From the NCBI GenBank assembly GCA_003116975.1, contig BGKB01000022.1, positions 186,001 to 250,000 on the forward strand: DNA of 64,000 nt, in the 5' to 3' direction. Origin of the DNA: Aurantiochytrium sp. KH105 (lineage: Eukaryota; Sar; Bigyra; Thraustochytrida; Thraustochytriidae). The notes below the pieces were generated by a model, which searched no databases, was not told the DNA's origin, and saw only the letters and a list, made by a program, of their open reading frames with translations. The position numbers and the translations under genes were made by a program. Shown here piece by piece: positions 1 to 64,000 of this stretch (position 1 is the stretch's first letter; each line of letters opens with the position of its first letter).

Positions 1-724
1 CCTGCATTCTGTCCCTCCGAGCGGAACTTTCCTGAAAGTGGTGAGGCGCGCCTGCCCAACTCGCCAATCCACGCGCGCGATTGGCCGGCCTCTCCTCGCT
101 CGGCCTCTTCACGTTAGTGGTGGCTGGCCAGCGAAAGCGACCCGGCGCTAGCCATGGCCACTGCCACTGCCGCTGTCGGCCGCCGCTACTGCGGCGAGGC
201 AACCGCCACATTTCTGCCCTCTGGCTGCTGCCGGCTTCTCGCGCTCGCTCATAGCTGCAGCTGGCTGCAGCTACAGCAGGGCAGACCGTGTGGTGTCTCG
301 AATCTCCTCGGCTCAGGGCAAAAGCAGTTGACCCCCTTCAACGACAAATTAATTAGTACCTGAAGAAGGAGGAGAGCGCGCGGAGGTACTCGCGAAAATT
401 ACTTCCTTCCACAAGCAACCGACGGAAGAGTAAAAGAAAAGTAAAGTAAAAAGAAAGTAGAGAAAAATCACTATGGTAGCAGTAAAGAGGAGCAAGTTGG
501 AGACGTGAAAGACAAGAAAGGAGGAGGTTACACGCTATGGCAGCGGCACTCTTTCGGCAGTGCGGGACAGAGGGGAGTGAGATGAGGGGGAGGGAGAGCG
601 GCCAGTACGTGCGGTATAGTGGCAACCTTCGCTAGAGCAGAGTCCTTGTTCGCAGAAGCCTGGAAGCTGGCTGGCTGGCTTGCTGCCACTCGCTGGCGGT
701 CAGCAGCCAGCTCGAGGCGCCGGC

Positions 725-768
725 CGTCTGTCTGTCTGTATGTCTGTCTGTCTGTATGTCTGTCAGTC
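725..768. repeat. (GTCT)n microsatellite
   Basis: Tetranucleotide GTCT repeated about ten times, interrupted by two GTAT units. Confidence 0.9.
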
Positions 769-1252
769 ACGGCGATATCGCTTCCGTCCCCAGCCACCAT
801 AGCCAGGCGCGGCGGCCGGCGCGCGCAATGGTGGCCGGGAGAACGGAAGACTTTTCAGGCAAGGCGAGGAACGCAACTGCCACGTCGTCCGTCCGTGCGT
901 CGATCAACCGAAGAGGCCACGAGACTTGACGTGACTTGGTTGAATAGCTGAGCGCGGGTGCCCCGGAAGCTTGCGTGGCGGTGTCTAGGCCCAGAGGCAC
1001 CGACACCCGCCACTGCCGCTGCCTCCCCTCCAGCACGCGTGCCGTACTGGCCTGCTGGCCGGTCCGTGACTTTCTTGGCGCCGTCGCGAGCCATGCTCGT
1101 TTGGCGAGCGAGCCTTGGCCAGCAGCCAGGCAGCTGCAGCTGGCTGCAGCAGCAGCCAGCTAGCTGCGATTCTTGAAGGGAGCGGCCGGACCGGTCCAAT
1201 TCGGGCAGCAGGCGAAGAGGAAGCGGTCCCAGCCACCAGTGCTCACCTCCAC

Positions 1253-1381
1253 TTCGTCTATCCCTTCTTTTTCCCTCCTTTTTCCCTCCTTTTCCCCTTC
1301 TTTTTTCCCTCTTTCTTTTTTTCTTTGTTTTTTCTTTTGTTTTTTCTGCTTCCTTTTTTCTTCTTCTTTTTCCTTCTTTCG
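1253..1381. repeat. Polypyrimidine tract
   Basis: About 130 bases of almost only C and T on the + strand, built from CCCTCCTTTT-like and TTTC-like units. Related tracts occur near 5270-5330 and 7293-7515. Such strand-asymmetric tracts can form triplexes or act as promoter elements, but nothing here shows which. Confidence 0.8.
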
Positions 1382-2245
1382 AACGGACGGAGGGACGGAG
1401 GCAAGGAGTTTGGGGTTTACCTTGAGAGTTACTTCCTCCTGTGGCACCCGTCCACGCCGCTGCCGCGCGGCCACGCCCTGCAGTGTCGGCTCGCTGGCTG
1501 GCGGGGTTGGCGTGGATTGGGTCGCGAGGGGCGGAGCGGCGCGTTTAGGAGCGGTAGGTGGGAGGGAGGGAGGCAGAGATGGCTGTGGCAAGTTGGCGGG
1601 CATGCGCCGTTGCGGATCGGTTGACGGCGGGTTGCGAAAGAGAGAAATAAAAAAGGAGAGACGCGGCCAAGTTCAACTCCGCCAGGCTTCCTCGGGAAGG
1701 TTTCCCATGCTGCAGTCGGAGCCTTGGCCCCAGCCAGGTGATTAGTCGGCGGTTCGCAAGGCGCGTGTGGCGCGTCAGGACTTGGCCAAAAATATTGCCT
1801 CCCTCCTACCTGCGATCGCGGTCGGTCTTGCGAAGACCCCGCTTGACTCGAATAGCCTGCTTCAGCGTCTCGCAGCGGCTCGGAGTCAGGAAGACGTGGG
1901 GGAGATCAGCGCAGAAACGGCTCCGCGGCGAGGCGAGAGAAGGCATCGCCACGCGGGTGGCCAACGCGAAAGAGAAGAGGCGATCAAGAGAGGAATGAAC
2001 GAAAGAAAGTAGAGAAGACCCGGAGAAGGAGAGATAGAAAAGAAGGAAAAGATGAGACGAAACGAGCATTATCGTCCGCCAATTATCGCGGCCTTGCTGC
2101 GCACGCAAGAAACCTGCGCCTAAACTACGCAAGTCTGCACTGCTGGCTGGTGGGCGCACGCAGACTGGCACAGTCTCCAGCCTTCACGCGCGACGCACGG
2201 CCGTAGCAGCGGCCCACAGGTCGGAGGCAGAGCATAGTCGACCTC

Positions 2246-2298
2246 ATTAGGCCATTAATCAATTAATCAGTCAATCAATTGATCAATCAATCGATCAA
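2246..2298. repeat. Degenerate (TCAA)n AT-rich tract
   Basis: Units of ATCAATCA and GATCAATC make an AT-rich island in an otherwise G+C-rich setting, with partial palindromes such as CAATTGATCAAT. Confidence 0.8.
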
Positions 2299-4133
2299 TG
2301 CTTGCAGACCTTCGAAGCAAGCAAAACTATGAACTGGAAAGAGCGTCCGTGTGTATGCTGCCGGCCGCCACTAGCAACCCACTTCCCGCAGCTTTATGCT
2401 GTCTTGAAACTCGTGCCGATAATGGCTTTACAAAAGGACCAAACGCTTCGTTTACAGGCGCAGCAGGCCAATGCCTTTCTGGCTTGGCCCATGTTCCTTC
2501 CACAAGGCCTCTGCGTCTCCACAATAAGGTTTACAAAATGTGAGGCCCGTGAGTTGCAATGTGGTGAATTCGCGAGAGTGTAGGGTTTTCAAGAATCTTC
2601 CAAAAACGTTTTTTTAAAAATCAAAACAGCTTATGGAAGGACAAATTTTGAAAACGTCATCAGCACGCGCGGGTGCACCTGCCTCGTTTCCGCCTTGCTG
2701 CCTTCGTCTGCCTGGCCGCCAGCGCTTGCGCAAATCCCGTCCTCTAGCCAGGCGTGATTGACCTAGGCCTGATTGAGGTTAGTGTGGAGATAAAATTTGC
2801 TTCGGCAGACAGCAGGTCACAGTGCCAAACAAAGCCCTCTCTTGGCCATCATTTCCTTCATTCTGCTGGCCGCTGACCGCAGCAGCTGTGGCCGCGGGTC
2901 GGTCGAGTCTGTCCCACTCTTGCTTTCCCTCTCTGTTTCTGGCTCTGTATCTCTCGTTGCGCGCGGATAAACTCTTTTCTCGATTGGGATCGCGATCGAG
3001 CCGCGAGCAATCCAGCAAAAATCGCAACTCAAATTATCAGACTTGGCTTGCCTTTCCACCAAACTTATCCTGTCATCGGGGTTGCTGGATTGCGGTCGTA
3101 AGCGCTGCAAGATGCTAGCGGCCTGCTTCGTGAAAAACCAAATAAACTTGCTCATCAGGCAGCTAGCTGCCACGGGTGCTTGCTGATGGATCGACGCACG
3201 ACCGAGCGAGCCCTCTTTCGGACGATTCGCTGCCTTTAGATTGTTATAGGGCGTCCTTGGCGCAGTGCCTGATCTGTAGGGTCTGACTCTTGATGCTGCG
3301 TGCCTGAAGTGTTTGGCCATTTGGACACGCGTCAGGCTCGGAGAGATCGGCCTCGTGTTAATAGTCAGTCACCTATGCCTCTCGTCTATCCAACTCGTGT
3401 CTTTTTTATTTGAATCGAGCCAGAGTCTCTACCTCCTGCAGTCACGCTGGCAGAAGATAGACACTCACCAGTGGCATGGCCATGGGGCGTGACCAACCGC
3501 GGCCGATCAGGATGACTGGGTGAGGCAGGCATGAGTGACGGCCAAGAAATAGGAAAAATTGAAGTGAAGAGATTTCCCTTGATCGACAAACGCACCCACC
3601 TTCGCGTACCCACCCTCCCTCAAAAGAACGAGAAACCTGCCGGGCCGAGGACGGAGACAGTACAGCAACTACAGAGATGGAGAAAAAGACAGAAGCATGG
3701 GCCGCGCTGCTGTTTGATTGCACTCATCTTGCAGGCAGCATCGCGCAAACATTGCAGTCGGCGGCCAATCGTGGTCGGTGCGCTTGGAGAAGGTCTCTTT
3801 TTTTTTTCAAGTTTTTCTTTTTAAGCTTTGCGACGTCGATCAAGCACGGCAGAGGGGCTCGTCATGCGTATACACTCTCAAGCGAGCGCGGCACAACCCT
3901 CTCATTAAAAAGGAGGAGCCCTAGCTCAGTATCTTTGCTAATCACCTGGCTCAGTTCAAGTTCGTGGGCACGATGCAGGCGCGTGTGTAAAGCTGCGCTG
4001 ACAGAGAAGAAGCCGCGGTGCGGCGGGGCCAGCCGTGCCAATCCTTCCGTCTCTTTTCCGTGAATCCACCAGCCATCAGCCTCCCTGGTGGGTTCGGAGC
4101 AACGCCGTCGCGGCTCGCCGTACGTTCGTGCCC

Positions 4134-4181
4134 CAGCTGCAGCTGCAGCTGCTGCAGCTACAGCTGCTGCTGCTGCTGCAA
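4134..4181. repeat. CAGCTG/GCTGCT palindromic tract
   Basis: A run of overlapping CAGCTGCAG palindromes passing into (CTG)n. The same CAGCTGCAG motif recurs near 255, 1130, 5410, 6690, 6990, 30890 and 63700. Confidence 0.8.
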
Positions 4182-4773
4182 TAATCATGATGACAGTTGA
4201 GACGAGGTGCACGCAATGCAGATGCAAGACGCAGCGGCGGGGCTGTCCGGCTCCTGGCGACCCTCCGCCGACGCCGCGCGTGTATGGCGGCCGCAAGAAG
4301 TGAGGGTTCTGCACTTTTTCTGGCGGATCGATCGGCGGCCAGCCACGCGAGGTGCGGATAGCTAGAGCAGTCGCTCTAGGCCTCCGTGAACCGAGTTACC
4401 CTCAACAGCCAACTTGAACCCTGGTCGCTTGGCGCAGCGCGTCTTGTAACGGCCAGTCTGGCGCGATGACGAGGCGGCAGAGCGACAGTCTTCTGTGCCT
4501 GCGATGGCCTTGGCGATCTCGCGAGCGTGCTTGTACTAGTCGCACCAGCCAACGACAACTGCCTGGCTCACGCTCGACTTCTGGCTTGTGGCCGGCCAGC
4601 TGGCTGGCCGAGGGCAGGGCCGAGGCTTCACTTTCCAAGGACGTCGGGACGGGGAGACACATGCCGGTCTACTGTGGGGAGAGCTTCTCCAGCGGCGACT
4701 GTTTCGCAATGTCCTGTGCTGCCACTATCGCCACTGGCGGCAAGGGGGAAGCAAGAACTTACACTTACATAGT

Positions 4774-4830
4774 GTCTCTCTCTCTCTCTCTCTGCCTCGG
4801 CCTCTGCCTCGGCCTCGGCCTCTCGGGCCT
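4774..4830. repeat. (TC)n followed by (GCCTCG)n repeat
   Basis: About ten TC dinucleotides followed directly by GCCTCG/GCCTCT hexanucleotides. The tract ends about 20 bases before the long hairpin. Confidence 0.85.
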
Positions 4831-4849
4831 CCCGTACCGGAAGGCTGAG

Positions 4850-5013
4850 CTCAACGAAAGCATGCGTCTCTGCGGCAGAGTCGCTGGCCAGTGGATGCAA
4901 GCCGCTGCCGCTGCCGCTCGACTTTCGGCTAAGCGAGTGAGCGCAACCGGCTTGCAGCAGTAGAGGCCTCCACTGGCCAGCGACTCTGCCGCACAGAATC
5001 ATTTTCCGTTGAG
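4850..5013. repeat. Long inverted repeat (hairpin) with perfect 25-bp stem
   Basis: Bases 4871-4895 are the exact reverse complement of 4969-4993. The pairing continues inward (4896-4904 with 4948-4956) and outward (CTCAACG near 4850 with CGTTGAG at about 5007-5013), giving an imperfect stem-loop of about 164 bases. It could be the primary transcript of a small RNA, a foldback or MITE-like element, or a chance product of repeat-rich DNA. I see no clear target-site duplication. Confidence 0.75.
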
Positions 5014-6008
5014 GAATTTTTAATTTTAAAAAAATGTTTTCAAGAAAAGAAAGTTAAAAAAAAACGTTTTTAGCTCCGAACCGCGTCGCAGGTCGTGTCG
5101 ACTAGAGGGCTCCGCCTCTCCCTTCGCAGCAGTGCGGGGCGTGCGGGCGTGAGGAAATGTGAGGTGACGGCGAGCACGTTTCTCTAGTGATTGCTGCAGT
5201 GGCGGTTGCCTGCCATGGCCATTGCGCGCCATGCCCCCGCCCCTGAGCTCACGGCCAGGTGGATGCTCTCTCTCTCTTTCCTCGCCTTTCTATTTTCCTT
5301 TTCTTTCTTTATTTTTACTTTTATTTTCTCGGCGTCACTCTCGGTCAGTGTTGTCTTCTATTTGCCTCGTCTTTGCGGGCCGGTATTATTTATGCTTGCG
5401 CCTGGCGGGTTGCCGCTGCAGCATGCAGCTGCCACTGCTGCTGCTGCTACTGTCACGGCTGCTGCCGACAGACCACAACGGCCGCTGCGGCGCGAACGGG
5501 GCTTGCACAATCGTCCGACAGCGTGGCGTAGGTATAGGGGGAGATAGAGAGAGAGACAAAAGGAAAGTTCGTAGAAAAGAACGAACGGAAAAAGAGCTTG
5601 CGTCCCGCGAGTGAGCAAAGAAAGCAAAGCTCCTCCCTTCATGCTTTCGCGTCTGCGTCTCGGACTTCGAGACCGACCGACCCTACTGGCCAACCTGCCG
5701 TCCCTCGTCAGCCTCCACTGCACTGCACCCGAGCATCGGACCCTGCCACCCTCCGAGTCCCTGCCAGACTACGCGATCGTTCACGGCGGCCGTCTTCGGT
5801 GGACAGCTGGCTGGTTGTTCGTCCTCCAGCCAGCACAGCCCGCATCAATCACTTCGCCCCCCCGCGCAACAAAGTCTTCACGTCTGTCGCAGTCGGCACG
5901 GTCGCGTTTCACGCCCAGCCTAGCGACGCGGACAGCACCGGCAGGCACCGCCACCATTACCGGCGGAAGCAGCGCAGCAGCCAGGTAGGTCTTGGCGAGC
6001 CCCTCCAC

Positions 6009-6041
6009 GAGCCTGCCTGCCTGCCTGCCTGCCTGCCTGGT
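6009..6041. repeat. (CCTG)n microsatellite
   Basis: Six to seven perfect CCTG units. A short sister tract lies at 57471-57487. Confidence 0.9.
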
Positions 6042-6227
6042 GGTAGTCGTGGTCGCACCCCTTCGATGCAGAGCATCCCGAGCCGCAGTGAAGAACCTGT
6101 CTCTGCGGAGCGAGGCGATCACACCCTTCCGTGCGAGCGTGCAAGCAACCGTGACTGCAAGCGTGCAAGCGTCTGCGTGCGTCGGGCGTGCCCGAATGGG
6201 CCAAGTACAAGTCAGCGCAGCAGTCAA

Positions 6228-6330
6228 ACGATCGAATGGTCGATGGAACGAACGATTATACGAACGACCATGGCCGATCGATTGAACGAACGGACGAACA
6301 GACGAACGATCGATCGACTATCGGAAAAAC
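6228..6330. repeat. Degenerate (CGAA)n/(GATC) repeat
   Basis: About 100 bases rich in CGAACGA and GATCGAT units, with no long perfect run. Confidence 0.7.
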
Positions 6331-7292
6331 GTCACAGGGCCGCGCGTTCCGCCGGGCCGCTCTGGCCGGTGGCTGCGTGTGGCGGCGTGGTGGCGTGAGA
6401 AGTGACGAAGGCATGCAAGGAAAATGGTCCAGGGACGCATCTGGCTGCTGGCGGCATGGCCCGGAAAGGGAGAGACCGCCAAAGCCGCCCTTGGCCGTCG
6501 CAGAAAGGAAGAAAAGCGTGCGTCAGAAACAAGAAAATGAAGAAACGAATGAACGAGAACGCTAAGTTTAAAAAAAAAAGGGAAACGCGAAAACGTTCGG
6601 CGGCCCAGCTGAGCTGCGACGCCGCCAAGCTTTCCTTGATTGGTTGCAAAAGGCCAACCCGAAGCAAGCAATGGAGCAACGCCAGCTGCTGCCAGCTGCT
6701 GCGGCCAAGACCAGGCCACTGCTGGACTTGCTTGCCGTGGCTTCAACTTAGAGCTGCTGCAAAGAGGAAGCTGGCTGCGAAGATGAAGCGTGTTCACGGC
6801 CCGAGCTCCTACATATCGCGGCCATTGCGCACGAGCCAGCGCGCGACCTCGACGACACGGCCCGCTAGCGCTTGACCGCTCAAATTTCGCTCGCTCGAGC
6901 GAGCGCACTTGCCTGTAAATAAAATGTACACACCGACAGAGAGAGAGAGAGAACGAAAAAGTCCAGCCCGCCCGGCCGGCCGACGTCCAGAGAGCAGCTG
7001 CAGCTAGCTAGCTACCATGGCTATAGCTAGCTCACTACCTCGCGCGTGCACTTGGCCACCAGAGTAACGTTGATCAGGTAGGTATAGGTGGGATAGCGCC
7101 ACCGACCACAGCACTTGCTCGCGTATTCATCGTCCGTGCGTGACGCGGACGCCATGCACACACGGCGCCCAGCGTAGCTGCCCATGCTGGCCAGCATAGG
7201 ACTGGCCAGCGTCCCTCAGGCTGATCCTCTTGTCCGTGCAGGCCGTTTGTCCGTGCACGCGGTGCGCGGTGTCGTCCGCCACCGCCGTCGCG

Positions 7293-7515
7293 TCCCGTGC
7301 ATTCTTTTCTTTTTTCTCTTGCATTTCTTTCCATTTTTACTACTTTTCTTTTCTTTTCTTCTCTCTCTCCGCAGCTCTCTTTCTTTATACCTTGCTTTTC
7401 AAACCCTCACTCCCCTAACCCCTATCCCCGCATCAATGACGATCCTCGCTCCTCTCCCTCAATCTCTCTCTCCCTCTCCCTTCTTCTCGCTCTCTCCCTC
7501 TCTCTGTGCGTCTTC
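7293..7515. repeat. Long polypyrimidine tract
   Basis: Over 200 bases strongly biased to C and T, with TTTTCTTTTC and CTCTCTCCCT sections. This is the longest strand-asymmetric tract in the left 9 kb. Confidence 0.8.
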
Positions 7516-8119
7516 CCCTCCCTTCTCTGCAACCCACTGACTGTGAGAACAATTTTTCTCCCCTCTCTTCAGCCAGCCCGCGCTGTCCCGGCCGCTTTTA
7601 ATTAAGGCGTGTCCGAGTCACCGCGGCAGCAGCGGCCGCAGCCACCATGGCCACTGGTGGCCGTGGCTGCAGCAGAAAAGACCTGCCCAGCGCTCCGTCA
7701 CCATCCATGTGTTTACATGAAGCGGGCCCGCTTTTCGGTGGTGTGGCGAAGAGGCGCACGAGCAGACAGTCTTCGCTTCTGGCTGCGAGTATTTCCCAAC
7801 CGGGAACACCTCAAACCCTGAAAGTCGAAGCCAAACGAGTGAAATCACTTGCTCCGCGTTCCCAGCAGGCAGCTGACAGCGCCCGGAGCAGAACCGCCAA
7901 ACAGGGCCAATCGGCAGCGGCGCGGCCACACACACGTACAGACAAACAGGATGGATGCCTGTGCAGGACAAAACTTTTGACTTATAGATTTACGTGCCCG
8001 CAGCCTAAGATGGGATCCTCGCTCACGCTGGCCCGCTCCACCTCATTCGATCGTCGACTGTCCACCGGCCAAGAGTATGATTCACCACGAACGCTGCTTC
8101 GGGGACCCCCAAACGCCAC

Positions 8120-8660
8120 CGATAACGCGTTGCGCAGCCCCCCGAACCGCGCGCGGCGCCATCTTCGCGCACACCTCCGCACACCTGGGTCCCCGCGGGG
8201 GTGCGCGACCGGGACGGAGCCCCGGCTTCCCCCGGGGGCTCTCCAGCCCGCGCGCCCTCGCCGCCGCGCTCCCGCGCTCGCGGCGGCGCTCTCAAGCCGG
8301 CCGGCCGTGCCTCGCGCGGCGCCCGCGGCGACCCCGCCGCCGCGCCGCGCCGCGCCCGGCGTCTCCCCGGCGGCCGCCCGCGCGCGCGTGGCCCCCGCGG
8401 CGGGCGGCGGGCCTCGCCTGCAGGCACGAAAAACTGCGAGCCGCGGGAAAAGCGCGAGCGCGGGGGAGACGAAGCACATCGGCTCGACGGAGCCGGCGAC
8501 CCGGACCCGGCGCGCGGGCTCGGCTCGCGCGCGGGCGGCGGGCGCGCGGGAAAGGCGGATCGCGAGGCGCGCCCGGGCGGCTCGGCTCGCGGGGCTGTCT
8601 GCGAGCGGATCTGCGGCCGGCGGGCGAGGCGGGACGCGGGGCCCGGTTCGCTCGCGAGCA
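8120..8660. other. Very G+C-rich, CpG-rich island upstream of the kinase gene
   Basis: Some 60-base stretches here (for example 8341-8400) are nearly all G and C, with dense CGCG. Long open frames run through on both strands, but they give only Arg/Ala/Pro/Gly-rich low-complexity peptides, so I read them as composition artefacts. The island lies 0.4-1 kb before the kinase start and may be its promoter or leader. Confidence 0.6.
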
Positions 8661-9084
8661 CGCGCACGCAAGCTCGTCGGCGCTCTCGCAATTCATCATC
8701 GCAAAAGCTGGCGAAAAGAGCAAGAGAGCAAGCGAGCAAGCGAGCAAGCAAAGCGAAAGCCCAAGCGACCCCGGGTCAGCCAGGCCGGGCGAGGCGAGAG
8801 CAGGCAGGCGAGGGCAGGCCAGGGCGAGACGCGTCGCGAGCCGACGAGAGACGAATCAGGCGCAACGAGAGGGAACGGACCCGGTCGCGCCCCCAGAACC
8901 AACAGAACGAAGACGCAGCTTGCACGCACAAGGAGCTCCAGAGAGACCGACCAGCTCTAGAGCTCCGAGAACTTTTGCCCTTTCTCTGCACGAGCATCAT
9001 CGTCCTCGGCGTTCTTCTTCTCTTCCCCTCGCAGCCGCCATCGCCGTCGCAAAGTGAACGCACGACATTCACAACAACACAACC

Positions 9085-11004
9085 ATGGATTCGGTTCTCT
9101 TGCATGCGCAAGAACGCAGAAAAGCATCGGAGGATGCCACGGACGCGGCACCCGCCGATCCCGTCGAGAATCAAGCCGCATCAATACATGATCTAGACGC
9201 CTCTGCAGCAGCAGCAGCACGAACAGCACGAACAGCAGGAGTAGCCGCAACAAAGCGCAACGTTATCGCAGAAGCGAAACATGTGCCATTGAAAACAACA
9301 CCTACAAAACAAAAACAATCGCTAGAAACAGCCCCCACCTCGTCAACACCCGACGTCGACACATCCGAAGCTTCCACACTCGAAGACGCGGATGCCGCAG
9401 CCATGGCCAAAGACGCGCGCAGCCATCTCAAACGACAACGCAAGACCGGCTCCCCACACCATACGCACCACCAACGCAAACGCCCGGCATCCGAACGCCA
9501 ACATCCGTCGCAAGATCATGAATCCTACCGACACCGACGCGCCCAGTCTGCTGACGCCACCATGCTCGAAAGTGACGATGACAACGATGGCAATGACAGC
9601 GACAATGGTGTCGAAGCCGATGTCGACGACAACGAGCATGACCATAGTCAAGCCCCTTCGCTCTGCACAAGGCGCAGCAAAACCTTTCCCAGCAATCAAA
9701 ATGGCCAAGGTACAACACAGAACAAAGGGGAAGCAAACAAGCTCAACGGCGGATACTATGCCTTTCGTCCCGGCGAGATCATCAATCAAACCTACGAGAT
9801 CAAGTACCAGCAAGGCCGAGGCGTCTTTAGCAACGTCGTCTTTGCCAGGCGCCGGCACCCAAGTGCACCTCGTCTTCCCGCGCCACCAGCCAACCCCAAC
9901 ACTGACACCGATAGCGACATCAAGACCGCAATGACGGCACAAGGCCTCGACACAGCTGAAATTGCGCAAGATTCCGATTCTTTCTTCACCACCGCCAACA
10001 ACAGTAGAACCGCCGACCTCGTTGCCGTCAAGATCCTTCGCAAACACAAGACAACCCGTCGAGCCGGGAGCAACGAGGAGTCTATTCTCAAAGACATCCA
10101 CAAGCTCCCCCTCTCGGCGCGCGAGTTCATCGTCGACTTTATCGAATCCTTTGTCCACAAACGCCACCTCTGCCTCGTCTTCCGGGCCATGAAGCTCAAT
10201 CTCCGTCAGCTTCTTGTCAAATACGGTCGCAATACTGGCATTCATATTGACGGCGTGCGCCGCTACGGAAGCCAAATCTTTAGCGCACTTCGCACCCTCT
10301 GTGAACTCGGCATCGTTCACGCCGATGTCAAGCTCGACAACATTATCGTCTCCGCCGACCTTCGTACCGCAAAGCTTTGCGACTTTGGAAGCGCCTTCTA
10401 TGCCCACGAAGCACGCGGTGAACGGACAATGTACCTCGTTTCGAGATTCTATCGCGCTCCTGAACTCGTCCTCGGACTCTCTGGCACGGACCTCAGCTCT
10501 GCCCTCGATGTATGGTCCCTGGGAACTTGTCTCTTTGAGCTTTACTCTGGCAACGTGCTCTTCCCAGGACGCACCAATAATGAAATGCTCGCGCTCTTCA
10601 TGCGTACAAGGGGGAAAATACCTCTACCCCTTGTCAAGCGCCACTTGGCCGCCGCGCAGCGCCTCGATACCGTGCCGCTCTTCGAGCCCGAATCATTCGC
10701 TTTTCGAGAAATCCTGCGGCCGCCGCGTCGAAAGACCGCAAATGCGTCCTCCCCTGCCTCGCCGAGCAAACAGCCCACAGTTCGCTTTGTGCGCATGCCT
10801 GCTCAGCCCGATCCGGCCTCGACGATTTCTCGCCTCGTTCACGAAGCGCATCCCGACACGCGTGATCAGATCACCACAGCTGAGCGTCGCCAACTCAGCA
10901 ATCTCCTCGACCTTGCGCTGGCCTTAGACCCCGCACAGCGCATCACACCATCGCAAGCACTCGCGCTTCCCTTTTTTATCACCGCAACCACGCCTCAGAC
11001 CTAG
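9085..11004 (+). CDS. PRPF4B: PRP4-type spliceosomal protein kinase
   Basis: This 639-residue protein has a low-complexity charged N-terminus (about residues 1-225) followed by a CMGC/DYRK-type kinase domain. Visible motifs are the Gly-rich loop GRGVFSNVV (about 244), the ATP lysine in VAVKILRK (about 315), the catalytic loop HADVKLDN (about 412), DFGSA (about 433) and the P+1 segment YLVSRFYRAPE. The HAD in place of HRD and the SRFYRAPE segment are typical of PRP4 kinases, which phosphorylate spliceosome components and act in pre-mRNA splicing in the nucleus. About 50 residues are inserted between the Gly loop and the ATP lysine. No RS-rich tail is obvious. The ATG sits in a good context (ACCATGG). 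Confidence 0.9.
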   Translation: MDSVLLHAQERRKASEDATDAAPADPVENQAASIHDLDASAAAAARTARTAGVAATKRNVIAEAKHVPLKTTPTKQKQSLETAPTSSTPDVDTSEASTLEDADAAAMAKDARSHLKRQRKTGSPHHTHHQRKRPASERQHPSQDHESYRHRRAQSADATMLESDDDNDGNDSDNGVEADVDDNEHDHSQAPSLCTRRSKTFPSNQNGQGTTQNKGEANKLNGGYYAFRPGEIINQTYEIKYQQGRGVFSNVVFARRRHPSAPRLPAPPANPNTDTDSDIKTAMTAQGLDTAEIAQDSDSFFTTANNSRTADLVAVKILRKHKTTRRAGSNEESILKDIHKLPLSAREFIVDFIESFVHKRHLCLVFRAMKLNLRQLLVKYGRNTGIHIDGVRRYGSQIFSALRTLCELGIVHADVKLDNIIVSADLRTAKLCDFGSAFYAHEARGERTMYLVSRFYRAPELVLGLSGTDLSSALDVWSLGTCLFELYSGNVLFPGRTNNEMLALFMRTRGKIPLPLVKRHLAAAQRLDTVPLFEPESFAFREILRPPRRKTANASSPASPSKQPTVRFVRMPAQPDPASTISRLVHEAHPDTRDQITTAERRQLSNLLDLALALDPAQRITPSQALALPFFITATTPQT

Positions 11005-11439
11005 GGAATTCCTTTTTCTTTTTTATGTAAACCTAATCAACAAACAAACAAACAAACAAACAAACAAACAAACAAACAAACAAACAAACAAACAAACAAA
11101 CAAACAAACAAACAAACAAACAAACAAACAAACAAACAAACAAACAAACAAGATTTGATGTCCAATCCTCTTGGGAAAACGAGTACTGTCTGACTTGTTG
11201 GCTCTCTCTTTTCTTTTCCCACACCATCATCCATTCATTTCTGCATCTGTTCATTCATACCAGATTATTTCACGTGACCGATTTCACATGACTGATTTCG
11301 TCTTGGCGACAAGAAAGAAGGGGTCATGAGAACATGCATGAGCGACCTTGATTGTCAAGTTCTTTGCCACGACACAAACCAATTCGCTGCATTTGTTCCA
11401 ACATCAACATAATTACTGTTTTCTCGGGTCACGAGCATC
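11005..11439. other. Intergenic space between convergent genes
   Basis: It contains the (CAAA)n tract and then a near-repeat pair, TTTCACGTGACCGA and TTTCACATGACTGA (11267-11294). Apart from the shared 3' ends of the two flanking genes nothing else is evident. Confidence 0.7.
11037..11151. repeat. (CAAA)n microsatellite
   Basis: About 28 uninterrupted CAAA units, directly behind the stop codon of the PRP4-type kinase gene, so probably within its 3' untranslated region. The purity suggests recent expansion. Confidence 0.95.
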
Positions 11440-13218
11440 TCAATGTGCTGGTGTCGAATGCCGCGAGGCAAAGGTAGTCAACAAGCCAGCGAGCTCAACA
11501 TCGTAGCAGTCCTGCTGCCCAGGAGCGGTCTCGGCGCTCTGCTCGGCCTCCGCAAGCTTGGCTTCCTCCTCTTCCTCCTCGCGAGCGCTCGTGCTCACTG
11601 ATCGCCCAGAACCTAGACCCTGTCGCTCCCATCGCTCGAGCTCTGCAATGTCCATGACATCGTCAATCGACAGCAACAAAGCGCGCCGTAGCCCGCATGG
11701 AATGTCGCTGCCTGCCGGCCTTCGCGGCTGCAACACCGATGCAGGGAACACTTCACCTACGTGATCGAGCATGCACATCACCACCTGCTCCTTTAGTGTC
11801 GCTTGCACTGCCTCATCCTTGTGAATTGCCGACTTTGGCTTAAGCGGGTCCTCGCGAAGCATGAGCGGAGCAAAGATTCGCGCCAATGCCCTGCTCGGAG
11901 CGACATCCGGGCGCTCCGTCTGCAAAAGATACAGAAAACGAAAGACCGCAAATAATGCTGCCTCGTGGGGCGCAGGCAGCAACGCCAACGTCGGTCGAAG
12001 CGCCTCTATACGCTGCGCGCTGTGCAGCTCCAGCTGCGTCGAAAGCAAACGATCAAAGAGGTCATACGTCAATAGAGGCGGACTCATCTCGCGCAGAAAC
12101 TGCACCAAGAGCATGAAGACAACGCGGGGGTCCGTCTCTTCCTGCTCAAAGTTGATCACGCTCGCGCGATCAGCATCAAATTTGCCCCGCAAGGAACAAA
12201 CCTGTTTCCAGCGTTTCTTGCGCGCACCTGCAATCTCCTCCCGCGTTTGCGACACAGGAGATTCCTCCGTGACCCATCCAGGTCGTCCCGTCTTGCGACT
12301 CAGCGACCTTGTCAGCGTCAAGCGACTCGCGTGGCTCAGACGACTCGCGTGGCTCACTTTACTTGCATGACTGAAGTGACTTCCGACGCTTCGCCGTCCC
12401 GACCCGTCGTCTCCCTCTTCCAGGGCTCCATTTGCACTTGCGCCCCTGCCATCGCCGCTATTCACGTCATCGTCAAGGGCCTCGGGACCCGCAATGTACT
12501 CTTGAATAGCCTCCTTGCTCAAAAACACCTCGGCTTGCTCCATGAGAAAAGGCGACTCCAAATAGGCGAGACTCATACGCAGCACGCTGGGAAGCTGCGG
12601 CGCCCGAGCCCAGATCTCCGCAAGACTCTTGCCAAATACCTTGATGCTCTCCTTTGTTGTTTGCGTTGCACGTGCAAACCCAAAGTTGCTACCTGGCAAC
12701 ACACCACCGCCGTGCAGAGCATTATTAAAGTACCCCGTCGAGTACTCGGGTGCCGCATAAAGCTTGTCCCCAGGTCTCCGAAAGCCAATCCCATTCCGTC
12801 GTGCAAGTATGCTCCGAATCGGTGTCTTCGTGCCCATCGCCTTGGCCAGATCAAAGCGCTCTGCTGGTCGCAATCGTCGCGGTACGCCCTCTGCATCGAG
12901 CACCACGCGCTTGCGAGGTACCATATGCTCTTGCTCCTCGCTTCGTGCTCGAGCTTGCTCCGGAAACTGTCGCACGCCTTCTGGGCGGTCAGCTTTTCTT
13001 GCTGGAGCGCCGACATTCCTAAGGCCTCGAGGTCTCTCGTCGCGAGCTCGCAGCTCTGCCACGCTCGGGCCAATGCCATAATTCTTCAAAGGCTTGTAAT
13101 CATACTCGTCCGACTTCTTCTCTGCATAGTGTCTGCGTTCCTCGTGCCATTCGCGCGATGCGAGCTCCTTGTGCGTCGCGCAAGAGCGCGAGCGTCGCAG
13201 GCCAAGAATATCCTCCAT
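11440..13218 (-). CDS. RhoGAP-like protein, probably without GAP activity
   Basis: The protein has 592 residues. From about residue 194 it matches a RhoGAP fold: FGKSLAEI, PQLPSVLRMSLAYLE, then after an insertion DPRVVFMLLVQFLREMSPPLLTYDLFD and the late helix ending ARIFAPLML (about 425-470). RhoGAP domains stimulate GTP hydrolysis by Rho-family GTPases with an arginine finger in a G-[IL]-F-R motif. Here the matching stretch reads VFLSKE (about 231), with Leu where the Arg should be. A Ser/His-rich insertion of about 90 residues, with repeated SHASRL units, splits the domain. The N-terminal 190 residues are unrecognised. Its upstream region is shared with the divergent EF-hand gene. Confidence 0.7.
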   Translation of the reverse strand: MEDILGLRRSRSCATHKELASREWHEERRHYAEKKSDEYDYKPLKNYGIGPSVAELRARDERPRGLRNVGAPARKADRPEGVRQFPEQARARSEEQEHMVPRKRVVLDAEGVPRRLRPAERFDLAKAMGTKTPIRSILARRNGIGFRRPGDKLYAAPEYSTGYFNNALHGGGVLPGSNFGFARATQTTKESIKVFGKSLAEIWARAPQLPSVLRMSLAYLESPFLMEQAEVFLSKEAIQEYIAGPEALDDDVNSGDGRGASANGALEEGDDGSGRRSVGSHFSHASKVSHASRLSHASRLTLTRSLSRKTGRPGWVTEESPVSQTREEIAGARKKRWKQVCSLRGKFDADRASVINFEQEETDPRVVFMLLVQFLREMSPPLLTYDLFDRLLSTQLELHSAQRIEALRPTLALLPAPHEAALFAVFRFLYLLQTERPDVAPSRALARIFAPLMLREDPLKPKSAIHKDEAVQATLKEQVVMCMLDHVGEVFPASVLQPRRPAGSDIPCGLRRALLLSIDDVMDIAELERWERQGLGSGRSVSTSAREEEEEEAKLAEAEQSAETAPGQQDCYDVELAGLLTTFASRHSTPAH

Positions 13219-13640
13219 CCTGCTTTGTCTTGTCTTCGTCTGACGCTGAGTCTCCGCGCGTCGCGTTCCTTCTTGCCACTCGTCGCCGCCGTGCCTCCCC
13301 GAGCGCGCTCACGCTAGTCGCTGCGGTCAAAGAGTCTGCGTCAGATCGCCGCCAATTTTCTTTCCAAGGATGAGACAGTCGTGCATGAATGAATCGAGAA
13401 AAAGAAAAAGAAAAAAGCGAACCAGAAGAAGGAACGGACGGTAGTACACACCTCCTTTGATGGCTTTGATCTCACAATGCGCGAGCGCCTCACTGCCAGT
13501 CACTTATGTGTGACTCCAAGCACGCATAACGACTCTGCGTCCGAGCTTGGCGGCGCTCTGTCACAAGCACCAGACTATTTTGGGGCAAAAAGAGCGATTA
13601 CGCGGCGAGGAAGACGTGGAGGCGGTCGAACCAGCGCGCA
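13219..13640. promoter_or_regulatory. Shared upstream region of two divergent genes
   Basis: These 422 bases separate the starts of the RhoGAP-like (-) and EF-hand (+) genes and should contain both promoters. An A-rich stretch (GAAAAAGAAAAAGAAAAAA, about 13400) is visible. I see no convincing TATA box. Confidence 0.5.
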
Positions 13641-14426
13641 ATGCACGGCAAGTCAAAAGAACGACCTCGAGCGGTCGACGCACCGATTGAGGTCAAGCAG
13701 CAGCAGGAACAGCAGCGGCAGCCGCGGAGACCGAATGGAGCACCATCCAAGCCCGCACGACACTCGACGCGGTCTATTGTGCAGGCTGGCGCAAAACGCC
13801 ACAAAGAAACTCTTTTGCTCAGTATTGGCGCAGATGATCTTCGCGAGCTCACGCCGCTCTCCGACAAGGACCTTAAAGTTGCATTCGACTTTCTCGACAC
13901 GCAAGACACTGGAGAACTGACATTGTATTCACTTCGAGAAAGACTTGCCGCATTCTATGGCTCGCCGGATCTCGTTCCGATTCGCGAACTCAAACTCATC
14001 ATGGGCAAACACAAGACCCTTCGCTTGGCGGATCTCAAGGCCATTCTTGCAGAGACAAACGAACTCTTGCAAGGAACCCGGTTTGACCCCGTTGAAAAGG
14101 TGTTCCACGATTGTTTCGATCCAGCTGGATCCGGAGTGCTTCGTCCCGATAGCTTGCGCTCGTTGCTTCAGCGCCTTGGCAACGACAATATTACAGATGA
14201 AGATCTGTCCATTCTTCTCGAGGCAATTGATGCAAATGGAGATGGTGCCGTCACCATCGAAGACTTTCGAACTTTGATTGGCCTTTCTCAATCCACCTCG
14301 AGAACATCAAATAATCACTTGTTGCTGCCGCCTTCAGAAGGCGCTGTCAACGCTCCTCACGAAGCCAGCCAAGAACATCAGGGATCAGACAAGCTTCCAT
14401 CTAGAGGCGCCTTTCTCACATCCTAA
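13641..14426 (+). CDS. EF-hand calcium-binding protein
   Basis: The protein has 261 residues. After a basic Gln-rich N-terminus come EF-hand-like units. The last is a canonical loop, DANGDGAVTIEDF, in a helix-loop-helix (about residues 180-215). Others at about 70-100 (DTQDTGELTLYSL) and 145-175 (DPAGSGVLRPDSL) keep the EF-hand shape with poorer ligands. This is the layout of calmodulin/centrin-like sensors, probably with only one good calcium site. A Ser/Pro-rich tail follows. The exact family is not clear. Confidence 0.8.
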   Translation: MHGKSKERPRAVDAPIEVKQQQEQQRQPRRPNGAPSKPARHSTRSIVQAGAKRHKETLLLSIGADDLRELTPLSDKDLKVAFDFLDTQDTGELTLYSLRERLAAFYGSPDLVPIRELKLIMGKHKTLRLADLKAILAETNELLQGTRFDPVEKVFHDCFDPAGSGVLRPDSLRSLLQRLGNDNITDEDLSILLEAIDANGDGAVTIEDFRTLIGLSQSTSRTSNNHLLLPPSEGAVNAPHEASQEHQGSDKLPSRGAFLTS

Positions 14427-14745
14427 CTAATTCAATTTTGTAAAGTCTGTAGAATCGAAGAGCAAGACAGGGCCGTCGGCGCGTTCTCCCTTCGTTCATA
14501 TTCTACCATGGTGAATCTGTAATTTCTCTTGGGTTTATCTTTGTATCTCAGGACAGTCAGTGCCTTCCTCACCGAATTGGTTAAGCTCGCTTTAAAAAAT
14601 CATCGCCAGGGGTTTCCCATCTATCTGCGATTCTCAACACGCGTGTATTGATTGATTTCTTCCGCCAAATCTTGATGGAACAAACGAGAAAACATGATTC
14701 ATGGTCATAGAACGAATAGAAGCAACGTGGAGCGTTTTTGGAAAC
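14427..14745. other. Intergenic space between convergent genes
   Basis: It holds the 3' ends of the EF-hand and ankyrin genes. No repeat or further gene is seen. Confidence 0.6.
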
Positions 14746-15453
14746 CTAAAGTTGGGTTGGATCAATCGCCTTGGACTTGCGGCGCTGCTCAAGAGTCGTT
14801 TCGATGGCCACGGCTGCTTCCTCCTGGTCGGAAGCCCGAGCGCACTGAAGGGCCGTCATGCCATTGGCATCCATGGACCGCGCGCTAGCGCCTTCGCGAA
14901 CGAGCACCACGCAAACTTCTACCTGTCCACGGCTCGCGGCGACCATGAGTGGTGTCTGCTTCGTACGCTTTGCAGGGATGTCAATGCGAGCGCCATGTGC
15001 AATGAGCGCATTGACAGTTTCAAGGCGACCCCATTGGGCAGACTTGTACAGGGCGGTCTCTCCATTATCGTCGCGCTTGTCAACGTCTGCGCGATTCGCA
15101 AGCAAGAGCTCCAGCGTGTGCGTGTGACCCCACGTCGCAGCCATGTGCAGCGCCGTCTGCCCGAATTCCCAGGGCGCAATCACATCCACGGGCACGCCTG
15201 CAATCAAGAGACGCTCGACTTCTTCCGCCTCGCCATTCTTGGCCGCCTCCAAGAATGCAGTCACCTCCTTGCGGCCTTCCTTTGGCGGCTTGTACTGCGA
15301 GGCCACCTTCTTGCGAGCAGACGGCAAGAGCCGCTTGAACGCGCTCCAGCTGTCTCCGGTGCTCGGCCCGCCCGTCTGGCGCCTTAGGTCCTCGAGCTCC
15401 TGGCGCAGCGCCTCGTTCTCCTGCTCCAGCTTTTTCGACGCGCGGTCCGACAT
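14746..15453 (-). CDS. Ankyrin-repeat protein with N-terminal coiled coil
   Basis: I place the start at 15453 (MSDRASKKLEQENEAL), giving 235 residues. The frame stays open upstream, but only through Arg/Ala-rich sequence across a pentanucleotide repeat, and this ATG has A at -3. A short coiled coil (about 5-30) is followed by four ankyrin repeats (about 70-215). Clear signatures are GQTALHMAATWGHTHTLELLL, split by my count as GQTALHMAATWGH and TLELLL, then GETALYKSAQWGRLETV and QTPLMVAASRGQVEV. Ankyrin repeats bind proteins, and no enzymatic domain is attached, so an adaptor role is likely. The upstream region is shared with the divergent coiled-coil gene. Confidence 0.8.
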   Translation of the reverse strand: MSDRASKKLEQENEALRQELEDLRRQTGGPSTGDSWSAFKRLLPSARKKVASQYKPPKEGRKEVTAFLEAAKNGEAEEVERLLIAGVPVDVIAPWEFGQTALHMAATWGHTHTLELLLANRADVDKRDDNGETALYKSAQWGRLETVNALIAHGARIDIPAKRTKQTPLMVAASRGQVEVCVVLVREGASARSMDANGMTALQCARASDQEEAAVAIETTLEQRRKSKAIDPTQL

Positions 15454-16464
15454 GCTTGCCTCTGTAGTTGCGTCCTCGCACACCAGCAATCTGCTCGCCT
15501 TCGCGTCGCCCTCGTCCACGCGCTCGCTCCCGCGCGTCGCGCAAGTTAGTACCGGCTGGCCGCGCGCCCGAGGCCCGAGGGCTCTTTCTTCTCGTTTGGC
15601 GACCTGCCTGCTGCCTCTCCTCGCTCGCTCGCTTCGCCTCGCTTCGCCTCGCAGCGCCTCGCAGCGCAGTGCCGCGCGCTCCCTCCTCTGCGCTGCGCTC
15701 TGCGCGCCGCCCGCCGTGCTCGCGCGAGGTCTTCTCGTCTCGTCTCGTCTCGTCTCGTCTCGTCTCGTCTCGCGCGGCACGTGCACCGGGTCTTGCGTGC
15801 CTGCTTGCTTGCTTGCTTCGCTCGCTTGCTTTTGCCAGCCAGCTTCTGCTCGCCGCGCGGACTCCGACGTCGCCTCGGGCCGCTCTCGCTCGCTCGCTGC
15901 CAGTGCTGCGAGGCGGGCGGTCTGCACGCGGCTTCTCTGGCGATGTATGTCCCCGTCCGCGCGAGCGAGCGAGCGAAAGTGAATGGACTCGCCTTGCAGG
16001 GCCGCACGGGAGACAAGTTGGACTACTGCTATAAATTGTGTGGAGAATGGCAAGAACGAAAACAACTTGACAGCACTGCAGTGACAGTGGCGAGTCAACA
16101 AACGTGCGTAGTTTGCAAGATGATGCGCGGCCAAGTGGCCAAAGGGGTGTGCGCTTGGCTGCAGCGTTTTCCCGAGATCACTGTCGCTCACTTGTTGCGG
16201 CCGCGCGAGTCCAGTTTGGAGGTGGCCGGCCTATCGGCGCTGCGATAGGTCACTTCGCGGGAAACCGCACCTCGAGCGGCTCAGGCTCGCGACCCCTAGT
16301 CTACTAACCGTCGAGCACGGGCGCCTGCCTTTCTGGACGCGGGTGAGCAGGTCTCCGCGCCCAGCGCAACGAGCAGACGCCGAAAGGCGGGACGGGCTTC
16401 AGTCCGAGGCTGGACGCATCGTATCGAGGAAACGAACGATCGAAAGAAAGCAAAGACGAAAAGG
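15454..16464. promoter_or_regulatory. Shared upstream region of two divergent genes, repeat-rich
   Basis: About 1 kb between the ankyrin (-) and coiled-coil (+) starts. The ankyrin-proximal half is G+C-rich with CTCGCTCG and GCTTGCTTGC repeats and the (CGTCT)n tract. Open frames here are composition artefacts. Confidence 0.55.
15735..15772. repeat. (CGTCT)n microsatellite
   Basis: Seven or so CGTCT pentanucleotides, flanked by G+C-rich degenerate repeats. Confidence 0.9.
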
Positions 16465-19400
16465 ATGAGCGCGATCTTTGGGTTGCAAATGGAGGACGAC
16501 GACGAGGAGAGCACGCTCGAGCTCGCCAAAGAGGTGGGGTTGCAAGACCTCCTCGACGCAGCAGCGGCGGCATCGGACCGCAGCGAAGAGGATGATGATG
16601 GAGGCAATACGAGCGAGGAGCTCGAGCGCGTCATTCAGGACGGCGACGACGAAGAAAGCGAGGCGCAGGGGCCAGAGAGCTCTTCGCTTGGATCCGCCGA
16701 CGCCAATGATCTCGATGAAGACCATCTCGATCGCTACCTTGCGTACAACCCAGACACCCCAGCAAAACCCAAAGCCACGCCGGCACGAGATATTACGGAA
16801 AGCCTTCGCACGCGAAGAGCTCTTATTGAGGAGGGTCGAAAAAGGATGGAGGAATTTCGGAAGCGGTCCGCCACGCCCGCACGCGCCACAAGACACACAA
16901 GCGGATCCAGCATTGGCAGCGAAACCTCGCACAGTCTCCACAGTCGAGGCCTTTCGCCCGAGCTTTTCTCGCCCGAACCGTCACCGTCCGCCGCACGCCG
17001 TCACCCGGCCGCCACTGCTGCTGCCCAAGCGGCCCGCGCAAACCCACCTACGCAACCCGTACCCTTTACACCTGTTGCCCAGGGATTCAAGAGCCAACTT
17101 GACAAACTCAAACGCGACGAGCTTGATCTCGCCGCTGCCGAGTGGAGCGAGCAGCGAAACCGCGTCTCCGACATGCGACGCGAATACGAAGAGGAACTCG
17201 CCGACATGCAAAAGGTTGTTGACGACGCCCGCGAAGAGACCCAACAGGCGCAGCAACGTAATCTCAAACTTGAAAAAGATGCCGAGCAATCCCGCAAAGA
17301 ACTTGCAAGTCTGAAGCAACAGCTCGAACAGTTTGCAGCAACCCAGCGTGCCGATGAAACAGCCGCCGAGGAACTTCGCACCCGGATTGCGACGCAGCAA
17401 AAGGAAATGAGCTCCTTGCGCGAACGCGTACAGGCACAAGCCGCAGAACTCGAACTACGCGCGCGCGAGACCGTGTCGCGTCTCGCAAGCAACGAGTCGG
17501 AACATGAGGCCGACATGTCCGCTCTCAATGACCAACTCGAAGAGCAAATTAAATCCATTCGCGACCTCGAAGAAGAGCGCGATGGTCTCCAACAAGTTCT
17601 CGAGCTGACGCGACAGCGGGCCGCGGAAGAGGCCGCCAAATATCGGCAAGATAGCGACAAAGGCAGACACGATCTAAGCCAGGAACTCGCTCAAGTACGC
17701 GCCGCCCTCGAAACTGCACGACAGGCACGCGAAGAGCAGGCTCACGCTGCTGCGCAACAAAACGAGCAAGCCCAAGAAGCCCGGGAAGCTGCGCAACGCG
17801 CTCTCCAACTCGAGCGTGCATCGGCACAAGAGCGAGAGCGCGATTTGCAACATCAACTTGCTGCCGCAACTGCCGCGCAGCGCTCCGCAATGGAAGATGC
17901 CGCGAGTGAGCATTCTGCGCGCCGTGCAGAACTTGAAAACCGCCTTGCTGCTGCCGACCGTCTCGCGGACGAACTCCGCGAAGAGCGTGACAAGGCTCGC
18001 GATGCCGAAAAGGCCCTTCGAACTGGCACGCAGGCTCTTCAAGAGAAACTTCACCTTGCGCTTGACGCCAATGCCAAACTTCAAGATGTGCAGCGCGCAA
18101 CTGCTTCGGAAACCTCCTCCCAGCAACAAGCACACACGCAGGAAGTGCAGGAATTATGTGCGCGCATCTCGGAGCAGGACGAGGAAATCACACGTGCTGC
18201 GCGCGATGCAACGAACGCGCGCGAGGAGCTCGCACGTGAACGCACTGCGTTCCAGGCCGCTCGCGACGATCTCGACAAAGCATTCGAGGCCAACAGGCAG
18301 ATGCGCGCAACGCATGAGGCCATGCGTCTTGATCTTGCGGCCAAGGAAGAAGCTCTCCAAGACGCCGAAGAACGAATCGGAGAACTTTCACGGTCGCTCG
18401 CTGCCGCGCAGCGTTCCAACCAGCAAGCCTTCACGGACGAAATCACATCGAGTCAGGCGGCCGTACAAGAACTCCGGCAGAAACTCCGCGCAGTTGCTGA
18501 CAAGCTGGAAAAGAAGCAGCAACAACTCGCCGAGGAAGTCAAACTGCGGAAAGAAACCGAGCACGACGTTGAGCAACTTCGCAAAGAGCATGCAGCCCAG
18601 CTTCGGCAGCAGCGCGAGCACTTCGAACAAGCTCTCGACGAACAGCGGGCCATCGAGCAGCGTCTGCGCGATATCGCCACCAAGGACGACGAGGATGATC
18701 GCGCGGCATTGGCAGAAATGTCGCGTGAGATCACCGAGCTGCGTCGCCGTCTCACCTCGCGCGCCGCTCTCGACGATCAACCTTCCGTGCATTCTCTGGT
18801 CCATCAAGAGGAAATGCAGCGCGATATGGAGCTGCGCGCTCGTGAGCCAGAACTCGTTCTGGCGCTTCAAGATCGTGTCGAGGCGCTAGAGGAGTCCAAC
18901 AAGCTTCTCAGTCGAGCCTTTCGCGAGTCCGCCGAGCAAGCAAGCAGTTCTGATCAGGCGCGAACCATTCATCAGCTCACCATGGAGATCGAAGCCAGTA
19001 AGCGCGCTTTTCACGCCATGCGCCAACGCCTCCTGCAAGCTGGACATCTTTCGCGACCAGATCACCGAGTTGTCAACAATAATCTTCGCGCTTCTCGAAC
19101 GGGGGCCTTTTCCATGCTCGACCAAAGTCTTCTCTCGGACCAAACATGGGCTGCAGAAACTGTTATGGCGTCTGGGCCATCCGATGCCACGACCGAGCAG
19201 CCAGCTTCCTTGACGCGTGACGAGCTTTCGACTTCTATAGACTCCCGCCGCCATCATCATCTTCATCATCATCACACCCGGCGGCATCGCCATGGCGATG
19301 CCTCGCAGTCGCGATTGCATGCAAGCTCCATCTCCAAAACATCTCCTCAGCCGGCTTATACGACACGACCTGGCCCTCGCGCTCCCAAAACTGTGAATCG

Positions 19401-19680
19401 AGCCTTGCGCCATGAGGTTGACATGCTACAAGACGCTCTCGATAAGGAACGCGAGGCACGCCATGCCGCAGAAACAAAGGCAGGCTTTCTTCAGTCCGAG
19501 TTCACTGATCTCTTTGTCCAGTACTTCAATGCCGAAAAGAAACAGAGCAAGAAACAGAAAAAACCCACTGCCGCCAGGAAGCTAGTTTACCGCGAGCGCC
19601 TCAAGCCAAAGTCCTCTTCACTTTCTACCGTAGGTCCAAGACGCCAGCGCTCTCAGGAAAATGCCAGCAAATTGAAATGA
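16465..19680 (+). CDS. Large coiled-coil protein
   Basis: The protein has 1071 residues. An acidic N-terminus (about 1-85) and a Ser/Pro/Ala-rich part (to about 200) lead into a long, nearly continuous heptad-rich coiled coil (about 205-850), rich in Glu, Gln, Arg and Ala with many LEEER- and REEQA-type segments. Near residue 925 is a cluster of histidines (HHHLHHHHTRRHRH). A second short coiled coil (about 975-1025) precedes a basic tail. The shape resembles centrosomal, Golgi-tether or cytoskeletal scaffold proteins, but no diagnostic domain is visible, so I assign no function. Heptads with few breaks suggest a rod dimer. Confidence 0.85.
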   Translation: MSAIFGLQMEDDDEESTLELAKEVGLQDLLDAAAAASDRSEEDDDGGNTSEELERVIQDGDDEESEAQGPESSSLGSADANDLDEDHLDRYLAYNPDTPAKPKATPARDITESLRTRRALIEEGRKRMEEFRKRSATPARATRHTSGSSIGSETSHSLHSRGLSPELFSPEPSPSAARRHPAATAAAQAARANPPTQPVPFTPVAQGFKSQLDKLKRDELDLAAAEWSEQRNRVSDMRREYEEELADMQKVVDDAREETQQAQQRNLKLEKDAEQSRKELASLKQQLEQFAATQRADETAAEELRTRIATQQKEMSSLRERVQAQAAELELRARETVSRLASNESEHEADMSALNDQLEEQIKSIRDLEEERDGLQQVLELTRQRAAEEAAKYRQDSDKGRHDLSQELAQVRAALETARQAREEQAHAAAQQNEQAQEAREAAQRALQLERASAQERERDLQHQLAAATAAQRSAMEDAASEHSARRAELENRLAAADRLADELREERDKARDAEKALRTGTQALQEKLHLALDANAKLQDVQRATASETSSQQQAHTQEVQELCARISEQDEEITRAARDATNAREELARERTAFQAARDDLDKAFEANRQMRATHEAMRLDLAAKEEALQDAEERIGELSRSLAAAQRSNQQAFTDEITSSQAAVQELRQKLRAVADKLEKKQQQLAEEVKLRKETEHDVEQLRKEHAAQLRQQREHFEQALDEQRAIEQRLRDIATKDDEDDRAALAEMSREITELRRRLTSRAALDDQPSVHSLVHQEEMQRDMELRAREPELVLALQDRVEALEESNKLLSRAFRESAEQASSSDQARTIHQLTMEIEASKRAFHAMRQRLLQAGHLSRPDHRVVNNNLRASRTGAFSMLDQSLLSDQTWAAETVMASGPSDATTEQPASLTRDELSTSIDSRRHHHLHHHHTRRHRHGDASQSRLHASSISKTSPQPAYTTRPGPRAPKTVNRALRHEVDMLQDALDKEREARHAAETKAGFLQSEFTDLFVQYFNAEKKQSKKQKKPTAARKLVYRERLKPKSSSLSTVGPRRQRSQENASKLK

Positions 19681-19983
19681 TGTCGAATCAATTCCTTTTT
19701 CTTCTTCTTCTTCTTCTTCAACCATGCGTTCATTTCTTCTTTCGTCTGCTTTCGAGGAAGACTTCGATGCGTCTATAATCCAAACAATGCTTGAAACCAG
19801 ACAGCAAGCGAGGCTTCTCTCCTCATCTTTGGACTTTGTTTATGCGTGGCTCATTACGGCCAGCGAGTCCATTTTTCTCCCATCATCAAGCAAATGTCCA
19901 ACATTGAATGACTATTTGTCTGTTCACCATGGGCCGCCTGCCTGCCCGGTGCCGCAAAACCCGCCTGGGGCGAAGCAAGCGCC
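19681..19983. other. Intergenic space with (CTT)n run
   Basis: A (CTT)n run at 19695-19719 follows the coiled-coil stop. The remainder is ordinary and must contain the promoter of the next gene. Confidence 0.5.
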
Positions 19984-20679
19984 ATGGCGACTGTCGCTCT
20001 GGCAACGACCTACACGGCGACGAGGCGCCTCGTTGACGCTGTCGAGCACGACTACGCAGAGCAGGTGAATCGCATCGTAACAGGCTTTGCAGATACCGAG
20101 ACGGCCATCGAAGCGTGCCTTGCCAGCAACGAGAGAGTGCGGAACGAGGTAGCCCGGCGCAGAGACGACGTACGTCGGGCCGCAGCTCCCCGTGCAAAGA
20201 CCTCCTCGACACGGAGAAAACGGCGCGACCTGCACATCGAAGTCGACCACCATGATGACCCTCTGGGGTTCTACTCCTTTGGCATGGAGGCCTCATCAAA
20301 TGTTGCAAGATGCGACAGTCGAATGAGCAGGGCAAGCAGAATGAGCAGAGCGAGCCACACCAGCCGCGCTAGTAAACAAAGTGTGGCAAGCTCGAGACGG
20401 GCACGAGGCATTATGTCTCCAATTCCGCCCATTGAGCGTCGACATCATCCAAATCCGGCACCACCGGGACTGGGATTGTACATTATCGAGCTCGAGAACA
20501 GCGCAATCGATTTACCGCAGCCCACTCTGCGTGTCCCTCTAAGCGAGATGATGCGACAGAACACCACGAGAATCGCTTCCAAGCACTTGAGTGCAGATCG
20601 ACCAGGTCTGTACTCTTTCATGGAGCCCTCGCTGAAGAAGAAAAAGAAGAAAAAGCCAAAAGCACGACAACAAGAGTAA
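19984..20679 (+). CDS. Small basic protein of unknown function
   Basis: The protein has 231 residues and no recognised domain. Residues about 1-55 look helical. Residues about 100-130 carry repeated SRAS/SRMS units (RMSRASRMSRASHTSRAS), a pattern that basophilic kinases often phosphorylate. The C-terminus is a lysine run (KKKKKKKPKA) like a nuclear or nucleolar signal. The ATG is in a strong context (GCCATGG). Similar SHAS repeats occur in the RhoGAP-like protein. The even composition supports a real gene, but function is unknown. Confidence 0.7.
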   Translation: MATVALATTYTATRRLVDAVEHDYAEQVNRIVTGFADTETAIEACLASNERVRNEVARRRDDVRRAAAPRAKTSSTRRKRRDLHIEVDHHDDPLGFYSFGMEASSNVARCDSRMSRASRMSRASHTSRASKQSVASSRRARGIMSPIPPIERRHHPNPAPPGLGLYIIELENSAIDLPQPTLRVPLSEMMRQNTTRIASKHLSADRPGLYSFMEPSLKKKKKKKPKARQQE

Positions 20680-21191
20680 TAAAAAGAACTTTGAACTTCA
20701 ATACCTTGCATTGGAATTTACACGATCAGTGCCTACGAGAACACGCATCAAAGCTCACGCTTTTGCTGTACATATATTCAATCGAAGGGTCACGAAATGC
20801 CCACCCGACCGCGGTCTCACACATGCGTGAGACGTAACAGATGAGAAGCGCAAATTGCTCGTGCAACACCGCCTTGATCACGACAGTCTCAAGCCCTTAT
20901 CTCGTCTCGACCTCATTTGCAATGAAAATTCAATGTCGGCTAAGCAAAACCCGCGCCAAGCCAGCAGCCGACCCGACACGCCCAAGAGATCTCACAGAGA
21001 GACCGACTGAAACTCGAAGAGACCGACTGAAACTCGGTAGTACTCTCCAAGCTTTGGCGATCGAGGAACCAGCTCTCCCTTTTCCCCACTTCTCACCGTG
21101 CTCGATCGATATTCTCTCCATACCATTCCACATGAATTTTGTCAAGGTCGCAAAAGAGAGTGCCTGATAAATAAATTAAACTCAAGTTTAT
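20680..21191. other. Intergenic space with small repeats
   Basis: It contains a 7-bp stem-loop (GTCTCAC at 20814-20820 pairing with GTGAGAC at 20827-20833) and a direct repeat, GAGACCGACTGAAACTCG, at 20999-21016 and 21019-21036. It lies between two convergent genes. Confidence 0.7.
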
Positions 21192-22265
21192 TTACTCTCT
21201 CTTGGAATCCTCGGCGAAAGAGGTCAGGTACGGCCACACGGTCTGAGCGTACAGACTCTTGCCTTTCACTTTTGGAGCGACAACGTCAATTGCCACACTC
21301 GCATGTTCTGGGCGAATGCGAAGCTTGTTTCCAGGCGGCACGGTCGAGAAGAGTGCCTTGCACGTCAGAAACTTTGATGAGTCCCAATCGCAAAGCTCAT
21401 CAACGTTAACCACATTTGAATCCTTTAGTACGCCCAACAAGTTCAAAGCATCTTTGATGCTGTCAATTTGGTCCTCGTGCTCATGTGCAAAGGCCATTAC
21501 ATCTTTGGTGGCCATAGGTTGGGCCACGAACGACTTCGTGATGCTCGGGATAGATTGCGGCGCCGAAAGCAGGACCACCCGGCGCAACGGCAAGACAGAT
21601 GCCAGATATGCGGCGTGAGCGCCTCCTTGAGAGTGTCCGCTGAGAACAATGCGGTCCCAACGCACAAAGCATCGGCCTTGCGCATCCTTTTTTTCTTGCA
21701 AAAAATATTGCCAGCCCTCCCGTGGATAATTGCTTGCCAAGTGGTGCAAAGCCGAACGAAGTCGGCCCTCCACAGAATCAGCCTCAGAGACGGCTTGCGT
21801 GAGCGTCGTCTTGGGCCCGCCAAAGACCACAGTCTCGTGGAATGCGCGAATTGCTTCGGCTTGTGCATCCTCGTCATCAGCATACAGTTCGCGAATGCCT
21901 TTGCCCACGAGTCCGCTGGGAATAAAGGAGTACCTGTACGCGAGTCCAATGGTGTGATGGCCGTTGCGCTTTGCGCAGGATTCAAGGAATGAAGAAGAGA
22001 AAACCGGGTGCGAAAAGGTCCCGGAAAGGTGCACGTGAAGCAGCCGGGACGGCTCGGCGTCCCCGACCACCGGCGCTCGCACCAGGTGCGGCAAAAAGCC
22101 GTACCAGGGCGTCGACCACAGCAACGAGCGGTCCGCAAGCGTGGGCCACACCCATCGGTAGCCCTGGAGGCCCGGAAGCCACCGACTTGTCGCCACCGTG
22201 AGCGCCAAGGCCGACGCTAGAATAACCCCGACGAGTCCAAGAAGCAATGCGGTCCAGCTCAGCAT
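21192..22265 (-). CDS. Membrane-anchored alpha/beta hydrolase
   Basis: I choose the ATG at 22265 (MLSWTALLLG), giving 357 residues. The frame is open further upstream, but this Met directly precedes a hydrophobic signal anchor (about 3-25). The nucleophile elbow is G-H-S-Q-G-G at about 210-215, with Ser212 as the likely nucleophile, in a strand-turn-helix setting (RIVLSGHSQGGAHAAYLAS). A downstream strand LRRVVLLSAPQ and late acidic and His residues (about 340) could complete a triad. The layout resembles the BPSS1187-type hydrolases known mainly from bacteria. That likeness is from memory and needs a search. It probably acts as an esterase or lipase facing the ER lumen, the cell surface or a vacuole. 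Substrate unknown. Confidence 0.75.
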   Translation of the reverse strand: MLSWTALLLGLVGVILASALALTVATSRWLPGLQGYRWVWPTLADRSLLWSTPWYGFLPHLVRAPVVGDAEPSRLLHVHLSGTFSHPVFSSSFLESCAKRNGHHTIGLAYRYSFIPSGLVGKGIRELYADDEDAQAEAIRAFHETVVFGGPKTTLTQAVSEADSVEGRLRSALHHLASNYPREGWQYFLQEKKDAQGRCFVRWDRIVLSGHSQGGAHAAYLASVLPLRRVVLLSAPQSIPSITKSFVAQPMATKDVMAFAHEHEDQIDSIKDALNLLGVLKDSNVVNVDELCDWDSSKFLTCKALFSTVPPGNKLRIRPEHASVAIDVVAPKVKGKSLYAQTVWPYLTSFAEDSKRE

Positions 22266-22671
22266 CTTGTCAACTCGTCGCACCTGTACGCCTGCACGTC
22301 GGGAGAGAGCAAACGCACGCGAGTGTAGCGGCGCTACCCCGCTTCCCTTGCCCTCCCGATCGACCGATTGATTATGTTTTGCACAAGCTGCTGTTTGACC
22401 TTTCTTTGAACAAGGTCTGCTCTGGGACGGACAAGATTTGGAAACAAGATTTGGAACTATCATTTTAGCGACGAAGGTCGGCTCTAGAACGCAAATACAA
22501 GCAAGCAAGAAAGAATCGACAATGAGAAGCCTTGGAAGATGTGGTTGGATGGAGCTTGATTGGCGGCGAGGTCACGAAGTACGCAGAACACATAATTCAG
22601 CCGTCGTCTCCGGTCGTCACTGAAAATGGTCGCAAGGAAAGACGGTATCTGATCAACAAAAAAAAAAAGGT
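22266..22671. other. Intergenic space
   Basis: This is the leader of the hydrolase gene and the 3' end of the CFAP100 gene. Nothing else is seen. Confidence 0.5.
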
Positions 22672-24606
22672 TTACCAACTGAGAAACTCTTGTAAATCCC
22701 GCGCTGCAGATTCGGCCGCCGAGTTGTCCTTCTTCCGCTCCTTCTTTTGAGGAGGCGCGGAACGGAACATGACGGGTTTTCCTGTCTTCTTCTTAGGTGC
22801 TTGCATCGACCGCTCGATGCTCTTGCGCAAACGCTCTTCGTAGACGCGCTGCTGCTGCGAGAGACGCTCGGCGCGCACGCGCTCGCGGCGCTCCTTTTCT
22901 TTGAGCTTTTCGGCCTTGACCACATAGTCTTCGGGCATTTGCTCGATCTTTGCCAAGAGCTCCTCGAGGCGAGCCTCCAAGTCCGTGAGCATGGACAGCG
23001 TGCTCGGCGAGGCGTCACAGTCGAATCCACACTTGCGGTAGACCTCCTTGACCTTGGCGTTGAGCTCGCTCAGCAGCTTCTCTTGAGCATCTTCGCCGAG
23101 GTTGGAGTCCATGCGCGCGCGCAGGATCGACGCCTTGGCTTCCTCGGACCCAATTTGCAGCTTGAGCTCCTGAATATTTCCCTTGAGCGCATCCGTCTTG
23201 GAGTCCATCTTCAGTTTCGTATCGCGAAACTCTTGTTTGAGCTCCTCGAGCGCCGACTCGGTCTCCTGCGAGTTCTGAATGAGGAAGAGATTGCTCTCCT
23301 CCAATTGCGTAAAAATGTTAAGCAGTTGCTGAGGATCGGTAAAGTACATTGGCAGCTCGCTGTCCGCGGCTTCTTGCGCCCGAAGGTCTTCGAGCGTCTC
23401 AAAATCCTCTTCCATGTCTTCCTCAGTTTCTGCCAGCACGGACTCTGCCCAGCTTGACTTCGACTCGCTGTGCGACACCTTGGACTCTTCCTCGAGACTT
23501 GCCCTACTTCTGCTCTTTGCGCCGTGCGTCGCGGCGGAAGCAGCCTGATCATCGCCCTCATCGTCGGAAAAGTCAAATTCGGGCGGATCAGGGAGCCGCA
23601 AGGGAGGTACGTTGGAAGTCATGTCCTTGCGGACACCGCGGGACCGCCCTGCGTTGCGAGCGTCCTCTTTGCGCTTGAGATCATCGTGCTCGGCAACAAG
23701 TCGCTGCTTCTCTTCCTCGTACTCGCGGAGCTTTGCCGCCTTAAAGATGGCCCGGCGCTTCTTCTTTCGCCGACGCCGCACCGCATCATGATGAGCGAAC
23801 CACTCTGCCGGCGTGAGTTCGTCGAGAAATGCCTTGTACTTGAGACAGTCGTCGAGCTGTTCTTTGAGCTTTGACATTTCGCTCTGAACGGCCTGGATCT
23901 GGTGGTTGAGCTTTTTGATCTCCTGCACCTTGTCTTGCTTGAGTTTGGTCTCTGTTTCTGCACGCTTGATGGCTTCGTGTGCTTTCTTGTCGTTCTCCTT
24001 CAAGAAAGTATCAAAACGGATGGCATCCTCTTCGAGCATGAGCTCGCTCTTGCGAAGCGCCTCTTCCTTTAATTGAGCCTTTTCCTCAAGTTTGCGGATC
24101 TCCTCGCGTTTGGTATCGAGAGACATTTGCACGAGGAACATTTCGCGCTTTTTCGCGATAAAGTCCGCCATGTTATCTTTTTCGTGTCGTCGCTCGAGAG
24201 CGATGCCAGCGCCTTGATTACTCACGAGTTTGCCCGTCGCGACGAGTCGATTTCCTCCGCCATTGCTGCGCGCAAGCTCGCTGCCGCCTCGCGGGCTCAG
24301 TTCCCTGTCAAGCTCCCGTCGAGACACTCTGCTCGTCCCACCGGTAGCTCGCTTCGTGCTCTCAAGTGTCTTTTCCCACACGGACATGCGTTGCAGCCGC
24401 TCGCGCTTGTCCTGCTTCAGCTTGCGCTCACGTTCGCGCAGCAGGAAAACCTGATCATCCGAAGGCATGCGAAAGGGGTTATCGCGTGGACCATCTTCAT
24501 CATCCATGCCTTTTTCCTCGCGTGTTCTTGGTCCCTTTCTCTCGGTGCTACGCTCCTCGCGCTTGCCTTCTCCTGCGTGCCGTGCACGCGTCAACGCCGT
24601 GGACAT
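22672..24606 (-). CDS. CFAP100: Cilia- and flagella-associated protein 100 (CFAP100/CCDC37)
   Basis: The protein has 644 residues. The N-terminal motif NPFRMPSDDQVFLLRERER (about 43-61) and the coiled-coil block beginning KKREMFLVQMSLDTKREEI (about 152, a DUF4200-type region) are hallmarks of CFAP100, as is the later segment YFTDPQQLLNIFTQLEESN (about 425). CFAP100, called MIA1 in Chlamydomonas, works with CFAP73 near the base of inner dynein arm f/I1 and helps regulate flagellar beating. A second coiled coil covers about 440-625 and the tail is Lys-rich. A Met at 24507 (MDDEDGPRD) is an alternative start. The length is close to animal homologues. Its presence implies a motile flagellate stage. 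Confidence 0.88.
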   Translation of the reverse strand: MSTALTRARHAGEGKREERSTERKGPRTREEKGMDDEDGPRDNPFRMPSDDQVFLLRERERKLKQDKRERLQRMSVWEKTLESTKRATGGTSRVSRRELDRELSPRGGSELARSNGGGNRLVATGKLVSNQGAGIALERRHEKDNMADFIAKKREMFLVQMSLDTKREEIRKLEEKAQLKEEALRKSELMLEEDAIRFDTFLKENDKKAHEAIKRAETETKLKQDKVQEIKKLNHQIQAVQSEMSKLKEQLDDCLKYKAFLDELTPAEWFAHHDAVRRRRKKKRRAIFKAAKLREYEEEKQRLVAEHDDLKRKEDARNAGRSRGVRKDMTSNVPPLRLPDPPEFDFSDDEGDDQAASAATHGAKSRSRASLEEESKVSHSESKSSWAESVLAETEEDMEEDFETLEDLRAQEAADSELPMYFTDPQQLLNIFTQLEESNLFLIQNSQETESALEELKQEFRDTKLKMDSKTDALKGNIQELKLQIGSEEAKASILRARMDSNLGEDAQEKLLSELNAKVKEVYRKCGFDCDASPSTLSMLTDLEARLEELLAKIEQMPEDYVVKAEKLKEKERRERVRAERLSQQQRVYEERLRKSIERSMQAPKKKTGKPVMFRSAPPQKKERKKDNSAAESAARDLQEFLSW

Positions 24607-24925
24607 GGTTCCCCTTCGCCACGCCGCGCCGCACCACGGACGGTCGGTCTTACACGTCTACGTCAGAATCTGCACGGCGCCAAGGAAAGGCAAGTAAGTC
24701 CCTTGTTCGCCCTTCTTGCTGGCTCGTTTCGGCCGACCGCTCGCTTGGAGTCGAGTCGTGTGGTGGCAGTAGTAGTGCTTGCTTCAAGCTGGCTGACTGA
24801 CCCGGAACTCTGCCGAGCTTGGACGTCGGATGAATGTGGGCTAACGGATCGCTTTTTTAGACCTCTTTTTCTCTTAAACTTCGAATTCGGGTGTAGGCCC
24901 TTCATAGACATTCGTGTCGAGATAA

Positions 24926-25026
24926 AGCAGAGCAGAGCAGAGCAGAAAGTAGAGTGGAGCAGAAAGCAGAGCAGAAAGCAGAGCAGAAAGCAGAGCGGAG
25001 CAGAAAGTAGAGCAGAGCAGAGCAGG
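24926..25026. repeat. (AGCAG)n / AGAAAGCAGAGC repeat
   Basis: About 100 bases of AGCAG pentamers and longer AGCAGAAAGCAG variants. The mix of unit types indicates an older, higher-order array. Confidence 0.9.
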
Positions 25027-25263
25027 GTGGCATTTCAGTAAATATTACCGGCAAATACACTTTTTTTTTAATTAACACGGAGTCCACGAGAGAAATACAT
25101 GATTTTGCGAAGGCCAATCGGCACCTAGACCCCTCCGGCTTTGATTTTTTTTTCGAATCGGTTGGTCGACCGTTCGCCCACCGGCGAGAAACGTCGATTG
25201 CCGCAGTCTTGGTCTGCAAAGTCAACTCGTTGCAAAGTTAGACCGCGGGCGCCCCGGGGCGCC

Positions 25264-25277
25264 CTATATAATATATG
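25264..25277 (+). promoter_or_regulatory. Candidate TATA element
   Basis: The sequence TATATAATATATGG stands out in a G+C-rich stretch about 260 bases upstream of the ATG at 25536. If used, the leader would be about 230 bases long or contain an intron. Confidence 0.35.
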
Positions 25278-25535
25278 GGCAGGCGGGCGCGTGAAGGGCG
25301 GAGCAGAAGGGGGAGGGCGGCGCGCCTAACGGCGGGAGCAGACGGGGATCGCAGGGGTGCGGCGGGCTCGCGGTGCCGCCGCGGGTGTACGGGCCTTGCT
25401 GCCCAGGAAAACCTGTGAGAGGGCGCGCGGTCAAGGGTAGCCTGTGCGCGTGGTTCACGCACGGGCTTGCGCAGGAACAGGGCCATATGGAGGCAGCTGA
25501 AGAGGCGCCGCCGCCGGTTCTGCCGTGTGGATGAT

Positions 25536-26399
25536 ATGATGCGCAGCGACCAACCTGAGTACGAAGACGCGAGGGGTTTTGTCACCCCCATTGCAGACCG
25601 CAACCAGCCAGGCTGGGCGCACCGTCCCTCACACGGGAAGCTCTACGGCGAGAAGATCGACATGGAGCCGTGGCGAGCAACTATCCGCGAGATCTTCGAG
25701 CGAGGTATCCGAGACCAAGGCGCCAAACAGTCCGCTTCACTTATTCTCGAGAGCTTGGAGAAGCACTATCCCTTCAGGATGGACATACCGGGGGAAGCCG
25801 ACATCAACACGGAGATCCAACGTCTTTTCAGACTTCAGAAGGAGGGTCGTCCTCTCGACACTCCAGCGGGCCGAGGCATGGACAAGCGCTACGTCGCCAC
25901 CCTTCGAGAAGCTATCGACCAGAATCTGACAAAGGACGAGACCCTCGACTACTTTCGGAGCAAATGGGGCGCCACTGAGGCCGCGTTGACCGCGCTCGGA
26001 GGGCCAAAGCCAAGCAAGTTCCTCCAGGACAAGACCATCATCAACAAGTGGGCACAGATGCGAAGAGCTCGGCAATCCGCTGGCCATGGGCAAGCAACGC
26101 AAAACACGCAAAGCAGCACGCAGAGCAGCACGCAAGGCAGCACGCAAGCAGAGCGTGCTCCCAAGCGGAAGCGCCACCGGCTGGACCCGCGCTACATCGC
26201 AACGCTCCAAGAAGCACTCGAGCAATCCTTGACCACGATGGATGCCCTCCACTTCTTCCGCGAAAAGTGGGGCCAGACCGAGGCAGACTGGAATGCGATG
26301 CCAGGTGACAAGCCGGCGTTGTTTCCGGAAGACAAGCAGCTCAAGACCAAGCTCGCCAACATGAAGCATGCCCTCAAGAAGCAGAGGTCGGAGGTTTGA
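25536..26399 (+). CDS. Orphan protein with a duplicated ~65-residue domain
   Basis: The first in-frame ATG is at 25536 (287 residues). The frame is open further upstream, but only from a non-ATG codon through Arg-rich sequence. Two copies of a domain are plain: one beginning MDKRYVATLREAIDQNLT (about 115-180) and one beginning LDPRYIATLQEALEQSLT (about 212-278). They share R-Y-x-A-T-L-x-E-A, F-x-x-K-W-G-x-T-E-A and a final N-K-W/L-A-x-M pattern at roughly 45% identity. A third, weaker copy may start at EPWRATIREIF (about 45). The copies are joined by a Ser/Thr/Gln linker encoded by a minisatellite (26098-26152). Each looks three-helical and basic at the end, which might suit DNA binding. I do not recognise the family. 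Confidence 0.7.
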   Translation: MMRSDQPEYEDARGFVTPIADRNQPGWAHRPSHGKLYGEKIDMEPWRATIREIFERGIRDQGAKQSASLILESLEKHYPFRMDIPGEADINTEIQRLFRLQKEGRPLDTPAGRGMDKRYVATLREAIDQNLTKDETLDYFRSKWGATEAALTALGGPKPSKFLQDKTIINKWAQMRRARQSAGHGQATQNTQSSTQSSTQGSTQAERAPKRKRHRLDPRYIATLQEALEQSLTTMDALHFFREKWGQTEADWNAMPGDKPALFPEDKQLKTKLANMKHALKKQRSEV

Positions 26400-27119
26400 C
26401 GACTTGCTGACCCCAGACGTAACGATAAACAAAGATAATTCCGATGCATTTGCGCCAATCTCACTTCTACTCCGCTCATGCGGCTCGCCCACCGGCCTTG
26501 TCGCGCCTTCTACGCCCCCGCAAGGCCCGCACGGACGCTCAGGGGCTCGCAGGTCCCGGTTCTGCCTGCTTGTTCCCTAAGATGCTTCCTGATGATTAGC
26601 TGCTGATTAGGTCTTTGCCGGGCCGAAGCAATTTTGCAGGGACACCCCGCACGCCCGCGCGCTCCCGGCCGGCGTCCTCCCCCGGGGTCGCGCGCACGCT
26701 GCCGCGGCCGCGCGCCGATCGAGGCAAAGCCGGATGGGTCTGATGCCCAGGAGGCCTTCGATTATGAGGAGACGATCACGTACTTTACTCGCGAACTCCG
26801 TGTTAAAAGAGAGAAAAGAGGTGGAAATTGCATCATAACGACAGAGAGGGCGAGGGCTCATACCAAGAAGTCTCCTACTTGGGTGACGCAGGTCAAAACG
26901 GAGGAGTATCGAAGTGCAGACCTCTAGTCAAATGCTGATGGTCGGTGTAGAATTTGAAGCCCCGGCAAGGTCGAATGGAAAATCAAGATCCTTTTCCTCG
27001 ACTTGGGGATGAACGTCTCCGCGCACGATTTGCGACGCAAACTGCAATGACTCCTTTTTCATTCCAGTAGCTCGTAAGTATTCTATTATTTGTAATGATG
27101 AGTAGAGTAGTCTTCTTGG
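26400..27119. other. Intergenic space between convergent genes
   Basis: About 0.7 kb. A 97-codon open frame (26634-26927, +) has no recognisable features and is not called. No repeats of note. Confidence 0.5.
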
Positions 27120-28244
27120 TCAAGGGTTCCCCTCATCGAGGCCCAATTCGGCAGCGGGGCTTGTCAGAGGTGCAGGGGCCGGAAGATGAATTTCAAAGGT
27201 TCCTTGGTCGCGGTGCAGTCCGACGAGGCAAAGTTCCATAATATGCGTTGGGTTGCGGCGGTGCTCATCAGAGAGCCACCGACGTAATAGACGTTTGGCG
27301 AACTTGAAGGCGTGCGATTCATGCGTTCGGGCGTCGAAAAGGGTCACGAGCGCATCACTGCTGCCCACATCCCATTGAAGTCGTGCAAAAAAGGTGCGCT
27401 CACGTAAACGGAGCGTGCGCTTGACCACAAAAGCAGTACCTTTGCTGGATTTCTTGCCTGTGGGATGGCGCTTTGCGTTACTTGTGCCATTGCCACGCGG
27501 CGAAATATGCGAAGCTGGCAACCTGTGCAAGACAATTGTGCGGAGTCGGCTTAGCGCCGTCTCACGCCAGCTCTCGGCGCGCTTTGTTTGGGACAGCTTG
27601 CCCAAGGGAGCGTCGCTTTTTGGACGTGTGACTTGCGTAGGCGCCCGCTGCATTGGAGTCGTCTTGCCTTCTTCACCAGCATGCAGCGGAGATCCCGCAG
27701 ATTCCTGAAGGCTGGCCCGGCACGCACGCGGGCTCGGACCCCCGGGAGCGGAGAGAGACTTGCTCGGCCGAGGAGGTTTGTACACCGCAAGCGTGTTCAA
27801 ATATCGTTCCTTGACTTTGCGATCGGCAACCCACTCGTCGTTGCTGTAGACGGGCTGCGTGGCCTGCAAGCGACGCTTGAGATGAGCATTCTCGCGCTCA
27901 ATTTCATTAAGCGTCATTCTGCGCACTTTAGCACGGGCGATGCGCTGCGTCGTGCTTGCGCGATGTTGCTCGGCCTTTGCGTCCTTGAAGTGCTTTTCGT
28001 TGAGTATCTTGGTCATGCGCTCCATGATGCGCACATTTTCGCGCTGGATTTCTTTTTCGCGTAGTGTTCGCTCCTGCGCGTTCTTTTTCCTTTTGCGCTG
28101 GATGTGCGGCAGCATGCGCGTCTTTGGTGGACGTGAATCCACCGAGGCGGGGCTTTGCTTGATCTTGATGAGGTTGCGGCGGTGCACCTTGGCGCGCGTC
28201 CGAATTTCGTGCGCCTCCACCTGAGTCAGCCGACGCAGGTCCAT
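27120..28244 (-). CDS. CFAP97/hemingway-like protein
   Basis: The protein has 374 residues. Residues about 45-155 match the CFAP97 (KIAA1430/hemingway) pattern: a basic helix with REKEIQRENVRIMERMTKIL, then RRMTLNEIERENAHLKRRLQATQPVYSNDEW. In this family an asparagine-rich RENxxI...IxxEN...RL core defines the domain. Fly hemingway is needed for ciliary motility. The part from about 275 to 365 (VVKRTLRLRERTFFARLQWD ... IMELCLVGLHRDQG) is a separate, probably beta-rich domain that I do not recognise. The gene is divergent from the EF-hand-like gene at 29291. I am fairly confident of the CFAP97 part, less of orthology. Confidence 0.65.
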   Translation of the reverse strand: MDLRRLTQVEAHEIRTRAKVHRRNLIKIKQSPASVDSRPPKTRMLPHIQRKRKKNAQERTLREKEIQRENVRIMERMTKILNEKHFKDAKAEQHRASTTQRIARAKVRRMTLNEIERENAHLKRRLQATQPVYSNDEWVADRKVKERYLNTLAVYKPPRPSKSLSAPGGPSPRACRASLQESAGSPLHAGEEGKTTPMQRAPTQVTRPKSDAPLGKLSQTKRAESWRETALSRLRTIVLHRLPASHISPRGNGTSNAKRHPTGKKSSKGTAFVVKRTLRLRERTFFARLQWDVGSSDALVTLFDARTHESHAFKFAKRLLRRWLSDEHRRNPTHIMELCLVGLHRDQGTFEIHLPAPAPLTSPAAELGLDEGNP

Positions 28245-29290
28245 TGTCCTACTTTGGTTTTGGCTACGGCGCTTTGCGCGCCGCTTTCGAGGCCGTGCCA
28301 GGCCCCGCTAGCCTTGCTAGGCTTGCTGTGATCTCTCTTTGCGCCTGCGCTTGCCTTGGACGCTGCTGCCGCCGCCGCGGACGCCGCGGTGAGCGCCAGA
28401 GGCTCTCCAGGAGCTAGGCAAGGTTCCTGCTTTGCAATACTGACCAAGGCTGAAAGCAAAGGTCGAGTATACTTGGCTTGTTGCCTTGGTATCGCGGAGA
28501 TGACGAGTCCTTGCGCGGTGCAATGTGGGGGCGGTGATGGACAACTTGCTAGCCTGGCTCATTCCTACGTTGAAGCTGCCCTTTGTCAGAGGTGGCAAAC
28601 GGGCCACACAACAGAGAATAAGTTCGATGCAACAAACAAACAACTAAATAACCAACCTCGGAGGAAGAAGCACTTCAATGTAAATGAAGGCAGCGCGCAC
28701 CGCGCCGCACCGGACGCAAACGACGCGTGACGTGACCAAAGTGCCCGAGAGTATCTACTACGAGAAAACACTTGAGAAATCTTCTGACCCCGCTTGCAAT
28801 CTCGCTGTCCAAACCTGTCCGAGACTGTCTTGCTGCATCGAACAAATCAAGAGAGCAAAAGCCTTGCGGGCCACAGTGATGCCGATCCGCGCGGGCAGCG
28901 GGTCCTTGGTCGCGGAAAGTCTCGCGCCTCGCTGGTTCTCGAAACGGCTCGTTCAGAGTCCTCAGACAGCTTGGGAGATAGGAGGGGGGAAAGAAGAAAG
29001 AAAAGGAAAAACGATTCGCGGCTGAGGTGCGCGTTCTAGGTACACACCCGTTTTTGTAAATGTATGTGTACCAAAAAGGGTTGTGCAAAATGTAGACGTT
29101 GGTTTGCTGCTCTTTTTTTTTTTTTGCGTCGTGTCGTAGTAGGCAATAACGCACAAAGTTCAATCAACGCTTCACATATCTGTAGTAGCAGTATTTCGCG
29201 TTGTGGCTGACTGTCTGCAGCCGACTGTCTCACTGTCTACACAGTAATGGTTGCCGGCGAGTCGAGCAGTAGAACAGCTTTAGGACCGCG
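28245..29290. promoter_or_regulatory. Shared upstream region of divergent genes
   Basis: About 1 kb between the CFAP97-like (-) and EF-hand-like (+) starts. A minus-strand open frame (28226-28459), Ala/Lys-rich, overlaps the CFAP97-like start in another phase and may be an upstream reading frame in its leader. A T-rich run lies near 29113-29125. No gene is supported. Confidence 0.5.
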
Positions 29291-30622
29291 ATGGATGAAC
29301 TTGTACGCGATGAGATTCGTGCGCAGTCTGGGGAAAAGAGCGCACGACGCTCACGCAGGTCTGCTGGCCATCGTCTCGGCGGCAAGGCGAGCAATGGAAA
29401 GCTAGCAGCGCTGGCGCGCTCGTCCCAGCGGCTGCTTCAAAGGCGCGGCGTAGATTGGAGAGGTGAACGCAACGCAGCCTCACGAGGTTATCGCTGTGCT
29501 ACATATGTCGACGATGGAGACATGGAGGAGAAGGACGAGGAAGAAGAAGATGCACAAGAGACCAAGGAGATTGAGGAAAAGCAGAGAGAGATGGAAATGG
29601 CCGCAGCGCAGGCTGCTCGAAACTCGCAAGCCTTGGAGGTTGCGATATTGTTTCATCTTTCGAGCCCGTCAAGAGATGTGGTGCCGCGCGTCGACCCTTC
29701 GCAAGTATCGCGGGCTCTCGGCGGCGCAGGTCAGCCGGAATGGTCGGCCCGAACCACAAGCGCTAAGGCGAGACTTGTCTGCATGCGGTATGCTTCCTTT
29801 GACGAGGCTGACAGCGCCTGGAAGCACTTTGACACTCGCCAAGCGAGTCGCCGACGTCGAGTCTTTCACTTGGGGCAAGCACTTGAAGTTCGCGCGGTCT
29901 CGCGACAAGAGGTGACTGCGCACGAATGCGGCTTCAAGGTCGAAATGGATTGCCATAATGCAGAGGTTTTCAGCTCCCAAGAAGAAAGAGATGACGACAA
30001 AGAAGGGAACGAGAATCTGACCACGGGTAAAGGCTGCTCTGACGCAACCGCGAGCACGCATGATCTTAAATTGCTGGACTTTCCCGCTCTCCTCGACATC
30101 TTGGGTGACCAGATTGTATCTGTGCGAAACGTCTTTGCATTGTACCAGGACACGGGTACCCTCGCAGGCCGGGAATTGATCGCCTTGGCCTTGCACGAAA
30201 GCCTGGACATTCCCATCGAGGAGGTCGACGCCGCGCTCTGTCCCGGTAAGGTCGACGTAAATGCCTTGGCGACTGCGATGGAGACGGGCGAGCCCTGCTT
30301 TGCCTTGGCGCACTTTTGCAGACTCTGCGTCGCGATGCTGCAGTACTCTTCTCTGCAGAACCCGACGAATGTCGCAGGTCAACGTTCTCCTGAGCGCCTT
30401 CGTTTCAGCGAATCCGAGGCGGAATCAGTTTTTGCAAGTTTCAAGTTGTTTCCTCGCGACGACTTTATCGAGTCGTACGACGTCGCCCCAGCTCTACGGT
30501 CCCTCGGGCTTCCGGCCGACGACGACAAGATAATGCGCGACCTCGACGCTCAAAGCATTTCCCGCGTGCGTCTCGCCTTTTTCCTTTCCCTGGCAAACGA
30601 CGCGGCGCGCCGTCATCGGTGA
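29291..30622 (+). CDS. Unknown protein with RRM-like and EF-hand-like segments
   Basis: The protein has 443 residues. A basic N-terminus and an acidic helix (about 75-110, EEKDEEEEDAQE...) precede a segment (about 113-205) shaped like an RNA-recognition motif (ALEVAILFHLSSP ... ARLVCMRYASFDEADSAWKHF). The C-terminal part (about 265-440) looks like degenerate EF-hand helices, for example ESEAESVFASFKLF...DFIESYDVAPALRSLGL, without good calcium ligands. Both likenesses are by eye and weak. The architecture recalls some flagellar or calmodulin-like proteins, but I give no function. Confidence 0.65.
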   Translation: MDELVRDEIRAQSGEKSARRSRRSAGHRLGGKASNGKLAALARSSQRLLQRRGVDWRGERNAASRGYRCATYVDDGDMEEKDEEEEDAQETKEIEEKQREMEMAAAQAARNSQALEVAILFHLSSPSRDVVPRVDPSQVSRALGGAGQPEWSARTTSAKARLVCMRYASFDEADSAWKHFDTRQASRRRRVFHLGQALEVRAVSRQEVTAHECGFKVEMDCHNAEVFSSQEERDDDKEGNENLTTGKGCSDATASTHDLKLLDFPALLDILGDQIVSVRNVFALYQDTGTLAGRELIALALHESLDIPIEEVDAALCPGKVDVNALATAMETGEPCFALAHFCRLCVAMLQYSSLQNPTNVAGQRSPERLRFSESEAESVFASFKLFPRDDFIESYDVAPALRSLGLPADDDKIMRDLDAQSISRVRLAFFLSLANDAARRHR

Positions 30623-31536
30623 TCTCGCTGACACTCGCATTCTCACGGTTGACGGTTGCCTTGGCCCCTTTTCCATTTTCTTCCTTTTCGCGATGAAAAG
30701 GTTTCGCTGCGATCAAACGTCATGCATGACATCATCAATCGAACCTACGTGTCGCCGCAGGACCCTCCCTCCCTGCTCGCCAAAAAAATTATCGGTCGCC
30801 GACAGCCGCGACCTGTGTAGCTAGCTAGAGCAAAAAGGATACGTTTAACTAACCTCCCGCTCCTTCAAGTTATCGCCGCTTCTTGCCGAGGCTGCAGCTG
30901 CTGCAGCTGGTGCGGCTGCGATGCGCGGCGATGCGATGCGCGGTGATGCGATGCGCAGGCGACGGTTGACTCGTGTCGCTGTCGCAGGTCGACGCTGGCC
31001 GCGCATTGCGCAAACATTCGCTGCGGGAGACCTCTCGGTCGGCACGGCCGAATCTTGCTTGCTTAGCCCGCGCCCCTCTGCGCCAAGCTTTGCCCGCGCC
31101 CCCGTACCTCATCCCTCTGGCGCGCCTCTGCGAAGGGGCGCGGTCAGCGCTGTGGCCAAGAGGCCCGCGAGGAGAGGTACAGGCAGACGCAACCACTGGG
31201 ACCCTTCGTGCCACGTGGGAGGGGTAGCGGCGGGGTCTTTACTCACAAAATACACGCAGTGGAGGAAGAGCAGTGGCTTAGGAGGGCGGAACGCGCGACG
31301 AGTTTCAGAGTGCGCGCGCGGAGCCACCCATTTCTTCGATTCAACTGAGTCCCGCAGCTCGACGGGAATCGTGAAAGAAGGAGAAAAGAAAGAAAAGAAA
31401 CGAAGAAAAGAAAGGCAAGAAAGGAAAGGAAAGGAAAGGAAAGGAAAGGAAAGGAAAGGAAAGGAAAGGAAAGGAAAGGAAAGGAAAGGAAAGGAAAGGA
31501 AAGGAAAGGAAAGGAAAGGAAAGGAAAGAAAATATT
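30623..31536. other. Intergenic space ending in a purine repeat
   Basis: It contains a CAGCTG cluster near 30890, a tandem of GCGATGCGCGGTGATGC-like units at 30915-30960, and the long purine repeat. No gene is supported. Confidence 0.55.
31375..31530. repeat. (AAAGG)n purine microsatellite
   Basis: About 20 perfect AAAGG pentamers (31417-31527) preceded by a degenerate GAAAAGAAAG section. It is all-purine on the + strand and touches the 3' end of the minus-strand WW-domain frame. Such mirror-symmetric tracts can form triplex DNA. Confidence 0.95.
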
Positions 31537-31783
31537 TTACATGTCGCCGTCATCATTGTAATCGTCATCCTCCGCTTCGTGCTTGACCAGGGAGCGCTTC
31601 CATTCAGGCATCCTTCGATTTTTGAGCAACTTCAAGTCTCGCTTCGAGAGACGATGTACGCGAGCGCTGCCGGCTCGATCAGAGGGAAGGTCCCATCTTG
31701 ACTCGCCCATACTCACATCAAAGAAAAAGGTTCGATCTGCCTGTTCATCAAATTCTTCAATGTAAATGGCAGGCGTAGGCACG
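31537..31783 (-). CDS. 3' exon of a WW-domain protein (5' part unresolved)
   Basis: Reading down from 31783, 82 codons to a TAA contain a WW-like domain: IYIEEFDEQADRTFFFD, then GESRWDLP, with Tyr in place of the first Trp and an intact second Trp. A Lys/Arg-rich helix (RLSKRDLKLLKNRRMPEWKR) and an acidic end (EDDDYNDDGDM) follow. WW domains bind proline-rich peptides. Base 31784 is ambiguous. If it is C on the + strand, the minus strand reads a C/T-rich stretch ending in CAG at this point, a good splice acceptor. The frame continues open upstream to about 32610, but only through Arg/Pro/Ser low-complexity sequence that I do not trust. The upstream exon is not identified. Confidence 0.5.
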
Positions 31784-32886
31784 NTGAAGGGGCGATGATG
31801 CGACAACGTGGAGGAGACGCGACAAGACGCGGCGCGAGACCGACGCCGCCGGCGCGGACGACGGCGAGGTCGAGCGTCGCGTCGCGATCGCAGCGTCGGC
31901 GAGAAGAAGAACGAGTTTCTAAGCAGTGCGTGCGGCCAGATAATTCTAGCCGAACGAAGGATCGAAGGAAGGCAGGAAGGATCGTAAGAAGAATCGTCGC
32001 ATGCATGAGTCAGCCAGAAGGGCGCCCAAGATGCGAGAAAGATACGATCTTGGATTCCTTCCCTCCCTGCCTCCCGCGCATGCCGCCGCTGCTCATCGCC
32101 GCGACGCCAGGCTGGCTGGCTGGCCGGCTGGCCGCGGCGCGCTGCCAGGCTGCGCGGGGCCTGGCCTGGCCTGGCTGCGGCGCGGCGCCCGGTCAGAGTC
32201 AGGAGCGGACGCCGGCGGCTGAGCTGGACTGCCGCTGGGAATCTGAACGAATATAGAAGAAAGGAGAGGCCCTTGACCGCGGCGGATGAGTGGAGGCGGA
32301 GGAGCAGGAGAGGAAGGAGGCCTCGCCTCGAGAGGCGGCTTGCTAGCTCGCAAGCAATGCAATGCAAGCAACGCGAGCCGGTTTTGTCTCCGGCGCGACC
32401 CCTTTCCTTTCTGCGCGGCGGGTGTCCGCGTACATACCGTCCGCGGAGGAGGCGAGGCGGGCAGCCAGCCACCCAGCCAGGCATGCATTCATGCTGAGAA
32501 GGAGGGAAGGAAAGAGGGCGCGCCTTCCCGAGCAGACAGATCGCGCCGGAAGAAAGGTGGGCGCGCAGGACCAGTGGAGGCAGGAGGGAAGGAGGGGTCT
32601 CGAGCCGCACGGCCGTCCCACCGGAGCCACTGCGTCTACGTCACTGCCCTCGTGCCACTGGTGCTGGAGTGACTGATGTCACTGCGTATACATGGTGTAG
32701 TGGAGTTCCCCTGAGCAGGACGCCAGTGGCGCGAGGGGGGCGGGAGAGGGGAAAAGGAGACGCCGGAGGGGAAGGACTCGGAGGGGGCGGCGAGCGAGGG
32801 GCGGCGAGGAGCAGCAGCAGATCGGCAACGCAGGAGAAGGAGAGGAGAGCAAGAAGTAGCAGCAGCAGCAACTCGAAGCAAGCACG
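31784..32886. promoter_or_regulatory. Upstream region of adenosylhomocysteinase, possibly with 5' exons of the WW gene
   Basis: It is G+C-rich with GGCTGGCTGG repeats (32105-32135) and GGAGGAGGAA sections. It should hold the promoter and leader of the strongly codon-biased gene at 32887, and perhaps the divergent promoter of the WW gene. No TATA element stands out. Confidence 0.5.
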
Positions 32887-34335
32887 ATGGCGGAGTACGC
32901 GAAGATGCCGTACAACATTGCGGACGACTCGCTCGCCGACTTTGGCCGCAAGGAGATCAACCTCGCCGAGGTGGAGATGCCCGGCCTCATGGCGTGCCGC
33001 GAGAAGTTCCAGGACAAGCCCCTCAAGGGCGCCCGCATCGCCGGCTCCCTGCACATGACCATCCAGACCGCCGTCCTCATCGAGACTCTCCACTCGCTCG
33101 GCGCCGACGTGCGCTGGTGCTCGTGCAACATCTTCTCGACCCAGGACCAGGCCGCCGCCGCCATCGCCGTGGCCGGTACCGCCGCCGTCTACGCCTGGAA
33201 GGGCGAGTCCCTCGAGGAGTACTGGGAGTGCTCCCTCGCGGCCCTCACCTGGCCCGAGGATGACGGCAAGGGCAACGGCCCCGACGTCATCGTCGACGAT
33301 GGTGGTGACATCACCCTCCTCATCCACCAGGGTATTGAGGCCGAGAAGAAGTTCGCGGCTGACGGCACTCTCCCCGACCCGGAGAGCACCGACAACGCCG
33401 AGTTCAAGTGCGTTCTCAACATCCTCAAGCGCGAGCTCGAGCGCGACCCCCGCCGCTGGCACAAGATCATCGACCGCATCGTCGGTGTCTCCGAGGAGAC
33501 CACCACCGGTGTCCACCGCCTGTACCAGATGGAGAAGGAGGGCAAGCTCCTCTTCCCCGCTATCAACGTCAACGACTCGGTCACCAAGTCCAAGTTCGAC
33601 AACCTCTACGGCTGCCAGCACTCGCTCCCGGACGGTATCATGCGTGCCACCGATGTCATGCTCTGCGGCAAGAAGGTCCTCATCTGCGGATACGGAGATG
33701 TCGGCAAGGGCTGCGCCAAGGCCATGAAGTCCAACTCCGCCATCGTCTACGTTTCCGAGATCGACCCCATCTGCGCCCTTCAGGCCTGCATGGAGGGTCT
33801 CCAGGTCGTCGACCCCGCTGACGTCATTGGTGATATTGACATCCTCGTTACCGCCACCGGCAACAAGGGCGTCTGCACCTACGAGATGATGTCCAAGATG
33901 AAGAACAACGCCATCGTGTGCAACATTGGCCACTTTGATAACGAGATCGAGTACGGCACCCTCCAGGCCAAGTGCAAGCGCGAGAACATCAAGCCCCAGG
34001 TCGACCGCTTCATCTTTGACGACGACCATGCTGTCATCATCCTCGCCGAGGGCCGCCTCGTCAACCTTGGCTGCGCCACCGGCCACCCTTCCTTTGTGAT
34101 GTCTAACTCCTTCTCCAACCAGACCCTCGCCCAGGTCGAGCTCTGGACCGAGCGCAACTCGGGCAAGTACAAGAAGTCCGTCTACGTGCTTCCCAAGAAG
34201 CTCGACGAGGAGGTCGCCCGCCTGCACCTTGCCAAGCTCGGCGCCAAGCTCGTCAAGCTCAGCCAGGAGCAGAAGGACTACCTCGGCATTGACCCGGACA
34301 CCATGCCCTGCAAGCCCGAGACCTACCGCTACTAA
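32887..34335 (+). CDS. AHCY: Adenosylhomocysteinase (S-adenosyl-L-homocysteine hydrolase)
   Basis: The 482-residue enzyme splits S-adenosylhomocysteine into adenosine and homocysteine, relieving product inhibition of methyltransferases in the cytosol and nucleus. Visible hallmarks are [16 protein letters not shown] near the N-terminus, [17 protein letters not shown], the catalytic stretch [15 protein letters not shown], the NAD-binding loop [11 protein letters not shown] (about 265), [23 protein letters not shown] and the C-terminal KPETYRY that reaches the partner subunit's cofactor. At 482 residues it carries the roughly 40-residue insertion (about 150-195) of plant and many protist enzymes, absent from the 432-residue human form. 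Codons are strongly C/G-ending and lysine is essentially always AAG, suggesting high expression. Confidence 0.98.
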
Positions 34336-34682
34336 GCGGATGCCTGGGTCATCGCTCGCTCTGTGTCTCTTCATGTCATGCGATTTGTCGCATTGCATGT
34401 TGTAGATGATTTCTCTTCATTCAATTTTCCATTTCTATGCTGCTTTTGCTTTCTGTTCGTCTTCTTGTTTCCCTTCTTGCCAATACATTCACAGCTGTGA
34501 GCGCCCAAGACGAGTCTCTCGACACTTTCTTTTTTTTAGAACATAGCAAAAGTATTCACCGATCCGGACGAGCCTTTGGCGGCTAGCCTGCAGCCGTGTC
34601 ATGGTACTACTACTACATGTATGCCGCAAACCAAAGAACGCAAATGCCCATCTTTCTTATCTTACCATTTCCTTTCATGAGG
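34336..34682. other. Intergenic space between convergent genes
   Basis: It holds the AHCY 3' untranslated region, with a small stem-loop ATGCGA-TTTG-TCGCAT at 34378-34393. Nothing else is seen. Confidence 0.6.
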
Positions 34683-36302
34683 CTAGCCTACACGGACAGC
34701 GATGCTCGGAGGTCCTGGTTTCGACTTGCCCAAGAGATTGGCAGCCACAATGCGAAAAATATACGCGCCTGGTCTCATCTGCTCGATCACCTTGCGAGTC
34801 GTCTTGGCAGGAACCACGGCAACCACATCCCACTCAACATTCTCAAGACTCGGCGCCATCGTCCCGGACCCGTTCCGCCCCGTTCGTGAGTTGAAAGACG
34901 ACGAAGAGTCTAGCGACGAGTGCGTTGAAGTCCGGCGCAACGCAGACGTTGGCAAGACGGCACCCTCCAGACGGTACGCCGTAATCTTGCAACCATTGGA
35001 GGTCGCTTTAGGCCAGGTGACCTGCACAGAACGTTTGCTCAAAGACTGAGCCTCTGGAGCTTGCGTCACGCTTGGCGCACTCGCGCAGAAGACAGGCTCG
35101 CTCCAGACGCTAAATGCCGATTGACCGCTTGCATTGCAAGTGGCAACACGCGCCTGGAGCGCGAAAGGCAAGTCTTGCAAATCTGTAATCAAAAGTCGCC
35201 CCGGATTTGATCCTGGCGCTTGAATGCACCTCGAAAAGATTCCTGCATCGTTCGACTTTGCCTCCGTTGATTCCTTTTCGACTTCTTTCCCCCCGTTTGC
35301 GTCGTAGTCTGCCGCCGCCTCATTGCCCTCGCCATCATCATCGTCTGCACGCCGCAATTCGATAATGTGTTGCTGAAGCGGCAACGTCTTACCCAAGCTT
35401 ACTCGCGGCGGCGTCCATGACACCTCAAGGGTTCCAAACTTGCTGCACTGGACTCGAGGCGGATCGGATACCACGGCTGGCGGCTCCCGTTCGCAGCCTT
35501 GTAAGAGAAGGTCACGGACCTTGTCCGTCCTCGCGACATCGAGCGCCGAATAACCGTGGATGGGCTCTGTTTCGTTGACACGCGCGCCTCGCTGCAAGAG
35601 GTACTTTACAACGGCGCAATGACCCTGTTGACTTGCCAGAAACAGCGCCGTGCATCCAGCCTCATTTCTCGTATCAATCGGAGCGCGATACTCGCTCAGG
35701 AGCGCCTCCACGACGGCTAAATGTCCAGCATACGCTGCATAGTGCAGCGCCGTGTACCCAGCGCCAAATTCGCTCGTGTCAGCGAGCCGAACAACGTCTG
35801 GGTCCTCAGCGATGCGTGCTCTAACGAGGTCGAGACGCCCCAACCAGCAGGCTTTAAAAACGTCGACTTGCAGTGCACGACGACCTGCCGCCGCAATCGA
35901 ACAGAGCTTGTCGCCAACAAGCTCGTCGATGGAGCCGCTCCACCAATTTATAAACTCGCCGAGCTCAATGGCTCCGGACGAGTCTCTGTCAAGTCGGCGC
36001 ATGACAATCTCCAGCTCAACAGGGTCCTGCGGCATGCCCAAGTCATCGCAAAGAGCGCCAAGCTCCTCGACCGAGATGCTGCCAGACCCGTCCACATCGT
36101 AACACCTGAAAGCCTCCGTTGCCGACTGGCGGTCTGTCTCCAGCAGCGTCTTCATCGCCGGCTCTGTTTCCATGATTCGTGTCAAACGAAAGGTCCGCAA
36201 ACGTCCTCGGCCCGACTCGGCTCGCAGGGGCGCCTGCGAGCCCTCTTCGCTCCAAGCACGCGACACCTGTGGCTTGAGCGCTTGTTTCAACTGTTTGCCC
36301 AT
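34683..36302 (-). CDS. EF-hand / ankyrin / fibronectin type III protein
   Basis: I start at the ATG at 36302 (MGKQLKQALK; 539 residues). A Met at 36173 (METEPAMKT) is a credible alternative because it sits just before the first domain. An EF-hand pair (about 55-115) has canonical loops DVDGSGSISVEEL and DRDSSGAIELGEF. Three to four ankyrin repeats follow (about 135-270; GYTALHYAAYAGHLAVVEALL, split here by its core ALHYAAYAGH, and CTALFLASQQGHCAVV). Then come two fibronectin-III-like domains (about 285-395 and 400-535), with VSWTPP and VQVTWPKA strands and the end GAYIFRIVAANLLGKSKP. Each domain type binds proteins or calcium. The combination suggests a calcium-regulated scaffold. No membrane segment is seen. 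Confidence 0.85.
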   Translation of the reverse strand: MGKQLKQALKPQVSRAWSEEGSQAPLRAESGRGRLRTFRLTRIMETEPAMKTLLETDRQSATEAFRCYDVDGSGSISVEELGALCDDLGMPQDPVELEIVMRRLDRDSSGAIELGEFINWWSGSIDELVGDKLCSIAAAGRRALQVDVFKACWLGRLDLVRARIAEDPDVVRLADTSEFGAGYTALHYAAYAGHLAVVEALLSEYRAPIDTRNEAGCTALFLASQQGHCAVVKYLLQRGARVNETEPIHGYSALDVARTDKVRDLLLQGCEREPPAVVSDPPRVQCSKFGTLEVSWTPPRVSLGKTLPLQQHIIELRRADDDDGEGNEAAADYDANGGKEVEKESTEAKSNDAGIFSRCIQAPGSNPGRLLITDLQDLPFALQARVATCNASGQSAFSVWSEPVFCASAPSVTQAPEAQSLSKRSVQVTWPKATSNGCKITAYRLEGAVLPTSALRRTSTHSSLDSSSSFNSRTGRNGSGTMAPSLENVEWDVVAVVPAKTTRKVIEQMRPGAYIFRIVAANLLGKSKPGPPSIAVRVG

Positions 36303-37145
36303 CCCATCCCGCGATCGCCGTGGTATATGCCCTTGCTCTGCCTGTCTCCTTGTCTGTCCCAAATGCAAGTCAAAGTTCGTTCGCCCCAGCTCGTGCACTT
36401 TACTCGCACAACAAAGCAACTCCATGGTCAACGGACAAGTCTCGAAAATTTGGGAATGTCCTCACGCAGCTTCTCGGCTGTTCTCGCACACGTTGGCCAA
36501 AAGGCCTTTCCCTCTTTTATTCTAGAGAGTCCAACTCTTGCATACGTGTCTCCTACTACGTAGTCTGAGCTATCAGCTACCCCTACCAATAGGTTGGATG
36601 TTGAGAATCCATTTTTTTTTTCTTCTTCTTCCTCGTAGCCCCGAAGCGCGTCTTTTCTGAGGGTGGAAAGCATTGGACTGTGTGACCTTTTCCGTTTCTC
36701 TCCGTCCGAACTACTGGCCTGAACAGAGAGAGTGTCTCTGCTGGCATGATGCGGATCCTACTCTGTTTCGCTCCATTGATTTCCCCATCGGTCCATCGAC
36801 ACAAGGCCCTGTTCTCCGCGGCGACGACCCTGCGCATGATTACACCTTGAGATTCCTCTCTCCTCCCCTTTGCCTCCCTCTGCTCGACAGCGTCGCCACT
36901 GGAAACAACAGAAGAAGAAGAAGAAGAAAAAAAAATGGAACGGGATTCTGGGTGCTGCTGGACAGACTGGACACGGGCGATGGTCAGTCAGCCAGCCTTG
37001 CTAGCTTGGCCAGCTTGTATCAGGTGAGCAAACTCAAAGTGGCAAGTTCGGAACAGCAGTCACCCAAAGGTCGCCGCGACCTCGCCACCTCTCCGAGCTC
37101 GAGACGCCAAGGCGGTCTTGAATTGTTCGTACGCTTGCGACCAAG
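36303..37145. promoter_or_regulatory. Shared upstream region of divergent genes
   Basis: About 0.84 kb between the EF-ANK-FN3 (-) and acyl-CoA synthetase (+) starts. It contains T-rich (36611-36635) and GAA-rich (36911-36936) runs. No gene is supported. Confidence 0.5.
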
Positions 37146-39413
37146 ATGGGCGCAAGTGCATCTGTGCCGCAAAAACCACTCGACTTGGGGCCCGAGTACC
37201 ATGTCCCATACAGTAAGGAAAATGCACCTCATTCGGTCACGCTCATTACCGACGAGAGACCAATTAGGTATGCACGCAAGGGCATCGCCTCCGAGGCTGA
37301 AAGTCCTGCTCGAACAGTCATCGAAATTATTCGCAAAGTCGAAAGCATGCAATCCTCTAGTGCCTCTGCCCTCCGTGTAGAACGGCCCTGTCCTCCGCTG
37401 GACCCAGTTACAAAGAAAGCTCCGCCACCCATGGACCCAACCAAGCTCACCACCTGGACTTACGCCGAATACTTTGCAGAGGCGAGGAGTCTTGCGGCCG
37501 CTCTCGTGGGACTCGGTTTCCAGGAGCGCGACACGGTCTGCATCTTCGGATTTAACGCCCCAGAATGGCACATGTCTGCACTTGCAGCCGTCATGGCTCA
37601 CGGAAGCTTCTCGGGCATCTACCCCAGCGACACGCCGCAACAGATTCAATGGAAAGCTTTGTTGACAAATGCCTCGGTGGCCTTTGTGGACTCCAATTCC
37701 GGGGCCGATCGCTTCATCAAGATTGTCGATCAACTGCCGTATCTCAAGGCTGTCGTGCATTGGGGCGACGATTTTGACAAGACCAAGGGCCCCATTTCCC
37801 GCGTTGATGGCACGCAGGTCCAATCTCTTCATTGGAAAGACGCTCTTGAATGTGGAGTTGGACACGACGCCGAAGTGGAGTCTCGAATGAATGCTGCCAA
37901 GCCGTCCGATTGCTGCAATCTCATCTTCACAAGCGGTACTACTGGCAAACCGAAAGCTGCCATGCTCAGTCATGACAACATTATCCATTGTTGTCATATT
38001 GCCAGCGCATCCATCCGTAAATTCATCAACATTCAGGAGCAGCAGCGCACACTTTCGTACCTGCCTCTCTCGCACATTGCAGGCACAGTGTTTGACATTT
38101 TCCTGCCAATTGTCTCCATGTTTGATTACGGGGCCGTCTCAGAGAAAGGCTGGGAGGTTACGATGGCACGTCCTTACGACCTCAAGGCCGGCTCGCTCAA
38201 GGACCGTCTTGTGTTGACTCGCCCCACCATCTTCCTCGGCGTCCCACGTGTGTGGGAAAAAATCCATGAGCGCATGCTGATCATTGGTTCAAAGGTCAAG
38301 GGCGCGAAACGAAAGATTGCCAACTGGGCCAAGTCGAAATCACTCCGCAACGCTGAAGACGCACAAGTTGGCAGAAAGGGTACAACGCCATTTGGATATG
38401 GGGTTGCGTCTGGGCTCTTGGCCAAAATTAAAAAGGCTCTCGGCCTCGACTGCTGCCGTTTGGGTTTCTCGGGAGCAGCCCCACTTAAGATGGCCACCCT
38501 GCGGTACTTTGCTTCCATCAACATTCAGATTAACGAGCTCTATGGCATGTCGGAGTGTACAGGCACAACGACCATGAGCACACCGCTCACGCACACTTGG
38601 GGAAGCGTGGGCTTTCCTCTGCCCGGCGTAGAAATCAAAATCTTCAAGCCCTCTTCTGAAGCCGGCTCCACTTCCGACGCTGCAGAGAAGGTCGAGTGTC
38701 CACGTGCGCAGGATCTGTTTCGCCCGCAGCCCGCTGAAGAGGGCGAAATTTGCTTTCGAGGCCGCCACATCATGTTGGGCTATTTGGCTAACCCAAGCCT
38801 TGGCGAGGACCACGTGCTCGAAATGCGGCGCAAGAATCGCGAGGCAATCGACAATGAGGGCTGGCTGCACTCTGGCGACAAAGGATGCATTGATACCTCT
38901 GGCATGCTTCGCGTGACCGGCCGCTACAAGGAGCTGATCATTGGAGCCGGCGGCGAGAACATTGCCCCAGTACCCATCGAAGACGCTATTCTTGAAGCCT
39001 GCCCGGCAATTTCCAACGTGATCATGATCGGTGACAAACGCAAATTCAACGTGGCCCTCGTCACACTGAAATCCGAGGGTGCAACAGGAGAGCTTCCTGG
39101 CAGCGACGACCTTGCTGGTCCCGCACTCGATCTTGTTGACGGTATCACAAAGGTCAGCGAGGCCATTGCGTCCGAGGCATTTGCTGAAAAGGTCACGGAT
39201 GTTTTGGTGGCAGTCAACAAGAATGGCGAGGTTGTGCCCTCGAACGCGGCCAAAATCCAAAAATTTATGATCTTGCGTCAGGACTTTTCCATCACCACCG
39301 GCGAGCTTACGGCAACGTTGAAGCTTAAACGTAGTGTCGTGGAGGACATGTACAAGGACCTCATTGACAGCATGTATGAGTCCGGCGAAACGTACGTGCA
39401 ATGCCCACCGTAA
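37146..39413 (+). CDS. Long-chain acyl-CoA synthetase, bubblegum (ACSBG) type
   Basis: The 755-residue enzyme activates fatty acids to acyl-CoA through an acyl-adenylate, using ATP and CoA. Motifs are the AMP-binding P-loop FTSGTTGKPKAAMLSH (about 260), YLPLSHIAG, the A5-type ELYGMSECTG (about 465), HSGDKG and the linker TGRYKELIIGAGGENIAPVPIE (about 595; core GRYKELIIGAGGEN). The ELYGMSE and AGGENIAP variants and the length fit the ACSBG subfamily. The start MGASASVPQK has Gly2 and Ser6, a good N-myristoylation signal, so the enzyme may be lipid-anchored to membranes. Lipid metabolism is prominent in thraustochytrids, which would fit the suggested host. Confidence 0.93.
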   Translation: MGASASVPQKPLDLGPEYHVPYSKENAPHSVTLITDERPIRYARKGIASEAESPARTVIEIIRKVESMQSSSASALRVERPCPPLDPVTKKAPPPMDPTKLTTWTYAEYFAEARSLAAALVGLGFQERDTVCIFGFNAPEWHMSALAAVMAHGSFSGIYPSDTPQQIQWKALLTNASVAFVDSNSGADRFIKIVDQLPYLKAVVHWGDDFDKTKGPISRVDGTQVQSLHWKDALECGVGHDAEVESRMNAAKPSDCCNLIFTSGTTGKPKAAMLSHDNIIHCCHIASASIRKFINIQEQQRTLSYLPLSHIAGTVFDIFLPIVSMFDYGAVSEKGWEVTMARPYDLKAGSLKDRLVLTRPTIFLGVPRVWEKIHERMLIIGSKVKGAKRKIANWAKSKSLRNAEDAQVGRKGTTPFGYGVASGLLAKIKKALGLDCCRLGFSGAAPLKMATLRYFASINIQINELYGMSECTGTTTMSTPLTHTWGSVGFPLPGVEIKIFKPSSEAGSTSDAAEKVECPRAQDLFRPQPAEEGEICFRGRHIMLGYLANPSLGEDHVLEMRRKNREAIDNEGWLHSGDKGCIDTSGMLRVTGRYKELIIGAGGENIAPVPIEDAILEACPAISNVIMIGDKRKFNVALVTLKSEGATGELPGSDDLAGPALDLVDGITKVSEAIASEAFAEKVTDVLVAVNKNGEVVPSNAAKIQKFMILRQDFSITTGELTATLKLKRSVVEDMYKDLIDSMYESGETYVQCPP

Positions 39414-39692
39414 TAAGAAGCGCTCTCATGTATTTTATACTTTTTATATTTTTTCTCTAAAAGAAGAATTCACGCCAACCTCGTCCAGCAATACAATGTC
39501 GTGTGCAACTTTCTGGGTGCAAGGTAGCGTGCATCTCCGCTTGCTTGCCCTACAGATTTGCATCGTCGCGCTCTGCTGCCCGCTGCTCAGCCCGGGAAAA
39601 CTCGTTTCCTCATAGTCTTCACCACCAATCTCCAGAAACAGAGACGCGGCTCTTGCTCGAGAGTGACCCAAAGGAGAAAAGGATCTGCCGCG
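39414..39692. other. Intergenic space before importin-11
   Basis: These 279 bases hold the acyl-CoA synthetase 3' end and the promoter of the next gene. No clear element is seen. Confidence 0.5.
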
Positions 39693-42600
39693 ATGGTCGA
39701 GGTTGAAGTGCTCGTGCGCTTGCTTGAAGCGTCGCTCTCGCAGGACGGGGCAGTAAGTTTGCTCGTCGCTTGTGGCCTGCCGAGGAGTGCGGAAGAACGC
39801 GGCTGCAAGATCCGGGCTGGCTGGTCTGGCGAGCTGGCTGGCCGGCTGGCTGGCTGGCTGGCTGGCGGGCGGGCGGGCTGGCTGGCTGGTGTTCACCAGC
39901 GCTGCGAGCGCGGCGGCTCGAAGGGTGAAGGAGCTCGGCGGACGGCGGAGGCATCTTGGAGGAGTACACTCGAGCGCACAGGCTTACTAACCATGCGGAC
40001 GATTTAGACACGCAAAGCTGCCGAAGCAGAGCTGGAGAGACTCCAAAATTCTGGTGGCTGCCTCTTGGCCCTTTTGTTCGTGGCGCGGCAGGCCCATCAG
40101 CTGCCAGGAACTCTGTGCGTCCTCGCATCAGTGGTCTTCAAGAACTCAGTCCTGAAAACATGGTCTAAACGAGATGTGATCTCTGAGGAGGAGCGAGGAG
40201 AGCTGCGACAACAGCTCCTTCGAAATCTCGATGAGCCGCAGAGACAAATTTCGGTGCAGCTGAACCTTGCTCTCGCTAACATGGCCCGCGTAGACTGGCC
40301 GCGATCATGGGAAGAGCTTTTTCCAGCTCTTCTTGGGTACATTGACGAGCAAGATTTGCTGAAAACCCGCCGTGGATTGCAGGCCACCTTGGGCGTGCTC
40401 AAAGAGCTCAACACGAAGCGAATGCCGGCCGACAAGATGCGTTTTCGTGAGCTCTGCACGCAGCTCATTGATGGCGTTCACGCACTTTGGGTCGCACAGC
40501 TCGGCAGACTCCTTGCGAGCGATGCTACACAGGACACACTCGAGCAGCGGGGACGTGGCGAGGTCGTGCTCGCGGCAAGTAAAATTCTGCACATTTTAGT
40601 TGCCTATGGCTATTCTGAGGAAACCTTTGCGTCCGGAGCCCAGCCCCGCAAGCTCTTGGAAGAGCTCTGCGTCTCGCCCGTCGAAGCCAATCTTCTTCAG
40701 CAGTGTCAAAGCGCAAGCGCTGCTCGGCGTGATGCAAGCCTCGACGCGCGAGCGCGCCCGCTCGTTGAGTCATTGACAAAGACACTCCGCGCTCTTCTTA
40801 GACTTGTCAACGATGCACAGGAGAAGAAAACGCTCGGCTTTGCAGCCTACCTGCAGCCCTTCTTGGAGAAAGGCTGTCGTAACAGCATCATGTTCATGCA
40901 AAGCGTTCCGAGCGTGGTCGCCCAGCAGAGCGGATTCTTTGACGAAAAGCTTGCAGTTCTGTGCGTGACTTTTCTTACCAATGTCCTTAACTGCAACGAG
41001 TATAAACTTTCCAACAGCGCCGAGGAACCGCGTGGCGCCGGTAAGCTCATCACCGCCCAGGGCGATGTCGATGGCGTTGGTACCATGCAGAGCGCACAGG
41101 CCGCGCACGTGGTTCTCGAGCAATTCTGGACAAATGACCGAGTATGCGAAGTGGTCCGTAACATTGTGCTTCGTGCTCTGGTCCTGAGCACGGAAGACCT
41201 CGAGGAGTGGACGACGAACCCTGAAGAATTTGCAATGCGTGAGGAGGAACAAAGCGCCTCGCGCGTTTTTCGTCCGGCCTGCGAGAATCTTTTGCTGGCG
41301 CTCGTCGATGCGCATCCGGAACCAACTTGCGCCACTTTGCTCGAATTGCTCAAGCAGAGCGAGTCGGAGACGATTGAGCCGGGCCCAACTCTCTCGAGTC
41401 AAGCGGCTGCTCGTGAGGCCGTCTATGCTTCCATTGGGATCTGCGCCTATTGGCTGCACGAAAAGCTGCCCTTTCGCGCCTGGGTGGAGCGCAGTTTGCT
41501 GCCGCTGCTCGGAGAAACTCGCGAGGGCCTCAGCGTCAATGTCTTGCGTAGCCGTGTACTTTGGCTTTTGGGCTGTCTGCCGCCTGAAGAGTACGACGAC
41601 AAGCAGGGTGCTCTCTTCGAGTTTCTTCTCTCTCTTGTCGAGAACGACTCCACAGACCTTGTTGTTCGCATTCAAGCTATGCGAGCCGTGCAACGCCTTT
41701 TGGAATCGTGGTGCTTTGTTCCAAACCTCTTTGCCCCCTTTCAGACACGGGCCATTCGCGCTGCGATGAAATTGAGTAGCCAATGCGAGCTTAGCTCGAC
41801 ACACATTGGCATTATTGCCACGGTCTCTGTGCTTGTGACGCGGGTCGAGGAGGCTATTCTACGGAGTCTTCCTGACCTTTTCCAGCCCATTTCCTCGTTG
41901 TGGGCTTCTCATGAGGGCTCAGACTGGAGTCTGTGGAAGATTGCCGTGCTCCGACTCCTGGAGAATGTTGCCGAGAAGATTGGCGAGGCGGAGCAGCTCG
42001 ACACAGATCGCAAGTTCGCCATTATTCTCGAGCTCCAAGGTCTTTTGCTCCCGCTTGTAGCGGTATGCACTGACACGCAAAACCCAGACTTTGTCTACCT
42101 TGGCGAACCCGCAGTGGATCTCTGGGCGGCTATTGCCAAAGCGACGGCGCGGTACACGCCGGAGATGCACGCGCTCACGCGTCGCCTCCCGTCTCTGCTT
42201 TCGTCGCTCGGGACAGACGTTACTTTTTTCACGCGAGTTCTTGACATTTTTGAGGCGCATTTGCTTTCCGCTGCGACTGATATTGTGCGCGATTTTGGCG
42301 CTGACACCTTGCTTCCTTTATTTGACACGTATTTGGCGCGTGGCGTTCTCAAGGTGCAGCAAGAGATTCGATTACTGCGGTCGCTGGAGATCCTGCTTCG
42401 CTCCCAATGCTCCGAGCTCCCGCGCGTCCTCGCGCCGGTGCTTCAGCGTCTAGCTACGGTCGTACTGGACGCTGGCGCGGCGTCCAACGGTCTTGATCAG
42501 CAGCTTCATGTGACCTATTTGAGCATGTTGGCGCGTCTCGTGTTTGAGTTCGGCCCTCAAGGTGTCTCTGCAAGTGTGAACGGACTGCCCATGCTGCAGC

Positions 42601-43064
42601 TTATCGATGCTTGGCTCTCTCACTACAAAGACATTGGTGGCGCTGCCTATGGCGTGTGGCGCCGCAAGCTCTGGACCCTGGTACTTTGCTCGCAGCTTAG
42701 CGAGACGCTGGCGCGCCGTCCCTGGTCATCGGGCGATCAAAGTGCTATCGGGGCTGACAGAGAACGTTTTACTGCCATTCTTCATGTGTGGGCCGACATT
42801 CGGGCAGACCTCGCGTCAGAAAAGCAGAACGAGGTGGCCGCAAAGCGAGCGCTCGAGGCGATGGGTGCCAGTAAACCACAGGATGGATCAGCCATGTCCT
42901 ATTTTCACGAGCGCAAGGCTCAGTCCTTTTGGGCTGATCGTGTCGTTTCGCTCAATCTCGACAATGTCTTGCGAGGCGCTTTGCGCGAGTGCTCGAACCT
43001 TATGCCGCAGCAGATACTCGAGGTCTTTGTCAGCTCGGATCCCGTCGTCGCCGCGCTCTTTTGA
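39693..43064 (+). CDS. IPO11: Importin-11-like nuclear transport receptor, two exons
   Basis: Exons at 39693-39752 and 40008-43064 encode 1038 residues. Exon 1 gives 20 residues (MVEVEVLVRLLEASLSQDGA). Exon 2 resumes TRKAAEAELERLQ, completing the first HEAT helices of an importin-beta N-terminal domain. Next are LCVLASVVFKNSVLKTW, SEEERGELRQQLL and NMARVDWPRSWEELFPALL (about 70-115), the order seen in importin-11. The rest is all-helical HEAT repeats. Importin-11 carries cargo such as ubiquitin-conjugating enzymes and ribosomal protein L12 into the nucleus in a Ran-dependent way. Without exon 1 the frame would have to start at a non-ATG codon at 40065, so the spliced model is preferred. Confidence 0.85.
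39753..40007 (+). other. Intron of the importin-11 gene
   Basis: The donor is GTAAGT at 39753, a perfect TACTAAC branch site lies at 39985-39991, and the acceptor TTTAG ends at 40007. It is phase 0 and 255 bases long. A (GGCTG)n/(GGCGG)n repeat fills 39826-39893. Confidence 0.88.
39826..39893. repeat. (GCTG)n/(GCGG)n microsatellite inside an intron
   Basis: GCTGGCTGG units with a central GCGGGCGGGC block. It lies within the importin-11 intron and is the same repeat type as at 670 and 32105. Confidence 0.9.
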
Positions 43065-43195
43065 TCGTCTTCGTCTGTTCGTCTATTGGTTTGTTCGTTT
43101 GTCTGCCTTACCAGAAACCAAACCGCTCTCTTATTTCTATTGTCCATGGATCGCAGGCGGCGGCTGCAAAGTGTACGTCTGTAATCTACGCTCAG

Positions 43196-43981
43196 TCACG
43201 TGATCGGACGTGGATTGGGTCTTAGATTCTGCTCGAGCAGTCTGATTGCATCCCCGAAACCATGGAGATCATCATCATCATCATCACCGCCCTCGTTGCC
43301 TGTGGTGGGTGCTCCCACAAATTGGTCGACCACAATCCCATTGCGGAGGATCAGGAACGTTGGGACAGTGAGGATGCGAAAGTCGCGGGCTAGTGCCTCA
43401 CATTCGTTTATGTCGACTCGCGCAAACTTGACTGCAGTATCGTCGTTCTCCGGCTTTCGACTGGCCAAGTCCTCCAACGTCTCGGCCACCCGTTCGCAGT
43501 CAATAGCCCACTCCGAGAAAAAGTGCACGATGAGACGCTCATGCACGGTTTTGACCGTGTCGATCTCGGCGGGCGAATTGATGCGTCGGACGTGCTTTGT
43601 GAGCTTTTCCAAGGCCGAGCGCACGGCTCGCATATCTCCTTCACGGATATAGTCTACTCTGGCGTCATTCTTGTAAAACATAAAGCATGGCGCATGCTCC
43701 ACCTCGTACTTTTCCCTTACATCCTCGTCGCACGTGACCACGTCGACGCGCACGAAGGAGACTTGTTTGTATTGTTTGTCGGTGGCCAACTTTTCTAGAG
43801 TTGGCGCAAGCTTGTGACATGCTCCAGAATCCTCGTAAAAGTAGATGCCGAGAAGCGCCTCGCTCCTGCGCAACTCTTGGAGCTCCTGAAGGCTCCCGGC
43901 CTTGGGGATGGCACTTCGGACGTCCATCTTCGTCTCCTTTCTGATCCGGACCTCTTGCGCTTTTGTCGGCTCGGATGCCAT
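43196..43981 (-). CDS. Double thioredoxin-fold protein with single-Cys active sites
   Basis: The protein has 261 residues. Two thioredoxin-like domains lie at about 25-130 and 135-225. At the usual W-C-G-P-C position the first reads YEDSGACHKL (Ser52, Cys55) and the second SEWAIDCERV (Ala159, Cys162). Each therefore keeps only the C-terminal cysteine of the pair. The cis-prolines are present (HAPCF and TVPTF). With single cysteines it cannot cycle a CxxC disulfide like ordinary thioredoxin. It may act as a monothiol protein, a chaperone, a binding module or a redox sensor. An acidic run (GGDDDDDDLHGFG) precedes the tail. No signal peptide or glutaredoxin domain is present. Confidence 0.82.
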   Translation of the reverse strand: MASEPTKAQEVRIRKETKMDVRSAIPKAGSLQELQELRRSEALLGIYFYEDSGACHKLAPTLEKLATDKQYKQVSFVRVDVVTCDEDVREKYEVEHAPCFMFYKNDARVDYIREGDMRAVRSALEKLTKHVRRINSPAEIDTVKTVHERLIVHFFSEWAIDCERVAETLEDLASRKPENDDTAVKFARVDINECEALARDFRILTVPTFLILRNGIVVDQFVGAPTTGNEGGDDDDDDLHGFGDAIRLLEQNLRPNPRPIT

Positions 43982-44078
43982 GCATTGCCTCCTTGCTAAC
44001 AGTCACGTGTCTAGAAAAGTGAACGGTAAATTTATAAAAATTCCATACTTTTTTTTTTGTCTTGTCCAGTTGTCCACA

Positions 44079-47000
44079 TCACTTTTCAGGAGGTGATGAT
44101 GCTGTGGGAAGCGTAAATTCCTGGTCGAGGCCGCCCATGGCGCCCGAGAGGATACGTACTGTAGTGGGAGGCGCATCAGATCTACATACGAAGCGCATGC
44201 TAACGGGCCGCTGAGGGAAGCCGATGAGATGTTTGGAATGAACCACGCGATCCTTTGCGTCGCAAACGAGAACCCACCACGAGTGTTTCTGGATCTTGAC
44301 CAGCGATGCCGCACGAGGCAAGTCCGCCTTGGCTTCGTCCTTATTGACAACCTCGAGCATGAGGTGCAACATGCTTCCCGAATCCTCGATCGTGCCCGAA
44401 ACTGCAAAAAGTGGGATCGATCTTAGAGCCGCCTTGGCTGTCTTCGGTATCCGGAGAGAGCGCAAGTCGCGCGCAGCGACGCGCAACAGGTCGTCAATCA
44501 CGCTGTCTGATTCACCTTCGAGCTTGGCGGCGAGTTCATCGGCGAGACTACGCTTGACACCTGGAAGGTGCGACAAGGCCGAGTCCGAAAACCAACGTGC
44601 CTGCGTGCAACTCTGCGACACGCGCATGGCCGCCCGAACAACCTCAAAGTCGCCGTGATCGGCAGCAATCTCAATGAGGGCAGCCACAACACGCGCAGAC
44701 TGGTCAAAAACGGATCGTAGATCGCCGACATAATCCTTGATGGGCATTGGGACGCCCTTGCAGTGCGCTTGCAAAAGTAAAAAAGCCTTGCAATGCGGAT
44801 CTTCTGCGGACCAAACGCCGAATGGGTCCCAGGGAAGAGCCTCGCTAAAGTCTCGGTTCAGCAAGTCTTCATTGTGGCGAACGGGAACCTCGGCAAACTC
44901 GTGCGCGCTGACGATCGTCTCGAAAACCTTGCGCACAAGCTTGGAGACAGAAGAAACAGGTCCTGCCGGATTGTCTTCTGCACGCTTGTTGCGGCGTTCT
45001 CGAACAAAGCTAGAAAACAGTGCCACCGTACGGTAATCGAGATAGTAGAATGCTGCGGTCTTGCCCCCGCGCGTAGGCGCAATATTGACATTCGAAAGAT
45101 TCTTGTCGAGGATCTCCTTGTCAGTCTTATTTGTCACCGAGGTCTCAGTGTTCCAAGTCCCACGCTGTCCGCCCATGGCGAGCCCCTTGCGCTCCTCGAG
45201 ACGAAGACACCCGGCGCGACCAAGATCCGCCAAAATTTGGCGCACAAGCCGAATCAGAAAGAGCGCGACCGCATCCGTGTCCGCGCTGTCGAGTCCGTAG
45301 TAGGATGGATTTGCGGGCAAACGGCGGAAAAAATAGGTCCATGACAAATAGTCAAGCGCCTCGCGCTCGTTCGTGATGGAGCCTGCGGCAATTTCTGCGT
45401 TCAAGTGATTGTGCAGAAACTCCGGCAAGTGGCTTTCCACGGGAAATGGTTCGTACAGGAACTTTTTGTAAAAGTCCTTGAGCGACTCCTCGACAAAAAT
45501 CATCGCAACACCTTCTTGATCAAACTGCGGACGACCCGCACGCCCCATCATTTGCAACACGTCAGTGACAGGAAAGGGTTGGTAGCGTTTGGTCTTGGCG
45601 TCGTAGTACTCTGTTCCCTTGATCACCACAAGGTGCGCGGGAAAGTTGACGCCCCATGCCAAGGTGGACGTGCACACCAAGATCTGAATTTTGCCATTGA
45701 CAAAGAGCTCCTCAACAATGTCCCTGTTACGCGCCGACAGGCCGGCGTGGTGGATACCAATGCCAAATGCCAATGTGTGACGCAGCGTCTCGTCGTCAAT
45801 GCCGGACTGAATGATCGCATCCATGTCCTGGGCGTCCATGTGAAGGAAGCGACGCGGGTTGTCGGAAGACGCACAAAGCGAGATGAGGTCCATTGATGTG
45901 ATGCGGGTTTGACGGCGCGAGGCCACAAAAATGAGCACTGGCTTGGTCGGTGAATGCGTAAGAATAGCTTGATAGGCTGGCTTTGTCATTGTCGCCATGC
46001 GCGGGCAATAGTGCTTGCCCGGGAAGCCATGAATATGGGCTTCCAGCGGCACGGGTCGCACCGCGGGACGAAAATTGTACAGACCGACCTCGTTGCGAAT
46101 TCCAAGCCAGCTCGCAAGGTCGTGGGCGTTGGCAAGAGCCGTACTGAGTCCGACAATACGGACTGGGTGGCCCGTGGTTTCCGCAATGTATCGCATGCGC
46201 GTCACAATAACTTCGAGCACGGCGCCGCGCTCCTCGCCAAGTAAGTGGATCTCATCGATAATGACCAGACGAACCTGCTTGACATAGGAACGGTCTTGCC
46301 ACATGCGCGAGGCTCCATCCCACTTTTCCGGGGTGGTAATGAGGACATCGGCGCGGCGCAGCACGCCAGGATCTGGCGTCACATCGCCAGTGAATTCCAC
46401 CACGCGCTTGTTCAGCTGTTTGCCAAGTGTTTCTTGCCATTCCTTGGACCGTTCCGCGACGAGGGCCTTCAATGGCGCAATGTACACGACCTTTTGTTTG
46501 GGATACTGCTTGAAGACGCGCAAGAGGGCAAGCTCAGAAGAAATGGTCTTGCCCGAGCCCGTCGGGGCGCCGAGCAGCACATTCTCGTCCGTGTGGTACA
46601 TGACGTGGAAAATTTGAGTCTGGATTGGATTGAAGTGCGAGAACTTGCGTGCATACATGCGCTCAAATGCGTCATCGTGCAGAGCGGATCGGGGCAAGGG
46701 TGCGAGCGCGAGCAGATCTGTGTGCTGCTTAACTTTGGCAGGCAGCACGAGCTTGTCGAGAGTGAGCGGGACTACTGCTTCGCTCCCGAACCATGTGTCG
46801 CTAAAGATGCGCAGGTAGTATTGTGGTGGCAGAGGCTCAAAAATCGGAATCGTGAACTCGCGTCGCGTCGAGCTGCTGTTTTGTAGAGCGAGTGCAGCAA
46901 GAGCAGGATGCATTTTTGACTCTGTGGCACCACTGCCGTCCTCGCCGTCGAGATCTCCATCGGCCCCAGGCAGATGATTTTCGCTATTAAGACGGCGCGC

Positions 47001-50000
47001 GGCTTTCCAGTCAGCCTTACGCAGCGTGAAGCGCTCGGCGTGGTAAATCCACTCGGAGTTCTGATCATCGACCCAGAACCAAAACGACTGGGCGGCCCCA
47101 TGCACGCGGTCGTTCCAGTCAAAGTCCGGAAAGATATCCAAGGAGACTCGCAGAATCGTGCGCGTGAGTGGCTGCAGGTGCGCCTCGACCTGCAAATAGG
47201 GCACGTGGCGACAGACGCGAAGCACCTTTTGACCGAGATGTTGATGGCGCAGCATGGAGTTGATCTCCCCACCGTCCATCTCGACGAGATTCTCCAGACT
47301 GCACGAGTCACCGCGATCCTCCAGCTTCTTGACCATTTCGGCGGCGAAAAACTGGGGAACAAATTGTCGAAGAGGGTGCGCATAAGGAGGCCACCAACAA
47401 CGCTTGTCCAGAGCCGTGCAGATGGCGAGCATCTTCTCGGACATGCCTGACCAGCGCTTCTTGAGCACAATCTCAAAGACCGCTCGCGCAATGCGGCCCA
47501 TATTTTGCGAAATGTAGCTCATGTCCGAAGACAGCGTAAAGTTGCGCACAAACGACCGCGTAATGTAGGTTTGCAGGAGAATACAGGCCTTGCCTCGGGG
47601 CGAGTCTGCAGGGGAGAGAACGTCCACGGCGCAGGCCGACTTGCGCAGCTTGCCGAGCTCCGAGATTTCCTCTTCGCGCACTTTGAGGTTGTCGAACTCC
47701 GAGGCGTGGCAAAGAAGATCGAGAACCTGCGCGTCAGTGAGTCCCGGTCGCAGCTTGGTGTTAAACTCCTCAATCGTACCGTGGCCAATATAGTAATGCG
47801 AGGCTACACGTCCAAGATCCGTGACGCCAAAGGGCGCTTGCAAGTCTGGCACAGCGGATCGTCCCATGGCGACCGCCGTGCGAGGCCCAAGTGCAAAGCG
47901 AGACATCCTTGCGCGATCAAGCTCGCGAGCCGCCGATACAATGAGCTCGGCGCGCCTTCGCAGCAGTGTCGGATCTTCTTGAAGCTCCTTGTGGGTGATG
48001 CCGTAGCGCACGGGATTCCGCATCATACGAATGTGCAAAAATGTATACGAGAGCCACTCGGCGGCCTCCTCGAGGTTGGTGACGGTGCCCGAGACAATTT
48101 CGGCGTTCAAAGCGTCAGGGAGGTGCTTGTCGAGCTGCGACTCGAGCGGAAGAGCGTGGTTGAGCATGCTAAGATACCGATTGAGCTGGTCTTTCTCGGT
48201 GATGAGTACCGCTTCACCACGGGTGTCGTACTGAGGCCTTCCCGCGCGTCCAAAGCACTGGAAGACATCTTGCATGTTGAGTTCGACAAGACCGCCCTTT
48301 TCTGCCACATAAATTTGTGTGCCCTTGATGATGACAGTGTGCACGGGGAGATTCACGCCCCAGGCCAGTGTCGCCGTACAACAGAGAACAGAAATGGCCT
48401 GCTTGGCAAACATCTTCTCCGTGAGCGAGCGATCCGCGCGCAGCATGCCGGCATGGTGCACCCCGATACCCGACTGGAAAAGCTCACGCACTTCGCCACT
48501 TTTGGATTTGGCCACGTCTTTGGCGAAAAAGTCGCGACTCTTTTTGTTAATGACGCGCTCCGCAGTCTCAAAGATTCCGACAGCCTTCTTTTGCGCGGCC
48601 TCGAGCAGCGCCCTCGCCGTCTTTCCCGTATCTTTGCGCGAGTGAACAAAGATCATCACTTGGTGGCCGCGACGAATGGAGTCGACCGCTTTTTCGAAGG
48701 CAATGTCGTTGTACATGGCAAGCTTTTTTTGCACGTTCTTCTCGATGACTCCGATGAAGGTCTGGTCCAGGGGCACCGGACGATATGCATTGTCAAAGAA
48801 GAAGAGGCCGTTAAGCGGGTCCACGCGTAAGAATTCGGCAGCGTCGCGGTAGTTGGGCAAGGTGGCGCTAAGGCCGACAATGCGCACCATGCGCTGTTTT
48901 TGCTCGACGAGTCGTAGCGTGCGCGCAACAAGCGACTCGATGACGGGACCGCGATCTTCGCCAATGAGATGGACCTCGTCAATAATGAGAAGGCCCACAG
49001 CCTCTACCAGAGTGCCGTCGCCAGATTTGCGCGTGATCACATCCCACTTTTCCGGCGTGGTAACGATCACCTGCGTTTTTTCAATTTCTGTGCGCGTGAG
49101 CTGCATATCACCCGTCAGCTCGCGCACCTTGATCCCCAAAGGCTTGAGCCGCTGGCCAAATTTGTCGACAACTTCTTGTGCGAGGGCCTTCATGGGAGCC
49201 ACATAGATGATCTTGACGGCGTGTATATCCTCGGCGTGTTGTTCGATCTCGCGAACTACCGCGGTCATGGCAACGTTTGTCTTACCTGCGCCGGTTGGTG
49301 CACACACGAGAAGGTTATGGTTCGTGTGATAGGCCATGGTGAAGACTGCGGACTGCAATCGGTTCAGCGATGGGATTCCTTCAAAGGCGACTTGGGCCAG
49401 GCTTCCGAACGCGGAAATGGGCACTCGCGCATCATCATCGGGACGGAACTTTTTCTTTGGGGCAGGGACTTCGACCTGGACGTATCGTCCTTTGCCCTCG
49501 TCGCCCTCTGCGTCCGCACCGGGCCCAGTGATGCGGTCCATTGTCATGTGTTCTTCCCGCGTGCCGGCAGGACGGGATCCACTCTGGAGCACCGGCAAGG
49601 CGAGCTTGCGCGCGTTTCTCTCGGCTGGGTCACTGGCATCCATGCGCACGGTAATGTTGTTACGTCCGCCGGTGGCAGAGCCCCTCGATGACGGAGCAAA
49701 GGCTGGCATTACAAAGCCCGAGGCGCTCGCACCCGTGTGTTGAACATTGGATGCCCTTGAAGCGGGCGCAGTCGCACTCTGCGAGGAGGGACTGCCGCTG
49801 TCTCCAATAGCCAGCGCTGAGCGCTTTGCAAGCAAGGATGCAATGAGCTCAAAAGTACCCTCGCTCATACCGAGAAGATCAAAGAGCTGGCCCTGGAGCT
49901 CGTCGCTCGAGGCGTCGCTGGAGAGAAGCGCGCGTATTGAAGCCGCCAAGTCTGCGCCATTCATGGCATTACCCTGGTCAAGTTTGGACACGTGCAGCAT

Positions 50001-50747
50001 GCACTGCTCCTCGAGCCAGCGCACAGGATTTTCACCCTGTGGGAATGCTTGTTCCTCGTCATGGCGAGGGGCTCCTGCTGACGCCCCTGCTCCTTCCCTT
50101 CCTACATCGTCGTCTGCTCCATCGCTTTCTGTCCCGTCGCTATCTAGGTCAATTTTTTGCACCGATTCAGCGTGGCTGCCCGGTCCAGGAACCCTGTACA
50201 TCTGCCCAAGGTCTGCGCCAGTGTCCTTCTTTTGCGCATCACCTTCATTGGTCCAGGCGAAAAGCTCTTGGGCAAGGCTGCGCGCCTCGACCACATCAGA
50301 CTTCCTGATGGACGGATTGCCTAACTTGAGCTCAATGTCGAGCTTTTTGAGCCCCGCTTCGCCATTGAACCCTTCGAAAAGATCGCTTGCGATGGCTTCG
50401 AGCCGCTCGCCGACAGCCTGTTCTTCGTCCGCAGCAAAGCTGGCGCAGAGCTCCATAAATTTGGTAAACTTCTTGCGCATTGCGGGTTGCGGTTTCTTGC
50501 CTCGCTGGAGAGAGTCCCAGGTGAACGAGGCGTGGGCATTGTTGCCTCCAGGCGCGCCCGCGCCGCCGCTCTGAAGTCGCTTGACGGCCTCCTGAAGCTT
50601 CGCTCGCCGCTGCAGAATGAGCTCCGATTGCGAGAGCCTCGCGCCGCCATGGCCGCCGTCACCGTTTTCTCGCGCCAGCGCTGAGGCCCTCGACCGCAGG
50701 AAGCATGTCAGCCGAGGCGCTCGTTGGTCGTCAAGGCTTACGTCCAT
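44079..50747 (-). CDS. ASCC3: ASCC3-type Ski2-like helicase
   Basis: This 2222-residue double-cassette helicase is the right size for ASCC3 (Slh1/Rqt2 in yeast) and better matched to it than to the splicing helicase Brr2. The N-terminus APRLTCFLRS resembles the ASCC3 start, and no PWI-type region is apparent. Cassette 1 has APTGAGKTN (about 485), DEVH (about 592) and a Sec63 domain. Cassette 2 has APTGSGKT (about 1394), DEIH (about 1500), QMMGRAGRPQFD and a second Sec63 domain ending near 2210. Both cassettes keep their ATPase motifs, whereas in Brr2 the second is usually degenerate. ASCC3 unwinds 3'-5', splits collided ribosomes in quality control and aids alkylation repair. It is a single exon. 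The ATG at 50747 is the first in frame. Confidence 0.93.
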   Translation of the reverse strand: MDVSLDDQRAPRLTCFLRSRASALARENGDGGHGGARLSQSELILQRRAKLQEAVKRLQSGGAGAPGGNNAHASFTWDSLQRGKKPQPAMRKKFTKFMELCASFAADEEQAVGERLEAIASDLFEGFNGEAGLKKLDIELKLGNPSIRKSDVVEARSLAQELFAWTNEGDAQKKDTGADLGQMYRVPGPGSHAESVQKIDLDSDGTESDGADDDVGREGAGASAGAPRHDEEQAFPQGENPVRWLEEQCMLHVSKLDQGNAMNGADLAASIRALLSSDASSDELQGQLFDLLGMSEGTFELIASLLAKRSALAIGDSGSPSSQSATAPASRASNVQHTGASASGFVMPAFAPSSRGSATGGRNNITVRMDASDPAERNARKLALPVLQSGSRPAGTREEHMTMDRITGPGADAEGDEGKGRYVQVEVPAPKKKFRPDDDARVPISAFGSLAQVAFEGIPSLNRLQSAVFTMAYHTNHNLLVCAPTGAGKTNVAMTAVVREIEQHAEDIHAVKIIYVAPMKALAQEVVDKFGQRLKPLGIKVRELTGDMQLTRTEIEKTQVIVTTPEKWDVITRKSGDGTLVEAVGLLIIDEVHLIGEDRGPVIESLVARTLRLVEQKQRMVRIVGLSATLPNYRDAAEFLRVDPLNGLFFFDNAYRPVPLDQTFIGVIEKNVQKKLAMYNDIAFEKAVDSIRRGHQVMIFVHSRKDTGKTARALLEAAQKKAVGIFETAERVINKKSRDFFAKDVAKSKSGEVRELFQSGIGVHHAGMLRADRSLTEKMFAKQAISVLCCTATLAWGVNLPVHTVIIKGTQIYVAEKGGLVELNMQDVFQCFGRAGRPQYDTRGEAVLITEKDQLNRYLSMLNHALPLESQLDKHLPDALNAEIVSGTVTNLEEAAEWLSYTFLHIRMMRNPVRYGITHKELQEDPTLLRRRAELIVSAARELDRARMSRFALGPRTAVAMGRSAVPDLQAPFGVTDLGRVASHYYIGHGTIEEFNTKLRPGLTDAQVLDLLCHASEFDNLKVREEEISELGKLRKSACAVDVLSPADSPRGKACILLQTYITRSFVRNFTLSSDMSYISQNMGRIARAVFEIVLKKRWSGMSEKMLAICTALDKRCWWPPYAHPLRQFVPQFFAAEMVKKLEDRGDSCSLENLVEMDGGEINSMLRHQHLGQKVLRVCRHVPYLQVEAHLQPLTRTILRVSLDIFPDFDWNDRVHGAAQSFWFWVDDQNSEWIYHAERFTLRKADWKAARRLNSENHLPGADGDLDGEDGSGATESKMHPALAALALQNSSSTRREFTIPIFEPLPPQYYLRIFSDTWFGSEAVVPLTLDKLVLPAKVKQHTDLLALAPLPRSALHDDAFERMYARKFSHFNPIQTQIFHVMYHTDENVLLGAPTGSGKTISSELALLRVFKQYPKQKVVYIAPLKALVAERSKEWQETLGKQLNKRVVEFTGDVTPDPGVLRRADVLITTPEKWDGASRMWQDRSYVKQVRLVIIDEIHLLGEERGAVLEVIVTRMRYIAETTGHPVRIVGLSTALANAHDLASWLGIRNEVGLYNFRPAVRPVPLEAHIHGFPGKHYCPRMATMTKPAYQAILTHSPTKPVLIFVASRRQTRITSMDLISLCASSDNPRRFLHMDAQDMDAIIQSGIDDETLRHTLAFGIGIHHAGLSARNRDIVEELFVNGKIQILVCTSTLAWGVNFPAHLVVIKGTEYYDAKTKRYQPFPVTDVLQMMGRAGRPQFDQEGVAMIFVEESLKDFYKKFLYEPFPVESHLPEFLHNHLNAEIAAGSITNEREALDYLSWTYFFRRLPANPSYYGLDSADTDAVALFLIRLVRQILADLGRAGCLRLEERKGLAMGGQRGTWNTETSVTNKTDKEILDKNLSNVNIAPTRGGKTAAFYYLDYRTVALFSSFVRERRNKRAEDNPAGPVSSVSKLVRKVFETIVSAHEFAEVPVRHNEDLLNRDFSEALPWDPFGVWSAEDPHCKAFLLLQAHCKGVPMPIKDYVGDLRSVFDQSARVVAALIEIAADHGDFEVVRAAMRVSQSCTQARWFSDSALSHLPGVKRSLADELAAKLEGESDSVIDDLLRVAARDLRSLRIPKTAKAALRSIPLFAVSGTIEDSGSMLHLMLEVVNKDEAKADLPRAASLVKIQKHSWWVLVCDAKDRVVHSKHLIGFPQRPVSMRFVCRSDAPPTTVRILSGAMGGLDQEFTLPTASSPPEK

Positions 50748-51033
50748 GGTCGCTTATGCGCGCCGTCCGCTTTTCTCCACGCAAGCAATCGTGGTCTGCG
50801 GAGCAGAGCTAGTTAGCTAGCTAGCTGGCTTGCCAGTGGTGTCACTGTTGCAAACAAGTGAGAGGAAAGGGTCACGGAACGAGGACCGAACGGGCCATAC
50901 GCTACGCCAAGGCTGTGGCGTGCTCCCGGGTCGACTCTTCCAAAGAGCTTACGAGAACTTGGAGCCGTAAAGCACCAATCAAGAACGCGCTAGAATATCT
51001 TCGATGGTAAGCTTGATGATGTAAAGATAGATT
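50748..51033. other. Intergenic space behind ASCC3
   Basis: It holds the ASCC3 promoter and the 3' end of the next minus-strand gene. GCTAGCTAGCTAGC lies at about 50811-50826. Nothing else is seen. Confidence 0.5.
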
Positions 51034-53088
51034 TTACAAGTCGAGATTTTCATCATGGTAGTAGGGCTCAAGCGCAACATCGTCCATTGCGAGCCAGAGC
51101 CGCTGCAGAATAAGCCCCGAGAGAATAGCTGCCAAACTTGCCGGCATATCCTTGTAAACTCTCTTGACTGCAGCTCGCGCAATAAAGACCGCAGCGACGG
51201 GAGCAGGTGTGATGGCAAGCGAGCTCAGAATGAGTGGAACGGCGACGCCTGCAACGGTGGTGATATTCAGCGTATTGTTTTCTTGCTTCATCTTGATGCG
51301 AACGATGTCCCGGAACTCCTGCTCAAAGAGGTCAGCTTGGGAACCCCACTGCGCGTTCCACGAGACACCTGGGGTCTCCATGTGGCGGGAGGTTTCGTTC
51401 TCTGTTTCTTCCGACGACGCATTCGCGCTTTCTTGCGCAAAAGATGTCGCGTCGGTGCCGTGAAAGGCTACAGGGAGTGCGGCACGCTTGTAGGCACTAA
51501 GAACTGCAATTGCAATGTGCGCTTCGTCAACAAAACCGTGTTTGCGAAGTCGAGTAGCTTTGGCAGACAACTCGGACGAGCTGGCAACAATCTCGACAGC
51601 GAGTTTGCGGAACTCGTCTCGTGACAAGTCCTGTGCAGATCTAGATGCCCCATCTTCCGCATCTGCCGCGCTCTTGCTGCAATTTGTCATGTTCCCAAGA
51701 CGCTCAGAAGAACCTTCGTCGCTGCGAGCGCCAGATTCTTCCTCCTCTATGTGATCGCTTTGGCAAGATTCGCTACTGGTCGCTGGAATGTGAAACGTGC
51801 CACCTGGAAAAATGGTGTCAGATCGAGCAGCGAATACTTGCTGCGCAAAGAGGTTCTCAAGGCTCGCTGGTCCCGCAGAGAGGGTCTGCACTTGACTCCA
51901 CTCTGCAGAGACTGTCTTTGACACTTTTGCATCTTTGAGTTCGCGCAAAAGTTCTTGATCCATTTGTTCCCTTTGCAACAAACGCAGAGGGGATGCACGG
52001 CGCGTGGACATGATTCCAAAAAGAACGCGGTGCAAGAGCTGGTACCAGTCGAGACTTCGAGAGAGAGGGTTTACTTTCTCGCGAAACGTGTGTCTCGCGC
52101 GAGCCACGATACCATTGCGCTTGTGAGCGAGGATCGTGTACGCTTCCCAGTGCGGATCACCAAATCGCGAGCAGCGGACAATATTGATGTCGAGCGAAAG
52201 CGCCCAGGCTGCGCGTCGACCAGGATGCATGGAGACAAGCAAGAGGAAGGGCCGGATAAGCCCGAGCTTCAGTGCCTTGGTCTTGTAGTTGCTCGCGCGC
52301 TCCATGTTGCGGACGCCCATAGCATTGTCATAGGTCGCAGCGCAAGCGCCTTGAAGCGTAGGCCAGCCGTCGGCCTGCGCTTGAGCAACAATCTTGGCAA
52401 ACTTGATTTTGTCATCGATGGCTAATTTGTTGAAGCGCCGCTCAAGCCAGTCGAGCGAGTAACGCTCTGGCGGAAGACTCTCGTCGACGGTTTTTTCTTT
52501 TTCGTCCCTCGTCATGAGCGAGTCAGAAGACTCAGTCATTTGTGTTATCTGATAGCTGAAGACGAGCGGGAACAAAACCGCACGGGTTTCGAAGCGCAAA
52601 ACTAAATCAATCGTGCATATTTCTTCTTCATCCACAAGTTCCTCATCCTCTTGGTCATCATCGCCGTCCTTGCCGAGGTCGTCTTTCTCAGAACTGGCAT
52701 CGCCATCACGCACAGTTTTGGGTGGCACATCGATGACCACGGAAGCTCGGGCGCGGGTTGAGCGAAGAAGAAGATTTGCGTCAACAGAGCCATCGGAAGT
52801 CTTGGCGTTGACGCTAAGTTGGCGAATCGCGTTGCCCGTAAGCTTGCCCATGACGCGATGATTTTCGAGCGGGCCCTGCGCGCCTTCTGGGATCCAGACG
52901 TCGAGTTTCCATTTTCCAGGGCTAATTTCGCAGACAACCTGCCGGGGCATCCCGAGTCGAGCTGACAGTTCTGGCGAAGCAAATGTGCAGGAGCTCATGC
53001 TCGAGGCTACGCTCGAAGGATACGGAAGCAAGCTCGTAGTCTGCACAGGACTGTCGTGCGGGTTTGTGCGCTGCTCCTGTAGGGGCAT
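51034..53088 (-). CDS. Unknown 684-residue protein with C-terminal hydrophobic segments
   Basis: The first in-frame ATG is at 53088 (MPLQEQRTNP). A second, at 52998 (MSSCTFASPE), is also possible. Residues about 55-210 look like a beta-rich domain (CEISPGKWKLDVWIPEG, CTIDLVLRFETRAVLFPLVFSYQI) interrupted by an acidic loop (about 145-165). Residues about 240-400 are more helical and well structured (YDNAMGVRNMERASNYKTKALKLG, shown here by its core GVRNMERASNYK). A Ser/Glu-rich linker and a helical part follow. Two hydrophobic segments near the end (about 610-665: GVAVPLILSSLAI and ASLAAILSGLILQRLW) could insert in a membrane. I do not recognise the family. It shares its upstream region with the small spliced gene. 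Confidence 0.7.
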   Translation of the reverse strand: MPLQEQRTNPHDSPVQTTSLLPYPSSVASSMSSCTFASPELSARLGMPRQVVCEISPGKWKLDVWIPEGAQGPLENHRVMGKLTGNAIRQLSVNAKTSDGSVDANLLLRSTRARASVVIDVPPKTVRDGDASSEKDDLGKDGDDDQEDEELVDEEEICTIDLVLRFETRAVLFPLVFSYQITQMTESSDSLMTRDEKEKTVDESLPPERYSLDWLERRFNKLAIDDKIKFAKIVAQAQADGWPTLQGACAATYDNAMGVRNMERASNYKTKALKLGLIRPFLLLVSMHPGRRAAWALSLDINIVRCSRFGDPHWEAYTILAHKRNGIVARARHTFREKVNPLSRSLDWYQLLHRVLFGIMSTRRASPLRLLQREQMDQELLRELKDAKVSKTVSAEWSQVQTLSAGPASLENLFAQQVFAARSDTIFPGGTFHIPATSSESCQSDHIEEEESGARSDEGSSERLGNMTNCSKSAADAEDGASRSAQDLSRDEFRKLAVEIVASSSELSAKATRLRKHGFVDEAHIAIAVLSAYKRAALPVAFHGTDATSFAQESANASSEETENETSRHMETPGVSWNAQWGSQADLFEQEFRDIVRIKMKQENNTLNITTVAGVAVPLILSSLAITPAPVAAVFIARAAVKRVYKDMPASLAAILSGLILQRLWLAMDDVALEPYYHDENLDL

Positions 53089-53767
53089 CGGCGTGTTGCT
53101 CGCTGCGTTCACTCCGTGCTCGTTGCTGACCGTCGCTATCGGCCCCTTGCCCTCGCTTGCACCAGCGCCTGCTGCAGGTCTGCTTGCCTGCCAGTGGTCA
53201 CGCACGGCCTCGCTCGCTCGCTCGCTCGAGTTCGTTCTTCGACCCGCCGAACTTGGGACACCGCATGTTGAGAAAAAAGAGGGAAGCGAGACCTCTTTTC
53301 TTGTGGATATGAGTCAAATCCTCTCAACGGATCGTTTTGTTTTTTTCCTTCTATTCTCGCGGTGAGGATTTCCGCTCTCCAAGGCCGCGCCGCTCCTGGG
53401 CCCCGTCCGCGCCGGCTTCGATCATAAGGACGATAAGCACCCTCTCTCTCTGTTCGCATCGCAAAAATCTTGGCGCGGACCTGCAGCAAGTAGGCTTATA
53501 AGTAAGTATGTAAATAATCGGGTAAAGTGAGCAAGGTGAAAAGGACTCTCGACTTGGCGCAGCACGCAGCAAAACCGCAGAGATTGGTGAGTTTGTCGGA
53601 GGTCTGCTCGCGCGCGGTGGGGCGAGTCTTCGGGACGCGGCTCGAGGCATACGCACGAAGAGTAGTTTGTCCGCAATCGAGGCAAGGCAAGGTCTGACGT
53701 AGCCAATCGTGTTTGAATTTGTCAAAGGAGAAACGAGCGCACAGGGCAAAGCGCTGTTCCTTGCACC
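53089..53767. promoter_or_regulatory. Shared upstream region of divergent genes
   Basis: About 0.68 kb between the unknown gene (-) and the small spliced gene (+). Open frames here lack any domain. No clear TATA element is seen. Confidence 0.5.
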
Positions 53768-54479
53768 ATGTACACGTCCAAGTACACGGTGAACCCCAAG
53801 GCGGATCTGGGTCACCTGTCCATCAATGTGTCTCGAGACAAGCAAAAGAATGTCTATGTCAGCATGCGCGATAAGAACAGCCGCTACGAAGGCAAGCAGA
53901 TTTCCCTGCCGCACAAGAACGAGCTTTTTAGCAGCTTTCCTTTTTACAAGGACGGCAAGGGTGATCCCTACCAGGGACGCAACAGTGAGTGTTTCCTCTA
54001 TTGACGCGCAAACGTGTCGTGATGCTCATGAAAGTAATAGCTAGGTGCTAACGCGGGCTCTGCAAACTATCACAGGTTATCTTAAGGCTGCCCGGAAGCA
54101 TGGGTTTGGCTCGAGCGATCCTCCGAAGCGAGATGAGTTTTCCAACACTATCGCCATTGAGCAGTACCGCGAGGCGATTCGATCGGTAAACAATTCGCAG
54201 GCCAAGGCTGCAAAGGCTATTTCGGAAAAGAAGGCGCTTGAAGGCGGTGGAGATGAGGTGCTGCCTGGTCCTGAGGCAAAGGAGGAAATTGAAGAGTTTT
54301 TCGAGTACGATCAGGCTTACTCGGTCAAGCCAGACGAGATTGGCAAGGTGCGCACATGGAAACCAATGGTACGTCAACTTTTTCGAGGAGCCTCACTTGC
54401 CGAATGCGTTGCACTTTTGAACCTACTCGTTGAAGCAAAAGTCCCACCACAACATAGTACAAATGAGAAAATGTACAGG

Positions 54480-54525
<46 letters not shown>

Positions 54526-54692
54526 ACAAGCTGCTGCACATTTCACAGAAGTATGGGTCAATGCGCACGACAAACACCAACTATGGCATGGACTGCCATC
54601 AGCCGAACACGAAGAACACAAGTCGACGAACTACATCCACGGCGCTCTTTTTCAACAACAATCATCTCACCGTTGGTGACCACGAGCACTAG
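53768..54692 (+). CDS. Small three-exon gene, possible axonemal protein
   Basis: Exons at 53768-53984, 54076-54368 and 54549-54692 encode 217 residues, starting MYTSKYTVNPKADLG and ending VGDHEH. Splice sites are GTGAGT/CACAG and GTACGT/CACAG, with branch sites TGCTAAC (54046-54052) and GACTAAC (54521-54527). The protein is basic, short-motif rich and lacks a globular signature. The piece MRTTNTNYG in the last exon vaguely recalls the TTNQTYG motif of Piercer microtubule inner proteins, but that is weak. Intron 2 is a multiple of three and free of stops, so retaining it would add 60 residues including an Arg/Glu repeat. Function not established. Confidence 0.7.
53985..54075 (+). other. Intron 1 of the small spliced gene
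   Basis: 91 bases, donor GTGAGT, branch TGCTAAC, acceptor CACAG. It splits a Ser codon (phase 1). The unspliced frame stops soon after the donor. Confidence 0.85.
54369..54548 (+). other. Intron 2 of the small spliced gene, frame-preserving
   Basis: 180 bases, donor GTACGT, branch GACTAAC (54521-54527), acceptor TTTCACAG. Phase 0 and no stop inside. A (GA)n microsatellite sits just before the branch site. Confidence 0.8.
54485..54519. repeat. (GA)n microsatellite in an intron
   Basis: About 16 GA dinucleotides directly upstream of the branch site of intron 2. Confidence 0.9.
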
Positions 54693-54932
54693 GCAGCTGT
54701 TCTACGAAGCAAATGATGGAAGCCGCTGGGCCTGACGTGCCGCCTGATATCTCTTTTCCATTGAATAATCGAAACTTTACACCAACACCACAAGTAATGA
54801 TGTGACTTGACTCGCAACGGATCTATGGCAATGTGTCGAGAAAAAGCGGTCGGGGATCGCCCAATGACATCTGCAGCTCGCGCGACTTGGTTCTTGTAAA
54901 GCGCTCTCTGCGCGCGCTGTGTGCGCGCCACC

Positions 54933-55385
54933 ATGTTTGACGAGGCGCTGCTCAGCTCGCGAGACGTGACGTGGTGCAGACAGCATCTTGAGGAAGCTGC
55001 CTTGGCAAGCGCGACCGGACCCGCCGCGCAAAGAGACGCACAACCGGCAGACCCAAGTCAACTGCCCACCGAGCTGCTCTTTGAGGCTCTCTGCCTCGCA
55101 CGGCGTTGCGAATGGTCATGGGAATGCACGCGCGAAACCTTTATCATTCTTCTGGAAGTCCTCGCGTTCGAGCGTGACGAGCCTCTATGTACAATGATGC
55201 AAAGTTTTGAAAAGTTCAAGCAGCTACTCGTTGTAAAAAGCTGCGAGCGTCCTCCATGGACGATTGGGCTCTTCACGCCAGAACAAGCCAATGATCTTAC
55301 CCGCTTTATCCTAGAACACCACTACAAGCACTTTGCAATGCACAAGCATCTGACAGCCACTCATCGACCAGTGCTGGACCTGTAA
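54933..55385 (+). CDS. CFAP119: CFAP119 (CCDC189/C16orf93)-like flagellar protein
   Basis: The ATG at 54933 (ACCATGT) gives 150 residues. The domain motifs follow the CFAP119 order: LPTELLFEALCLARRCEWSWE (about 50-70; core LLFEALCLARR), an SFEKFKQLLV helix, the diagnostic RPPWTIGLFTPEQA (about 110-123) and the ending HHYKHFAMHKHL...PVLDL. Animal homologues read RPPFSIGVFS and YFRHYKLYKYVF at these places. CFAP119 is an axonemal protein of motile cilia. The protein is much shorter than mammalian versions because the long N- and C-terminal extensions are missing. It lies 240 bases behind the small spliced gene on the same strand. Confidence 0.82.
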   Translation: MFDEALLSSRDVTWCRQHLEEAALASATGPAAQRDAQPADPSQLPTELLFEALCLARRCEWSWECTRETFIILLEVLAFERDEPLCTMMQSFEKFKQLLVVKSCERPPWTIGLFTPEQANDLTRFILEHHYKHFAMHKHLTATHRPVLDL

Positions 55386-55554
55386 CGAGTGACTCATTTT
55401 CTTGCTTCCTCTTCGTTATCTCTTTCGAATATCCAGATCTTGCAGCATACAAAGCGAAAATGGCGCGCGAATCGTTCATACCCTTACAAGCCAGGATAAA
55501 TCGAAGATGAAGGAAAGTGCCACCGTGAAATAACAGTGAAACAAAATGTTTTCT

Positions 55555-56982
55555 TTAGGATTTTGATGTAGCTTGCCGAGAGACACGTACCTCCTCGTAA
55601 ATCGAGGAGGCAGTGGAAGACAAAAGGACCAGGAGACCAAAAGCCGTATGAATCAACAAAAATACAAGAGTGTCGTCTCCTGAGCTTGCGGGGGATCCTG
55701 AATGGAAGGAGTTTATTGGACGGATATCTTCAAAATGACGGAGTTTGGCCTTTGTACATACATAGCAGACGTACACCACAAGCTCTGACAAGATGAATAG
55801 GTTTAGCTCTTGTGTACGAGAGTTGGGTGTTGGAATGGCCTTGACTACAAGTGCAAAGCTGAGACAAAAGTGTGCTGCAGATAGGGCCTTTAGCAAGGGT
55901 TTTCTGTGATCTTGTACGCTCTGTATCACAAACAGACCCAACGCAGTGTATATGATGACAAGAAAGGCCATTGCAAGCACACGCTCAAGCACGACCAAAG
56001 GAGATGCTTTTCGTGTGGGTGTCCTATCCATTGCTATGTGGATTGCGGCCGGAACAAATACTGCCATACCTCCGAATATGAGCTCCAAAGAATCAACATC
56101 AGAAGCATCTCGAAAGAGAAGATTGAAAGCGAAGCAGGCGGTTGCAATCCCCCGAAAGAGGTTGGCAGGCGACTTTGGGATAGAACAACCAATTCGAAAG
56201 AGACAAGCCAAGACAAAGAGACCTGCCAAAATCTCTTGCGCCGAAGACATGCGTTTCTCATCGGTCAGAAACGAGCAACAAGCAGAAGCGGCTGCAAGTT
56301 CGTTTGGATACTCCACTGGTATTTGCAGACGTTTTGCATCCAATATGAGAGTGCAAAGCGCGTAGAAATTGAGCTCTTTCATTCCCTCAAAAGTCATGTG
56401 CTGGAAAAGTCGTAGCCTCCCTATGACACCGTTGTATGTTCTCCCGCTTGCAGCCTGTTCCTTTAGCATTGCAAGACAGACTTTAAGGATGACAATTGCA
56501 AGGAAACACAGGAATAGTAGGCCGAGCAGTGAATTGTCTCCTGACGTCAAGTTGTTCGACATGGACTGTCCCGATTGAACCTCCTGCGAGGTTTGTCCTG
56601 CCAAAGACTCTGAGGCATGGTCAGTTTCTTTGACTGGAATCTGCTCAGAAGAAGAAGAGGGGGGTGACGAGGGCGATACGGATGATGATATCTTCTTGGA
56701 GCGAGCCTGCGGGGTTTTGGAACGAGTCCGCCGCTTTCGGCCAAGTTTGGATTGTGGCGCAGAAGCCGCTTTGAGGACAGCGTCGTAACTCTCGACTTGC
56801 GTCTTGAATCCATCGTAAATGAGGTCTTTGCGCGTCTCCCACGTGTTGTGTTCGTCGTCGTGATCTTCCCATTTGACGAGGTACTCTTGTACGGTCGCGC
56901 CTTTCCGCTTGACCTTGCGTCGGCTCAAAATTTTCTCAATGTGGACATGCTCGTCGTCGTCGCTCGATGACTCGTGCCTCAT
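55555..56982 (-). CDS. Chromodomain protein with multi-span membrane region (copy A)
   Basis: The first ATG is at 56982 (MRHESSSDDDEH), giving 475 residues. A chromodomain lies at about 12-68 (HIEKILSRRKVK ... QEYLVKWEDHDDEHNTWETRKDL). The aromatic cage positions read Val13, Trp38 and His41, so only one of three aromatics remains. A basic, then Ser/Pro-rich linker follows (about 75-150). Seven or eight hydrophobic segments span about 155-465, for example LLGLLFLCFLAIVILKVCLA, VLAMAFLVIIYTALGLFVI and FLLIHTAFGLLVLLSS. Chromodomains bind methylated histone tails, but a polytopic membrane fusion is not a standard family known to me. An inner-nuclear-membrane site is inferred. Copy B lies 0.5 kb further along on the same strand. 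Confidence 0.85.
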   Translation of the reverse strand: MRHESSSDDDEHVHIEKILSRRKVKRKGATVQEYLVKWEDHDDEHNTWETRKDLIYDGFKTQVESYDAVLKAASAPQSKLGRKRRTRSKTPQARSKKISSSVSPSSPPSSSSEQIPVKETDHASESLAGQTSQEVQSGQSMSNNLTSGDNSLLGLLFLCFLAIVILKVCLAMLKEQAASGRTYNGVIGRLRLFQHMTFEGMKELNFYALCTLILDAKRLQIPVEYPNELAAASACCSFLTDEKRMSSAQEILAGLFVLACLFRIGCSIPKSPANLFRGIATACFAFNLLFRDASDVDSLELIFGGMAVFVPAAIHIAMDRTPTRKASPLVVLERVLAMAFLVIIYTALGLFVIQSVQDHRKPLLKALSAAHFCLSFALVVKAIPTPNSRTQELNLFILSELVVYVCYVCTKAKLRHFEDIRPINSFHSGSPASSGDDTLVFLLIHTAFGLLVLLSSTASSIYEEVRVSRQATSKS

Positions 56983-57529
56983 GGTTTGAGGCGAGGTTTT
57001 CCTCAAAGCGAAGCGAAGAAGGAAAGCAGGACAAGCGCGCGCCGCGAACAGAGACCCGCGTGAGACAGTCTGTCTTTTCTTTTGCGAGCAACGCGCAGTA
57101 TCGTTGTGTGGCCAAGGTTAGCTTTTGGATTTCTAGTTTCTCCAAATCTTTGTTTTTAGTTTTCCAAGACGCAGTTCATTAGAGCGATCGACAGCGAAAT
57201 GGCGTTCTCACGTGCTAAAAGCACTTGAAGCCTGCAGACTTTACGCCATTTGGCGAATAAGATCATGACTTTAGACAAGAATCTTCTTTTCCGATAATGC
57301 TTTGACTCCTCTGAACGTTTATTTTGGTGTATAAAAAGAAAGCAATGCAAAAGGGGTACGTGTTGGCCTTGCGCTTGACGCATATTTTCTTGTCGAGATG
57401 ATCACCCAGTCTACCCAAGCCTAGGCCTAGGCCTCACGAAGGCATCATCATGCATGGGTTCATCCTTTTGCCTGCCTGCCTGCCTGCTTTACTTTCCTTT
57501 TTGCGCGCTGTCACAGCTGAAGTAGCACC
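56983..57529. other. Intergenic space between the two chromodomain genes
   Basis: It contains the palindromic run CCTAGGCCTAGGCCT (57420-57434) and (CCTG)n (57471-57487). The rest should hold the copy A promoter and the copy B 3' end. Confidence 0.6.
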
Positions 57530-58981
57530 CTAGGGACGGTGGAACATGATGGCAGAGCACATGAAAAGGACTCCATTGGTAAGCCCGAGAATGTTGTGCA
57601 GAATATCAAAATGAGGCAAGGTGACGTCATGCATCTGGCCATCGAAGCCTGCAACCTGAAAGGTCTCTGGGCCCGGAATCTTGCCCGCATGCTTGGGATG
57701 AAGCTTTGCCAACGCCACCATCACATAGAGTACGCCGCAAACGGTTCCAGCGAGCTCAAGCGAGAGATAAAAAGGAGCACCGCCTCGAGACCCAACGAGG
57801 CTTGCGAGGAAACGCGCCAGTCCCCGGCAAACGTTGAAGAGGGCGATGGTGCCAGTTCCGTACAGGTACCTGGTATCGAAATCGGCATTTTCCTGTTCGT
57901 ACTGCTTGTATACGATGGCAAGAATGGCCACGAAGCCCAGGACGGAAAGAACATTTGCAATAGCATCCGCCATTTTCTTCTTACGGAGAGCGTGCTCCTT
58001 GGTAGGCGTTCTTTCATCGCCAGAAAAGAGAGTCAGGAGGACGAAGAGCTGCCAGAGGAGGAGCGTAAAGATGTGCTTGGAGAATTCGCCGGGCTCGGTC
58101 ATGTTACTCTCAGGGAACACCTTGGCTGTGGCCTCTACAAAGAAGGTCATGGCAATCCAGATCATGACGACAGCCGAGAGAAAAGCAAAGTCGGTCGAAT
58201 GCCCGTAGCGAAGGGTGTAAAGAGCAGAGATGACCATTGGCGCTGGGTCCGTGAGAACTGACGCCATGTGCAGACGCTGCAAGTCGGTTACCTCATTGTT
58301 AGTCTTGCCATCTGGAGCAGTGTATTTGAGGTCCATGCGCAGAATCTTCCAGGTGACGCTGAGAAGCCACGAGCCGAGGAAGAGAAGGAGGAAGTGAGCC
58401 GCAAAGTTGCCCGAGGTCGCGTTGGCAATGTCCTGCTGCGAGAGGTTTGCCGCGAGTGCCGCCTGATCCTGAAGGGCCGAGGCGTCATCCGTGACATCCT
58501 CCTCACCTCCATCATCTTCATCGTCGTCCTCTTCTTCGACGTTATCGTCGGCTTCTTGGACCGCTTCCTCCTCCTCCTCGTCTTCCTCCTCGGCCACATC
58601 TTCGTCGCCGTTCTCCTCTTCCTCTTCCTCTTCTTCTCCTTCTTCTTCTTCGTCATCGTCGTTGCTCTTTGGGGGAGTGCGCTTGCTCGGCGTCTTGGAG
58701 CGACGACGCTTTGAGAACGTAGACTTGGAGGTCGTGGCAGTGCTCAGACTGGCATCGTGTTCGTCAACTTCGCGGGTGTAGCCATCGGCGATCAGGTCTG
58801 TGCGCGTCTGCCAGGTGTTGTCATCGCTGTCGTAACCTTCCCATTTAATGAGGTATTCGAACTCAACGCGGCCGCCGTCAAGCGGGATCTCACGACGCGA
58901 CAAGATGACCTCAATCTTGTAGTCCTCTTCTTCCTCGTCGCCGATGATCGCCTCCTCGGGGGCGAGCTTCTCGGCGGCCAT
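57530..58981 (-). CDS. Chromodomain protein with multi-span membrane region (copy B)
   Basis: The first ATG is at 58981 (MAAEKLAPEEAI), giving 483 residues. The chromodomain at about 20-75 (YKIEVILSRREI ... EFEYLIKWEGYDSDDNTWQTRTDL) keeps all three cage aromatics: Tyr21, Trp47 and Tyr50. This is the arrangement HP1 uses to bind trimethyl-lysine on histone H3. A basic patch with SKTPSKRTPPK (about 95) leads to a very acidic linker (about 105-175). Then come seven or eight hydrophobic segments (about 195-480), for example FLLLFLGSWLLSVTW, VVMIWIAMTFFVEA and FTLLLWQLFVLLTLF. Copy A is alike in layout and length but diverged. An inner-nuclear-membrane chromatin tether is the simplest reading, but it is inference. 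No enzyme motif is seen in the membrane part. Confidence 0.87.
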   Translation of the reverse strand: MAAEKLAPEEAIIGDEEEEDYKIEVILSRREIPLDGGRVEFEYLIKWEGYDSDDNTWQTRTDLIADGYTREVDEHDASLSTATTSKSTFSKRRRSKTPSKRTPPKSNDDDEEEEGEEEEEEEENGDEDVAEEEDEEEEEAVQEADDNVEEEDDDEDDGGEEDVTDDASALQDQAALAANLSQQDIANATSGNFAAHFLLLFLGSWLLSVTWKILRMDLKYTAPDGKTNNEVTDLQRLHMASVLTDPAPMVISALYTLRYGHSTDFAFLSAVVMIWIAMTFFVEATAKVFPESNMTEPGEFSKHIFTLLLWQLFVLLTLFSGDERTPTKEHALRKKKMADAIANVLSVLGFVAILAIVYKQYEQENADFDTRYLYGTGTIALFNVCRGLARFLASLVGSRGGAPFYLSLELAGTVCGVLYVMVALAKLHPKHAGKIPGPETFQVAGFDGQMHDVTLPHFDILHNILGLTNGVLFMCSAIMFHRP

Positions 58982-59682
58982 CCTCGCCTTGTGGTGCCTG
59001 CGCTTCGACCTTCGGTTGACCAAGGAAAGCGTCTCTCTCTCGCGCGCGCGATTTCTGAAGGACAAGGCGCGCTTCTTCACGCAGCTCGGCAGGAGCTGTG
59101 CGGAGGGAAGTAAGAGCGCGCGTCGGGCGCGCGTCGAGTGCGCAAGCGGGCGAGCGAACGGACGCGCGTGCGTGCGTGCGCGATCGAAACGTGTCTGTCA
59201 GAGCGGTTTGCCAGCACGATCCTGTCTAGAAACCACTTAGCAGAAGCGGTGCGATTTTCGCTTGTGCAAAGAGTCATTGTTTCCTGGTCTGGTATATTGC
59301 GCGATTGCTGGTTAGCATCATCATCAGCAGTGACGAAAAGACCTAGATGTGGACCAAGTTTTGGCCTTGCTGGGGGCCGTACCATTCGCAGCGGTCAAGG
59401 GGCTTCGAGACAGAAAGAGTGTACGATGGAGGCTAACAGCATCCGATCATTTGCTGTCAATTTTTCTTTTTGAATAAGAGAAATAAAGAAGAAGAAAGCA
59501 ACAAAAGGCTGGACCTAAATTTTCATCATAGCTTTTACATGGATGGGATGAGAAGCACGAGAAAGAAAGTGAGCATTGATCAGAAACAAAAAGGTATCAT
59601 GCTGCCCTATCCAAGGACTTGGAATGAGGGACGCATTTCTCTTTGGTCTGAACGGCACGAGAGAAAGGCGCAGTGGATTGAA
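58982..59682. other. Intergenic space
   Basis: The promoter and leader of chromodomain copy B, followed by the 3' end of the kinase gene. No repeats or genes are evident. Confidence 0.5.
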
Positions 59683-62208
59683 TTACATGAGCAGGCACTT
59701 TGAGTTGGAGCGCATGAGCTCGGCGTCAGATGCGTCGAGCGGGAGCTTGCCGCGGCGGTATCTGTTGAGGATGTCAGCCTGGAGCGCCTTTTCGTCGACG
59801 TGGAAGCTGAGCACGCGGGAAATATCCGTCATGTGGTCAAAGATGGCGACGAAATCGTCGAACTCGGGCATGTCGCTGGGCAGGACCTTGACTTTGTGGA
59901 CATCGGGAAGCTTGCGCTCTTCGTTGGCAGCAATCTCAGACTCAGACTCGGCGTAAACGACGCCCGAATCCGGGGTCCACACGGGCTCGTGTGTGGCAGT
60001 GCGAATGGTATCGAGATCGAGCGGCTTCCAGATGCCGTGTTCTGGGTCCAGCACTTCATTGGCCCCGCCTCCAAGGCATCCGAGACGCTCCTGCACGTCG
60101 CGCTCGAGGAGCTGCGAGACAAAGAGAGCGACGCGCTTGGGGAACCCTGGCGGGTAGTGAACAGGCGCGTGCAGAGTGGCCTCGTTACGTGAGCTGTAGC
60201 CTGTAAAGCGGCGCGAGAATGGATTGAAGCCCGCAAAGAGTTCGTAGACACAAACGCCATAGCTCCACCAGTCAGCATCCTGGCCGTAGCGCTCACCGCT
60301 GAGGACCTGCGGGGACCAATAGCCCACAGTGCCGGCACGTCCTCGAATAAGCTTGCCGTTGCCAACATTGACGGCGAGGCCAAAGTCAGAGATGCGGCAG
60401 CGACCTCGAGCGTCGAGCAGAATGTTGCGCGGTTTGAGGTCACGCATGACGTATCCGAGGGAGTGGATGTGACCGAGGCCGTGCGCAATTTCTGCCGCAT
60501 AGACGAGCGCACGTTTGTGCGGGAGGGGTCCCTTTGACAAATGGAAGCGAAGATCGCCGGCAATGGCAAGAGGGAGCACAAAGTGAAAGGACTCCTTTGT
60601 CTGGTATGCGTAGAGGAGGCGCATGCAATAGGGAGAAGGCTTGTTAGCAAGAGCTTCCAGAACCCGTCGTTCGGACTTGACTTGAGAAAAGGTGCGACGG
60701 AATTTGACAAGCTTTTTGGGCATGACCTTCATGGCCATGGGGCGGCCAGTGTGCATGTGCATGCAGGCATACACACGGCCCGTCGCGCCGCGACCAAGCA
60801 CGCGCAGCTTGGTAAAGTGCGAATCCTGTACAGGGCGCATTGCAAATGACTTGATGCGGCAGTAGTTGCGCATGGAGGCCTTGTGTGCACAGAAGCGAAG
60901 GAACATGGGTTCGCAAACGGTGCTAATGAGAACCTCGATGGCTTCGTTGAGGCCGATTGTGCGCTCCGAGTGCAACTTGCGCAGCGAGACAATCTGCCGT
61001 CGGCGCTCCTGCGCGCGAAGATGATTAATGGAGTTTGCTCTTCGAAGCTTGGTGACGGCGCTTGTGAGGGGAAGGTCGGAAAACGTGCTGGAGAATCTCC
61101 GGCGGTCTGTCTCGCCAACTCGCGACGTGCGCCTACCGTTGGAGTCGGCGTCGTCGTCGGCACCGTTCTTCAGAGCGCGGGTAGCCTCAGTCCCTTCGTC
61201 TGCTTCGTGTCCGTCAGGGAAATCAGAGATGGAATAGGCATCATCGTCGTCGTCGTCGTCGTCGTCAATCTCGTGGTCGACTTCGCCATCGAGTTCCTGA
61301 TCATCTTGGTTTCCGTGGTCATTTTCGTCCTGTTCCAGCGGGTCGAGATGGTCAGGAAGGCAGCCAAAAGCCTCCTCACGCGAAGCTGGAAAATCGATGG
61401 AGCCGACGCTGCCGGGCAAGCGGCGCACGCGCAAAAGCGAATGAAACTCGTCGTCTGGATGATCGACAATGGTGCTCGCCTTTTTCAAAAGCTCGGGGAC
61501 GGGGAAATCACTGCGCGATGCGTTTTCGTCGTTGGCACCGATGAGTTCATCTTCATCATCTTGAGTGGCCCGATCTGGTCCAGACTCTGAATCCTTGCCT
61601 TCGTCGCTGCTGCTCGCAATTGCAGCGGCGTCGCCCGAGTCGTGCGCCATGGCCTCGTCAAGTACAGAGGCGAGAGTTTTTTGCACGGCAGGGTCGAATC
61701 CGTGGGCAGAAAGACCACGCAGAACGGGTTCGAGAATGTCGAGATCGTAGTGACGAATGAGGAGCACGACGATGCTGCGAGAGACGGAGTTAGAAGGATC
61801 TGCGCGTTTTCGCGCGTAGAACGCGTTGACAAACTTGAGAAAGGTGGCTTCGTGCTGATCGGGGAGTCCGTGGATGGAGGAGTCGTCGGAGAAGCTCGAC
61901 ACCGAGGTGGTGTCATCCAGTATATCATCGATGAGTCCAGCGGAGTCTGTGGCTCTAGAGAGGGGTGTACCGCGTTGTTCTTCGGCGGTATGTGCGAGCT
62001 TGTATTCGAGATCAGCGAATTTTCGGAGAAACCATACGCCAATGGGCTCCTTGATGAGGGTGTGCAGGTCGACGTCGGCCATGCCCGTGACTTTGCGTGA
62101 GGACAAGGTCCGCGGGAGCTCGGGAATGCGGCGGATCGGGCGCCGCTTCAGGTCCAGCATGGCCTCCTTGTACTTGGCCTCATGGAGGATGGTGGAGAGG
62201 TCTTCCAT
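59683..62208 (-). CDS. GRK-like RGS/AGC protein kinase with CaaX box
   Basis: The first ATG is at 62208 (MEDLSTILHEAKY), giving 841 residues. An RGS-like part begins at about 45 (VDLHTLIKEPIGVWFLRKFADLE, core LIKEPIGVWFLRKF) and resumes near 120, followed by an acidic insertion (about 185-380). The kinase domain runs about 455-740: GRGATGRVY, AMKVMPKK, MRDLKPRN (about 586), SDFGLAV (about 606), GTVGYWSPQ in place of the usual APE, and DWWSYGVCVYEL. The RGS-AGC layout is that of G-protein-coupled receptor kinases, which phosphorylate activated receptors. The protein ends CLLM, a CaaX box for prenylation as in some vertebrate GRKs. Regulation at membranes is thus likely. The large acidic insertion is unusual. 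Confidence 0.85.
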   Translation of the reverse strand: MEDLSTILHEAKYKEAMLDLKRRPIRRIPELPRTLSSRKVTGMADVDLHTLIKEPIGVWFLRKFADLEYKLAHTAEEQRGTPLSRATDSAGLIDDILDDTTSVSSFSDDSSIHGLPDQHEATFLKFVNAFYARKRADPSNSVSRSIVVLLIRHYDLDILEPVLRGLSAHGFDPAVQKTLASVLDEAMAHDSGDAAAIASSSDEGKDSESGPDRATQDDEDELIGANDENASRSDFPVPELLKKASTIVDHPDDEFHSLLRVRRLPGSVGSIDFPASREEAFGCLPDHLDPLEQDENDHGNQDDQELDGEVDHEIDDDDDDDDDAYSISDFPDGHEADEGTEATRALKNGADDDADSNGRRTSRVGETDRRRFSSTFSDLPLTSAVTKLRRANSINHLRAQERRRQIVSLRKLHSERTIGLNEAIEVLISTVCEPMFLRFCAHKASMRNYCRIKSFAMRPVQDSHFTKLRVLGRGATGRVYACMHMHTGRPMAMKVMPKKLVKFRRTFSQVKSERRVLEALANKPSPYCMRLLYAYQTKESFHFVLPLAIAGDLRFHLSKGPLPHKRALVYAAEIAHGLGHIHSLGYVMRDLKPRNILLDARGRCRISDFGLAVNVGNGKLIRGRAGTVGYWSPQVLSGERYGQDADWWSYGVCVYELFAGFNPFSRRFTGYSSRNEATLHAPVHYPPGFPKRVALFVSQLLERDVQERLGCLGGGANEVLDPEHGIWKPLDLDTIRTATHEPVWTPDSGVVYAESESEIAANEERKLPDVHKVKVLPSDMPEFDDFVAIFDHMTDISRVLSFHVDEKALQADILNRYRRGKLPLDASDAELMRSNSKCLLM

Positions 62209-62618
62209 CGTGCTCCTGAGGTTCGCGTGCAGGCGGCCGGCCGCGTACAGCCCGATCAATGGCTGGGGAGGGCTCACAAGTCCAGCACGTGCGCCTGCGT
62301 CTGCGTTCTCGCGACGCGAGACGCGGGGGGTAGAAGCGCGCGCGCCGAGGAGAGGAGGGAGGGGGTTCGGGGAGCCGGGCTAGGAGGGCTGAGGAGGTAG
62401 GGCGGCGCGCGAGGGCGGCGCGCGAGGACGGCCCTGTTACGGTCTGCCTTGCTGGCGCGTGCCGCTCTACTATACTTATTAACGCCTGCCGAGGGGAGTG
62501 TGCACCGCCCCAGGACGAGTAGGGCCAAAGTACGCGTGCGCTCGCCTGCATGTAGGTCGAAACGAATGAGTCGTCACATGCTACAGGGAGTCGGGCTCTG
62601 GCGCTCGCGGGAGCTGGT

Positions 62619-62637
62619 GGGGGGGGGGGGGGGGGGG
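62619..62637. repeat. Run of 19 G
   Basis: An uninterrupted poly(G) run on the + strand, upstream of the kinase gene. It may form a G-quadruplex. Its exact length is uncertain because such runs are hard to sequence. Confidence 0.85.
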
Positions 62638-63061
62638 TGAGCACCGCACCGCCAGCGCTGATCAGCCAGCATCAATAGGCCGGACTAGGCCTTGACACGT
62701 GAAAGAAAGAAATCCTGTGACCGGGCATGTTTAGCCAGGGCTGCGTATCACTTTCCAGGAAGCATTTCGTCCAGTTGGCTGAATCGCGACGATCATGTCA
62801 TCGGCATCACGATCGTGTAAAACAGACCAGCTCCCCTCCTCAAACGTAAGGTTCTGCTTGACAATAAGGTAGAGTAGAATAACATTGGATGCTCACCTAG
62901 CACGTGTTTTATTTCTGGAGCAGAAAGGCAGTCCGCACCGCGGGCACTTACCTCAAATGTATGAGGGAGTGGAGAAATTCGAAGGAGCGATTAATGCCTC
63001 GTCTTGGTGTCGAAGTAGTTCATGCATGGTGAAGTTATAAAGCCAAACGAACTCGCAGAGA

Positions 63062-63114
63062 AGAAGCAGAAGAAGAAGAAAAAGAAAAAGAAAAAGAAGA
63101 AGAACGAGAAGGAA
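63062..63114. repeat. (AAG)n/(AAAAAG)n purine repeat
   Basis: A purine tract of AAG and AAAAAG units in a non-coding stretch. Confidence 0.9.
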
Positions 63115-64000
63115 GACAGTAGTTTTGCAGGCAGTGGAGAAGTGGAAGCACACGAGGATAGAGAAATTGCAATTTGCACACAGTGGACAATTGATTGTCC
63201 AAATTAAAAACTCCATCCAGCATTCTTCACGCTGAGATTCGTGATGAAAATTGTTCGCACAAAGGACGTCTGACGTGTCTTGCACGGCGATGGGCAACGC
63301 CGTTAGGAATAAACAAATTGTCGCGAACTTCGCACCATTTTCAACACGGCCTGAATGAATGTTGGTGTGGTGTTCCGGTTATGCTGCCTTTCATGGCTGC
63401 AGAAACAGTTCCATGGCAGCTCGGCGTGCCAAGGTTCAAAGACGGTATCCCCATGTTCCCCATGTTCACTGTGTTCCCTTGGCTCGAGAAGTCCCCTTGT
63501 TCCCGCACGGCCCTTCGAGGCGCCATTTTGTCCTGCAATTGATCCCTATCTTCCATGGATAGTCGGCAATTTATCCACCTTTTCCCTTCGAGACGCTGAA
63601 GCATGCACGCTTGCCACCATGTTCATTGCCATCTCTGCTACTCACACTGTCAGGCCCTGCTTCTGGCAAGCAGAGTGGCCATGGCCATGGTGGCTGACCG
63701 CTGCAGCTGCCGCTGACGAATGCAGTGCGTGGTGGAGCGACATGTCCCGAATCTGCAGCTGCGCGCCCTGCAGCTGCACGCGCCGTGCTGAACGCCTCGC
63801 TCGAAATCGCCAGCTAGCCGTTGGCCGAACCCCCGCCACCGAAGGCTTCGTCGTTCGCGGGGGCCGCCATTCGCGAATACCGTAGACGCGCACTAGCCGG
63901 TCTTAGCTCTCGGCAATTCCGACCGAAGACCCCGCCCGCGCGGCGGCGGCGACCATCTCCCCCGACCTGCCCCGGCTGTGGTGACGGCTGTGGGGCCACC

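Follow-up and report, generated by a model that had tools for sequence, protein, structure and literature searches.

The 64,000-nucleotide window from Aurantiochytrium sp. KH105, a fungus-like marine protist, contains two neighbouring genes on the same strand, P1 and P2. P1 (55555..56982, minus strand) encodes 475 aa from its ATG, with a chromodomain, a basic and Ser-rich linker and seven hydrophobic segments. P2 (57530..58981, minus strand) encodes 483 aa from its ATG, with a chromodomain, a linker that is basic and then strongly acidic, and seven hydrophobic segments. The initial annotation had described such a pair with charged or Ser-rich linkers; its coordinates, strand and lengths proved exact, and the linker composition agrees. 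The stretch from the preceding stop codon to the ATG covers 46 codons in P1 and 73 in P2, neither with an in-frame ATG.

Contig C12 carries a second, intact copy of the pair with 95.0% identity over 9.8 kb, which we take to be the other haplotype. Its P1 (L009:2291-3724, minus strand) and P2 (L009:4281-5735, minus strand) encode proteins 91% and 98% identical to those of the window. In both copies of the pair, one open frame holds the same domain order. Between the copies, P2 residues 191–483 differ by 19 synonymous and 0 non-synonymous changes (neutral probability 1.4e-12). The membrane region of P2 is under purifying selection, which marks this reading frame as that of a maintained gene. The P2 chromodomain differs by 1 synonymous and 3 non-synonymous changes that leave the cage residues unaffected, so this comparison demonstrates no constraint on the chromodomain itself. 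P1 is close to neutral.

The domain combination could be an artefact, with a chromodomain exon and a membrane ORF on separate mRNAs that abut in frame by chance. P1 and P2 are read from genomic DNA and may contain introns. Against this, a single frame runs from the chromodomain to the last hydrophobic segment in both paralogues and both copies, and indels are in-frame only (the linker indel between copies is a whole codon). We regard the artefact as very improbable.

Chromodomains, linkers and duplication

The N-terminal chromodomain that the initial annotation placed in each protein is recovered by Pfam (PF00385) at residues 14–67 of P1 (56782..56943, minus strand; E = 4.4e-12, 46.2 bits) and residues 19–83 of P2 (58733..58927, minus strand; E = 1.7e-8, 34.7 bits), both above the curated cut-off of 25.1 bits. 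Chromodomains usually bind histones that carry chemical marks. Searches against PDB with phmmer matched CBX5, Swi6 and HP1. An AlphaFold2 model shows a confident chromodomain at P2 residues 21–80 (block pLDDT 82–90), and Foldseek pairs it with the chromodomains of Chp1, CBX and CDY proteins at probability 1.00 (best E-value 0.014, none below 0.001). By sequence in both proteins and by predicted fold in P2, the domain is of the HP1/CBX/Swi6 type.

In alignment to HP1-type chromodomains, P2 has a complete aromatic cage (Y21, W47, Y50) in both copies. The P1 cage is degraded: the window version has V13, W38 and H41 and the other copy has I, W and Y, so that neither makes the three-residue aromatic cage. 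V13 lies just before the start of the Pfam-defined domain. An acidic stretch precedes the first cage position, as in HP1 and Swi6. An eEF3 origin of the chromodomain, raised by shared ILSRR and LIxDG[YF]-like stretches, was rejected because Swi6, CBX5 and CDYL score higher in a comparison of sixteen short sequences and shuffles by pairwise scores only.

A basic cluster adjoins the chromodomain, and there is no hydrophobic segment ahead of residue 155 (P1) or 193 (P2). The basic linker of P2 (58670..58729, minus strand) contains RRRSKTPSKRTP, which by eye is NLS-like and has two TP sites. The motif RSKTP is common to the basic linkers of P1 and P2; P2 then runs acidic.

Across the chromodomain and linker, P1 and P2 share 36% identity over about 140 residues (E = 2e-16), and for this half of the proteins the previously suggested tandem duplication is well supported. 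The suggestion extends only weakly to the membrane parts. Among 500 plain shuffles, 9 reached the local alignment score of these parts, as did 39 among 500 class-preserving ones, and hhalign aligns 34 columns with a probability of 1.4% (E = 0.036).

The predicted membrane regions

The membrane regions span residues 193–478 of P2 (57548..58405, minus strand) and 155–456 of P1 (55615..56520, minus strand; near-neutral between copies). Defining a hydrophobic segment as 19 residues with a mean Kyte-Doolittle value of at least 1.2, we counted seven per protein in all four versions. The two paralogues agree in segment order; the initial annotation had given seven or eight segments. From hydropathy, each protein probably crosses the membrane about seven times. 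A toy topology model accepted fewer spans in most settings (1–7 depending on penalty): the lowest penalty gave 5–6 in P1 and 6–7 in P2, and the highest left as few as one. AlphaFold2 models the membrane region as helical, almost wholly at pLDDT below 50 (294 of 296 residues in the second model).

The toy model preferred N-out to N-in in all 12 comparisons (four protein versions at three penalties), in keeping with a positive-inside bias, in that basic charge lies in the loop that follows the first segment and not in the residues ahead of it. With the N-terminus out, the chromodomain would sit in the lumen, which counts against a chromatin tether. Were there an eighth span separating segments 1 and 2, the preference would flip. 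AlphaFold2 places short helices between these segments, with pLDDT below 50.

Chromo is the only Pfam or NCBIfam family above its curated cut-off in either protein. The membrane region of P2 searched alone matched no Pfam family up to E = 10, and that of P1 matched two at E-values of 0.03–0.06, far under cut-off. Two sub-threshold candidates were rejected: an NPR3 match to residues 89–200 of P0002 (Pfam, E = 0.005; 16.2 bits against a cut-off of 27.5) as compositional because it falls mostly on the linker, and a cation diffusion facilitator match in the membrane region of P2 (E = 0.11; 11.8 against 82.35 bits) as chance. These profile searches support the earlier reading of a chromodomain joined to a probably polytopic region of no recognisable enzyme or transporter family.

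Within the genome, searches up to E = 10 found no paralogue of either membrane region, barring one match at E = 4.4. Viral and prokaryotic contig collections yielded no relatives of P1 or P2, which means little given their content. Among the open-access literature matches listed (titles and abstract starts), none described a chromodomain fused to membrane spans, nothing paired a thraustochytrid with a chromodomain, and the phrase ‘transmembrane chromodomain’ did not occur.

A candidate chromatin tether

Seventeen chromodomain matches were found in the genome, and score pairing or visual inspection served to assign some of them. P1 and P2 account for all of those outside SNF2 remodellers and an ABC protein, to which the other 13 were assigned. 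The ABC protein, which from its architecture we take to be eEF3-like, places the chromodomain fold outside chromatin. No HP1, SUV39 or PRC2 signature was found in profile searches with Chromo_shadow, Pre-SET and VEFS, run with no positive control; none of the three models had a match. SET proteins were classed from nine ORFs, taking one ORF per score pair for the nine pairs with the strongest scores (18 of 37 SET matches). Those that can be classified resemble SET1/MLL, SDG2 and ASH1/NSD/SETD2, that is, H3K4 and H3K36 writers. In three of the nine (L028, L036 and L038) Pfam shows no domain besides SET. For L028 and L022 there are further matches to EZH2 or EHMT2 chains, with much weaker E-values than for MLL chains.

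The most likely role of P2, to which we give roughly an even chance, is that of a chromatin tether at the inner nuclear membrane that reads methylated histones. The intact Y-W-Y cage of its chromodomain would grip a methyl-lysine in a histone tail. The linker, with its basic, NLS-like and acidic parts, would bridge the nucleoplasmic gap and aid import into the nucleus; the protein would be fixed in the membrane by its seven (or eight) spans. In this reading P1 would have arisen by tandem duplication and have a partly lost cage and relaxed constraint, perhaps as a partner or a variant reader. From sequence we infer for P2 membrane insertion, nuclear location, a nucleoplasmic N-terminus and histone binding. 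The initial annotation had cast both proteins as anchors; a complete cage and a constrained membrane domain are found in P2 only. The proposed placement at the inner nuclear membrane went unsupported, with the toy topology model favouring a luminal N-terminus. A search for the inner-membrane marker MSC (PF09402), run with no positive control, had no match.

Three other readings of function bear on this role. A protein of the ER or another cytoplasmic membrane, its chromodomain facing the cytosol and binding a non-histone ligand, is an unlikely alternative. The eEF3 chromodomain is thought to bind such a ligand on the ribosome, the genome's own eEF3-like protein is a case of the fold outside chromatin, P1 lacks the full cage, and the residues that follow the chromodomain core look similar by eye to those of the eEF3-like protein, although Swi6, CBX5 and CDYL score higher. 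The complete cage of P2, absent from the eEF3-like chromodomain in the alignment, argues against this alternative, as do the basic, NLS-like linker and the best matches by sequence and fold, which are histone readers. The toy model and charge bias would fit a seven-span N-out/C-in protein with a luminal chromodomain that has no role in chromatin. This we consider improbable: no signal-like hydrophobic segment lies upstream of residue 155 (P1) or 193 (P2), both P2 copies keep the cage, and we know of no precedent for a luminal chromodomain.

A tether specific for heterochromatin, reading H3K9me or H3K27me as the initial annotation proposed, is a sub-case of the tether role, with overlapping probability, and is itself unlikely. 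It draws on the HP1-type chromodomain, on H3K9me readers as the best matches and on the HP1/Swi6-like acidic stretch. It sits poorly with the unmatched Chromo_shadow, Pre-SET and VEFS models (no positive control) and with the H3K4/H3K36-type SET proteins among the nine ORFs scanned. The census lends no support to H3K9me or H3K27me over H3K4me or H3K36me as the mark for P2. We put forward, with low confidence, a more specific proposal: in a lineage with no recognisable HP1, SUV39 or PRC2, the sole chromodomain reader that is neither a remodeller nor eEF3-like would be an integral membrane protein of an undescribed polytopic family, which ties chromatin to the nuclear envelope and may read H3K4me or H3K36me rather than heterochromatin.

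The earlier parallel with LBR is apt in outline. As described in PMC5617974, LBR has a Tudor domain, an RS region, a second globular domain and eight spans. P1 and P2 parallel it with an N-terminal domain of a methyl-histone-reading type, a basic linker (Ser/Arg in LBR) and a probably multi-span body. The reader domain in P1 and P2 is a chromodomain rather than a Tudor domain, and their membrane bodies do not match ERG4/ERG24. Reductases of that family are encoded elsewhere in the genome (six matches), and the two such ORFs that were scanned lack a Tudor domain. A replacement for LBR, also proposed earlier, does not follow, since a single genome cannot show loss or replacement. Most likely, a P2 tether would be analogous to LBR, not homologous with it.

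The pair suggests that chromosomes may be tied to the nuclear envelope in a way not recognised before. If so, the LBR principle of a histone reader on a polytopic membrane body was invented independently in stramenopiles, using another kind of reader and another membrane family. This would offer a direct handle on chromatin positioning in nuclei outside animals, and P2 with its cage residues would be a testable single-protein tether.

Other chromodomain readers differ in build. HP1, Swi6 and CBX proteins have the chromodomain sequences nearest to P1 and P2, but HP1 carries a C-terminal chromoshadow domain where P1 and P2 have a membrane region (no Chromo_shadow match in either, Pfam scan up to E = 5). 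CEC-4 is a perinuclear chromodomain anchor of C. elegans and to our knowledge has no membrane-spanning domain, whereas P1 and P2 join the reader domain and hydrophobic segments in one protein. MRG-1, the H3K36me reader of C. elegans, is soluble and of the chromo-barrel type, unlike P1 and P2.

Architecture and descent of the gene pair

P2 and P1 follow one another on the minus strand with 547 bases between them. P2 runs from 58981 to 57530 (483 aa) and P1 from 56982 to 55555 (475 aa), each starting at the first in-frame ATG downstream of a stop. Chromo is the sole Pfam domain above its curated cut-off in either ORF (E = 1.7e-8 for P2, 4.4e-12 for P1), and hydropathy finds seven 19-residue hydrophobic segments in all four protein versions (P1 and P2, each in the window copy and in a second copy on contig C12). 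The fusion of a chromodomain to a probable membrane region, noted in the initial annotation, is borne out as real, and it is maintained, at least in P2. The membrane regions match no Pfam family above cut-off, and AlphaFold2 on that of P2 alone gives a mean pLDDT of 38.2.

The pair was also proposed to be a tandem duplication. This stands for the chromodomain and linker, which are clearly similar (E = 2e-16) and share an RSKTP motif within a basic cluster. For the membrane parts, similarity is statistically weak and limited to the first span and the loop after it, and our simple Viterbi topology model accepts unequal span numbers for P1 and P2. Similar segment number and order make common descent of these parts likely, but sequence alone is no proof.

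An 864-aa kinase-like ORF (59683–62277, minus strand), AGC-type by eye and with acidic runs, adjoins the pair. The window also holds two long microsatellites, AACA x 28 at 11039–11151 (100% matches) and GAAAG x 31 at 31383–31532 (91% matches).

Selection between the two copies

The region is 95.0% identical to contig C12 across 9.8 kb. We take C12 to be the other haplotype, since most genome-search matches occur as near-equal pairs. Synonymous and non-synonymous differences between the copies were counted by the Nei-Gojobori method. P2 has 23 and 7, respectively (dN/dS 0.08), divided into 1 and 3 in the chromodomain, 3 and 4 in the linker, and 19 and 0 in the membrane part. P1 has 23 and 43 (dN/dS 0.59): 4 and 8 in the chromodomain, 5 and 7 in the linker, and 14 and 28 in the membrane part (dN/dS 0.65). 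The neighbouring kinase-like gene, used as a control, has 46 and 22 (dN/dS 0.14). The P2 membrane counts have a neutral probability of 1.4e-12, compared with 0.035 for the whole P1 gene and 0.14 for its membrane part, and the two membrane parts differ from each other (P = 4e-7). The P2 membrane domain is therefore under strong purifying selection and P1 under weak constraint at most, although the P1 frame is unbroken in both copies.

Predicted methyl-lysine reading and membrane orientation

The top phmmer matches in PDB are HP1-type chromodomains: Swi6 for P2 (2e-8) and CBX5 for P1 (1e-8). AlphaFold2 models a confident chromodomain in P2 and little besides (mean pLDDT 41.9); Foldseek matches this model to Chp1, CBX and CDY chromodomains with probability 1.00 (best E 0.014, none below 0.001). 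In alignments to HP1-type chromodomains, the positions we take to form the cage are Y21, W47 and Y50 in both copies of P2, and V13, W38 and H41 (window copy) or I15, W40 and Y43 (other copy) in P1. Methyl readers have an aromatic cage in common (PMC8638923). Judged by these three aligned residues, P2 is a credible methyl-lysine reader and P1 a less credible one.

The best reading is a putative chromatin tether that uses a chromodomain and would work much as lamin B receptor (LBR) or the C. elegans perinuclear anchor CEC-4 does, although P1 and P2 belong to neither family. The weakest link is the side on which the N-terminus lies. Basic loops follow segments 1 and 3, which with seven spans favours N-out, and the Viterbi model prefers N-out in all four versions at all three span penalties. 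The N-terminus of LBR is inside; P1 and P2 would match it, with their core orientation unchanged, if an eighth span lay between segments 1 and 2. Both proteins have a short hydrophobic stretch there (ALxTL), and AlphaFold2 places low-confidence helices in the same interval. Hydropathy finds no signal-like segment in the approximately 190 residues ahead of the first P2 segment, which argues against N-terminal translocation. The initial annotation treated both genes as anchors. Only P2 has a full cage and a constrained membrane part; P1, with a partial cage, is better regarded as a diverging duplicate than as an equal partner.

Chromatin proteins elsewhere in the genome

The anchors had been assigned to heterochromatin, a label that should wait for identification of the mark. 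Chromo_shadow, Pre-SET, VEFS-Box and MSC each gave 0 genome matches in searches run without a positive control. SET gave 37 matches. The top nine score pairs, 18 of these matches, were covered by scanning one ORF per pair with Pfam (three of the ORFs also against PDB); the other 19 matches are weaker. Five of the nine look H3K4-type (SET1/MLL, SDG2) or H3K36-type (NSD/ASH1/SETD2). L022 is SET1/MLL-like (best E 1e-47, with EZH2 chains next at 7.5e-27), L024 has a PHD of NSD type, L026 is ASH1/NSD/SETD2-like (AWS domain under cut-off), and L029 and L034 are SDG2-like. The small SET protein L028 is nearest to MLL3 (3e-17), with EHMT2 following at 4e-8, and may be of either type; L032, L036 and L038 fell into no class (L032 is PRDM2-like under cut-off). 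None of the nine was recognised as an H3K9 or H3K27 writer, which does not establish absence.

Chromo (PF00385) has 17 matches in a six-frame search that is blind to introns and could miss an intron-split chromodomain. The P1/P2 pair in two copies accounts for four. Ten are assigned to SNF2 remodellers (two each on C39, C217 and C26; one each on C3, C19, C41 and C16) and three to ABC proteins that we call eEF3-like from their architecture (one on C20, two on C131). ORFs on C3, C41 and C39 and one C131 copy were scanned with Pfam; equal scores served to assign the partners C19, C16 and C217 to SNF2, and translations were read to place C26, C20 and the second C131 copy. In the C39 remodeller ORF (L063:1-6291, minus strand), a bromodomain and an ARID domain occur together with two chromodomain stretches. 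The eEF3-like loci (L011:4031-5500, minus strand; L010; L012) are three copies or fragments with an inserted chromodomain; they contain stretches of 305, 26 and 1 N, and the two on C131 are on opposite strands.

The genome profile search also found a PfaA-type match of 930 bits, under the family cut-off of 1010. A few kilobases away on the opposite strand, a 2081-aa ORF matches the same model more weakly, and the arrangement occurs on two contigs. Thraustochytrid PUFA synthases are known for such an arrangement. The model also matched 11 of 14 control genomes, none above cut-off, and score and arrangement together suggest, in agreement with the stramenopile placement in the initial annotation, that the organism is a thraustochytrid.
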